Notes under the pieces: generated by a model
Databases searched by the model: none
What the model was told of the DNA's origin: nothing
What the model saw: the letters and a program-made list of their open reading frames with translations, nothing else
Assembly: GCA_963693315.1 (NCBI GenBank)
Contig: OY856186.1
Coordinates: 460,583,272-460,647,271 of the forward strand
Source of the DNA: Diogma glabrata
Lineage: Eukaryota; Arthropoda; Insecta; Diptera; Cylindrotomidae
Direction: 5' to 3'
Length of the DNA stretch: 64,000 nt
Shown: in pieces, positions 1-64,000 of the stretch
How positions within the stretch are numbered: position 1 is the first letter of the stretch
How the letters are laid out: each line of letters starts with the position of its first letter
Position numbers and translations under genes: made by a program

Positions 1-890
1 GTAGACCCCCCACCACTTTGATCAATGTGTCCCAAAACATGATAATTATCTTTTCACACTAATTGGAACCCTATTCCATAAGTTTCATCATAATCACTTC
101 ATTATTGTAGGCTGTAGTGTGCATAAAGACACTGAAAAAACTTCAAAAAAGTACAAAAAAATTTTTTTTACCGGAAGTGAAAAACCGGAAGTTGGGATGC
201 AGAACTATTTTAAACCGTACTACATACTCATGTACCAAGTTTCATCCAATTCGCTTATCAGGTACAGAAGTTATAGAGCTTTCAAAAAAACAGGTGCTCC
301 AGGGACCCCCCACCACTTTGTTCACTATCGCTCAAAAACTAATCAGTTCTTTGCCATACATGTTTGCTTCTTTTTCCAAAGTGTCATCAAAATTCATTCA
401 CGAATGAATGTTTTATGCTCCCAACAAACATAAAAACTTTGTGGAAAAAACCACCTGTTGTATGGTGGACCCCCCAACCCTATATCCAATGTGCTCCAAA
501 AGCTGATAAAATCTTTCTCATGCTATTTAAAAGCTTTTCGCAACGTTTCATGAAAATCGATCGGTAATTGTAGGCTACAGTAGGGATAAACACCTGAAAA
601 AAAAACGTTTTAACCGGAAGTGACAAACCGGAAGTTGGTATGCAGAAATATTGGAAACAGTATTAAAACCTTATATACTAAGTTTCAATAAGATCATAGC
701 TCGAGATCAGAAGTTATTCAAGATTTAAACTTAGAGGTGTTCGGGAGACCCCCCGCCATTTTGTCCAAATTTAAAATGAATCCAGATCTTCTATTTTCAA
801 GTGAACCTGTATCATTTGCCAAAGTTTCATCAAGATCCTATGCAGAAAACTCACCCACCCACCCACCCACCCACCCACCAACCCACACAC
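1..890. repeat. Two tandem copies of a ~443-bp repeat
   Basis: An ACCCCCCACCAC-type block occurs near 5, 303, 468 and 746, and an AACCGGAAGTTGG block occurs at 185 and 628. The 443-bp spacing of both (303 to 746, 185 to 628) indicates a tandem unit with two related half-units. The end holds a short (ACCC)n run at 852-880. A reverse-complement fragment of the same unit (CAACTTCCGGTTTGTCACTT) lies near 20595. No coding potential beyond short shadow frames is visible. Confidence 0.7.
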
Positions 891-2150
891 AGACGTACAC
901 CAAAATTTTTATTGGCTATTTGGATAGAGGATGGTCCAAAACAAAAGAAAAAACAAAATTTGGGGTATGTAAGATTTTTTTTTTTCACGATAGATTGCAT
1001 TACTTCACACAATTTAAAATTGTGGTGAAGTAAAAAACCACAATACATCAATGTAAATCTGTAATCATAATGGCGATGTAGATATTTATATAGAATGAAA
1101 CATTCGGCAAAATTATAAAGCATCATTGAATTTTATTTCAATTTTATACACAATATTATCTGTCACGCTTTCAATTTTCCCATTTATTTAAGAACCAAAC
1201 GACTAATTCCGTTTTTCCCATTTTATTTTGCAACGACAATAACCATTATTTGGATACAAATTCATTTATGAATAACATTCATTTGTGAATAAGATATAAA
1301 ATTTAATCAAAACAATGTTTTTTGTTCATTTAAAAATTAAAAACATCTGACTTTTTGTAAATTCATGATAAGATTGCTATAATAAAGTAAATTTTATTAT
1401 TATTTCTGGTTTGTATTGTGGTTTTTAGAACAAAAAAAAATGATATTCTTTTAATGAAAAATAATATTAAAAGAAGTTGCTTTTTGTAGTAGGTACATAG
1501 GTGATGATTTCATCTCAAAACAAACCGTTTTTTGGATATAGCCAATAAATTGTTTCGTTTTAAAAATTAAACTAATATTTATTTATTTAAAAAATATTTA
1601 CTATATTTATACAAAATAATAAAAAATAGAATTTACAATTTTTTGGGGAATATAATTATAAAATTTTTTTTATATATTTTATTTTAATAATTATTTCACA
1701 ATTTTGTGTAAAAAGGTTATTTCACCATTTTGTGATGACCACGACACAAATAATAAAAAAGTTCAAGCGGCAGGATATCTACTAGAAACAGGTAGATTTC
1801 GGGATCAGGCAGTTTTGTGTAAAAATAGAATCTGATGTATCAAATTAGTTTAAATAAAACGAACTAATTACAAACAGAATTATTAAAAATAAAATTAATT
1901 ATGAGCAAACCTATAACTATGCCATTTTGGAATGTTTTTAAATTGGCTTAAAATAAATTAACTAAGGGTGCGTTTATGTTGAAACTTTGATAATAGCGTC
2001 GACCATAGATGTGATTCAAGCGAAGAAAATGAATACATGCTTTCAGATAGGAGTGTTTATGTTGAAGCGTCGATGAACAAGTCAAGCATCGAGTTAAGCG
2101 TCGATAAACGATTTGTTCTATTTCGACGCTACCCGAGTAAGAAAAAGCAA
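891..2150. other. AT-rich non-coding stretch
   Basis: I see no gene here. The only structure is a dispersed repeat at about 1755-1895 (hallmark GGTAGATTTCGGGATCA), which has a second copy at about 25455-25600 in the same orientation. Confidence 0.5.
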
Positions 2151-3265
2151 AGGGGCCAAACTTGGGCCAAGCCCGTGCCACAGCTTTTGGGTCTGGGCCA
2201 GGCTTGACATTTTCAAACGGCCCAAGCTTGGGCCAAGCTTGCACTGATGTCCTGAGGCCAAGTCTGGCAAACCAGGCTTAGGCCAAGTCTGGCAAATAAG
2301 ACTTGGGTCAGGTCTACCAAACCGATTTTTTCCAGACCTCCTTTAAATGTGTGGAAACCGTTTTTTTTTTAAAGTGGTATAAGTCCATTTTTTCATATAT
2401 TGAGATATTTAAGGATTTGCATTTGCATTAATATAAAAATATGGACAAATGTAACTAAAACTTTGTGATATTTTTCAAACTTTAAACCTATTTAATTTTA
2501 TTATGCAATAATAGTTATTTAAAATTAAAAAGAAAATAATTGATTTTTGGCTCCAAATGGACTTCAATAATAACATATTCTAAAAAACAAGAACAAGAGG
2601 TATTCTTCAGGTCATTCTTTTACCGACACATTTTTGATATGGCTGAAATTTTTTTTATGCGTTTTATATCGAAAAAAAAAGATATGGGTGTTCCAGGAAT
2701 TTTTTTTTGTGGAAAATATAGCGGTTCTAAATTTCTTGATGAGTAATTTTCAAAAATTTATAACTTCGGTTCCATTAAAGATAGAAACTTCTGTTTTGTT
2801 TTATTTTAAAGTTAAAAGATGCTGGCTTAACAAAAAATAAAATTAACAAAAATTATTCACAAATTTCTATTGATATAAACAAATAAAATGTTGAAATCGA
2901 TCTTTAGCCATTTCTCCACCCACGCTCCACCCCAAATCGGGCTCTATTAAAGGTATGATTATATATATAAAAAGAGGCCATCATCATCTTTCTAAAACTA
3001 CCACTAACTCAAATTTTTTCAAAAGTGAACTCATACCACTTTAAAAAAAAACGGTTCATATATGAAAATAGAGATAAACATAATATGGCCTGCACATGTT
3101 TACAATGCATTACACTGGTTAAACGCGTAATATAATAAACGGAACCTTGGTTCAGTCTAGGCATTTAAAACTGGCCCATACTGAAACCAAAGCTAACTAG
3201 CCAAAGCTTGGCTCGCCAATACTGGCCCGACATTGGTCCGTTGTTTAATATTGGCATCTCCCACC
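2150..3265. repeat. GC-richer repeat block holding a ~700-bp inverted-repeat element
   Basis: Degenerate TTGGGCCAAGC-like motifs recur at 2160-2310 and again at 3190-3245, on both sides of an inverted-repeat element. That element has arms AACCGTTTTTTTTTTAAAGT (from about 2355) and its complement ending near 3058, so it looks like a MITE. Its interior (2602-2900) is one arm of a foldback family described at 23464-24397 (hallmark GGTCATTCTTTTAC followed by ACACATTTTTGAT). No target duplication could be fixed. Confidence 0.55.
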
Positions 3266-3639
3266 CGGGTACTATCGAAGCGCTGATCGATGCTCATTTT
3301 ATTTATTTTATAAAAAAATACATAAAAATAAAAGTATTAGTTTTAATTAATTTCAACTTTTTAAGTTAATGGAAAATTGATTATTAAATTAATTAATTTT
3401 AAGTTTATTGTATAAATTTTATTAAAATTCTCAAAGCTTCAACATAAATACTGTAAAAGAATAGCGCTATTCAACACTTTTATCGTTTTTACCGTTATTT
3501 GGGATTTTTCGATCTTTTTCAGTTATTATGTGAAGAAAAACTGACGAAAAGTGTTGGTGGCTTTGATTTTTGTTGTTGCTAATTGCTTGGGAGGCTCTAA
3601 CTGTAGATGTTTGACAATTACTTTATAAATTAAAGGGAT

Positions 3640-4125
3640 ATTTATAAATTTTATTACAATATTTTGATTCAAACGGCCGTTATAACGTTTTGATTTATAC
3701 ACTTTTTAGGTTCTAGTCACGGTACGGGTACCTGGATTTGACAAGCTAAGGAACCTATCCAAGAGATTGCTTGCCCTAATATTTTTAGAAAACATGTTTG
3801 ATGTAGGTAAAAAAATACGACCGTGAGAGTGCCACTAAATTTCGTTGTACTTTACACAGTTGATTGCAGATAGCTAAAGAGCCTTTTATTGCAGTTGTCT
3901 AACTTTCAAAAAATGATAGAAATATGCTCAAGTATTAAATTTTTATAAATTTTATTTAGATATTTCGCCACAAACGGCTGTTATAACGCTTTGATTTATA
4001 CACAACTCTCTAGCCTTGCTAACTTGTACTCCAATATGGCTCGTATCCAAGAGATTTTTTGGCGCAACAGGTCCAGAAAATATTTTTGGTGTAGGTCAAA
4101 AATGCGACCGTGAGAGTGCCGCTGA
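3640..4125 (+). repeat. Two direct copies of a ~200-bp dispersed repeat
   Basis: Copies at about 3640-3842 and 3945-4123 share AACGGC.GTTATAACG..TTGA, ATCCAAGAGATT and the block CGACCGTGAGAGTGCC. A third, diverged copy begins at about 34255 in the same orientation. Flanking 3270-3640 shows nothing recognisable. Confidence 0.65.
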
Positions 4126-4600
4126 TAAAGACCAATATTTCATAATAAGATAAAAAATAAAATAAAATAAGAGACAAAAGACAAATTTTTAGAAAAATTT
4201 GCATGAAAAAAAAACTAAAATAGGGTTCCCATTAATCCAGCTATTGGGATGTTCCTTAAACATATGACGCACTGTGTTCCTCACTGATTAAATTTCACAC
4301 ATAGAGTTAAGTGAAGGCTCGTTTCTTCTTGCAAGCAATAACGTCGTGCCATCATCAAGGAAGATTCTATAAATAAGATTGAGGGTGCTACCGTTGCACT
4401 CCTAAGATATCACCTTGGCATAGTGATATCTCACTAACATTGCCAGTGGTGTGTGATATCTCACGTTAACTCATATATCAGTAGTCGGAACTGTCACACT
4501 CGTCGAACAAAAATAAAAAAAAATTTGTAAATCAACAAAACTGATTTCTCCATACGGAAAAACTACGGAAAAATAGACGACGGAAAAGTACTAATTTTGT
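4125..4600 (-). repeat. LTR-like dispersed repeat, copy 3 (truncated)
   Basis: It shares GTGATATCTCAC (twice), CAGTGGT.TGTGATATCTCAC, the AACGTCG..CATCATCAAGGA block and GAGGGTGCTACCGTTG with the fuller copies at 32030-32705 (+) and 59005-59690 (-). In its own orientation it begins near the GAGTGTGACA end and runs toward lower coordinates. It may be a solo LTR, but no matching internal region or target duplication was seen. Confidence 0.55.
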
Positions 4601-5986
4601 TTTTCTGCATATGGCATGAAAGAAAACAAAAATAAACTCGACTTTAAAGAAGTAAAACGAAAATTTTACTCGTACGATCACTACTGAAAATCAGATAATC
4701 CTTATGAATCATAAAATCACGTAACTTCTTGAAGTTTAACGCCAAATAATTTTAATCTATAGATGGCCATAGTTGGCTCCAATTGAAATTCTATTTCTAA
4801 AGGTTTATATAGAATCCATCCGTTCCGTCTGCTTCGTTTTATTTTAAACGTGAGTTTATATAAAAATTGGAAATTAAAACACAAGATGCGGAGGAGAAAA
4901 ACACTGGGAACGGACACTTCCCGATTTCGACACAAATTTGGATTTCGAGAGAATCTGTTTGCTGCATATATGGTGGTCCTAGATAAATTGGTCTGCCACT
5001 AAATTATAAAAAAATCTAATGTAAATTATAAAATAATCTAATGTCAAGAGAACAAAAAAACAAAAATTGATGTTGACGATTAACGACTTGAGAAAATTAA
5101 ATCCTTTAAGTATTAAGGATCAATGCTTTACTCAAACAACAGCACATTCACAGATGTATAAAATCTAAAATGACTGCAGGTAATCATGCTTTTTTCTCAA
5201 TTATAAACCTCTACTTGAATCACAGTATATGTCTACTAAAACGAAACAACAAGACATTAATATGGTTGATAATGACGTATGAGTCACAAACATGAACCCT
5301 TATTTACAAACTGGCAAATCAAGTTTATTTGTATTTCACCGTTAGATTTAACGCTACATATTTTATACACTTAAGATAGACAATCGCTAATTGAGAACTT
5401 GATATGAAAAGTGCAGCTAATTTTTGGAGGAACCGATGTAATCGGTTGTCTCCGCTTAATAGGATTGCTTGGTTAAGCATGTTCCACGGTCGGGTACGGC
5501 GTTGAGCATAATTAAAAATGGACGATAGTATCAGATGAAGTGCGCTACCACAAAGTAAATCACGACTACAATTGTTTCAAGAGAGCCAAAACTAAAGATT
5601 TGATGACAATTAGCTAATTCAAAGTTGAATCCTTTAAATATTTTTCAATCAGGATCAATGCTTGACTTAAACAACAGCATATTAACATATATGAAATTTA
5701 AAGTCACTCCAGGTAAACGAACTTCTACTCCATTATAAACCTATTCTTAGATCACCGTATGTGTCATTTCACACCAATCTCAGTTGCACAAGATATTGGT
5801 TTGATGTTGGAAAAATAAAAATCTGCTGTTGCGAGTCACCGTGATAAATATTCGAAACTAATTAGATCGTTAACGCTCCTACATGAAACATAAAACTCAC
5901 AAAAAACACAAGAAACTTCAATTTGTTGTTGTTACTAAGGAAGTATAATTTGTTCTTTTTATTAAAGAACAAAATTTTTTACTAAC
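4601..5986. other. Intron-like stretch downstream of the otp exons, with small repeats
   Basis: If the otp model is right, this is intron sequence. It holds two direct copies of a ~150-bp repeat (about 5097-5240 and 5622-5772; both with GGATCAATGCTT and AACAACAGCA). A short fragment at about 5427-5500 reads GATGTAATCGG...GGATTGCTTGGTT. It matches the 3' part of the non-LTR retroelement seen at 15370-15400 and the complement of 12610. No VWFQNRRAKW-type exon could be found in either strand here. Confidence 0.5.
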
Positions 5987-6145
5987 CTGCACTCTTGATT
6001 CTGTCAAACCAATTCTCATAGCTATTTCTTCGCGCATAAATATATCAGGATAATGTGTTTTTGAAAAGCAACGTTCTAATTCATTTAGCTGAGCTGGTGT
6101 GAAACGTGTTCGATGTCGCTTCTGTTTGCCCGATTTTTCCGAATT
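5987..6145 (-). CDS. otp: Orthopedia-type homeobox exon (first 46 residues of the homeodomain)
   Basis: This exon encodes 53 codons in phase 0 at both ends. It starts after a TTTTAG acceptor (AG at 6147-6146) and ends GTGCAG before the donor GTTAGT. The peptide begins [15 protein letters not shown] and continues [38 protein letters not shown]. This is the N-terminal arm, helix 1, helix 2 and the start of helix 3 of a paired-like homeodomain. The [19 protein letters not shown] core is what I know from Orthopedia proteins, transcription factors of neuroendocrine and hindgut development. The break between Q46 and V47 is the usual intron site of this class. The helix 3 exon (VWFQNRRAKWKK) is not in the 5.98 kb downstream. 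No stop or frameshift is seen, so I take it as functional host sequence. Confidence 0.88.
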
Positions 6146-6209
6146 CTAAAATTGTGAATTGTTTGTACTTTTTAAAATTAAAAGTTTTTTTTAAAATTAA
6201 TTAGTTTAC

Positions 6210-6367
6210 CTGATCTTGATGTATATTATGAGGATCACATAAGCCACTTGAAACATGTAAACGTCCACTATTTGTATCTGAAATTGTTGAGTTTTGAGCT
6301 TGCCCAAACGAATTATTTCCGTGAATCGAAGTAAGTGCAGATTTAGGTAAGTCACATTCTTTTTGAC
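6210..6367 (-). CDS. otp: Upstream otp exon (serine-rich N-terminal region)
   Basis: Open for 52 codons plus two bases, this exon is joined to the homeobox exon by a 64-bp intron (6146-6209) with GT at 6209-6208 and AG at 6147-6146. Its 3' end ..CATCAAGATCAG meets GTAAAC. The 5' acceptor is ATTAAG at about 6371-6368, and the entry phase leaves two bases (GT) of a split codon. The peptide includes QKECDLPKSALTSIH, GNNSFGQAQNSTISDT and SSGLCDPHNIHQDQ, without a known domain. It is poorly conserved, as expected outside the homeodomain. Assignment rests on the open frame, consistent splice phases and adjacency. Further 5' exons must lie at higher coordinates but were not recognised. Confidence 0.7.
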
Positions 6368-6699
6368 CTTAATAAAATATAAAGAAAAGAAAACAAAATA
6401 CTAGAATTCAGCTACCGCTTTTTTATTTAACATTTAAATAAATATATTATAGATACGTAAAAGAAACAACAACAAATTAAGAAATAATAAATAAAAATAT
6501 TTTAGCACTTATGTGTGATTCATGAGTCTGTGTCAATATTTAAGAATTTAATTTTAATTTTTTAATACAATTTTTCTTTTATTTTTGAATTTCAAAATAT
6601 TTTCTGTGTTGTAAAATTTCGATTTTTATTTTAAAACAGGTAGTTGCTTGTTTACAGACAAATTTCAGTTTATCTTTAAGGACGGCATTACACCAAATT

Positions 6700-6900
6700 T
6701 ATTTTACAAGAAATTTCACAAACACAAATGGGCCTTTCTCCCCTTTTAGTGAATTCTTTTCGACTGTATCCAAGAAATTTCGGCACAGTTCTTACACCGA
6801 ATAATCGAAATTTTAATTTTTTGTATTGAACTGCATCCAAAAGAATACGGTGTTGGAACTTGTTCGGTACAGTCGAAAAGAATTCACTATTAGTAAAACT
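6700..6900. repeat. Imperfect hairpin (small MITE-like)
   Basis: AGTGAATTCTTTTCGACTGT at about 6759-6778 and its complement ACAGTCGAAAAGAATTCACT at about 6870-6889 form arms around a ~90-bp core, which repeats the CCGAA..AATTTC / CATCCAAAAGAA motifs. No target duplication was recognised. Confidence 0.55.
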
Positions 6901-7140
6901 AAAACATAAGATCAAATAATTTCGAAAATATATTGTGCCCTGTAGATAAAATACCGCTCACAAAAGTTTGAATCAAATTTACACTACGCCTAAATTAAAA
7001 TTATGAATTTAAAATAATTAAATAATATTAAGACAAAATTCAATAATCTTTTTTTCAATTATTCTTTAAATATGTTAAAATTTAAAATGATAAAGATTAT
7101 TTATTTTCGGCAAACGCCAACAAACTTTAATTTTAATGGT

Positions 7141-7504
<364 letters not shown>

Positions 7505-7519
7505 CAGGCACGAAGCCTG

Positions 7520-8929
7520 TTTTGTTTCACACGGAAGCAGTAAATGGTAGAAACGTTTTTTCTTAAAATATTGTTTAAGGATAGCGAATATACCTTTATT
7601 ATATGTTTTTTTGTTGTTGGATAATGTTTCTTAGTTGGTTTTCTTACATGTTTTTATTTAACTTGTATTTTGACTAGTGGTTGTTAAAGTATAGTCATGG
7701 TTTTAGCAATGAAATCAGTTTCAAATTAAAAAAGGTTATTTAATCTTATACATGTTTCAGAAAGGTTTAGACCATAACAACTAAAAAACCATTTTCAATT
7801 TTTGAATTATTTTTTTCCGTTCTATAAAAACTGCATCAACTACATCAAAATCCATAGAAATTCAAGCTAAATTTTTTTTTCTATTAAGGGTGCGTTGCAC
7901 TAAGCACTGAAAACAATCACACTCACGACCTCTGTTTTTCTGTTCCACTTCCTTCTGAGCGTTACAATTGTATACTCAAGTGGAATGGATTATGTGATCA
8001 TTTTAGGCGTTGACGTAAAAAATACAAATGGCCAGTTTGAACAAATAGAATGGAAGCTAGAGGTTAGGTTACAATGGGTTAGTTTTAACAATAAACTTTA
8101 ATAATTATGGTACACGCACAATAAAAAAACTTTTACTCATGAGATCCAAGTTTGTATGAAAATTATTTTGAGAAAAAAAAAGATTTATTTTTGAAATAGG
8201 TACTATGAAAAAATTAAAGAATTTTTAACTTTTTCCTCATGATTAATAGATATTGACATTTAAATAATATTGCTTCCACTAGAATATCACTTTCTGCATC
8301 AGACAAATTGACATTTGGTTTCGACATCTTTAAATTTAAAAATCCGCTGAACATATCAACCCTCACTTCAACCCACCTTTTAAGATTGGTCGTTGTGAGC
8401 TTGACGTGAGCGAAAATTATGACGTCATTAGTGACGTTTTCGCACCGCAACCACAACGACCGTCGTTGTCAAGTGGAACGGATGAAAGATAATTTTGAGC
8501 GTTGTAAACGCTTAATGGAACGAATCTTAGTTCAAACGACGCTATAATCAGTTTTGCAATTATTTCGAAACCATATTAACAAACCATATGTATTGTTTAA
8601 TTAAAATTTAGTGGACAAAAATAAAAAATTTGAATGAAAATCGAATAATAAATTGATGCTCTAGAATACTTTTATTGAAATAATCCAGTTTTCAATACAT
8701 AGTTGATCTATTTTTTAATTTGGTCGGAAATAGAAAGCAAAATTAGATAACATTTTACTTATCATGTTAGTTGGTACAAAGCACCATAGGAGAGTTTTTT
8801 GTTCATATTCTTGCCGCATCGGCGAGACCAATAAAGATAATAGAAAATTATCAATAAAAGTTCATATTTTACTGCAGTTAAATAACTAAAATCTGTTTAT
8901 GAAGTATTGATCACTACATATCAAGCATA
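7520..8929. other. Non-coding stretch, no supported gene
   Basis: I see only short frames. A somewhat GC-richer patch (7890-8080 and 8380-8540) repeats the words TTCCACTT/AAGTGGAA and GAGCGTT on both sides of an AT-rich core, suggesting an old degenerate transposon, but no clean terminal repeat can be drawn. Confidence 0.4.
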
Positions 8930-9480
8930 TTGTTTTGCTTGAAGACTTATTAGGTTTTATTTGGTTCGAAGACTTATTTTTAAAGATTCATATAAATTCT
9001 GTTCTGGTAAAGATAGACACTTTTAATTTTAAAGTGAAAAGATGGACTTTAAAAAAACTGTTATCTATAAAAATTCCTATTGTTATTAACAAAAATAAAG
9101 AGTGATTAGTATAACCATCGTATTCTACGTTCAATTTTCTATAAAAAACGCATAATTAACTAATGCGGAGAAATGAGTTTTACTGTAACAAATAAATTAA
9201 TTTATTAATTAAAAATTCGTATTTTATAGAAAATATAACGTAGAATGCGATGATTGTACTAAACACTCGTTATTTTTGTTGAGCAGTGACTAAAATAAAT
9301 ATATTACTTTTAAAATAATATAAAACTTCAACTGTAATCTAAAACAAAAAAAAATGTCTGTCTTAACCAGAACCGAAGTTATAAATCTTTGAAAATAAGT
9401 CTTCAAGCCAAAAATCACGAAATATACATTTGATCCAAACAACACCAGACATATATCGAGCCGTAAAAGAAGTTTTTTTT
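8930..9480. repeat. Foldback element, both arms, family of 23464-24397
   Basis: The left arm (GAAGACTTATTTTTAAAGAT, TCTGGTAAAGATAGA, AAAATAAAGAGTGATTAGTA) is repeated as its complement on the right (TACTAAACACTCGTTATTTT, AACCAGAACCGAAGTTA, AAATAAGTCTTCAAGCC). The symmetry centre is near 9185 in an AATTAATTTATTAATT core. The outer GGTCATTC tips present in other copies are missing. Confidence 0.7.
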
Positions 9481-10445
9481 TAATATTTGTTTACCAACTC
9501 CTTAAGCTTTAGATAAAAGTTTTTTTTGGTTTAAAGCATGTAACAAGTTAGCACTATCCCAATAAGTAACGACTTTGCAATAACTTTATTAATAACTGTT
9601 TTGAAATTTTTCTTTAGTTTAGAAGTTTAGGCTTGAAGTTTTTATGACTTGGTGCTCCCTTTTGTTGATTCACCACTAAATATTGATTTTTAAATATGTC
9701 ATTGTATTTCTTTAAATGTAACTATATGTTTGTAAAATCGTTTGATCTTTCCCGACCACAATACAAAGTTTTAAAAACCGACCAAAAAAGAATTAAAGCT
9801 TTTATTACTTTGGGTTTTCAAATAACATTTCAAAAACATGTTAAGTAAAATATTATTATTACTAAAATTTTGGTTATCAAATTAATCTTCGAAATTTATT
9901 AAAAAAATGTCACCTGATGATAGTAACAAATATAACAAATATTTGTTAATTAATGTGGAAGCTAAATGATTTGTTAAAGCAAAAATACAACAGAAGCCGA
10001 TATTTATTTTAGAAATTTTCATAAACTAAAAATCATAGTAAAAACAATAAAATTTATTAATTTTTGTTTGTAATTATTAGATGTCACTGCCATTTAACGG
10101 AAAAAATGTTAATGGATATTATTAGTTTTTAACTTTTCGATTTAATGATGTAACACATTTTAAGAAATGGTCAAAATTAAAATGCCACGAAATTGCTGTT
10201 GCTAGATTTATTTAATATTTATAACTAGCAGGTCCTGATTTGCGTTACTAACGCCTATAAATAAAGATTGTGTAAATACATTTTCACTGATAAAACAACA
10301 CACTTTATAATCTAATGAGATCATGTTTACATTAAAAAGCCATACAGTTTTGCATAATCTAACGTTAAAGTTTGCTAACGTTGCTTCACAATGATATAAA
10401 ATTGTTATAAATTACGAGAGGGCATTATAAATTCATAACGCCCGA

Positions 10446-11417
10446 TTTTTTATAGCACTAAAATATCAAAATAATAATTTAAATAACTTACCATATAGTA
10501 AAAACAACTTAAACACATTGCATCATTTGAATTGCAAGAAAAAACAATTTATTTAGGTTTTCAAAGTTTAAAATTTTGACAGCTCTTCTTGGATTTCTAT
10601 GTGTGGTTTTAGTTGGATTTTTATGTTTAGTTGGATTCTTATCTTTATATTTTCGAGCTAGTATAATTTACAACTATTACAACGAAGATGGCGCACTTTA
10701 ATTATTTAAAAAGCTTAAATTTGCTTATAACTTTGTTAAATAAATGATTAAATGAACAATTAAATAAATATTTATAAATTTTACGCACTTGTTACAAAAA
10801 ATAGCGTGTATTACTAGTGCGAATGCGTTTTCCAAGCTCGAGTTATTTTAAAATGCAATATTTAAAAATATACTTTTTGCTGTTTACTTTTAATTTTATT
10901 TTATTAATAATAATATAAACTTCCTTAAAGTAACAATTTGGATTTTATTTTTAATTTTTTATTTTATAGAATATCGATTTCGACTTACGTCATCCTCCTG
11001 AGGATTGTATTACTAATGCGAATGTGTTTTCCCAATAACTCGCGTTTGGAAAACGCATTCGCACAAGTAATACACACTATTTTTTCTAACAAGTGCATAA
11101 AATTTATAAATATTTATTTAATTGTTCATTTAATCATTTATTTAACAAAGTTATAAACAAATTTAAGCTTTTTAAATAATTAAAGTGCGCCATCTTCGTT
11201 GTAATAGTTGTAAATTATACTAGCTCGAAAATATAAACATAAGAATCCAACTAAAACAACACATAGGAATCCAATAAGAGCTGTCAAAATTTTAAACTTT
11301 GAAAACCTAAATAAATTGTTTTTTCTTGTAATTCAAATGATGCAATGTGTTTAAGTTGTTTTTACTATATGGTAAGTTATTTAAGTTATTATTTTGATAT
11401 TTTAGTGCTATAAAAAT
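10446..11417. mobile_element. Foldback transposon with ~390-bp inverted arms
   Basis: The left arm (about 10446-10852) begins TTTTTATAGCACTAAAATAT and contains TACAACGAAGATGGCGCACT. The right arm (about 11034-11417) is its complement, including AGTGCGCCATCTTCGTTGTA and ending ATATTTTAGTGCTATAAAAA. The arms match at high identity over ~390 bp around a ~180-bp centre, which also carries a further partial copy of the GTATTACTAATGCGAATG arm end. No transposase frame is present, so this is a non-autonomous foldback element. Flanks 9481-10445 show nothing recognisable. Confidence 0.85.
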
Positions 11418-11488
11418 ATTACATATAGATAGATATATGGACAGATTTAACTACAAATCTCACATGCAGGCGGCGTTACGGTCCATGC

Positions 11489-11676
11489 TTACAAAATATT
11501 TTGTGGTCATATGTGCGGAAAAGTAGTTTTTTCTTTTATTCTATTCTAGTACAAAATTGAGTATTTTTTACGCATGTGTTACAAAAAATATTTTGTGGTC
11601 ATATGTGCAGAAAAGTAGTCTTTTCTTGTATTTTATTCTAGTACAAAATTGAATATTTTTTACGCATGTGTTACAA
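11489..11676 (+). repeat. Tandem duplication of a ~92-bp unit
   Basis: ATTTTGTGGTCATATGTGC..AAAAGTAGT and AGTACAAAATTGA.TATTTTTTACGCATGTGTTAC occur twice in succession with a ~92-bp period. A faint relative lies near 36490 (ATCATTTTGTGCAGAAAAGT). Confidence 0.75.
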
Positions 11677-11737
11677 AAACAAAATTTTATCTTGCAGGTT
11701 TTAAAACAACATTTTACTCTTTGACAGTTCAAAACCT

Positions 11738-11968
11738 GAAATTACTTCGATCTGAAAGGCCTAAATATTGCATTCTGGAGCAAAAAGTGAAATGAAGTCT
11801 TACCCCCACTTTTATGGCATTTATCGACGTTTTAGGACCTACTAATTCTAAAAAAGCAGAACAAAATGTATATCTATCTGCCGGCAGTACGGCCGTCTGT
11901 CACAACCTACGAAATCTCGAAAACTGCTGGAGGGATTCCAAAAACTTTTTTTTCTAAAAATAGGTATA
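11738..11968 (+). repeat. Dispersed repeat R1, copy 1, left part
   Basis: It starts TTACTTCGATCTGAAAGGCC and runs through the GGCATTTATCGACGTTTTAG and GGAGGGATTCC blocks to AAAAATAGGTA. It then stops at a TA where a 3.8-kb element is inserted and resumes at 15734 (CTCAATGAAAATAG). Intact copies have the two halves continuous (AATAGGTATACTCAAGGGAC at 28552 and complement at 27900). Confidence 0.8.
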
Positions 11969-12384
11969 CACTCAGTTCTGTTTTTGCACGAATTTATTAT
12001 ACACGAATTTGAAATAACACGAGTTGGAGGGAAAAAATAATTTTCTTTATGCACGAAATGTTTTGAAATAACACGAATCGACTAAACCTTTAAATTTAAA
12101 TTTTTTCGTCTGTTTATCCGATTTTTGAAGAAAAAAAATTTCTTTTGTATTACCCTATATATTTTTAAAAGCTGCTTCAAATTACAATAGGTAGATTTTT
12201 ATATGAAAACTGCCTAATACATTTGCAAAAAAAATATAATTAAAATGTAAAGTAAAAATGTAATTATATTTGAATATTTATTTGAATTGATAATGTGTAA
12301 TTTTATATCATCTGATACTGTGGGTTTCAATTTAAACCATTTACAGGCTGGTATAATTTAATCTTTCTTTTTTTGTTTAATTTT

Positions 12385-13115
12385 GTTTTTTTTTTTAGTT
12401 CCATGTAGGGACATGGCCAAGTTAATCAGCTTTATTCTCCACGGTCAATCGCAATAGTGACATAATTACCATGACAGCCAATTTTTTAAAGTCGTTTATT
12501 ACACCCATCTCCCATGGCAGTCGTGGTCTCCCTGGACTCCCTGTGGTACTAACGTACATTTTTTTGATCATTCCAGACAGAGAATTGGCTCATAGAACAT
12601 GCACAAACCAAGCAATCCTATTGGGCCCGATTCAACCTATTGTATCATGATCGTCAAGAAGAAATGTGATCTCAAAGTTATATCGGGTTCTGTACTCACC
12701 ATCGTCTGTCTTAAGTGTACCAAAAATGTGGCGTTGGATCTTGCGCTAAAATACAGATAAATGTGATTTTTTGTAAGAGTTCACGTTTGTGACCCATCGC
12801 ACATCGCACCACCGATTTAATCAATGTCTTGTATAACTTGAGTTTGGTGTTAGTTGATATATACGGTGATCCAAGGGGAGGTTTAATTGAATAGAAAGTT
12901 AGATTATCTACAATGATTCGAGCTTTTATATCTGTAAGTATGCGGTTCTTTGAGTCAAACATTGATCCCAAATACTTAAAAGATTCAACTCCCTCATTTC
13001 GTTCATCGCCGTTCATATGAGACATTCATATGTTTAGTTTTATCGTTGTTAATTTGCAGACCAATTTTTCTAGCACCATTCTCAATCCATCCAGGGATTC
13101 TTGGAGTGGTTTTCT
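12385..13115 (-). pseudogene. Non-LTR retrotransposon, 3' part of reverse transcriptase ORF
   Basis: On the minus strand the peptide ARKIGLQINNDKTKHM (about 13045-13090) is the post-palm segment of a non-LTR reverse transcriptase. It is followed, after a frame change, by ESFKYLGSMFDSKNRI, then TDIKARIIVDNLTFYS, TNTKLKLYKTLIKSVV (frame 12711-13025). A degraded SPGRPRLPW...WRIKLINLAMSLHGT tail ends at a T-run near 12385-12395, i.e. a poly(A) tail. The KYLGS, LYKTLI and GRPRLPW blocks are typical of the APE-type elements whose ORF ends in this way (RTE/Jockey-like; clade not resolved). It is a 5'-truncated, multiply frameshifted dead copy facing the plus-strand relic at 13273. Confidence 0.75.
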
Positions 13116-13272
13116 GGTCGGCAAAGTATTCCTTCAGGAGTTCTTAAAACAGCATGTTTGAATAAAAATACCATGACTTATCGACGTCTCCATTAATGGT
13201 TTCTGATTTTTCCAATGTTTGGCAATATGGTTTTGATATCTCTCTTCTGTTTCAGAATTCTTTAGTGATTAG

Positions 13273-15420
13273 ATGTTAAATCGTTTCCGTTCTTTGAATT
13301 TTAAAATGCCTGGATTTGGAAAGTGGAACCTTATCAAAGCACACACAAGGAGTGAGTGGACACTTCCAATGTATGCACCACTAAAAGATCGCTCTAAAGG
13401 AATCGTGCTGTTTCTAACACATCTTCAATTTGATTTCGAGGTAGGTGACCTCAATACTCAAATTGGTAAAAGTGCAGAACTTTAAACACATATCGGCCCT
13501 AACAGCTGAGCTGGCTATGATGTATGGATTTATAGTTATTTCAAACACTTTCTACCCTCATAAGAAAATCCACAAGGTAATGTGATAATTAAATGACGGA
13601 AGAACGGAAATCAAATCGATTAAGTGTTTTCAAAGAGACACTTGGCCGTTTTATCACAAAGCAAAGGCGCTGATATGGACACCGTTATCATCTACCTCTA
13701 ATAGACCAGCAAAAAAGGCCGTTCGTTGGAATGTTGATGCATTTAAGCATCCGCCAACACTAAGTAGATATCGGGAAATATTGCTATTTCCTGAAACATA
13801 GAAGAAAATGACATCCCACTGAGATGCCATTAAAAATACAAGAAGAATACCAAACGCTTCAATCAACCATTACAGCCCCAGCACCAACTACAATCGGAAA
13901 ACGACCGCCAAAATCACCCAACGAATGGTTTGACGACGGTTTCCGCTAAAGCATTGATTATAAGCGAGAAAAATGGTTAACAAGAAACAACCGAAGCTTC
14001 CCAGCGATCATCTATACCCTAAAAAAATATGAAGAGTTATATCGAAAACATCAACCAAATTTCGGCTAATGGAAATACGAAATAGTGTTTTGCCAATGCG
14101 CGGAATCTGATAAAAATTTCCACGCAAGATCCACAACCATCAAAAATGGAAACAACGAACTTACAACAAACGAACGTAATATGCTGGTAGTATAGCGCTC
14201 CCACTTTCAAAGCCTACTGAATAGGTCGAATGCAATTGGTTCAATTCCAGCAATTGCTCAGTCAAGTGACGAGATTTTTGTTCCTTACCCAGCAATAGAA
14301 GAAGTGGAAGCTGCCATTAAAAATCTAAAAAATGGCATATCACCAGGTATCGATGAATCCGCGAAGAACTATTCAAAAATGGAGGAACTCTTGTCTCACG
14401 TGTATACGATCTGGTTCTTGAGATCTGGGACGAAGAAGAACTACCTGCTGAATGGAAAACAGCTCCCATTGCTCCGCTCTTAAGATAGCTGACCGCCTGA
14501 AGTGCCAACTATCGAGGCATCACTCGATTTGCTCGACTCATCCCACTTGCCGAATCTATCATCGGTGACTATCAGTGTGGTTTTCATCCCAACCGTTCAA
14601 CCACAGATCAATGTTTTGCTTTAAGAGTGATTCTGGAAAAAATGTTGGGAGTACAGCATCATCATACACCAGCTCTACGTTGACTTCAAGTAAGCATATG
14701 AGAGTATCATCTGGGCAAACTTTGGTCCAAGGTCAGTTTCTGATCCTTTTTATATCAGGTCTTGGACAAGGTGATGCACTAGCACCCGTACTTTTTAATT
14801 TGGCGCTTGAGAACGCGATAAGAAAAAGCCAATTCGAGAAACAAAACTGCATCTTTAACAAATCTAGTCAAATTCTTGGCTACGCAGATGATATTGCGCT
14901 TCTCGGACGTAGAACAAGTGATATTAAGGATAGTCTCACAACTTGAAAAAAATGCTAAACCACTTAGATTATGAATCAACACTGACAAAACTAAACTTCT
15001 AACAATATCTAGATCTGGATACTGGCTATAAAATGGAACGCGTGGAAAAATTCAAATTCCTCGGGTCTGTAAATACATCGTCAAATAACATGCAGGCATA
15101 TATCAAAAGCCTTGCCGCATACAGAGTTTTCTACGCATACTAAAAACTACTGCGATCAAAATTTCTTTTGTGGTCGCGTTTTTATAAAGCATTAATTCGA
15201 CCTGTGCCTACCTTCAGAAGTGAAAGTTGGCAACTGAACCCCATCGACTATAGAATTCTATCAACATTCGAGAGGAAGGTCATGCGAAGAATTTATGGTC
15301 CATATAAATTTGTTGAAAATCAGTAAAGAATCCGAATGAATCACGAAATCAGACAGCTCCTTGGAAGATGCGATGTAATCGGATTCATTAAATCAAACCG
15401 GATCAGCGGCCAAATTCTGT
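13273..15420 (+). pseudogene. Non-LTR retrotransposon relic (endonuclease plus reverse transcriptase)
   Basis: The order of pieces follows an APE-type non-LTR ORF2. First is GDLNTQIGKSAEL at 13447-13485 (the GDxN endonuclease motif). At about 14280-14420 a stretch resembles the VEAAIKNLKNG...PG.DE thumb entry. At 14575-14946 the RT palm has SGLGQGDALAPVLFNLALE and ILGYADDIALLGR (the catalytic YADD). Then TFERKVMRRIYGP and VIGFIKSNRISGQ lie near 15265-15410. Many stops and frameshifts are present, so it is dead. Length (2.1 kb without a 5' end) fits a truncated copy. It probably belongs to the same or a sister family as the minus-strand relic, because both carry the KYLGS...RRIYGP-type C-terminus. 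Clade (RTE versus Jockey-like) is uncertain. Confidence 0.75.
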
Positions 15421-15445
15421 AATTATGAAGCGGTTTGCCACTTTC
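15395..15445 (+). repeat. Fragment of the GCAGCCAAATTCTG MITE family
   Basis: GCGGCCAAATTCTGTAATTA followed by TGAAGCGG matches one terminus of the MITEs at 40213-40713 and 42548-42662. It sits at the 3' end of the retroelement relic. Confidence 0.5.
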
Positions 15446-15733
15446 GATAAAATTATTGAAGTTCTATTTATATTTAACAACTTTTTCTAAAGTTATAACT
15501 AATTTATGGCAAAAGCTAGCTATTATTTGAATAATACATATAAGCGTACTATATTTTCAGAACTGATGGTGGTGTCGTCAATGCAACAGCGTGTCAAATT
15601 TTTTTTTGTACTCATTTTTCGAGAGTGGAACCAATCCTCCATTTCTTCATATAAACAATGTATATTTTTACACGAATTTTTTTTGCACGTCTTTCTCTGG
15701 AACGTATCTGTCGTGTAAAAACAGAATTAGGTG

Positions 15734-16470
15734 TACTCAATGAAAATAGCCAAAAGGACGATGTGTTCGATAGCTGTACGGAAGTGTGTCGAAAAAACGG
15801 TCAAGCATGTAAAAAAAAGGAAATTTGCATACTTTTTGCTTAAAAAACATTTATTTATGTGATTACGAGTAGGAACATTAAATTTGGAGAAATCTTGATG
15901 GTCGGGATTGGTATGTGAGGCCAAAAATTAGATTATTGCATTATAAATTTGTCAAAAAAATGATGTCGAGTGTGTCAAAAAATGATTTTCATTTTTATAC
16001 TCAACTTTTTGAAAAAAAAAATGAAATTAATTATATTTGTATGACATGAAATGCAATCGAACATGAATTCGGACATGGAAATTTTTGATTTTGTTATAAT
16101 TATTGGACTTTTGAAACAAGTTTGTAGTTTTGATTTTGTTATAATTTTTGCGATATATTAAGAATTTTTGGAAAACTTTTTTGGATTTCGAATTTTTGAA
16201 TTTTGGACGAAGTTTAAATTTTTGATTTTGTAATAATGTTTAGCATATTTTTAGAATTTTGAAAAAAGTTTGTGTTTTTGATTTTCTTATAATTTTTGCA
16301 ATATTTTAAGAATATTGGAAAAAGTTTCAACCTTTGATTTTGTTATAATTTTTGTTATATCTTAAGAATATAATAAGGGTTTCAGTTTCTGATTTTGTTT
16401 AAAATTTTTTAAAAAGTTTCAATTTTTGATTTTGTGTTAATTTTTGAAATCAACACGACGAGTTATTCTA
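15734..16470 (+). repeat. Dispersed repeat R1, copy 1, right part with minisatellite
   Basis: Continues copy 1 after the insertion: GGACGATGTGTTCGATAGCT, GATTACGAGTAGGAACATTA, GGTCGGGATTGGTATGTGAG, then AAAAATG.TGTCGAGTGTGTC. After that comes a degenerate minisatellite of AATTTTTGATTTTGTTATAA / GAATTTTGAAAAAAGTTT units (about 16070-16460). No coding frame. 16471-17140 shows nothing recognisable. Confidence 0.75.
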
Positions 16471-17141
16471 TAACCCTGCCAAGTAAAAACATGGTAAAAT
16501 TACTCTTAACATGAAAATTGAAAACCCAATTCAAAACCCTGTTATATTGAAAAACATCTGCTTCAGTATCCAAACCGCCATACGTATAAACGCAGTATTT
16601 TTACATAAAAAACAATAATAAAATCATAGGTATGTTTTTTCGTATGTATAGAAAATAATTTAATATTATAAACTTAATAGCACAAGAAAGAAGTTGTAAA
16701 GCTATACTGTAAGAGATTGACATAAACTTTTTTAGTTTTGGTCGTTTTTCTCAGTTTCTTACATTTAGGTATTACATTTATCCTTATGACGGCAGTATGG
16801 CCTTACCAGATAATTAGACAAATATTAAGACAAAAAACAACCAAGATCCCATTTTCGAATGACTTTGGCCTACAATCCATGTATGACCCACCATATTATT
16901 TATGCTAGTATGCACCAAGTATAAAGTAGTATCCATATTAAAAAAATATCATAGGTCATCACTCGTGTCCTTAGACGTAAAATGATAATATAATTTACAC
17001 CATATATTCATGACCTTGAGCTTCGACCTCTCGTCAAGGTCTAACAAGTCAGATTTAAGTAGCGGTAAACTTCACTTTTTCTAACCACATTACAAGTAAC
17101 ATATCCTGAAAGTTTTACAAAAACCGAAGGTATCATTTATC

Positions 17142-18045
17142 ACTACCGTTTTCCCCCGAAAACAACGCCCAGGCGTTGTGTTCGAGGGTGAACAATTTTT
17201 CGATTTTCTTAAAAAGTGATATAATTATTCGAATAGAACGCTGTTTCAAATAAAACGCTATCTCGAATAGAACGCCATTTTTCGAAGTAAGCGATTTTTA
17301 AAAAAATTTAAATTTAATTAAAACTTTTGTTGTAAATAAAACATAAGTTAGTAGCTCAGGTAATCTGTATAGTTATATAATTTTGTATGTGTTGTACATT
17401 TTTGTCGTCCCACCCTGGAAAAATTAATTTATTTCTAACAGTAAAACTCACTTCTTCATTAATTAAATATACGTTTTAATAGAAAACTTTTTTGATATAA
17501 AGTCTCTACGAAAAATTTCAGCCAAATCAAAAATTTGTCGGTCAAAAAGGTGTCGGTTTGTAAAAGAATGACCTATAAACATTAATTGTTCATTATACAA
17601 TTGTTGTCCACTTCCACTACAGTAATGTTGACATCTTCTAGTTTGCAAAAAGCTACAATCTCCATCCTACATGATGTCGAATACCCTTTATGGACCTTGG
17701 CGTTGTCGTTCTCATCGATAAAATCATTTAGATTGGCTTCAATTTCTAGGATGGTATCGCTTATAATACTACTTAGCCACGTACCGAACGGTGCGAAACT
17801 GATTTTGAAGTTTTTGAAATAGTCAAACAGAGATTTCGAGTTTTAATCTGTCAAAAATCAATTGCTTTCATGTAAAAATCAAAATACGTATGATATTATT
17901 TATCATACATGTAGTGAATGCCTTAAAAAAATTAGTTTGTATTCATAATTCAATACATAACGCCTAGGCGTTATATTTGAATAAAACGCAGGGTAGGCGT
18001 TCTATTTGTTTACAACGCCTAGAAGTTTTTAGGGAAGACGGTAGT
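17142..18045. mobile_element. ~0.9-kb element with ACTACCGT ends and AACGCC subterminal repeats
   Basis: The left end ACTACCGTTTTCCCCC and the complement of the right end ACTACCGTCTTCCCT form an inverted repeat. Short palindromes AACGCCCAGGCGTT (about 17165) and AACGCCTAGGCGTT (about 17960) lie just inside, and AATAGAACGC/AATAAAACGC words recur at 17238-17275 and 17980-18012. Multiple subterminal copies of one word are typical of transposase-binding sites. The interior includes a fragment of the GGTCATTC foldback family (about 17398-17580). No transposase is present. Confidence 0.65.
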
Positions 18046-18479
18046 TGTTTAAGTTTAAAAAATGTCAATCTTAAATAATGCAAAATATGATATTCGATAT
18101 CATAAATTCGATATACGTCTAAATTATCAATTTATGTATAATTAAGAAACGAATAAAAAATAAATGTTATTAAATTTAAATTTTATTGTTTACTGTTGAA
18201 GTAACAAGTAATGTAGTATATAATATAAATACAGTAGTATTTTTAATGTCAAATGATCATAATTAGTTCCACAAAAGGCATGAATGATTAGGTCCAACTC
18301 AGGCGACCCTGATCAGGAAAAAATTAGGTATGCATGATGTGGACCCGAAAAAATTTCCTGATTACTGCCTTAGTATTGATCTGCGTTACAAACCTTGCAT
18401 GATCCTTACTGGATATATATTAACACTGTATTATTAACAAATATAATATTTTTTAGTTGGTTCAGAGACATTGATCCCT

Positions 18480-18645
18480 TATTGAAAGGAACAAAATAAT
18501 TAGAGCATCTTCACTGTTTCAACGATGTTTTTTAGGAATAGTTTTCCAAACATCAACAGGACTCAGGCCACTATCCTTGAGGCTTTTCTTAACTTCATTT
18601 GTAGCCATGTCATGGAGCCCACATAATACAATTTAACAAAACGGT
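18480..18645 (-). pseudogene. Possible short coding relic of unknown family
   Basis: On the minus strand a frame reads MATNEVKKSLKDSGLSPVDV then WKTIPKKHR, a stop, and NSEDALIILFLSIRDQCL. The composition looks protein-like and unlike the surrounding simple AT sequence, but I do not recognise the family, and it is short and interrupted. It might be a gag-type relic or chance. The rest of 18046-19337 shows nothing else. Confidence 0.2.
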
Positions 18646-19337
18646 TTTCCTCAAGCGTATATGAGAACATAACATTGGCAAATTTTGTTATAGTCAGATA
18701 TGTAAGAAATTTTATGCCAACTTGTATATTATATTTCGAAATATCTAGTTCTTTCAAAGTTTAATGAATCTCCGTTGAGGAAGATTTTGTAATTATTGAA
18801 GCAATTTTTCCTACCAGTTTCTTAGAATTTTCACTAGACTAAAAACTGGTTTGTGATGTTCTTGTATATTTTGATAAATTAACATTTGGTGCTGAACCAG
18901 CATACCAGCATATTACATCAATACGAAATATTTATAACATCTGTTTATCGTTTGATAACCTATTAATGTATACTATAAAACAGCATTTACAAAAGAATAA
19001 TCGGATATTTTTTGTAAGTTAATGTATTTTATTAAATTATTTCTGAAAGTATGAACAGGATTATAAAATTTTCAAACAAAATTTATAAATCAATTCGTGA
19101 ATATTATAAATATATAGTTATCAATTGATAACTTTGTTTATCACTTCATAAATTCCTATTTATAAGAATAAGATTAATAAATGACGTTTATTAGCGCCAA
19201 CTCATTAACAAATTCGTAGATTTAATTAAAGTTTTAATACATGTTGTATCTTTCTTTTTCAGTGTAGGAAAGCTACGCATCGAGCGATTTATAGTTCTTT
19301 TATTTGTAAGCATCTACACTCAATAATCACAAAACAA

Positions 19338-20530
19338 TCAGTGAGGTTTATCAACTTCCCGATATGGAAAGTTCTTATTTTTGGGTCGATTTTCGAAATC
19401 GGAATATTCATGATATCTTTACGTTTCATGACCTCCTGAAGCTGCTTAGACTATTTTAGCTGGCAGTCTGTATGTGTGTGTGTGTATGTGTGTATGTATC
19501 GCTGTATGTGGATTAATTTTTGCCCAACGCTTTCTCAACAACGGATGGCTCGATTTTAACGACAGTGGTTGCGATTGATGTACCTTGGCGTAACTAAGAG
19601 CCCAGTCCTTTTCTAGCGAAATTGAATCATTTGTTTTAAAGTGGTTTCCAAAAAACTGAAAATTATCTCTTGCAAATATAATGAGATTAAATAATGCTAT
19701 CAAGGTCATGAAGCTTCCGTATTGTTTGTCATCATGTCAGTCATTTATAATAAGATTTGTATAAACAATTGCTTTCTTAGTTTTTGAGTTTTTTAAGAAA
19801 ATGTGTAAAAACTACGAGTTATTTTCGTTACGCAAACCCATGATATCTGGATGAAATTTTGGTATGTAAATGAGCTGCAAACGCGTCTGGATTTACTTGA
19901 ATATCAAAGATCTGAGTTATTTTCTAAATATGACAAAAAGGTCAGAGGATCGTGAGTGGATCGCTTGGTCAACTATTTATTAACTTTCCGATATGGGAAG
20001 TTATTGTTTTTGGATCGATTTTCGAAATCGGAATTTTTATGATATTAATTTTACGGTATAATAATTGTTTGTCCAACGCTTTCTCAACAACGGATGATCC
20101 GATTTCAACGGCAATGGTCACTATCGATGTATTTTGGCGTAGCTTATAGCCCAGTCCTTTTCTAACGAGATCAGTTCATTTGTTTTTTAGTGGTTTCTAA
20201 AAAACTGAAAATTATCTCTTGCGAATATCACGAGAATAAATAACGTTATCAAGACCATTTACCTTCCATTTTGTTTGTCATCATGTCAAAAATTTATAAT
20301 GACATTTGTATAAACAATTGCTTGCTTTTTGAGTTTTTTAAGAAAATTTGAAAAATATGTGTTATTTTCGTTACACAAATCCATGAGATCTTGATGAACT
20401 TTTGAATTAAAATGAGCCGCAAACGCATTTGGGTTTATTTGAATATGGAAAATATGAGCTATTTTCATAATTTGGCAAAGGGGTTGGAAGGATGTTCGTG
20501 GATCGTTAAACAACTGTTATTTTTAAACTT
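19338..20530 (+). repeat. Tandem duplication of a ~0.6-kb unit
   Basis: Two copies (about 19345-19963 and 19965-20530) share ATCGATTTTCGAAATCGGAA-like, CAACGCTTTCTCAACAACGG, CCCAGTCCTTTTCTA, GAAAATTATCTCTTGC and TTGTTTGTCATCATGTCA blocks in the same order. The first copy has an extra (TG)n run at 19470-19500. No coding frame is conserved between copies. 20531-21360 contains only a reverse fragment of the left-edge repeat (20595) and a short (CA)n run near 21146. Confidence 0.8.
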
Positions 20531-21360
20531 CAATAACACTAATTTTGTTGCAACTTAGAGCATAAGGTTTTTGTAATATTCGAAGTAATTTTACAACTTC
20601 CGGTTTGTCACTTTCGGTTAAATCTTAATCTAGACTTAATTTAAATAGCTTTATCCTATTTTTTTAAATAAATCACAACAACAGCCACAGCTATGAAGTG
20701 TTTTTGAAGAATCTTTGGTTAAATGTTTCAGTTAACATGAGATAGAACAAATTTGCTGTTGAAGTGTATATAGTTGTCGGTGTTCATCAAACATATGGTG
20801 ATCTTTTATCTTACCGATAGGTTATTGTGTTGGACTGTTGGAGATCATTTTTGATATGGGCATTTTAATGATATATATGTGTTATTATTGTTTTCCATAT
20901 CATTCACTGTTTGTGTTATTATGGTTTTCCATATTATTCACTGTTTGTGTGCTTTTGTCACTTTTGAATTAAAATGCAATATTTAAAAATATACTTTTTA
21001 CTGTTTATTTTTAACTTTATTTTATTAATATTAATTTTTTTTAAATATTGGATTTTAATTTTAATGATATCTTTACCTTTCAATACCTGAGTATCAGTTT
21101 GCAGTCTGAGTGTTAGCATAATATTAAATTTCAATATGATTACACATACACACACACACATTCAAATTCTATTTAAATTATTACAATTGATGTGTCGTAT
21201 AATAAATAAATTTGAAATGTTTGGTATTTTAGTATACCTTATCTAGTAACTGGTTCGTTTTTAATCTTACGGGAAGTTCTTGGCGTAGCCCCTATGGTCA
21301 CACCCCAATCCCACTGGTTTTAATTTGATTTGATTTTATAACTAACAACAAATTCAAACA

Positions 21361-22875
21361 AAAAAATATGGACGGGCTGAAATCTTAAGCTCTGAGATAT
21401 CAAGACTTCGGTTTTGGTTAAGGATTTTAATATTGGTTTCGGCATAAAACTTTTATGAGGACATTGTTTTTAATTATCGGCAGCGATGTATAAAACCAAA
21501 CATAAAACCAAACATAAAACTCTTTGTAAAAGTACAAGTATTTTATCTCTGTTTAGAAATTTATTACAAAACTAACACGAAACATCAATTCGTCGTCGGA
21601 AAATTATAACAGATCATACATTAACATAATTTAGTAAAAAGATGATACACTCAGAAAACTACTCAAAAGCCTCTCCATTTAGCGTTTCGAGAAATATTAC
21701 AAAATCAAAAATTTAGATTTCTTTCAGGAATCCAAAAATAATAACAAAATCAAAAATTTAAACTTTTTTTCAAAAATTTAAAAATATTCCAGAAATTATT
21801 AATTCAAATTATTCCCGGAATAATTAATTAAAATCAAAAATTTAAATTTATTCAAAAAATTTTAAATTATTGCGAAAATTATAAAAAATCAAAAATGCAA
21901 ACTTTTTTGAAAATTCTAAAAATATTTTAAAAATTATAACAAAATCAAAAATTGAAACTTTTTTAAAAATTTTAAAAATATTCCAAAAATTCAAACTTTT
22001 TCCAAAATATTGCAAAAACTATAATAAAATCAGAAAAACAAACTTTTTTCAAAATTCCATAAATTATAATAAATCAAAAATTGAATCTTTTTCAAACTTC
22101 TAAAAATATTCCAAAAATTTAAATTCAGACCGAAGTAACTTTTTTCAAAATTCTAAAACTATTGCAATAACTATACCAATATCAAAAAAACAAACTTTTT
22201 TCAAAATTCTAAAAATATCGCAAAATTATAACAAAATCAAAAACACAAACTTTTTTAAAATTCCAAAAATTATAATAAAATCTAACATTTCCATGTCCAA
22301 ATTTCATGTTCATCACATTTCAATTTTCATTTCATACAAATAATTAACTTTATTTTTTCTTCACAAAAATTAGGTAAAAAAACAAAGGCAAATCATTCTT
22401 TTGGCACACTTGACAATAACTTTTTGACAAACTTATAAAGCAATAATCTAGTTTTGGTTTCACATGCCAATCCCGACTAAAAAGATTTCTTTAAATTTAA
22501 GGCTACTACTCATTATCACTTAAAATGAACGTTTTTTAGCAAAAAATATGCGAATTTCGTTGTTTTGACACACTTGACAAAATTTTTTGACACACTTCCG
22601 GTACAGTTATCGAACACATCGTCCTTTCGGTTCATCCTATTGAATATACCTATTTTTAGAAAAAAAAATTTTTGAAATCCCTCAAGCGGCTTTCGAGATT
22701 TCGTCGGTTGTGACGGCAGGCCTGAAGGCCAGCAGACAAACCTTCATTTTTTGTGCTTTTTTAGAATCAGTAGGTCCTAAAACGTCGAGAAATGCCAATA
22801 AAAGTGGGGGTAAGAATTCCACTTTTGGCTCATGAATGTAATACTTAGGTTTTTTCAAAACTGAAGTAATAAAAC
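21361..22875 (-). repeat. Dispersed repeat R1, copy 2
   Basis: In plus-strand order it reads from GGACGGGCTGAAATCTTAAG and GAGATATCAAGACTTCGGTT through a long AAATTATAACAAAATCAAAA minisatellite (21690-22290). It then passes the TTGACACACTTGACAA, CAGTTATCGAACACATCGTC and AAAACGTCGAGAAATGCC blocks and ends at ..ACTGAAGTAAT near 22873. Nothing in it looks coding. Confidence 0.8.
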
Positions 22876-23045
22876 ACAGTTAGAAATTTTGAATTATCAT
22901 ATTGAAAAATTTGATTTAATTTGATAAATTTGATGTTTACTCGCAAACACCGTATATCGAATATTTAATTCTTTTATTGTGGTTACTCACATTCGCCCAT
23001 AAAAAACAAACAAAATATAGTAGTACAAATTTTATAAATCGAGTA

Positions 23046-24574
23046 CAGTAGTCCCTCCGACTGCGCGGTAGTTCCGTTCCAGAAAAACAGCGCGCAATAC
23101 AAAACCGCGCAATGTGAACCCTATTTTGCATGAAAATGGGAGGTTCGGTTCCAAATTTTGAAAAAAATTCCAAAAAAAAAAATAATTTAAAGTTATAATT
23201 AAACAAAAATGAATATATTCAGCCTGAAATACATGTATTACTTCGACAACTCTTAAAAAGAAAACACTTCATAAGTTAACAGATAAATTAACATAAATAA
23301 CATTTCAAAAAACAACTCAAATTTTAAAAAATAATATCAATAATATAAATTTGTTTAGAATATTCTACCTTTCTTTACTGGCTTGAAATTGAATTTGATC
23401 TATATTGAATGTTCCAGCCACACAGTTAAAAATAAACTGAATTTGTAATGCAAATTGCTACATATATGGGTCATTCTTTTACAAACAAAACACATTTTTG
23501 ATTTGGCTGAAATTTGTTTCAGAACTTTTATAAAGGAAAATTCCCAAATTCCCATTTCCCAAGAGAAAAAGATATACGTGCTCGAGAATTTTTTTTTTCG
23601 AAAATAGAACGGTTCTAAATTTCGAGGATTTCGTGATTATTGACTGGAAGACTTATTTTATAAGATTCATAACTTCGGTTCTGGTAGTGATGGAATTTTT
23701 TTTCTGTTTTATTTTAAAGCTAAAAGATAAACTTTAAAAAAAATCGTTATCTACAAAAATTATTAACAAATTCCTATGTGTAAACAGTTTAGCAATAAGT
23801 CAGACACTTTCTCTCTGACACCTGCAATTTTGCTCTCTCGTGCAAGAGTAGCATTAGAAATAAATTAATTTATCGAGCACGGAAAGACAAAATATTCCAT
23901 AAATTTTTGTTGTCCCGCGCTGGATAAATTAATTTATTTCTAACAGTAAAACTAATTTCTCCCTTAATAAAAAATCCATTTTTCTTGAAAATTGAACGTA
24001 GAATATGGTTATGTCAAATACTCTTTATCTTTGTAAAGCAATCACTAAAAATCGATTTTAACATTTTATTTATTTATAACAAAAGGAATTCGCTAATAAT
24101 AGTTATTGAATATATTTTTTTATTAAAATTCCATCTCTTAACTTTAAGATAAAATAAAACAAAAGCTTCTATCATTAATAGAACCGAAGTTATGAATTTT
24201 TGAAAATAAGCCGTCAAGCCAAAAATCATGAAATTCTCGAAATTTAGATCGCTTCTACTTTCCAAAAAAAAAATCCTCGAACACGTATATTTCTTTCGAT
24301 ATCATACCCATAAAAAATTTTTTAAGCCAAATCACAAATGCGTCCGGTCAGATTTTGTTCAAATCTGTTCGATTTGTAAAAGAATGACCCATATGGCAAA
24401 TTTAATTTTTTTTTCATTTTAATTTTACGAAATTCACCTACATATTCTAAAAAAAGTTTTTAAACGTCGCGCAGTGTGAAATTTTAATCGCGCAGTGCGA
24501 AAATTAGTATTAAAAACTCATCTCGCGCAGTGGAAATCGCACAGTTAGAACCCGCGCAGTCGGAGGGATTACTG
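23046..24574. mobile_element. pogo/Tigger-type element (non-autonomous, 1.53 kb)
   Basis: TIRs are CAGTAGTCCCTCCGACTGCG on the left and, as complement, CAGTAATCCCTCCGACTGCG on the right, each flanked by TA (23044-23045 and 24575-24576). GCGCAGT/GCGCAAT words recur within ~100 bp of each end. CAGT..TCCCTC ends with TA duplication are characteristic of pogo/Tigger elements. The middle is occupied by a 0.93-kb foldback element, and no transposase frame is found. Confidence 0.85.
23464..24397. mobile_element. Complete foldback MITE nested in the Tigger-type element
   Basis: The outer tips are ATATGGGTCATTCTTTTACA and its complement TGTAAAAGAATGACCCATAT. Arms of several hundred bases continue inward (TTTTTGATTTGGCTGAAATT; ATAACTTCGGTTCTGGTA; AATTAATTTATTTCTAACAG near the centre). 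Partial relatives are at 2602-2900, 8930-9480, 17398-17580 and 58488-58880. It is the best full-length reference in the window. Confidence 0.75.
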
Positions 24575-24576
24575 TA

Positions 24577-25617
24577 CTAATTTTTCACTAATAATTAAAG
24601 TACGATATCTTTCATGAACTATAGTATCGAACAGCCTTGTATATAATATATGTTATAAAATAAATACAAACATTATTGCATACAAATAAAATAAAACTTA
24701 CAGTTTCTTTCACTGCAAAAGCGCTTTTGTGGTCAGAATTCTGATAGCTATAAAAATAAAATTTATAATTTAACTTAAATTATACAAAGTCCCTTTTTCT
24801 TCCTTGATACCCATACACGGCCTTTTACGTTTACGAATTGTATTTAATTTTAGCACATTTGCTTTAATTCCGCTTGATATCAGTTGAATATAATATTAGT
24901 TGAATTCGGAAAATGTTAATTTGAAGAAATTTTTTGTCAAAAAATTCCAAGCATATCCCGTTGTATTCTATGTAATAGTTCATAAAACAACTACAATATA
25001 TATAACGGTATGTATGAATACTGAACGACTTATTATAATTATAATGATGAGAATTGATCACTGATGTGATTACTGCTTTGAGTACGACTTGTTGCTGCTG
25101 ACGTTTGGAAGTACACCACCCAAAACGTGGTAATCAACACGTAATTGAATAGTTTCCTTATTCTCAAGAAAAGTGGATATTCCTGAACCTATGCGTGGGA
25201 AAAGATTGTTGCACTAATTATTATGCTAACACAAAAGGATGTATATATATATTTTACCGTCAATACTATAGATTATAAGACACAAATCAAAATTTTAAAA
25301 TATGTTTCCGCCAAAACAGTTGTATGGTATATTATAATTTACAATCTATTATAATCTACAATTAATTCTATTACAAAAATTTAAATGTGGGTACACAATA
25401 AATGAAACCCGCAGTAATTTGCTTCCAATTTCACTAGGCACAAATCTATAAACAAAAGTTCAAGCTGTAGGTATATCCGCTTGAAATTGGTAGATTTCGG
25501 GATCAGACAGTTTTGTGTAGAAGTAGAATCGGATTCATCAAATTAGTTAACATGTTAGTTAAACATGAATTCCAAACAGAATTATCAAACGCACTTTAAA
25601 AAAACTAAATAGAAACA
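24577..25617. other. Non-coding stretch
   Basis: AT-rich with no supported frame. It includes a copy (about 25455-25600) of the GGTAGATTTCGGGATCA repeat also seen at 1755-1895. Confidence 0.5.
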
Positions 25618-28127
<2,510 letters not shown>

Positions 28128-31100
28128 AAAATGTGTGTCTGGCTGCCGGCTGGCCGCCGTCATTACCTACGCTGCAGGGAAAACCGCTGGAGGGATTTCA
28201 AAATTATTTTTTTTCTAAAATTAGGTATACTTAAGGGACAGGTCCGAAAGGACGCTCTGTTCGATAACTGTACCGAAAGTGTGTTGAAAAAATCATTATG
28301 TGTGTCAAAAATAGCAAATTTTCATATTACTTCGGTCTGAAAGACCTAAGTATTACATTCATGAGCTCAAAGTGAAATTCTTACCCCCACTTTTTTTGGC
28401 ATTTCTCGACGTTTTAGGACCTACTGATTCTAAAAAAGCAAAAAAAAAAAATGTATGTCTTTCTGTCAGCCGGCCGTCCGGCCGTCCGTCCGTCATTACC
28501 TACGCTGCAGGGAAAACGGCTGGAGAGATTTCAAAATTTTTTTTTTTAAAAATAGGTATACTCAAGGGACAGGCCTGAAAGGACGCTGTGTTCGATAACT
28601 GTACCGGAAGTGTGTCAAAAAAATCATTATGTGTGTCAAAAATAGCAAATTTTCATGTTTTTGGCTTAAAAAACGTTCATTTTAAGTGATTACGAGTAGG
28701 AACATTAAAGTTGGAGAAATCTTAATGGTCGGGATTGGTATGTGAGATCAAAAACTAGATTATTGCATTATAAGTTTGTCAAAAAAATGTTGTCAAGTGT
28801 GTCAAAAGAAAGATTTTTATTTATTTTTTTACCTAATTTTTTGGAAAAAACATAAAATTTATTGTTTGTTTGAAATGAAGTTTTATTATTATTATTGAGA
28901 ATTATGGCATTATAAGTTTGTCAAAACAATGTTGTCAAGTGTGTCAAAAGAAATTTATTTATTTTTTTACCTAATATTTTGGAAAAAAAATAAAATTAAT
29001 TGTTTGTTTGAAATGAAGTTTTATTATTATTATTGAGAATTATGGCATTATAAGTTTGTCCAAAAAATAATGTCAAGTGTGTCAAAAGAAAGATTTTTAT
29101 TTATTTTTTTACCCAATTTTTTAGAAAAAAATAAAATTGTTTTCTGAAATGAAATTTTATTATTATTATTGAGAATTATGGCATTATAAGATTGTCAAAA
29201 AATGTTGTCAAGTGTGTCAAAAGAAAGGTTTTTATTTATTTTTTACCCAAATTTTTTAGAAAAAAATAAAATTAATAGTTTGTATGACATGATATTTTAT
29301 TATTATTATAGAGAATTATGGCAATATAAGTTTGTCAAAAAATAATGTCAAGTGTGTCAAAAAACGATTTTATTTATTTTTAGCCAATTTTTTGGAAAAA
29401 AAATGTAGCTGTTTTTATGACGTAAATGTAATTTAAAAATGAAATTGGACATGGAAATTTTTGAATTTGTTATAGTTTTTGAAATATTTTCGGAATTTTG
29501 AAAAAGTTTGTATTTTTGATTTTGTAATAATTTTTGCAATATTTTAAGAATTTCGGCAAAAGTTTTAATTTTTGATTTTGTAAGAATTTTTGGAATATTT
29601 TTAGAATTTTGAAAAATTTTTAATTTTTGATATTATTATAATTTTTGGAATTTTGAAAAAATTTTTAATTTTTGATTTTGGAACGAATTTTTGCAATACT
29701 TTTAGAATTCTGGAAAAAGTTTGAATTTTTAAGAATTTTTGAAATATTGTTGGAATTTAGAAAAATTTAAATATTTGATTTTATTCTAATTTTTGGAATA
29801 TTGTTGGAATTTTGAAAAAGTTCGATTTCATTTAATTTAACAATATTTTTGAAATTTTGATTATAATTTTCCGGCAACGTATTGATGTTTCGTGTTAGTT
29901 TTGTAATAAATTTTTAAACAGATATAAAAAATACTAGTACTTTAACAAAGAGTTATGTTTGATAAACATCGCTACCCGGAACTAAAAACCATGTCCTCAT
30001 AAATGTTTTTTGCCGAAAACTATATCAAAATCCTTAACCCAGACCGAAGTCTTGATATCTCAGAGCTGTGAGATTTCAGCCCCTCCATATTTTTTGGCTT
30101 AAAAAACGTTCATTTTAAGTGATTACGAGTAGGAACATTAAACTTGGAGAAATCTTGATGGTCGGGATTGGTATGTGAGATCAAAAACTAGATTTTTGCA
30201 TTATAAGTTTGTCAAAAAAATGTTGTCAAGTGTGTCAAAAGAAAGATTTTTATTTATTTCTTTACCCAATTTTTTGGAAAAAAAATAAAATTAATTGTTT
30301 GTTGGAAATGAATTTTATTATTATTATTGAGAATTATGGCATTATAAGTTTGTCAAAAAAATGTTGTCAAGAGTGTCAAAAGAAAGTTTTTATTAATTTT
30401 TTTTTTTAGTTTAACAATATTTTTAGAATTTTTATTATAATTTTCCGGCAACGTATTGATGTTTCGAGTTAGTTTTGTAATAAATTTTTAAACAGAGATA
30501 AAAAATACTTGTACTTTAACAAAGAGTATGTTTGATATACATTGCTGCCCAAAACTAAAAACCATGTCCTCATAAAGTTTTTTGCTGAATACTATATCGA
30601 AATCCTTAACCCAGACCGAAGTCTTGATATCTCAGAGCTGTGGGATTTCAGCCCCTCCATATTTTTATTTTTATTATTGAGAATTATAAGTTAGTCAAAA
30701 AAATAATGTCAAGCGTGTCAAAGAAATGATATCATTTATTTTTTTAGATAATTTTTTGGAAAAATAAATTTAGCTGTTTGTTTACGTTTGAATTTGTTAT
30801 AGTTTTTGAAATATTTTTAAAATTTTGGAAAATTTTAAATTTTTGATTTTATTATAATATTTATGATTATGGAAAAAGTTTCAATTTTTGATATTGTTAT
30901 AATTTTTGCAATATTTTTAGAGTTTTGTAAAAAGTTTGAATTTTTGAATTTTTAAGAACTTTTGGAATATTATCAGAATTTAGAAGAAGTTTAAATTTTT
31001 GATTTTATTCTAATTTTTGGAATATTTTTAGAATTTTGAAAAAAAAATAGAATTTTTGAATTATATATACACATATTTTTAGAATTTTGAAAAAAGTTTC

Positions 31101-31605
31101 AATTTTTGATTTTGTAAGAATTTGTGGAATATTTTTGGAAAAATTTTAAATTTTTGATTTTTTTATAATTTTTATAATTTTGGTAAAAATTACAATTTTT
31201 TATTTTGTTATAATTTTTGCAATATTTTTAGAATTTTTGAAAAAAGTTTTAATCTGTAATTTTGTAATAATTTTTGAAATATTTTTAGAATTTTGTTTTT
31301 AAAAAAGTTTGAATTTGTTATTTTACAAAACGCTAAATGGAGAGGTTTTTGAGTAGTTTGCTGATTGTATAATCCTTTCACTAAATTATGTTAATATATG
31401 ATCTGTTATAATTTTCCAACAACGTATAAATGTTTCGTGTTAGTTTTGTAACAAAAAGTTATGTTTGATATACATCGCTGCCCAAAACTATAAACCATGT
31501 CCTCATAAAAGTTTTTTGCCGAAAACTATATCAAAATCCTTAACCCACACCGAAGTTTTGATATCTCAGTGCTTGAGATTTCAGCCCCTCCATATTTTAT
31601 CTTTA
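28128..31605 (+). repeat. R1 cluster: fragments and copies 4-6 in plus orientation
   Basis: A short fragment (28128-28325) is followed by copy 4 (28327-30092), copy 5 (30093-30665, lacking the left half) and copy 6 (30666-31605, mostly minisatellite). Each ends in TTTCAGCCCCTCCATATTTT. Copy 4 contains five tandem ~128-bp units (28775-29400) each with GGCATTATAAGTTTGTCAAA and TTGTCAAGTGTGTCAAAAGA, followed by the AATTTTTGATTTTGTAATAA minisatellite (29430-29830). GC-rich CCGGCCG words near 28470 and 28140 stand out against the AT-rich background. No protein-like frame is conserved. Confidence 0.75.
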
Positions 31606-32029
31606 TATAGCTTTTATCAATACCGCTTGCTTGAGGAATTTTTCAAAATATTATTAGAATTTATCAACGAATTCGTTTAGAAAATTTTTTGTCATTTTTC
31701 ATTTATTTATGTATTTTTTATGAATTATACGTTAGCCTACTGTGATATCAGTCAATTATTTCAAAATTGGACTGAAAATTTTAAATATCCCAGTAGGCCA
31801 GACGTATAAATATTTGTTATTAGTATAATTCAAAATTTTATTGGTGAAATTGAATGATGTCATTACATTTTAAAGAATTTCATTGGTTTAAATTAAAATA
31901 AAACTAAGGCAAAAAAATTTCAGTAGTAATCTCCCAAGGGCGTTGATAATTCGAAATAATTCGCAAAATTTTCAGTAGTAATCTTCCAGGGGCGGCAATA
32001 ATTCGTATTAACCGAAATAATACGCATGG
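31606..32029 (+). repeat. GTAGGCC..AGACGTATAA repeat, copy A
   Basis: Contains ATTATACGTTAGCCTACTGT, CCCAGTAGGCCAGACGTATA, GAATGATGTCATTACATTTT and GGGCG.TGATAATTCG. Copy B is at 32760-33050 (+) and copy C at 41385-41870 (-). The GTAGGCTA/TAGGCCAGACGT arms are themselves imperfect inverted repeats. Confidence 0.7.
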
Positions 32030-32705
32030 AGGGATCAGTTTTTATATACGCATGGAGGGATCAGTTTTTATTAATTTGTTAATTTGTTTCTATTTTTTAT
32101 CACGGGTGTGATAACCTCGCATACTCCAGTCCCTGCTATTGGCATATGAGTTAACGTGAGATATCACATACCACTGGCAATGTTAGTGAGATATCACTAG
32201 CCAAGTTGATAACTTAAGGACGCTGGCGGATGAACTGTATTCAGTCAACGGTAGCACTCTCAATCTTAGCTAATGAAAATTCCTTGATGATGGCACGCTG
32301 TAGCTTGCTCGAAGAAACGAGCTTTTATATAAATATATATCTGAGCTTTAATCATTGAGAAAATACTGCGTCTCATGCTCTAGGATTATGCCATTAGCTG
32401 GACTATTGGCAAACCCATTTTAGTTTTGTTCTTGCAAATTTTTAAAACAAATTTGCTTTTTATCTCTTATTTTATTTTTATTTTCCCTATCCTATCACGA
32501 AATATTGGCCTATGTCATATTTTATATGTGATAGGATTTATTGTTTAGTTATCCATTATTTAACAAAAAAAATAAAAAAAACAGGAAAAACAGATTTGAG
32601 TCCATTATCATTGTTGTGGGACCTTGGTCTTAAATGGTTTTTATGTGTTGTTGTGACACATATTGTAATGCCTACACAACACATTTTATTAAAAAAAATA
32701 TATTG
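32030..32705 (+). repeat. LTR-like dispersed repeat, copy 2
   Basis: Starts near ATGGAGGGATCAGTTTTTAT and GGGTGTGATAACC, carries CATACTCCAGTCCCTGCTAT, two GAGATATCAC blocks and GGACCTTGGTCTTAA, and ends near CACAACACATTTTATT. It aligns with 59005-59690 (complement) and, for half its length, with 4125-4600 (complement). Possibly a solo LTR. Confidence 0.6.
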
Positions 32706-33050
32706 ATAATAGCACGAGGCCGTAGTCCGAAGGTTATTATCAATTAAACTTGTTTGAGGAATTTTACAAAAAATTATGAGAATTTATCAACAAACGATGG
32801 AAATTCGTTTAGAAAATTTTTTGTCATTTTTCATTTTTTATATATGTTTTATGAATTATACGTAGGCCTACTATCGCAGTAGTATCAGTTAATTATTTCA
32901 AAAATTATTTGATAATTTTTAATATCCCAGTAGGCCAGACGTATAACTATTTGTCATTAGTATAATTCAAATGTTATTGGCGAAATTGAATGATGTCATT
33001 ACATTTTAGAAAATTTCATTGGGTTAAATTAAAATAAAACTACTGTCGTT
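32700..33050 (+). repeat. GTAGGCC repeat, copy B, with GC-rich hairpin
   Basis: Begins with a hairpin ATTGATAATAGCACGAGGCC..TTATTATCAAT (32703-32748). It then repeats copy A (CCCAGTAGGCCAGACGTATA, GAATGATGTCATTACATTTT). Copy C has the corresponding hairpin at 41714-41758. Confidence 0.65.
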
Positions 33051-33051
33051 T

Positions 33052-33915
33052 TCCCTTTGTCAAAAAAATTGCTCTGACACCCCCCTTTTTGCTCTCAGAT
33101 CAAGTTTTTTTGATCAACAAAAATAATTTTTACATTTTTGAAAAAAAATCGAAAACTGTGCTTTCGAAAATTACAAAAAAAAAACTCTTTTGCATAACAA
33201 AAAAAAAATCACCCCACATGCCATGATCAAAAATTATTTTTTTTCAAAATTTCTACTTTAATCCCCCTCTAATGAACATTTGAAATTATAACAACCAAAA
33301 TAAAATTTTAGTTTCGATTTAGCAAAATCCCTACTCCCATGAATTTTTTAAAATTTTTTCTTTTGTAATGTTCGAAGTTAAGGTGGGGGAGGGGGGGGGG
33401 TCAAAAAAAGCCACTCACTTTTGGTAATAACTCAAAAACTAAGCAGTCGAAAATTCAATGAAAATTGTTTTTGAAATACTTCCATTTTTTCGATTTTTCT
33501 AGACCGAACTCGATTCCTTAAAAAAAACTGCTGTTTTACTATCTCCTTATCTATGTCCATAAAATATAGATAAAAACAAATATTCGAATTTTTTTGTTAT
33601 CATCAGGTGTGGGACAACACATTTAATAACTGTAGGAAATTTCAAGTTGATAGCACTTGTATAGTTTGTGAGTAAATTGATTATGTAGAAATTCGGACGG
33701 ACACCGAAGTCTCACCAATAGGGTACCGGTTTTACTTTTTCATAGTACGGCACCCTAAAAACTAATAAAAAATTATTTAATTAAATACATACAATTAATT
33801 ACTAAAACATTAAATGACATTCACAAACACAACTACAAAACTAGATCAAATTTTTTCATATTCTTTTTATGAAAAAAAAATGACTATTTCTGCTCTGGCA
33901 AAAAGAAAACGACAT
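33052..33915. mobile_element. ~0.86-kb TIR element (GTCGTTTTC..GCTCTGACA ends)
   Basis: Left GTCGTTTTCCCTTTGTCAAA..TTGCTCTGACA (33055-33094) and right TGCTCTGGCAAAAAGAAAAC..GACATAA (33889-33915) are inverted. A fragment with the same end lies at about 58340-58402. The interior contains a GC-homopolymer run (GGGGGGAGGGGGGGGGG-like, about 33390) and no transposase. Confidence 0.55.
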
Positions 33916-33991
33916 AAGGCAAAAAATTTTCAAACAAATTTTATATTACAAATAAATATACATATTAACGAAACGGTCTAAAATATTCAAT

Positions 33992-34226
33992 ATTTATAAA
34001 TTTAATTATTTTGAATTTTTAATGAAACAAAGACTTTATCACTTTAATATTTTGTTTTAGTTTTCCAAATATATTTTCGATCTCTAGGAGATCTGCTTTA
34101 GGGAAGAAGTTTCTATAAACTTTATAGAAACATCTTCCCTGAAGAAGATCTCCTAAAGATCAAAATATTAAAGTGATAAAGTCTTAGTTTCATGAAAAAC
34201 TCAAAATAATTAAATTTAAATTACAC
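33992..34226. repeat. ~230-bp near-perfect palindrome
   Basis: The left arm (TTTAATTATTTTGAATTTTT, AAGACTTTATCACTTTAATA, AGGAGATCTGCTTTAGGGAA, GTTTCTATAAA) is mirrored on the right from TTTATAGAAACATCTTCCCT to TCAAAATAATTAAATTTAAA. The spacer is essentially zero, near 34114. It could be a foldback MITE or a hairpin-RNA source. No coding sequence. Confidence 0.75.
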
Positions 34227-34254
34227 TTTAACTAGCTAAAAAGTAAAAAATTAT

Positions 34255-34474
34255 AATATTTATAAATTTTATTTCAACATTATGATTCAAACGGTTGTTC
34301 CAACGCCTTGGATTATTCGACTTTTAAGGCTCCGCTTAAATGGTATCCGGATATGGCCAGTTTGCGAACTTGTCCAAGAGATTATTTGTCGCAAAATACT
34401 TGAAGCGGGCGTCTGTCTTGGATCAAGCGGCTCGCTATATAAACGTAAAAAGGTTTTTTTGATAACCTTAAGAT
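34255..34474 (+). repeat. Copy of the 3640-4125 repeat
   Basis: Shares TTATGATTCAAACGG.TGTT, ACGCCTTGGATTATTCGA and GTCCAAGAGATTATTTG with the tandem copies near 3650 and 3950, continuing after the hAT MITE at 35159 (CTTAAGATGCAGAACG). Confidence 0.6.
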
Positions 34475-35158
34475 TAGGGCATGGTTAGATTAACCGATTG
34501 TTCGATTAATTGATCATTTCGCAAATTGTTCGATTAATCGAACAAAAAAATTATTAATCGATTAATCTAAATTTACTAAATGTTTAAAATTTACAAATTT
34601 ATTTTATAAAAAAATCTTTTCTTTGCCTTAAGTAATATTTTTATTATTAATCCAACCAATAAACTATGGTTTGAAGTATACTTTCCATTATGAAGGATAC
34701 AGCTTGTATAGTTTCTTATCATTTTCAATTAGTACAGTATATTTTTAAACACATAATTTTGTAAGGTCTGAAAATTCCACTGACAGAGCGAGATACAGAT
34801 CCTATTAATGAAACAAGACAAAAATCTTGTATGTAATTCGGAGTACAAAGTATCTTTTTTGCTTTCGCCTAGAGCAACAATTTCACTCTTATTTAAAAAA
34901 AGACCTACTTTACGCCCTTAATACATAGATAGCCATTAAATTTGTATTTTTTCTTAAATGTCATTGTAAAAGTTGAACTTTTAAATATGATATATATGAT
35001 ATATAGCGCGTATTTGTTTAAAAAAATTTAATAAAAATTAAAAATATAAGAATTAGTGAAAATTTTATTTAATTGATTAATCGATTAATCGGTGTTAAAA
35101 TTTTCATATTAATCGTTAATCGATATTTAGTCCCAATCGATTAATCGACCATGCCCTA
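34475..35158. mobile_element. hAT-type MITE with a perfect 8-bp target duplication
   Basis: The element starts TAGGGCATGGTTAGATTAAC and ends, as complement, TAGGGCATGGTCGATTAATC. It is bordered on both sides by the identical octamer CTTAAGAT (34467-34474 and 35159-35166). An 8-bp duplication with short TIRs is the hAT signature. Subterminal GATTAATCGA words recur five or six times within ~120 bp of each end. The 680-bp interior is AT-rich and non-coding. Confidence 0.85.
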
Positions 35159-35166
35159 CTTAAGAT

Positions 35167-36640
35167 GCAGAACGTACCCATTCACGACAATTTGGCTTGA
35201 GCCTAAGGTTATCACCCTAACCACGGAAAAAAACTAATTTGTTAAATTTGGAAATCAGCAAGCCTGATCTGGTTAACCTGGACGTGAAAAAGGACCAGAC
35301 TACCGAATCGGAACGTGGAACGTGCGGGTTGACCGAGGGTGACCGCTCCCGATGCTCTTATAAGTCTAGAAACGTCCAAGCGATTTTCAATTAGTATGTG
35401 TGAACTAAAAAGCAAATAAGCGAATGTGAAAGCATTTATTTCACATGCATTCACAAACCAAACAAATGCTAATTTTTAGTTTGAAGTATTTATTTAAAAA
35501 AGACAAATTTAATTTAATTGAAATAATTTATTTGAAAATATTTTTAATTCCAAGCTAAGATCTTCGGATTTATAAAAATAATAACGCATAAAGTCCTTTA
35601 ATATTTATTTCATGTTTTGTGTTTTGTTTTTCCTTGTTTGCTTCTATAAGAATTAATTAAAAAGGATATTTGCGACTTAATTTTACAAAATAAATGAATA
35701 TTTAATTACTTTCTTTTTGAATATTTTAAATTTTGTTTTTCAAACAAAGATAATTTAAGAGTTATTATAATTATACCACGGCAGCATGAATCACGATCAT
35801 TTATTTAAACTTAAAAACCTTTTTCGTAATATTTGTTAACAACAAAATATGAGGTGATGTAGTATTGATGTGTGAAAATCTCATAACTATTTTGTTCATC
35901 TTTCTGTTTTTAAAAAGCAAAAAACGTAAAACACAAGTTAAAATTAATATTTCACGATTTGAAAAGTAAATAAAATATTTAAATTGTTTATTTATTCCAA
36001 AAATTTATAATAACTTAAAAATTGGAAAACACTAACTGAACTATAAGACAGAAATAAATATATATATATGGATCTCCAAAATTATATAGGTATGAGGAAT
36101 TTAAAGATTTCTTGTTTGAACTTTTGTTTTAATTTTTTTTGTCTCAATGCAATCAAATACTTACTTCAATAGCTTTAAATATCTCCAGATACCCAAACCT
36201 GATCAGGACCTTTCTTGAACCTTGACAAATTTTTGCTCGGGAGCCTATGTAGAACAGACATTAATTTAAATTAAATCAATAATTTAAATTAATAAATTAT
36301 TGTTAAAGTGAATCCACAAAACAATATTTTTAGCAGGTATCTCGTTACGTTTGAAGAATACGGGCACAACTCAAAATAGAAATTTTGAGAAAATGAAAAT
36401 CAAAAATTTTAATTAAATTGTAATATAACTATTAAGCAATGAAAAAGCGAGTGAGGTTAAATTGTGACACTTTACCACATAAAAATATGACGATATTACG
36501 ATCATTTTGTGCAGAAAAGTCAATCATTTAATGCATTTTATGCAGAGAAGTCAATATTCATAACTTTTTAGTTGTGCCGGTATTCTTCCAACGTAGCGAT
36601 AAATATTTATTTGACGCGTTTCGAATGTTATATACATTCA
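35167..36640. other. Non-coding stretch
   Basis: No supported gene. The GC-richer 35160-35460 segment (continuing the interrupted repeat) has only short frames. Confidence 0.4.
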
Positions 36641-36679
36641 TCAACAGCTACAAAAATATATGACTAAATATAAATAAAA

Positions 36680-36830
36680 GTACATTGCCAGGACGTAAGG
36701 GTTTTGGTCGTATGTAGAGTTTGCAAATCGAGACGCCAGCCGAGATTTGCACCCACATTAAGTCCACAATGGCTTACGTCCGTGCATCATATTTGTACTA
36801 TTTTTTATTCGCCGCAAGCAATATGTTTAA
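36680..36830 (-). repeat. GC-rich hairpin repeat (TTGCTTGCGGCGAATAAAAA family)
   Basis: The complement reads TTGCTTGCGGCGAATAAAAA, ATGCACGGACGTAAGC, GGACTTAATGTGGGTGCAAA, TCGATTTGCAAACTC, and then a second ACGTCCTGGCAATGTAC. It is nearly identical to 53860-54010 in the opposite orientation. Arms GCAAATCTCGG / CGATTTGC and GGACGTAAG / CTTACGTCC make a double hairpin. Confidence 0.75.
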
Positions 36831-37317
36831 AAAAAATTGTTTAATCTAAATCAAAACTAAAAATTTTATAAAATTGGAAATAAAATCTCAAAAATTTCAC
36901 TTGAATCCAGAAAAGAGTTAGCTTCTGCGCTTTTTGAAATTTTGATCTGGTAAGAGGCAATATAAGATGTCCCGATTTGTGTAATAAAATGTTACCCAAT
37001 TTACATACACATGATACTATATTTAGGCGACTTTTAGTTGAAAAGATTCATAAAACTGACTAGTCTATGTACAATCCACTAAATGGATGCATAAGAAACT
37101 TTAATAAATACAGTGATTTTTATGACCCGCAAGTAAGCAGGACAAATTTTAAACATAGTATTTTAAGAAAAATGAAAGCACTTTATTCAGTGGGGTAGCT
37201 AGCACGGGTGGCATCCGGGGCGGATATTGTGGTGTCACCCCAAAAATAAAACTGTCAATAATAATAAAAAGCCGATAAACGTAATTTATAATTTTTTTAA
37301 TTAATACAAATGAGCAT

Positions 37318-39181
37318 TATTATTAATAAGCTACGTTGGGTCATTGTTGCCCTCAAGTAATTTTTAATTAATTTTAATTTGCTGAAACTCCTCTCACACG
37401 AAGCCACTAATACGCAAATATGTAGTCATAAATAACTTTAGAGAACTGTAAGATTCGGAAGAAATTCTGAAAAATCCCATTCTGCGATGAATTTCAAAAA
37501 GTCTAGGTACACCCAGTTAGAAACTGTAACATTGGTCGCTTTTAAATGTCTCCTCAACATTGGTATCTCTATGAGGAGTTCTGTTGCCGATGCCTCATCA
37601 TAAAAACTGGTAAATTTTGATAGCGATAATTTCAACTCTTCACTGTTCTGTTCTATAGAAATAAATTATGATGCAAGAGTTGTTTTAAATTTTATAGAAA
37701 TGCATTGAAATTAGGTTTAATGCAACATTTACTTTACAATTCAATAATAACCGGCAACGCATAGCTCCTATTGCAAGACTTGCTTTAAATATTGCAGTTA
37801 CTTTTTCAACTGTGTTTATATTTTAAATAAACCTCATTCTGTTGTCAGGACAATGTTTCTGAGTACTAAGTAGCTGTCCCAATCACGGTGAAATTGTTTG
37901 TAAATATCTTTTTTTTTGCATGAATAACAAACTGCCAACTTCGAGATGAGGTTGTCATTGCTTCAATGTTTTTTCAGTGTAAGAATTTCATCGCTTAAAT
38001 CAGCGGCTTTTTTCCATGTAAAGGAAAAAATCCAAGGAATACTTCCTTGATTTCCTCTTTTCTACCATCAATTTTCACATAACGAATAACTTCTGACATT
38101 TGATCAATATGTGAAATGTCAGGTGTGCTATCAAACATAATTCCAAAATTTAACCGATTTAATTTCGTTGACAAGCTTAAACTTTACGTGGTTAGCTAAA
38201 ACTTTTATGAACTCATTTTGTATATCTGGTGACAAATATGATACTTTTGGTGATTTACCATGCTCCAAATTCAAAATGTGTTCTTTTAACACTACATCAT
38301 ACTTTGACAATAGATTGACTAGTTCTAAAATACTGCCTTTATTTGAAGAATTTTGTCCTTCATCATGTCAACGAACTGCTAGGTTTTGTTTAGATAAAAA
38401 CAAAGTTATATCCAATAATCTGGATAAAAGATTTTAAAAATTCTCCAGATATTCATTTGAAGTTTCATGGTCGGTTACTTTGGGATTTAGTTTCCACCAT
38501 TTCTGATATCCAGTCGTAGATTTTGTATTATTACTATTGGTGACAGCTAATATACGACATCAGAAGCAGTACAGGTTATTATTTAAAGGAGAATAAACCA
38601 TCTATGACCGCAGAATTTTTTCATCATAAGGCATCACTTTATAATACCATTCTTTAGAAAGATGGCGAACATCACCTTTTATGTCCAACCCGTGTCTAAA
38701 TACAGTAACAAACAACCCTTCTCTATTTTGAAAATGTTCACTTCCTTTTATGATTTCAAAGCGAACATTTTTAGAGACGAGTATATTCCAATATGATACA
38801 TCTCTTAAGTCCTGAAGTGATTCACCCATGCAAATACTGTCTTCGATAGTAGAAGAATTAGCAGCGTTATCCCTGTCATTTTCAGTATTTCTTCCTAATT
38901 CGTCTTCATCATAATAAATAAATAAAATAATAATCATAGGTTATCATTATTAATTCTGTATTGTCGCTGTTACTTTCCGAAGATGAGCCAATATTCTCTG
39001 AAACATTCGTTGCATCAACGTGAGAATCAGTTTCTTTTGATGAACCTTGGATATCATCGGGTTTTGTAACACATGTATAGATGGATCCAGAAATGCTCTG
39101 AACTGCATCTATTTTAGCCTGTTTGGTCTTTCTCTGCTGGAACCCACTTTTTTTTAAAGAAGTGTGAACTCCTCGTGGCAT
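37318..39181 (-). pseudogene. hAT transposase (ZMYM1/DUF4371-like) pseudogene
   Basis: Read on the minus strand, the relic starts MPRGVHTSLKKSGFQQRK. Next is DLRDVSYWNILVSKN..GSEHFQNREGLF..HLSKEWYYKVMPYDEK (38602-38937). After a TAG in place of Trp comes MVYSPLNNNLYCF, a TGA in place of Cys, and GYQKWWKLNPKVTDHE. Further on are FLSKQNLAVR..HDEGQNSSN (38340-38400), LVNLLSKYDVVLKEHILNLE, and GIMFDSTPDISHIDQM (38100-38150), whose D of FDST should be the first catalytic Asp. Then come ASATELLIEIPMLRRHLKA (37570) and, close to the end, VLVASCERSFSKLKLIK..YLRATMTQ (37325-37415), the hAT C-terminal dimerisation signature. Stops and frameshifts throughout show it is dead, but the domain order is complete. 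Confidence 0.85.
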
Positions 39182-39420
39182 ATTTATTTTTTGGGATATT
39201 TGCTAAACGGAATCTAAAAAACATCAGCAAAGCTATAAATCTAAATATATTTGTAGGATACATATATGTCTAGTTCATAATAAATACACGGTGTTAACGA
39301 CTAAATGCACCGCCAAGAGAATTAATTTATTTAAAATTCCTTGTAAAAACTTATATCAAATAATATTTGATAAAATGGAATATACAAATCATATGCCTAA
39401 TATTATAAGGAACCATTTAA

Positions 39421-39828
39421 AAAAATAAAAATATAAAATCCTAAAAGATATTTTATATAAAGAATTGAAACGAAAATTAAATCTCCAATTAGAATCAGGC
39501 TCAATAATTTACAAAATTAAATGTGATTTTTGTGAAAAATTTTACATCGGGAAAACCGGAAAATGTTTTAAAGACTGATTTAAGGAATACCTTCCTAAGA
39601 AGAAAAATAAACAAAATTTAAAGTCTATTTTTGCAAAACATTTACATAGTTAATAACAATAGCTACACCACTTTTAAAAAAAAATTGAAGGCTTTACATT
39701 TATGTAGCCAAGGATCTCTAAAAGAATCACTTGATGAGTTTGAAATTTACAAGGGATTTAAAACCCAACAAAATGTAATTTTAAATGATAATCTTTCATT
39801 TAATTCAAATATACATATTAATATATAA
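39421..39828 (+). pseudogene. Penelope-like element, GIY-YIG C-terminal fragment
   Basis: LQLESGSIIYKIKCDFCEKF then YIGKTGKCFKD (39484-39573) is a GIY-YIG endonuclease core: IYK, then YIG 11 residues on, with the two cysteines of the CxxC that precede it in Penelope-type proteins. A TGA follows, then FKEYLPKKKNKQNLKSIFAK. After a frame change the open frame to 39828 holds LDEFEIYKGFKTQQNVILND, the C-terminal block typical of these endonucleases. It differs clearly from the endonuclease at 45361-45804, so a second Penelope lineage is represented. It is truncated upstream (no RT). Confidence 0.8.
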
Positions 39829-40212
39829 AACTGAAAACAAACAGTATGAGTATGTATCTACCAATAAAAATTTGCAAAACTGCAGCAATTGCATAACTGC
39901 CATTTTATTCCACAGTAATTATTTTTGTGTCCATTGAAAAACGATCTATTCCAATTTATTCCTTGAGTTTCAAGATAAAGGAAAAAAAATTATTTTGAGA
40001 TCATTTACAAACACGATGATTTGATTGTTTATTAGTTTCCTTAGGTGTTTGAAATGTAAAACATATACTAGGTAGTAAAGTTAAGCTAATGTTTTAGAAA
40101 TAATTTTGAAATAGAGACATTGTTACTCAAGGGTGCCACCCTATCGTCAAAGGGTGCCACATTATCGACGTAAACCACTTTTCCTATACATTATTCAGCA
40201 TAGGTGTTTTCA

Positions 40213-40713
40213 GACCTGCAGCCAAATTCTGCAACTGTGAAGTGGTGAAGTGTTAAAAAAAATTTCATTTCGATTTCATCATTTGTTTTTTATCATTTTA
40301 CCATTTTTGCGATTCTATATACGATTTGAGTGTTAAAAAATCTAATAACCTGCCCCGCACTGTCAAACGTCAAAAATACATAAAATTAAATGATTATTTT
40401 AACTTTTAACACAATTTAAACGTAAATTTTTACAAATTTAATTATAGATAAATATTTTAGAAATTAAATTTGAAAAATTAATCTGTATTCAATTTAGAAA
40501 TGCAATTTTTAAAAATCAAATCGCATTGACGTTATGGTGTTTTCGACATAATGTGAATAACAACAAAAGAAACGATTTCATTTTATTGCCAAATGAAAAG
40601 TCAGTGTTAACTTTATAAATTTAAAACTTCATTCACTTAGATATTTTTGCGGTGAAGTGATAAAAAAGTTATTACTTCACCGCTCCACAGTTAACAGAAT
40701 TTGGCTGCTGGTC
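40213..40713. mobile_element. ~0.5-kb MITE with GCAGCCAAATTCTG ends
   Basis: Left GACCTGCAGCCAAATTCTGC..TGGTGAAGTG and the complement of the right, GACCAGCAGCCAAATTCTGT..GCGGTGAAGT, form ~45-bp TIRs. Shorter derivatives occur at 42548-42662 and 15395. The interior is AT-rich and non-coding. Confidence 0.75.
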
Positions 40714-41215
40714 GTTAAAGAATCATTCTTGCACACTAAATAATATACCGTAAAAAAAGGTCAATATGGTATCTATAGGAATATTCAAAGTTATTAAGTA
40801 ATTGTGGTGATGGTATTCAATGCTCAACATGTTGATTCGATTAATATGGTAAAAATTTTATTTCACGTAATAACTCAAAAATTTTAATAAGTAGAAAAGA
40901 TTCTTTTTCTATTTTGCGTCTAAAATAAAGTCATTTCGATACCCAAATGCGTAACGAAATGGCTTTCATTACGATACGCAAAAGTTTTGCCTTTCAAGGT
41001 TGGACACATTGGTCATACAAACGTCAGTGAACATTAAAACGAATAATTATGTAAATAAAATTAATAAGAATATCTAAATTAAATTAAATATTTTAATTAA
41101 TTCAATAATCAGTACTAATAACAAAATTTCTTATTGACTATTTTTTAATAAAATACACATTTTTTTAAATTTCAAGACAAAAAATGCAAAATAGAAAAAA
41201 TAGTATAAAAAACTC

Positions 41216-41322
41216 GTTTCATAAGACGTTTTATCGCACTTATCCTTTAGAAAACTCCCCGCTGCGCGGGTCGTTTTCTAAACAGATTGCATGCGATAAA
41301 ATCGTCGATTATGAAACTAGTT
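41216..41322. repeat. GC-rich hairpin repeat
   Basis: GTTTCATAAGACGTTTTATC..GCA and TGCGATAAAATCGTC..ATGAAAC pair around an inner CCCCGCTGCGCGGG palindrome. It is a strong hairpin in an otherwise AT-only context. 40714-41215 shows nothing else. Confidence 0.65.
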
Positions 41323-41384
41323 TCTTAATATACTATTTTGAACCAATAACACATTTATAGGACACATTTATAAGTTATCACAAT

Positions 41385-41870
41385 TTATAAATTAAAATTA
41401 TAGGGAAATTTTTTTGCCTTAGTTTTATTTTAATTTAAACCAATGAAATTCTCTAAAATGTAATGCATCATTCAATTTCACCAATAAAATTTGAATTATA
41501 CTAATAAAAATATTTATACGTCTGGCCTACTGGGATATTAAAAATTATCATTCTAATGTTGAAATAATTCACTGTTATCAAAGTAGGCCAACGTATAATT
41601 CATAAAAAATATATAAATAAATGAAAAAAAATGGCAAAAAATTTTCTAAACGAATTCCCCTCGTTCGTTGATAAATTATCATAATTTTTTCAAAAATTCC
41701 TCAAGCAAGTGGTATTGATAAAAGCCCTCGGCTTACGGCCTCGTGCTTTTATCAATATACTTGCTTTCGAAATTTTTGGCAAAAAATTATTTCGAATTAT
41801 CACCGCCCTTGGGGAAATTACAACTGATGACCTGGTTAAAATGGTTTCTAAGTGATTTATCGTTGAAACC
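41385..41870 (-). repeat. GTAGGCC repeat, copy C
   Basis: Complement of copies A and B (TATACGTCTGGCCTACTGGG at 41515; AAGTAGGCCAACGTATAATT at 41580), with the AAAAGCCCTCGGCTTACGGC..GCTTTTATCAAT hairpin at 41714-41758 and the ATTATCACCGCCCTTGGG end near 41800. Confidence 0.7.
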
Positions 41871-41959
41871 ATTGTGATGGTTTGTTTAAGTTTTTTACGG
41901 TCGGGTGTCATCCCCAAAACGGGCGGACCGCCCGACATTTTTTATCATCATACTGGTGC

Positions 41960-42289
41960 TTTAATTCCTGCCTGATGTGTTTGTTAAATTGGTCAGATGA
42001 AGATAGAATTGATGGAAATGAAATGATTATTAAATTTGTATGTACTGAAATCTCTGATCCCATTCTTTTTTCTAAATTACATGAATATGTGAAACGTCAT
42101 ATGATGCATGGACCATGTGGTGCTCTAAATCCCAATTCTGTTTGTATGAAAGATGGTAAATGTAGGAAGAATTTTCCAAAACCTTTTTCTGAAAATACTA
42201 AAGAATCTGTGAATGGTTGGTCCTTTATATCATCGACGTGATAATGGTATGAGTGTTGATGTACGTGGTGTATCTCTTGATAATAGATA
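41960..42289 (+). pseudogene. Helitron Rep/helicase protein fragment
   Basis: The frame 41882-42241 contains LLNWSDEDRIDGNEMIIKFV, CTEISDPILFSKLHEYVKRH, MMHGPCGALNPNSVCMKDGK and CRKNFPKPFSENTKES. After one frame change, PLYHRRDNGMSVDVRGVSLD then NRY reach 42289. The HGPCG..NP.S.CM..GKC.K.FPK.F block and the following YRRR.NG..V...LDNR are the conserved segment after the Rep HUH domain of animal Helitrons. It is cut off exactly at 42289 by the TIR element that starts at 42290, and no continuation is seen beyond 43338. Flanks upstream of about 41950 are not Helitron-like, so this is a short relic. Confidence 0.85.
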
Positions 42290-43336
42290 CTAGGAGGGCC
42301 CGGCGTGCTTCGCTACGCTTATAAATAAAGTTGTTGCGTAGACATTTTGTTGACGTAGAAGCAATGATTTCAAAAAGTGGTAATGAGAAATGCTAGCATA
42401 TAATTTTTCTTTTTAAATATATGAATGAAAAATAATCAGAACTCTAGCTGATCAGTTGAGATATATAAAACATTAGCGATCAAATAAGTTTTCAAGTAAG
42501 CTTATTTGATTTCTAACTTATTTGATCGCTAATTTTTCAAATATCCGAACTGCAGCCAAATTCTGTAACTGTGAAGCGGTGAAGTGATAAAAATTTCTTC
42601 GTTTCTTTTCATTAAAAAACTTATCACTTCACCGCTTCAGAATTACAGAATTTGGCTGCTGATCAGCTAGAGTTCTGATTATTTTTCATTCATATATTTA
42701 AAAAGAAAATAGTACATTGTATATTAAGAGCAGAAAGTACGACATTGCTGCTCGTGCATGAAAGTTGCTGGTTGAGGCGTAGCCGAAACCAGCAATCATG
42801 TCAGAGCAGCAATGTTACTTTCTGCTCAAAGTATACATACTATTTTTTTAACGACTGCCGACATATTTGTTTATTATTAAAAAAGCTTAAATCATAATTT
42901 TAATTTTTAAAAAACAATATTTTTTTAAGTAAGATATGCGTTGCTAAGGAGGCATTTATATTATTTAGTTTTTGTTTAAAAAACATATCGAACGAACGTC
43001 AAGCTAAAAATTTAAATTAATAAATTATCTATTTTTAAATAAAAAATAATTCATAATATGTTATAAATTATTTAATATTATGTCTTTGTCTATTATGTCT
43101 TTTGTTTTACTTTCTGCATTAGAGCAGAAAAAATTAAAAATGCACGCTAAACAGCAAAAGCCAACTTTCTGTTTTAAAATGATAGATAGAAAACATTATT
43201 TTCTATGACAGTCGTTAAAAAATTATATTCTCGCATTTCTCATTACCACTTTTTGAAATCATTGCTTCTACGTCAACAAAATTTCTACGCAAAAACTTTA
43301 TTTATAAGAGTAGCGAAGCACGCCGGGCCCTCCTAG
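42290..43336. mobile_element. 1.05-kb TIR element (CTAGGAGGGCCCGG ends, TA duplication)
   Basis: CTAGGAGGGCCCGGCGTGCT at the left is mirrored at the right, and the arms stay similar for ~120 bp (TTGACGTAGAAGCAATGATT; AAAAAGTGGTAATGAGAAAT). TA borders both sides (42288-42289, 43337-43338). Nested inside are an inverted pair at 42405-42456 / 42659-42709, a perfect ATTAGCGATCAAATAAG hairpin (42472-42536), a GCAGCCAAATTCTG MITE (42548-42662) and a GAGCAGAAAGTA hairpin (42728-42833). No transposase. Confidence 0.8.
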
Positions 43337-43440
43337 TAATTATTATTCTCTAATATATTTAAAACTTTTTTAATATTTTTATTATGATGTTGTTTATCAC
43401 TAAGTCTTAAAACTCTTTTGAAAAAAATTTTTTTAAAGAT

Positions 43441-44609
<1,169 letters not shown>

Positions 44610-44611
44610 AT

Positions 44612-45010
44612 ATATATATGATATTTAAAAGATTAAATCAGTTGTTATATTTTATAAATCAAACAATTTAATAGCTTTTCAACTGTAATATATATTTTTA
44701 TTCTTCCTTATTTATTTGCCAAATTTTCGATGTTTCTCATCATTATCAAGGCTTATTAATAGAAATCTAAAAAACAACGTTTAATAATTAAACTATGAAC
44801 AAACATAAAAAACAAGAAAAAACAATCCCTCTGTTTGTACTTACATTAAAAAAATAAATTAAATCTATAGATTTTTGTCATAATTTAAAAAAATTCTTCT
44901 TAAAAACATTACATTTTTAATTTATCAAAATACTAAACTAATGTTGAAAAGGTGAAACGTGTTGAACATTTCTAAATTGGATTCAAGAAAAATCAAATTT
45001 CAGACTGAAA
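44612..45010 (-). repeat. Pseudo-LTR A of the PLE
   Basis: TTTAAAAGATTAAATCAGTT, GCCAAATTTTCGATGTTTCT, CATCATTATCAAGGC and GAAACGTGTTGAACATTTCT are shared at near identity with B and, inverted, C. Beyond it (45010-45360) the sequence continues into the PLE 3' UTR, shared with 48519-48840 in inverted orientation. Confidence 0.85.
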
Positions 45011-45360
45011 AAGATATATGGGAAAACGAAAAGAACATATTAGTGTTAAAAAGAGTAAACATGAGAATATATCGATTTCATATTGTTGTCGATATTCAGC
45101 AGGACTTGTCAATAGTGTTGATAAAAACAATTGTCAAATCCCGATGTTTTTAGTTATTTTAAAAAATTTTTTTGTTTCTCCAACTAGGTCTTTTTTATTA
45201 TTAATTAAATATTTTTTTTTTTTTTTCCTTCATAATCGTTAAGAAAACGGAGTTAAAAGAACCATAAGAATCTATATCAACATTCATGTTTTGTTTTGTG
45301 ATTTATTGTATGGTGAAATGTGTATAAGTGTTATAAAAAGAAGTTAAAAAGTTTTTTGAA

Positions 45361-47665
45361 TTAATTCTTTCCCTTTTGTTTCATATGTGTTTTGATAATG
45401 TTTGTGTAGTTATTCTGCATTCTATTACTATCACATTTGAAATTTGTTGTCCCATCTGTAACCAAAATGAAGGCTGATTCTTTAAACAATCTTTTGAATT
45501 TTTTGGGTTCATATTCTAGGACTAGAGCGTTATCAAAATCGAAATTATCTTGACATTCACTTGAATGTTTAGCTAGTGCAGACCTATGTTGTGACGTTGG
45601 ATATTTTTGTTGTCGAGTAACTCGAACATCATTTTTATGTTGGGATATTCTTGTTTGTAGTGTCTTAGAAGATTCACCTATGTAACATGCACTGCATCCA
45701 CATTCCACCTTGTATATGACACCCGATTTTTTCTCTTGGGGGATCTTATCTTTCAAAGGTGTGAATGATGGAAGCAATGTATTGGTTATTCTGTTGGATA
45801 TCATAGTTTTCTGGGGTTGTTTATATAAATCAGACTTTATTTTCTCCGTTAATTTTGGTTTGAAGTTTTTTGATTAGTTTAATTGGATAATTATTTTTCA
45901 GAAGAATCTCTTGAACTAAATTGATATTCTTCTGTCTAAAGGAGCTATCACTAAGGTAGAAAACTCTTTTTATAAATGACAATGCTACATTATGTTTCAT
46001 CTTGTAGGGATGAGATGAAATGTAGTTTAATAATCTATTGGAAGCTGTGTTCTTACTGTACCAATCCGTTACCATTCTATTATCTTTCCTGATTAATTTC
46101 ATGTCCAGAAAAGGTAAAATATTATGGTTCTCATATTCAACTGTGAATTTTATTCGTTCGTGAAAAGAATTAAATATGTCTCTAACTTCATCTATGGATT
46201 CTATTGGTAAAACTAATAAAAAATCATCAACATATTTTATCAAGAGAGATGGTTTTGTTTTAAGCAGAGGTAATTTTTCTTTTAGTAATTTTTCGAGAAC
46301 TATGTCTGCTAATACGGGAGAGAGGGGGTTACCCATTGGAAGTCCGAAGGTCTGTTTGAAAAGTGTATTATTGTATTGAAAATAATTACTGTTTTTTATA
46401 CATATCTCTAAAATTTCAAAGAAATCTTGTTCTGTCAGATTTGTGTTATTTTCAATTTCAGACCATCTCTCGTGGATAGCCTGTTTAGCAATGTCTATTG
46501 GAATATTAGTAAATAGTGACACTACATCGAACGAAACTAAAACTTCACCAGGCAGTAATACTGTTTTATCTAATAAATCCTTCAACAAATAAGAATTTTT
46601 GATGTTAAATTCACTATTTATTGTAAGATTGTTCAAGATTTTACAACAAAACTTCGCCAAATTGTATGTCGGGGAACCAATAGTAGAAACTATTGGTCGT
46701 AAAGGAAAACCGGATTTATGAATCTTGGGGAGACCATAGATACGGGGAGGAATTGCAGAGGCTATCTTCAACGATAATTTTTGGGCTCTGGTAATTATAT
46801 TGTTTGCACACAATTTGTCTATAATTTTGTTGCATTTATTATTGATTTTAGTTGTGGGATCTATATTTAAAGGTTCATAAGTGTTGTTGTCCGATAACAA
46901 TTCTTCCGTTTTTTGAATGTAATGGTCCTTTTTTAAAATTACCGTCTTATTACCTTTGTCACTCTTTGTTATATTTGTGTTTGGATTATTTTTTATAAAA
47001 CTTTTCAAATTCTTTTTTGCCTTTATTAAAAACTTTTCAGTTTTTGATAATTACGGATTTTTCTTCAGATGTTGAGTTATGGAATTGGTAGTTTTTGCTC
47101 TTATTTCAGATATGGTCTCGGATTTATTGAACTAGTTTAATACATTTTCTAAATCAGCCAGGAGATCAATCACTGGTAAGGATTTAGTTTCCAATGGTAA
47201 ACTGAATTTAGGGCCAAAACTAAGTAAAATGGTACAGTCTTCCGGTAAATTTTCATCGCTTAAATTAACCACACAACCATCATCAAATTTAAAATCCAAA
47301 ACATTTTGTTTGGCATATAACCTAGTGTATTTTTTGTTTAGGATATCATTATGGATTTTTTGTCTGTTCTCTAAGTGTAAAGTTTGCAAATCTAATAGTT
47401 TTTTATATCTTTCGGCGGGTAATACATTCTTCAGTCTAACATTTAATTTTCTTACCTGTCTTTCTATAGTTTTGAGGGTGTGATCACAAATTTTTATTTC
47501 TAAACTAAGAACCTTTTTAAAAAATACGGATTTCATTCTTTGAATGTTGTCATAAAATGGATGGTCTTGTTTTTCCAGAGAGTTAAAGCATTTTCCTTTG
47601 TTTAAAATAAAATTAGGAATTACGTCATTCTTTTTGCATTTTAATAAAAAAAATTTTCCTTTCAT
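45361..47665 (-). pseudogene. Penelope-like retrotransposon polyprotein (RT + GIY-YIG), two stops and one frameshift
   Basis: The reading frame runs from 47665 down. An N-terminal domain (47132-47665) rich in Lys ends at a TAG, and the same frame continues through one more TAA (in 47009-47131). It then reaches the reverse transcriptase frame of 392 residues (45830-47008). That contains SDKGNKTVILKKDHY (16-30), PRIYGLPKIHKSGFPLRPIV (88-107), LVSFDVVSLFTNIPI (157-171), FGLPMGNPLSPVLAD (221-235) and the catalytic YVDDFLLV (259-266), followed by FLDMKL. A one-base shift after about 45830 leads to the endonuclease frame (45361-45804) with SGVIYKVECGCSACYIGESS then LQTRISQHK: the GIY-YIG motif with the Arg of the active site. 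Gene order RT then GIY-YIG is diagnostic of Penelope-like elements, which prime their own target DNA. It needs only three repairs on paper, so it is young, but as it stands it is not translatable. Confidence 0.93.
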
Positions 47666-47819
47666 ATGTAGTTGTTTTTTTATTTGTTAGTTGTAAATAT
47701 TTTTTGGTTGTCCTTAAGATTCTCTTTTGCGTAGATTCAATTTTTTCTAATAGTAGACGTAATTTGTCCTCCATTTTTATTGAAAAAATTCTAATGTGTG
47801 TTTTATGCTCACACTGTTT

Positions 47820-48228
47820 TATGATATTTAAAAGATTAAATCAGTTGTTATATTTTATAAATCAAACAATTTAATAGCTTTTCAACTGTAATATATATTT
47901 TTATTCTTCCTTATTTATTTGCCAAATTTTCGATGTTTCTCATCATTATCAAGGCTTATTAATAGAAATCTAAAAACAACGTTTAATAATTAAACTATGA
48001 ACAAACATAAAAAACAAGAAAAAACAATCCCTCTGTTTGTACTTACATTAAAAAAATAAATTAAATCTATAGATTTTTGTCATAATTTAAAAAAATTCTT
48101 CTTAAAAACATTACATTTTTAATTTATCAAAATACTAAACTAATGTTGAAAAGGTGAAACGTGTTGAACATTTCTAAATTGGATTCAAGAAAAATCAAAT
48201 TTCAGACTGAAAAAGATATATGGGAAAA
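47820..48228 (-). repeat. Pseudo-LTR B of the PLE
   Basis: Near-identical direct repeat of 44617-45021, placed 5' of the PLE coding region, giving the head-to-tail pseudo-LTR layout. It ends GATATATGGGAAAAGAATAT where it joins the next fragment. Confidence 0.85.
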
Positions 48229-48518
48229 GAATATCCCAGCATAAAAATGATGTTCGAGTTACTCGACAACAAAAATATCCAACGTCACAACATAGGTCTG
48301 CACTAGCTAAACATTCAAGTGAATGTCAAGATAATTTCGATTTTGATAACGCTCTAGTCCTAGAATATGAACCCAAAAAATTCAAAAGATTGTTTAAAGA
48401 ATCAGCCTTCATTTTGGTTACAGATGGGACAACAAATTTCAAACGTGATAGTAATAGAATGCAGAATAACTACACAAACATTATCAAAACACATATGAAA
48501 CAAAAGGGAAAGAATTAA
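48229..48518 (+). pseudogene. Truncated second PLE copy: GIY-YIG C-terminus
   Basis: On the plus strand it encodes the last ~90 residues of the endonuclease (SQHKNDVRVTRQQKYPTSQH, CQDNFDFDNALVLEYEPKKF, RMQNNYTNIIKTHMKQKGKN, stop). They are nearly identical to the minus-strand copy except a Cys-to-Arg change in NFKRDSNR. It starts within the YIG-R helix, so it lacks the active site. It is 5'-truncated and joined directly to pseudo-LTR B. Confidence 0.9.
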
Positions 48519-49167
48519 TTCAAAAAACTTTTTAACTTCTTTTTATAACACTTATACACATTTCACCATACAATAATTCACAAAACAAAACATGAATGTT
48601 GATATAGATTCTTATGGTTCTTTTAACTCTGTTTTCTTATCGATTGTGAAGGGAAAAAAAAAAAAAAAAATTTAATCAATAATAAAAAAGACCTAGTTGG
48701 AGAAACAAAAAAATTTTTTAAAATAACTAAAAACATTGGGATTTGACAATTGTTTTTATCAACACTATTGACAAGTCCTGCTGAATATCGACAACAATAT
48801 GAAATAACAATAAGTGATCGATATATTCTCATGTTTACTCTTTTTAATATATCTTTTTCAGTATGAAATTTGATTTTTCTTGAATCCAATTTAGAAATGT
48901 TCAACACGTTTCACCTTTTCAACATTAGTTTTTTTTAATTATGATAAAAATCTATAGATTTAATTTATTTTTTTAATGTAAGTACAAACAGAGGGATTGT
49001 TTTTTCTTGTTTTTTATGTTTGTTTATAGTTTAATTATTAAACGTTGTTTTTTAGATTTCTATTAATAAGCCTTGATAATGATGAGAAACATCGAAAATT
49101 TGGCAAATAAATAAGGAAGAATAAAAATATATATTACAGTTGAAAAGCTATTAAATTGTTTGATTTA
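48519..49167 (+). repeat. PLE 3' UTR and pseudo-LTR C
   Basis: Inverted counterpart of 44612-45360. It includes an A-run at 48653-48670 and ends at ..ATTAAATTGTTTGATTT, next to the TA array. Compared with copy A it carries a 19-bp insertion near 48805-48825 (ATAACAATAAGTGATCGAT). Confidence 0.85.
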
Positions 49168-49168
49168 G

Positions 49169-49302
<134 letters not shown>

Positions 49303-49424
49303 CAGGGTGATTTTTTTAACCTGAAACTTTCAAATATCTCGAAAACTAAGCACTCTACGGAAAAAATGTCCATAATCAAAATTTAATCATGCCGCGGGGG
49401 AAATACATTAGTACAAAAAAATAG

Positions 49425-50081
49425 TCCAATAGTTTTTGTCAGTGGGCACGTGAACAAATACAACAAAATCCCAATTTTTTTCGTTACGTACTGTTTTCCG
49501 ACGAGTCGTCTTTTACAATCTATGGAACGGTTAATCGACACAACATGCATTATTGGAGTGCTACAAATCTGCACTGGCTTCGCCAAGTTGAACATCAGCG
49601 TCCTTGGACTGTCAACGTGTGGTGTGAAATAATTGCCAACAAACTCATAGGCCCACACATTATTGAAGGCAACTTGAATGGTCAGATGTATCGAAACGTT
49701 TTGGAAAATGAACTGCCAACATTACTTGAAGATTTGAGCTTAGAAGTGCGACAGAACATGTGGTTTCAACATGACGGTTGTCCAGCACACTATTCGATGG
49801 TAGCACGTGAAGTATTAGATCGTGATTTCAATGGTCGCTGGATCGGTAGAGCTGGTCCGGTAAATTGGCCTGCCAGATCACCAGATTTCTTTTTGTGGGG
49901 CTATCTCAAAGAGAAAGTTTACAAACAAGAACCAACAACACATGAGAATATGATTGGGCGAATCAACAATGCTTGTGCCGAAATTCAAGCAGACACATTT
50001 CTCAGTTATGTACAGTCATTTGAAGAACGGATTAATAAATGCATTGAAGTCGAAGGCCAACATTTTGAACACTTATTTTAA
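49425..50081 (+). pseudogene. Mariner/IS630-superfamily transposase, N-terminus deleted
   Basis: One uninterrupted frame from just inside the TIR to the TAA. NSFCQWAREQIQQNPNF, then YVLFSDESSF (first catalytic Asp), VNRHNMHYWSATN, WTVNVWCEIIANKLIGPHI, MWFQHDGCPAHYS (second Asp), GRWIGRAGPVNWPARSPDFF then LWGYLKEKVY (third acidic residue in SPD), and a C-terminus VEGQHFEHLF. Between SPD and FFLWG about five residues usual in this family (LTPLD-like) are missing. The DNA-binding HTH region is absent, because the frame begins directly at the inner edge of the long TIR, so an internal deletion removed it. This makes the element non-autonomous even though the catalytic part is open. Confidence 0.88.
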
Positions 50082-52989
50082 GCTAAAATTTGTTTATTCA
50101 CCAGCCATTTACATTAATAAGCTTTTCACAATGAAAACGTGATATTTTTTATTTCGAACGCATTAAAAAATCGTAGGCATATGTTCTTAGTAAAAGAAAT
50201 CGAAAAATTGAATTTCGTCGATTACAGCGCCATCTATCATGAATCGAACAAAATTTTTTAGTCAAATCGTACGTACTTTTAGCCATAAAATCCGTATCTG
50301 CAATAAAAAATTGGGGTTCCTATTTTAGATCCAAAGCTACCCCCGCCCACCTACAAAGAGGGGGGTGGGGGACTATTTTTTTGCACTAATGTGTTTCCCC
50401 CGCGGAGTGATTAAATTTTGAATATAGACATTTTTTCCGTAGAGTGCTTAGTTCAGGGGCGTCAATTGGGTAGGGCTGGGGGGGGCATTGGCCCCCCCCC
50501 AAGAATCTGATACTATCAATACATCGATTCAATAAAACCATCCAATCGTGATAGAATTATACACTATAAAAATTTCAATGCACTGTTATTTTGTAAATTC
50601 GTCTAATTTTTAGAAGATTTACTTAACTAATATACCAATTTTATCGCATACTATTAATTGAAATATATCTGATAATATAATTATTACGTTACATATTACT
50701 TTGGCCCGACTAAAGTACAGTTCACCGCAATATTCAAACCGTTATCGTTCTTTGTATCAAGGACTAGAGCCCCACCGATACGAAAGGCGGTCGTATTGCT
50801 TCTAATCTTCTGATGAAATCAGTTTTATAAACAAAACACAATCGTTCTTCCAAAAACGCCGTGGGTGCGTATTGTGACAAAATTCTATCGTACTATAAGG
50901 TGCGAGGCATCACCGGTGTTAGAAGAACGATTGTGTTTTGTTTATAAGATATTCGTGTCTGAGCCACGATTTCATTAGTATAGCGTTCCTCGAGAGTTCA
51001 TAGTGCAGTATTTAACATTCAAATTTCAATTGTTATTGGCCATTGGTAGTTTATATAAGCTTAAAAGTAAGTACATGCAGGAGAACACAACCTAATTATA
51101 CCCCACTTATTTGGAGAACCCTGACTGTTTGGCCTTGTTTTTTATCTATATCAGATAGTACAAACTTTGCAAGACTTTTTTAAAAACAAGAAAATTAAAA
51201 ACAATTCTAAAATGTAAAATCCTATAACATATCAGAAGTTTTCTTGATAGTTGTGATAATTTTTATAAAATGAATGAAAATAATTACGGGAGTAATTTAA
51301 ATTTATTGGGTTATTTCCAGTGATTTTATGATAGTGAATGTTTTATAATGGACAAGCAATATTTTCTAACGACACGAACAAATATTTAAGTTATTTAAAT
51401 ATTTTCAAAGTATGTTATGAAAACTTTCTGTCAAATTCATTTTATGAATTTTTAATTCATAAAATAGCAAAAATTATATGTTTGGTTGATTATAATAAAA
51501 TCCAAAACGTATCCTAAACGTCAATCTTTGTTCATTTTTTTATACAGTAACAGGGAAGGAGAAACTATTATTTTTTGTGGTGGGTTTTTCTTATAGATTT
51601 AAAAGAAGCTCGCAATAATTGTACAATTTTGAATCAAATGAAAAATTTACGCACGTTTATGGGTAGTAAGCTGATTAGACGTCCCACGCTGCGTGAAAAT
51701 GTCACACATTTTATTGCGTTGTCCCACGGAGAAATTTGTCCCACGAAGCGTCCCACGAAACAAACATTTTCACCACCACCACCACCACCACCATCGAAAT
51801 AATCATCTACCTACGTATAGTTTGCGCAATATCTTAGTCAGAGCAACGGCTTCACAGTTTTTTCTTGTTGTTTGTATAATGTTATGTATATGTTGATTTA
51901 ACCATATTGAGAGAACAAACCAGTGCAATATTATTATGAAAAATAAAATACAAAATATTTTACTTAAAAAGATGCAGTTTGGCGTATAAATTCATAAAAA
52001 TTTAAATTTTTAAACCAGAGTTTACGAGTCTTTATTCGAGCACTCATTTCAATCCTTTGAAATAACATTAAAAAATTAAAACGTTCATAATTTGAATATC
52101 GTTCTTACTCGTAAAAGTAAAATTTTTGTTTTTTCGATTTTACTCCTTTGGAGCAGATTACATTTTCTAGTTCTTTCATTCGATTTGTAAAAGAAGAAAA
52201 TTAGTCACTCTACGTCATCCTTTATATTCATTTTTCTAACAATGCATGAATAATTGAACGAATCAAGCATTTTACGTTGAAAAGCATCAAATTTGACGCA
52301 AAAGTAAAAGTTTTGAGTATTTGAAAGAAAATATTTATTTCAATTTAGTAGCAAGAATGATTTGTTATTATTTTTACTTCTGTATGTGGGAGTGTTATAT
52401 TTTTTTTAAGCTACGCACTGAAAGGACAAAGTAAAAGAGTGATATAAGTAGCGTTTTAAACTCTGTTTAAAACACACTTTAACTAGGAAGCTCAAAAATA
52501 AAATTATTATTTTCTAATATATAATTTTCTTTTTCTCAATAAAGAACAAACAAAGCAAACAGCATAAAAACATGATAAATGGTATAGATTTGCAAAAGAT
52601 AGAACGAGAGGTATACTGTATACCTCTTATAACTTATAGTATATAACTAGTATATAACTAGTATATAACTATAATAGTATATAACTATAGTATATAACTT
52701 ATAGTTAGTACTTACAGAATACAGAAAAGATATTAATTATTTAGTAAAATTAAAATAAACTGTTTCAATTGTTTTACAGTCTTTACTTGTGTAGCATAAG
52801 TTTTAAGCTACTATAAAAGGTAAATTTATACTAATTTTTAAAATTATATTTAAAAAGTTCTCCTGCAAATCAAGACGGATAGAAAACGTTTACGTAAATT
52901 CTTATACGATATTGAATTGGACTATCCTTTTATAAAAAAAATCAAAATATAACGACGCAAAAGTTTAGTGTATTACCAGTCGGAGTGAA

Positions 52990-53530
52990 TTTGAAAATTA
53001 ACAGTGGACATTATGATATTAAAAGACATATAGATACAGATAAACATAAAAAAGCGTTGCTATAAGCCGCCAGCTCCAGTAGCTTGAACAAGTTTTGTTG
53101 TTATTTTGTTTTCTTGTTGTTATTTAACATTGACAAAAAGTTAGTTGCAATTTACGCTGATAACACGAACACCAATTTTAGTGGTGTCACGTCAAGGGGT
53201 GAAAATTTAAAAACAAGCTAAACTCGAATTTGAACCAGAGTGTATTGGGTATTGGATTCGCAGCCCATATTCTAAATAATGCAATAAGAAACGCTGCTGA
53301 TTTAAATGGCAGGGTTAAAAAAATTTGGATATTTTACTGTCCTTACTGGAGACGTTGAAGGAGTTCTGCGGCAAAAGTAATGTCGAACATAACCAACTTA
53401 TTGGATACAGTGAAACTCGCTAGCTGGCGGTAATGCCAGCACTAGAAAGAATTTAGAAAATGTACGAACCACTGAAACCACATTTCCTAACGGTTGAATG
53501 TCCAATTAAAATAAAAGAATTTTTTATTCG
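52990..53530 (+). pseudogene. hAT-like transposase relic (BED finger and catalytic-core pieces)
   Basis: GGHYDIKRHIDTDKHKKAL-like residues (about 53000-53058) form the second half of a BED/C2H2-type zinc finger (H..T..H). KLVAIYADNTNTNFSGV (about 53138-53185), NSNLNQSVLGIGFAAHILNN then AIRNAAD (53222-53305), LKEFCGKSNVEHNQLIGYSE (53351-53412), and after in-frame stops LAVMPALERI..KMYEPLKPHFLTVECP complete it. ADNTNTNF, G.AAHI.NN, GYS.TRW (here TR-stop) and EPLK..FL are the hAT RNase-H segment of a family common in insects. At least four stops or frame changes; dead. Confidence 0.75.
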
Positions 53531-53859
53531 CCTATATGTTAAAGTGTTACTTTATTACTGTGATTTGCGGCTTTAAAGTATCACTTTTCAGCTATTTATT
53601 TTGTCGTCATAGCTACGTCCAAAAAAGTAAAAAGCATTTGTATTTGTTTAAATTCTATGAAAAATAAATTTTTTTATCAAAGCAACCCGCAAATTCAAAA
53701 TTTCATTATCCAATTAAAATAGTTGTTATCATTTGTTGTCATAGAATTTGGAAAAAATAATAAATATTTTTTCAAAGGTTACTTGTTCCACATATTTTGA
53801 TTTTAAAATTTATGAAAATTTGTAATTTTAATTTAGAATAAACAACTTTTCTTAAAATA

Positions 53860-54010
53860 TTTTGCTTGCGGCGAATAAAAAATAGTATATGATGCACGGA
53901 CGTAAGCTATTTTGGACTTAATGTGGGTGCAAATCTCGGCTAGCGCCTCGATTTGCAAACTCCACATCCGTCCAAAATCTTTAGCTTTACGTCCTAGCAT
54001 CATAATGTAC
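53860..54010 (+). repeat. GC-rich hairpin repeat, inverted relative to 36680-36830
   Basis: TTGCTTGCGGCGAATAAAAA, ATGCACGGACGTAAGC, GTGGGTGCAAATCTCGGCTA, CGATTTGCAAACTCCACATC and GCTTTACGTCCTAGCATCAT, with the same double-hairpin structure as 36680-36830. Confidence 0.8.
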
Positions 54011-54387
54011 TATTTTGAAGAGTTAAATAGTAAACAGATAGTAATTGAAAACATTAAATAGTAAATTTGTGCACAATCTAGTTAGCACGTTTTCACCGTT
54101 CCACTTTCTCGCAATAGAAATTCTAATTAGTTAGTATTTGGAAGAATGTTTGCATTTTATCGCACATTTTAACGATTTGGATCTGGTCAGTTTAGGGTAG
54201 ATATAACTCTTTCTCTCTGAGACAAATAAAGGAAAACAAACAAATAAACAAAAAAACGATTCGACATAAGAGGAGTCACGTAGGGATTACAATCCCGTGG
54301 TGTTTTATTTTTCCTGGGACTATGTGACTCATAAATTTTAAATCCCGGGATGCCCGAGATCTAAAAAATCGTATAGAAAAACCATCC

Positions 54388-54640
54388 TTTTTTTCTATGC
54401 TGCACGATCTGCTGTCGATTACAAATTCACTCTCTGAACAGTTACAAAGCAAAGATATAATAATTTCTAGCACAAGCGCTTTAATTAAAACTACTATCTT
54501 GATGCTTAAACAATGCAGAGATGATACTAAATTTAAAATTATTTTTAACAATTGAAGGGATTTTGCAGAACTTTGCGGCATTCGCTTCGATGAAACAACA
54601 CCAGAAGACTAGCAGAGTAACCTATGTAGCTCAGAAGCAT
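54388..54640 (+). pseudogene. ZMYM1-type hAT transposase fragment
   Basis: FSMLHDLLSITNSLSEQLQS then KDIIISSTSALIKTTILMLK, QCRDDTKFKIIFNN, stop, RDFAELCGIRFDETTPED. The LQSKD..I..A..LI..T...L pattern is the helical insertion region of ZMYM1/DUF4371-type hAT transposases, distinct from the lineage at 52990-53530. It probably belongs to the outer hAT element, with the other relic nested or captured. Confidence 0.65.
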
Positions 54641-54830
54641 TTTATTTTTATTTCTAAGTCGAGGCATTTAAATGCTTTTAAATATATGTGTGTATAAAAA
54701 CGTGTATGTTATGTTTTACGAAAAAAATTTTTATGTCAATTAAATTCTCGCCCCCCCCAAGATTTTGGTGAAATGACGCCACTGGCTTAGTTTTCGAGAT
54801 ATTTGAAAGTTTCAGGTTAAAAAAATCACC

Positions 54831-55009
<179 letters not shown>

Positions 55010-55379
55010 GGTGTCCCAGAAAAATTAAAATTGTTTTTTTTTAACGCATACCCTTTAATTTTTTTTCTTTTGTGTCAAAACAACTGTAAAAAAAATTTCA
55101 TGCAATTTAAATAACAGTAACCCGTGCCGACTTGGACCTAAACATCCTCAATACTTTAGCGCGCATACCTGTTTTGATGTGCTTATAATTTCTAAATATC
55201 TTGTCGGTTATACGAATTTTTCTTGAAAAATAAATATTTCCGTCAAACTAGGTAGTTCTAAACAAAAAATATACATGAAAGGTAACCCAAAACTTCCTTC
55301 AAATGGGCAAGCTCTCGTATAGTATTGTTGCATAATATATTGTTTTTTAATATAATACATTTCATACGAAAACAAAGAA

Positions 55380-55741
55380 CAATTTTTGTGCCAAAACTGA
55401 ATAGTTCTATAGACACGCTTGGAATGTTATTTTAGACTGAAAACTCAAGACAAAGTGCAAATTCTCTGCTGTGATACTATAACTACTTCGCATACACATC
55501 GTATGTGTGCGCGTTGAAAAAAATCAATATAGAAAAACTTATTTTCGCTTGCAACCATCACATGTACGAGCTGGTGTTAAAAAGTCTTTTTGAAGTGAAA
55601 ATAAAACAAGTGCCTATAATAAGCCCGGACATTCCACTTTTTCAAAAAATTAGAGATCGTTGGCAAAAAGTTGATCTCCATAAAATAGAATGTTGTAGAG
55701 AAAAGGTAGAATGGTGCCTGTTTCCAAAATTGATAAATTGA
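55380..55741 (+). pseudogene. Relic of a transposon-associated protein of unknown class
   Basis: VQILCCDTITTSHTHRMCA, then after a one-base shift at GCGCG LKKINIEKLIFACNHHMYEL, VLKSLFEVK, SPDIPLFQKIRDRWQKVD and a stop at 55741. I recall hypothetical proteins of arthropods and cnidarians with DTT.SNTG...GACVLLE......ACRHHI.E.....VFE...G.S..PD...F..F...W, and this matches that block pattern. Their function is unknown to me; linkage to a TIR element suggests a transposase. Only ~120 residues remain. The usual start codon is not visible. Confidence 0.55.
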
Positions 55742-55997
55742 AAGTAGATTAAATAATAATAGAAAAAATAATTAAAAGGGAGATATCAATGCTTAAAGCA
55801 TTTCAGCTGTATCGTTCCGATACAGCTAAAAGAGCGGTCTAATTAGTGCAGGACTTGCATTGTTTAATTACAATTGAGGCAATATTTGTTATGTTGCGTA
55901 CAAAAGCACAAGATGTTATATCCGGACTGTAAACAGCAAACATTGAAAAGAAAATATACTCAGTAATAGTTGTTGTAATGAAAAATAATATTAAAAT

Positions 55998-57036
55998 ATG
56001 GAGGGACTCAAATCTCAAGCTCTGAGATATCAAGACTTCGGTCTGGATTAAGGATTTTGATATAGTTTTCGGCAAAAAACTTTTATGAGGACATTGCTTT
56101 TAGTTTTTGGCAGCGATGTATATCAAACATAAAACTCTTTGTTAAAGTATAAATATTTTTTTATTTCTGTTTAGAAATTTATTACAAAACTAACACGAAA
56201 TATTGATAAGTGCCGGAAAATTATAACAGATCATAAATTAATATAACTTACTGAAATGATGAAACACCCAGCAAACTACTCAAAAACCTCTCCATTTAGC
56301 GTTTCAAGAAAATATTACAAAACCAAATATTCATGGTTCTTTCAAAATTCAAAAAATATTGCAAAAATTAAAATAAAATAAAAAATTTAAACTTTTTTTT
56401 AAAGTTCTAAAAACATTCCAAAAATTATTACAAAATCAAAAATTTAAACTTTTTTCAAAAATTCAAAAATTTTTAAAATATTCCAAAAATTATAACAAAA
56501 TCAAAAATTTCCATGTCCAATTTCATGTTCGATAACATTTCATGTCAAACAAATAATTAATTTCATATTGTTCCAAAAAATTAAGTAAAATGAAAATCAT
56601 TCTTTTGACACACTTGACAACATTTTTTGACAAACTTATAACGCAATAATCTAGATTTTGGTTTCACATACCAATACCGACCATCAAAATTTCTCTAAAT
56701 TCAATGTTCCTATTCGCAATCACTTAAAATGAACGTTTTTAAGCAAAAAATAGGCATATTTCCTTGTTTTGACATACTTGACGATTTTTTTTGACACACT
56801 TCCCGTACAGTTATCGAACACATTGTCATTTTGGCTGTTACAATTGAGTAATCCTATTTTTAGAAACAAAAATTTTTGAGATCCCTTCCAGCGGTTTTCT
56901 AGATTTCGTCGGTTGTGACGGCAGACAGACATACAGTTTTTTTTAGAATCAGTAAGTCCTAAAACGTCGATAAATGTGGTAAGAATTTCATTTTTGGATC
57001 GAGAATGTAATACTTAGGACTTTCAGACCGAAGTAA
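55998..57036 (-). repeat. Dispersed repeat R1, copy 7
   Basis: From TATGGAGGGACTCAAATCTC through the minisatellite (56330-56500), TTTTGACACACTTGACAACA and CGGTTGTGACGGCAGACAGA to CTTTCAGACCGAAGTAAT. Its target was inside the GGGTGTCCC element. Confidence 0.8.
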
Positions 57037-57277
57037 TATCTTTTTCTAATTCATTGGCGTTTTATTTAATGAGAGTAAAATAATTTCTCAAATAATTGCA
57101 CAGTAATCGCAGTAAAAGCTCGTATGTTAAAGTTCAACTTCAAGTCGGCACGGGTTATCGTCATCCAATCGCAGTAAAACTTTTAATTTAAGTTTTTAAG
57201 GTTAATTGGAAAAAATTTAGCGGGTATGCGTATAAAATTTTGCAAAAAAATTTTTTTGCTCTATTTTTTGGGACACC

Positions 57278-57280
<3 letters not shown>

Positions 57281-57311
<31 letters not shown>
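57281..57311. repeat. (TA)n microsatellite, last segment
   Basis: Short TA run immediately after the GGGTGTCCC element, the right shoulder of the split array. 57320-58028 shows no gene or repeat I can name. Confidence 0.9.
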
Positions 57312-57313
<2 letters not shown>

Positions 57314-58028
57314 TATATATTATGAACATAAGAATATACATATTTAATTATAATTAAACAGGAGCTAATATCTTGTAAATCATTGAGTTTTGTCTATATT
57401 TGCCTTTAAATTTTGTATGTTATTTTTGTAAAATAAATAAAAAAAATAGACACGCTGTGAAAAATTCAAACTGATAATCGATTTAAAAATGTTTCTTTTT
57501 AATATTTTTCAAAAATTATATCCGTACTTGCCACAAAATTTAAAGTTCGTTTGTTTAATATTTAAACAGGTTTGTTCATCTGTGAATAATGGGTAAACAT
57601 AAAGTATTATAAAATTAATAAAAAAGATGGCAACATAAAAAAATTCTCTCCCACTACCTCTACCTCGTTCGCGTTTTTAATAGTAAAACAAAACCCAAAT
57701 AACTAATTGCTGTACCAAATTAATTATAGAACATAATTTTAATTGTTCTCGTTTAATTATGACATTCATTAATTTCATTTTAATGAGTGCATGCATGTAG
57801 TAATAGCGAAATCATATGTGTTAATAATGATTGATATTTTGAATAATATTAAATAGTTTTTGTGAGCATTTTATTAATTGATTATTTAGAAATAAAATTT
57901 TTCTCCAAGGAGGCATCACAGCATGTACAGAAGACGCAATTAAACATAAAGTTGATATAAACTAATTTAATAATGATAACAATTAACATTCAATTACGAT
58001 ACAGACAAATTATTCCAAATGGTTTGTG

Positions 58029-58405
<377 letters not shown>

Positions 58406-58487
58406 TATAAATTAGAAATTTAAACCTTGAATGATGAAAGTTTGAAAATTCGCACGCTGAGATCTATTTGAAAAATGGACATATTCA

Positions 58488-58880
58488 TATGGGGCATTCT
58501 TTTACAAATCGAACAGATTTGGACAAAATCTAACCGACACATTTTTGATTTGGCTGAAATTTTTTTTGGCGTGGGACGAAAAAAATTTACCAAATGTGGT
58601 GTCGATCTCAAAAAATCACGAAATTCACGAAATTTAGATTCGCTCTATTTTTCAAACAAAAAAAAATCCTCGAACACGTATATCTTTTGATTTATACAGA
58701 ACATAAAAATGTGTTGATCAGATTTTGTCCTAATCTGTTCGGTGTGTAAAAGAATGACCCATTTATGGTATTTCTTGTCGTCCTGCGGTCGATAAATTAA
58801 TTAATTTCTAACAGTAAAAATCATTTCTCCATTAATAAAAATACAGTTTTGTAAAAAATTAAACGTAGAAAACGTAAAAT
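58488..58880. repeat. Short foldback of the GGTCATTC family
   Basis: GGGGCATTCTTTTACAAATC..CAGATTTGGACAAAATC and the complement GATTTTGTCCTAATCTGTTC..GTGTAAAAGAATGACCC (58718-58761) enclose ~230 bp. The sequence after it (58770-58880: ATTAATTAATTTCTAACAG) is the inner arm seen in 23920-23960. Confidence 0.65.
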
Positions 58881-59004
58881 AGGAATTTGTCAATAATTTT
58901 TATTCTCTTCCATTTAATTATGTATATCAGCTTTATTTGTATGTTTTTTCGATAATAATAGTAAGTATTATTGTATTGTTTTCTAACCTATAACCTAATG
59001 AACT

Positions 59005-59690
59005 ATTTTTTTTTTTTTTAATAAAATGTGTTGTGTAGTAGGAATTACAATATGTGTCACAATAACACATAAAAACCTTTTAAGACCAAGGTCCCACAAC
59101 AACATACGCTCAAAGGTGTTGATGGACGTAAATCTTCCTTTTTTTGTTTTTTTATATTTTTTGTTAAAGAATGGATAACTAAACAAAATATCCTATCACT
59201 GACAAAACATGACATAGGCCAATATTTTATGATAGAATAGAGAAAATTAAAGTAAATTAAAAAGTAAATAGCAAATTTTTACAAAAATTTGCTGGAACAA
59301 AACAAAAATGTAGTTGCCAATAATCCAGCCGGTTGCATATTCCTTGATCCTGTGACGCACTGTCTTTCTTGAAGATTAAAGCCCACACATAGTTATATGA
59401 TGGCTCGTTTCCTCTAGGAAGCAATAACGTCGCATCATCAAGGACTATTGCACAGCTAAGATTGAGGGTGCTACCGTTGACTGAATACAGTTCATCCGCC
59501 AGCACCCCTAAGATGTCACCTTGGCTAGTGATATCTCACTGCTATTGCCAGTGGTATGTGATATCTCACGTTAACTCGTATGTCAATAGCAGGGACTGGA
59601 GTACGCGGGGTTGTCACACCCATAGATCAAAAATAAAAACAATTCAAAATAATAAAAACTGATCACTCCATGCGGCAAATTACCTATTGT
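59005..59690 (-). repeat. LTR-like dispersed repeat, copy 1 (most complete)
   Basis: Complement order: GGGTGTGACAACCCCGCGTA, CTCCAGTCCCTGCTATTGAC, GAGATATCACATACCACTGG, GGCGGATGAACTGTATTCAG, then GTGGGACCTTGGTCTTAAAA and CACAACACATTTTATT. A short frame (59257-59505, minus) is not conserved in copy 2, so coding is unlikely. It is cut at 59690 by the CACTG terminus of the next element. Confidence 0.6.
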
Positions 59691-59704
59691 CTACACTGAA
59701 AAAA

Positions 59705-60550
59705 TTATGGCGGTGTGAATTGAAAAAACACCTAAAATATATTATTTTTTAATCATTTTTTGAAGTTATTTTATCTGTTGTAAGAATAATATTAGTAATT
59801 TATCCATATGAACTTATTGTAATTTACATTCGATTGCATACATTTTATAACCACTGTCGGTGTTAAACCACTGTCGGTGTTAATATTTTCCTTTTTCAAA
59901 AAACCTTCAAAAATGATTAACACCGATCAGTGTAAAATTTTGAAAAAAAAAATTAAAAACAACGGTATTTTTTGATTTAACTATGCAGTTTTTGTTTAAT
60001 ACACCGAACGGTGTTGATTGCTCATTCCGAAGATCTAATAGACGAATAAAATAATCAGTCGGTCGGCATATTAAGGAAGAGCAACAAGTGACTTTATTTA
60101 ATTTTCTAATTCAGTTAAATCAGTTATAAATATAATAAATAATATGCAATAATCTGCATACATTTTTAATATCCGAGTGGTAATTTAAAATCTATATTTT
60201 CTAAATTAAAACTTTAATATAATCGGCATTTTTAGTGATAATTAAAAGTTATGAGTTATGAGTTTATCTAAAATAAAATGGTGATTATTTTACAAAGTGA
60301 ACATGTCGAACAGTTGACTATTTTCAAATTTTTTGAATAAGTAGTGGAACGCAAATTGTAATTGCACTTAAATAACCATTTTTATTTTTATCAGTATTTT
60401 ATTATCAGTGGTACAGATCGTGGTTTATATATTTTTCTAGTGATATACAACGCTTTGAATGCGTTTAATTTAAAGTATAACGGTAAATATTTTCTAATTT
60501 TACTTTGAATACACCAAACGGTGTTAATTGTGCAACACGTGTTAAAACGA
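59705..60550. promoter_or_regulatory. Subterminal ACACCG..CGGTGT repeats
   Basis: Copies: GGCGGTGTGAATTG (59709), a perfect tandem of the 17-mer ACCACTGTCGGTGTTAA at 59850 and 59867, TTAACACCGATCAGTGTAAA (59917), TACACCGAACGGTGTTGATT (60000), TACACCAAACGGTGTTAATT (60510) and CAACACGTGTTAAAACG (60533). The shared core is a near-palindrome AACACCG-N2-CGGTGTTAA. Such clustered short repeats near one end are typical transposase-binding sites of CACTA elements. Confidence 0.75.
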
Positions 60551-60766
60551 GTAAAATTATTTTAGTTGAACTGGATAATTACATTCATAATTTTTTCAGT
60601 TTAGTTTTCAGATGTCTGATTTTGATATTAAAGTTTGTTCGTTTTCAAGACATCAATTAATCTTTTGTTTTATATTTTATTTTAATGATTTATCCAAATT
60701 TTCGACGATTATCAAGGAACTCATTTTCATATTTCTTAATATCAGTTAACTAAAATTTGTAGTGCA

Positions 60767-62816
60767 ATGACAAACAACAGCTCGGATATGTTTTATTTGT
60801 CATACAATAATGTTTATAAATATGTAACGGTGGAAACTGATGATGAAGCAATTAAACTTATCAATGTCCTACAATCAGGTGAACATATTATATTAATTCC
60901 ACATTGTACAGATCAACTATCAGTCAGTGAATTTAATTTTCATAGGATGCATTAAATTTTTAATGTTATTTCATATATTACAGTGAAAAAACAAATTAGC
61001 TGACTTGATAATTCATGTTTTGCGACATTTTAAGGTTAACTTTTGTATTATTTTGTGTAGGAGCTACTTGTTTTAACATTGATATCACTAAACATAATCT
61101 GTATCTCTGCGACGAGAGAAATGTGGAACTAAATCAAAATACATTTGAAATTATTTTGCGAGATTGCAAACTTACATATGACCGAATGTTCATACTCCGT
61201 GTAATGGATAACAATGGTAATTTTATGATTCTATTTCTCATTCAATTTGTTTTCTAATTAAACATATTTCATTATAGAATCTTACCATTCCGTATCCACG
61301 CAAACCGTAGAGACCAGAATGGAAACTGTATTTGCTGCACCTATCGAAAAGTCGGACTATTTTATAGGATCTATTCCAAAAAAACTGAAATTGGAGGTTA
61401 TAGTATTACAAGAGGTACGTTTTTATGAAATTTATTTTGAGCTGTAATTTCACGATGATTTATATTAAACGATAATTTAATTGCAGGAATTACAAAAATA
61501 TTTAGAGAAACATGCCGAGGGCAAATGTATTTTAGAAATATATAATAAAACCCAAATACTCCCAAAAGCACTGCGGACAAAACTAATAAATATTTTGGTC
61601 GGACATCTCGTTCAAACCCATGGAACATATCCGTCGAGTGAGAACAAAGTATTGTGGGCTAAAGCAACAGCTCTAATTTTTTTTCTATGCTCTGTGAAAA
61701 TAATGATCCGGCCAATTTTGTAAGTGATGTGCTATTTGAAAGTTATAGTAAAACTCAATTTTTAATGTAACGTATATCTGTTTTTTCATCTGTTAGGGAA
61801 TATTCTACAATCCAGTGAATCGAGGCGGCTTCTTCTCATTTAGATTGCGAACTATTAACCGTTCTCTTAATAATAATTCACGTCTTAACAGCCAAGTTGA
61901 GGAAGTAATTATTACTAAGAGGACATAGTCGGAGTCGATATGGAACATTTGGAAGCTTTGGTGGATAACCTGAAACAGCTGTGTCCAAAGAACGATCAGC
62001 ATGAAATTTTTGAACTGATGAAAACAACTATGTGTCTGAGACGAACGCCGTTTACTTTTGAAACGTATCCTAGATATTTAGATACTCCTGGCTTGGTAAT
62101 ACAGTTTTATTTTAATTACCATCGTTTTGTAAATCATGTTTCATTTTTAATAGTTTGTTTTGTATTAATTTAATTTATTATATTCATATAGGTATCATTT
62201 GAGTTTGATTTAAAATATCCAGGCAAATCAGCAGACTTTTTAGTGAAGTGACCACAAATTAAAAACAATATTTTTGAAATTGAACGCGAACGAAATATAA
62301 ACGTATATGATGAGTTTTCAACAGAAGACGATAAATATGAGGAAGATATTACTGCATTTTTAATTTTATCAAAGCTTCTGATGAAAGTGGGTCGGCGCAA
62401 AGGAGATAAATTGCAGAATAATGCAAAAACTATGCTAATTTATTTCAGAAAAGTAAGTCACTAAAAAATCTTTAATAAGTGTTCTTTTTCTTATCTTTCA
62501 TTATTTTTTTCAGACGGGTAATAGGTTTACAATCAACGATTGCAACTCGAAACATCCTATACTTCTAGGAACGGGAACAACTAAGAAAAGTATTCATTCG
62601 TATTGTATTTATATAGATGGAAAGGAGATTCCACTGAAAAAACGTTCTGGTGTTGAAGTGTTTCTAGATTTTTTCAAAAGTTTTTATATATTTTGTTGCT
62701 TATATCCATCAATATTTTATTCATTTTTTCATTTTATTCAGGAAGCATTTTTGAAATTAAATTCAAAAAAATTAACGCCAAGGCTTATTGAACTTAAAAA
62801 TAGAATAATTAATTAA
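60767..62816 (+). pseudogene. SAMD3-like gene, seven exons, lightly damaged
   Basis: Exons by GT-AG and frame: 60767-60878, 61061-61216, 61278-61414, 61487-61719, 61797-62095, 62192-62452, 62514-62816. Phases match at the first three junctions (G|GA, G|AA, phase 0). Start chosen at the ATG giving MTNNSSDMFYLSYNNVYKYV. Later blocks: LEKHAEGKCILEIYNKTQIL, INILVGHLVQTHGTYPSSEN, then NDPANFGIFYNPVNRGGFFS, FRLRTINRSLNNNSRLN, TFETYPRYLDTPGL then VSFEFDLKYPGKSADFLVK, and HPILLGTGTTKKSIHSYCIY then IDGKEIPLKK. These blocks (a 'HG.YPS', a 'NP..RGGF..FRL' and a 'YPR..D.PGL' with 'FDLKYPGK') are those of animal hypothetical proteins annotated SAMD3-like; their function is unknown. Damage: a shift in the T-run near 61680, another near 61915, and TGA for Trp at 62250-62252. 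It may be a TE-encoded second protein. Confidence 0.65.
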
Positions 62817-62852
62817 ATCTTAATTAAAAAAAATATATAAAATAATTTCAAA

Positions 62853-64000
62853 ATGCTTCATTGTAAAATATCAAACTGCAATACTATTTTTCAACACAAC
62901 AAAATATATATTAGACACCTCAGATTAATACATTCGCTCAGTGATTCAACAAATAAGCTTCTACCGTGGCTTTAACACTTGTGATTATTTTTATGAAAGT
63001 TTTAGTGGTTTAGCGAAACATTTTAAAAGCAAGCATACCGGAAATGTTAATATCGGGAAAATTGAATGTTTTGTAACAGATGAATTAATTTGTACAAATA
63101 GCGTTAAACAACCTATGTCTAGTAATGAATTATTGCAAACTAATTATGAATTGGTAGAAGAAAAGTTCTGTGAAAAAATCTTAAAATTAAATCCGACCTA
63201 TAAAAACTACAATACAATATTAGAAGAAGTGACGCAATTGACAAAGACTATAGAAATTAATATTAGGAAAAAGTTAATTGAATCAGTTGGGGTTAATCTA
63301 GAAGATGAGTTAATTTTTTTACAAAACCCTTTCAAATCGTATAATACAACATATAAACGAAAAAAAATAACTTATGCAACCGTTCCTAAACCAAAAGAAT
63401 TTTCTATTGGTATACGACAGGATCGTAGATGGATTTCTAAGGAAGATACTATAAATTGTCAGCAATCAGTGACGAATACTTTCTCATATGTTTCCATTAT
63501 TGAAACACTTACTTTTCTATGTCAAAATCAAACATTTCTCGACAAAATTTTAAATACACATCAACACGAAAATGAATACCATTACACTAACAGAAATTAT
63601 TTCAAGAGAAACCACCTCTTTTCAAGCAATGGACCAACTTTTCATTTGCAATTATACATGGATGAATTTGAAACTGTCAATCCTTTGGGATCGAAAACTG
63701 GAGTACATAAAATTTGTGCATTTTATTTTACGGTGTTAAACTTAGAACATTGCAATAGTCAGGTGCAAAATATTCATTTAGTTGCTCTATGCCATTTTTC
63801 GGATATAAAGGAATTCGGGTATGATCCTATCCTGAAACAAATATTGAAAGACTTATTTGATCTTGAAAATAATGGTATAGTAGTTGAAACTAACGAAAGA
63901 AGTTTTGTAATAAAAGGTACCATTTTTTCACTCTCACATGACAATCTAAGTGCAAATTCTGTTTGTGGTTTTAATGAATCTTTTAAGTCTAATTATTTTT
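62853..64000 (+). pseudogene. C2H2-finger / DEFE-NPLGS transposase-like protein, runs off the window
   Basis: ATG at 62853 (37 bp after the previous stop) opens MLHCKISNCNTIFQ..YIRHLRLIH, a C2H2-type finger. One base too many near 62960 shifts the frame. From 62941 the correct frame is open without a stop to the window edge (353 codons). It has GFNTCDYFYESFSGLAKHFK (second finger with its first Cys changed to Arg in YRGFNTC), LQLYMDEFETVNPLGSKTGV then HKICAFYFTVLNL, LKQILKDLFDLENNGIVVET, and KGTIFSLSHDNLSANSVCGF then NESF. The DEFE..NPLGS...HK, 'DL..LE..GI' and 'DNL.A....GF.ESF' blocks are known to me from a widespread animal hypothetical family with a C-terminal HDLLEG motif. By pattern they correspond to the catalytic domain of tnp2/EnSpm transposases. 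D in MDEFE and DN would be candidate catalytic residues. The remainder is outside the window. Confidence 0.65.

Follow-up and report, generated by a model that had tools for sequence, protein, structure and literature searches.

From position 59694 onward, the window (the whole 64,000-nucleotide stretch of Diogma glabrata DNA analysed here, C1:460583272-460647271 of a 1.33 Gb genome in 1,788 contigs) holds a real DNA transposon, and it stops inside the 6,034-bp element. With a probability of roughly 90%, this part of the window covers the left-hand two thirds of a DNA transposon of the CACTA/Mirage/Chapaev (CMC) group, about 6.03 kb long, which moves by cut and paste, inserts at TA (in one copy at CA) and duplicates its target. 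The element carries a multi-exon gene, referred to here as the helper, followed by a single-exon transposase gene, and this pair is deeply conserved in the genome, in fixed order. The sequence features that the first-pass annotation described for 59694..64000 are confirmed as present and not due to chance. In the window copy they are located as follows:

59692..59693, no strand: left copy of the TA target-site duplication; the right copy lies directly after GTAGTG in this copy (L009)
59694..59722, + strand: left terminus CACTGAAAAAATTATGGCGGTGTGAATTG, which pairs imperfectly, in inverted orientation, with the right end CACTACAAAAAAAACGGTGT; its start is common to the copies
59711..60523, + strand: left subterminal repeat cluster, with CACCG/CGGTG at 59711, 59858, 59875, 59921, 60002, 60009 and 60519
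60767..60878, + strand: helper exon 1, with ATG start and splice junctions
61061..61216, + strand: helper exon 2, splice junctions
61278..61414, + strand: helper exon 3, splice junctions
61487..61719, + strand: helper exon 4, 233 bp here against 231 bp in open-frame copies, a frameshift
61797..62095, + strand: helper exon 5, 299 bp here against 300 bp in open copies
62192..62452, + strand: helper exon 6, splice junctions
62514..62816, + strand: helper exon 7, carrying the stop codon
62853..64000, + strand: 5' part of the single-exon transposase gene, with two C2H2-like fingers; it runs past the window and is frameshifted near 62966

The 301 bp from 59694 match at least 15 places in the genome, for each of which 10 kb was fetched (L009-L023, the window copy being L009). 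Ten other uninterrupted copies align to the window copy over ~6.04 kb at 98.7-100%, three are interrupted by insertions, with pieces at 97.7-100%, and of L023 there is a remnant at 87-94%. Divergence among the 11 uninterrupted copies is 0-0.76%, and the 200-bp flanks of the copies do not match one another; there have been several recent insertions, and the element was recently active. The homologous copies, their ends and the duplicated target bear out the earlier proposal of a DNA transposon that starts with CACTG at 59694 and carries subterminal repeats.

CACTG begins at 59694, and homology between the genome copies begins at the flanking TA. The right end, 1,727 bp past the window edge, is GTAGTG (CACTAC inverted); read inverted it is CACTACAAAAAAAACGGTGTAACTAG, which forms a short imperfect inverted repeat with the left CACTGAAAAAATTATGGCGGTGTGAATTG, the common blocks being CACT, an A-rich stretch and CGGTGT. 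An inverted end is thus present downstream, as predicted, but it reads CACTAC instead of CACTG. All 13 copies with both ends readable are flanked by a 2-bp duplication (TA in 12, including 59692-59693 in the window, and CA in one), a count that leaves out L020, whose right end was not found in the fetched stretch, and the remnant L023; the 3-bp duplication predicted at 59691-59693 has no counterpart in any of the 13. Plant En/Spm CACTA elements generate a 3-bp target-site duplication, and its length contradicts the reading of the element as an ordinary plant-type En/Spm CACTA transposon. CACTG/CACTA ends, subterminal repeats and weak Transposase_21 and DUF4218 matches would fit that reading, but the 2-bp duplication in 13/13 copies, the CACAC ends of other families and a helper located 5' instead of 3' make it very improbable.

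The window copy contains 12 CACCG/CGGTG motifs, of which 10 fall within the element's terminal 1,050 bp, where mononucleotide shuffles give an expectation of 0.19 (the highest of 2,000 shuffles had 3). Three of these 10 are located at the right end, beyond the window, and the repeats are thus present at both ends. A shorter non-autonomous element at 59691-60604, whose first 19 bp (59691-59709) pair at 95% with 60586-60604, was rejected because the uninterrupted copies all continue to the right end at ~6.03 kb.

In four other copies both genes have open frames, giving a 499-aa helper from seven exons and a 789-aa transposase from a single exon. The helper gene (60767-62816) has canonical GT-AG introns, and its junctions are found in 14/14 copies scanned; with outer ends common to 13/13 copies, the claim that both genes lie inside the transposon and are copied together holds. 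The tandem arrangement on one strand was likewise described correctly, but the intergenic gap in the window is 36 bp rather than 37, and both genes are broken there. The helper frame of L009 (window), L010 and L011 stops after 219 codons and their transposase is split into 536 + 244 codons, the window-copy transposase having one frameshift near 62966 and another past the window edge; judged from its frames, the window copy appears unable to encode either full-length protein. L009 and L010 are identical across the aligned 6,034 bp (100%), and the three copies differ by at most 0.03%, each in different flanks. Because they are near-identical, have broken frames and sit in different flanks, these copies most likely moved in trans. 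Among 10 copies of the window family, helper exons vary by 2.8% and introns by 1.6%, with 31 non-synonymous, 9 synonymous and 2 stop changes in coding sequence; coding sites vary as freely as introns, with no visible constraint, as expected for young, decaying copies.

Tblastn with the transposase gave at least 62 genome matches (57 of 1,409 candidates scored), with families at 31-53% identity among them, and several of the related loci have open frames of more than 800 codons. Linkage of the two genes in further genome copies, on which the first-pass proposal depended, was found in all 21 related transposase loci for which the sequence retrieved includes the 5' end of the match, the helper lying upstream on the same strand; these loci, all from one genome, represent by our own grouping some ten families besides the window's own (L044). 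In L024-L034, helper-like exons were detected upstream by tblastn in 11/11, with only the last exons in L029 and L032. In L035-L044, spliced profile alignment placed the helper upstream in 10/10, with scores of 169-584 that are raised in L035, L036, L042, L043 and L044 as close relatives of profile members; controls scored 18-26 (10 window pieces), 19-24 (10 reverse strands) and 18-28 (30 shuffles). Five partial loci without the 5' end of the match (C3:205.1, C3:254.7, C194, C5:6.9 and C1:194.0 Mb) are left out of the 21, and the partial transposase copies at C3:205.1 Mb and C3:254.7 Mb have no helper match in the helper genome search.

In the reciprocal search, the helper of the window family had 136 matches, which we grouped into 31 loci (C1:126.15 Mb is counted as one, though a piece sits ~7.5 kb off). 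A transposase match lies downstream on the same strand in 29 of the 31, 27 by the transposase search and then L045 and L046, the match in L046 being an N-terminal piece of only 50-75 residues; the remaining two (C4:89401696 and C1:144015597) each consist of a fragment with one exon. From the one copy before it, the first-pass annotation could not exclude that helper and transposase are two independent repeats, adjacent by chance. The counts refute this, with helper junctions in 14/14 copies, outer ends in 13/13 and the helper upstream in 21/21 related loci, and leave it with practically no probability.

The helper and the transposase also share a history. For seven families, the helper core and the transposase give trees of identical topology (support is 0.66 at one helper node), and helper and transposase distances correlate at 0.87, a value that 6 of the 5,040 label permutations attain. 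For L028-L034, dN is 0.239 for the helper and 0.217 for the transposase, and synonymous differences are near saturation (0.73 and 0.70); the helper has thus been under selection about as strong as that on the transposase over long times.

Among related families, L027, whose transposase is at ~31% identity, is 6,005 bp long with a perfect 15-bp inverted repeat, CACACTCAAAATTTT, and L028 is 5,610 bp long with CACACTT ends; both have CACAC..GTGTG termini with TA on both sides. L024/L025 (the 48% family) have the left end CACACAAAAAAAT with TA, and their right terminal inverted repeat was not recognisable; a pattern scan of L029-L034, limited by the short downstream DNA retrieved for them, gave no convincing ends. 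The left end has CAC in four families, three of which have a readable right end. L027 is inserted in an apparent retrotransposon frame, which reads ...LLALTSY before the element and IEAGYQKQ... after it.

The transposase retains the DDE residues together with C(2)C and H(3)H motifs. The candidate catalytic Asp codons in the window are at 63661 (in YMDEFE) and 63940, and an NPLGS motif is located at 63679 in the same frame. The DDE/C(2)C/H motifs are invariant in 49/49 homologs of at least 795 aa and in 9/9 sequences from this genome (8 families). The predicted model of P0002, a homolog at 47% identity, has a catalytic core fold like that of RAG1/Transib and ends in a BAH-like domain, in which the BAH fold was recovered. 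This model supports the earlier placement of the second protein in the DDE/RNase-H fold, as a probable enzyme of RAG1 type. The clean Transposase_21/tnp2 match also anticipated did not appear, with 0/9 own-genome sequences at E<=1. Among the homologs, 19/49 match Transposase_21 at E<=1 (down to 1.2e-05, and 0.053 for P0002, the nearest one), with weak DUF4218 matches beside them; the seven scores inspected lie below the curated cut-off, and precomputed annotation assigns PF02992 to P0013 and P0062. A PDB sequence search with the transposase P0001 gave no match, and one with the transposase alignment gave matches mainly to the N-terminal zinc fingers. The protein collection yielded 75 transposase homologs, with relatives listed as uncharacterized, hypothetical or C2H2-type proteins in hoverfly, beetles, ant, killifish, mussel and sponge; none was found in phage records, viral contigs or bacterial/archaeal contigs.

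The identity of the helper is less clear-cut. No homolog was found in the protein collection with the single sequence (E up to 10) or the seven-member alignment, in searches that require shared five-residue words and by which a fast-evolving multi-exon protein is easily missed. Across seven members, five of them core sequences without the N-terminus, five Pfam families matched at E<=1, with neither a SAM domain nor a recognised DNA-binding domain among them. A PDB sequence search gave one match (E 0.72), and modelling the C-terminal exon by itself yielded a structure of low quality (pLDDT 68, pTM 0.36). The name SAMD3-like, used for this protein in the first-pass annotation, is borne out by none of these results. 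By eye, the N-terminal exons resemble a putative ubiquitin-like or PB1-like fold.

Helper-like motifs are presumably also present in proteins annotated SAMD3-like. This presumed resemblance, together with seven exons and recurring intron positions next to an intronless transposase, would suit a helper that the transposon took over from its host, as a relative of SAMD3, and did not originally carry. Such an origin is unlikely: families at 27-48% transposase identity have a helper with the same topology, so that any capture would be ancient, and Pfam reveals no SAM domain. A bolder reading, plausible but somewhat less likely than not, is that the helper family is ancient and native to the transposon and co-evolved with a RAG1-like, BAH-bearing transposase, animal SAMD3-like proteins (possibly also SAMD3 outside its SAM domain) being such helpers or host genes domesticated from them. 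Among the papers listed in a literature search, judged mostly by title and abstract start, none tied SAMD3 or SAMD3-like proteins to a transposase or transposon and none described the gene pair. Those listed for a BAH domain with transposase or EnSpm did not have BAH, though papers on BAH and transposase alone may exist, and Repbase may hold an entry for the family. Helper-type proteins and the listed transposase relatives are likely to be transposon proteins, a warning for annotation.

The element probably functions in the manner of CACTA/Transib-type cut-and-paste transposons, together with a partner protein. The transposase, with its N-terminal fingers and RNase-H core, would cut next to the CAC..GTG ends and carry out strand transfer with a 2-bp stagger, and its BAH-like C-terminal domain may direct it towards marked chromatin; other copies most likely supplied the proteins that moved the window copy. 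TNPA of maize Spm binds or bridges subterminal repeats, and by analogy the helper, acting with the transposase, would most likely bind the CACCG-type repeats near the ends or bridge them. A second gene that is linked, co-evolves and has no known domain suggests that this CACTA-type group needs a partner protein.

It is also possible, if somewhat doubtful, that the helper is a passenger that protects the element through anti-silencing or control of transposase expression, and is kept since it raises copy survival. The helper has no DNA-binding domain recognised by Pfam, its putative ubiquitin-like or PB1-like N-terminus would suit protein-protein contacts, and accessory anti-silencing genes have been proposed in fungal transposons (PMC12730594). 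The fixed 5' position and the same tree are compatible with both a passenger and a repeat-binding partner, whereas subterminal repeats at both ends suggest a repeat-binding protein, though the transposase fingers could serve.

Among known systems, the CMC/CMCT clade is defined by DDE residues with C(2)C and H(3-4)H between the second D and the last E (PMC12730594), residues that the transposase has, and the element also has the clade's 5'-CA..TG-3' termini and 2-5 bp duplication (CACTG..GTAGTG, 2 bp in 13/13). Because it has these features and lacks the 3-bp plant duplication and the CCC ends of TRC, we class it, on sequence grounds, within the CMC group as a variant, rather than as a true En/Spm element. 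TRC elements (SmTRC1 of Schistosoma, and others in Tribolium and Aedes; PMC1636069) likewise have a 2-bp duplication and several spliced products, and a Transposase_21-related transposase, to which the weak matches among the homologs here may correspond, but their terminal core is CCC rather than CAC, and the SmTRC1 transposase frame is, by description, 560 aa against 789 aa here. PMC1636069 places the second protein of SmTRC1 after the transposase, and cites this 3' position for maize Spm as well, whereas the helper here precedes the transposase. Fungal ESTA elements share an EnSpm-like transposase, TA duplications and C(2)C and H(3-4)H motifs, but are fungal and are described with a TET/JBP gene (PMC12730594). 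Plant En/Spm CACTA elements resemble the element in CACTA-type ends, subterminal repeats at both ends, a transposase with a second protein and Transposase_21/DUF4218 traces, and differ in duplication length and gene order.

Transib, ProtoRAG and RAG1 share the RAG1-like catalytic core fold seen in the homolog's predicted model, but RAG1/Transib transposases generate a 5-bp target duplication against the 2 bp found here, and the transposase here differs in its predicted C-terminal BAH-like domain. RAG2, the partner of RAG1, is a kelch-PHD protein with a chromatin reader, whereas the helper has no such domain in Pfam; a BAH-like domain on the RAG1-fold transposase itself would parallel the RAG2 reader. 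If the bolder reading of the helper is true, the pair would join RAG1/RAG2 as a second natural example of a RAG1-fold transposase that works with its own partner protein and a module that reads chromatin.

The insertion of a related element at locus L027 of the same genome (2163-8167, in reverse-complement orientation) into a retrotransposon-like frame would serve as a natural empty-site test; both halves of the split frame directly adjoin the TA repeats.

Within the window family, the most similar copies are the window copy itself (L009) and two others, L010 and L011, which lie 0-0.03% apart. All three have frameshifts in common in both genes, and the common lesions suggest that a broken sublineage is spreading by trans-mobilisation.

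Exons 1-2 of the seven-exon helper gene (window 60767-61216) look, by eye, like a candidate ubiquitin-like or PB1-like domain, and an intron is found at a similar place in the N-terminal region of the helper in other families. The upstream exons at L028, L030 and L034, loci of related families, have the same candidate appearance by eye. A genome search with the helper also returned matches that cross exon borders without introns on two contigs (C1:139751667-139752314 and C4:186985291-186985875), perhaps from a family with fused helper exons.

The window holds the following other features:
55008-57282, a stretch of about 2.3 kb with inverted ends AGGGTGTCCCA and AT repeats on its flanks
about 21300-31600, a large foldback region with numerous inverted-repeat arms and mirrored GC skew (-0.22 and +0.21)
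45830-47050, minus strand, an open frame resembling Penelope-type reverse transcriptase (named by eye)
49425-50081, plus strand, an open frame resembling mariner-type transposase (named by eye)

The transposase is predicted to end in a BAH-like domain, whose codons fall past the window end and which was located in the model of the homolog P0002 (residues 663-796); this region matches DNMT1 and BAHCC1, by fold only.
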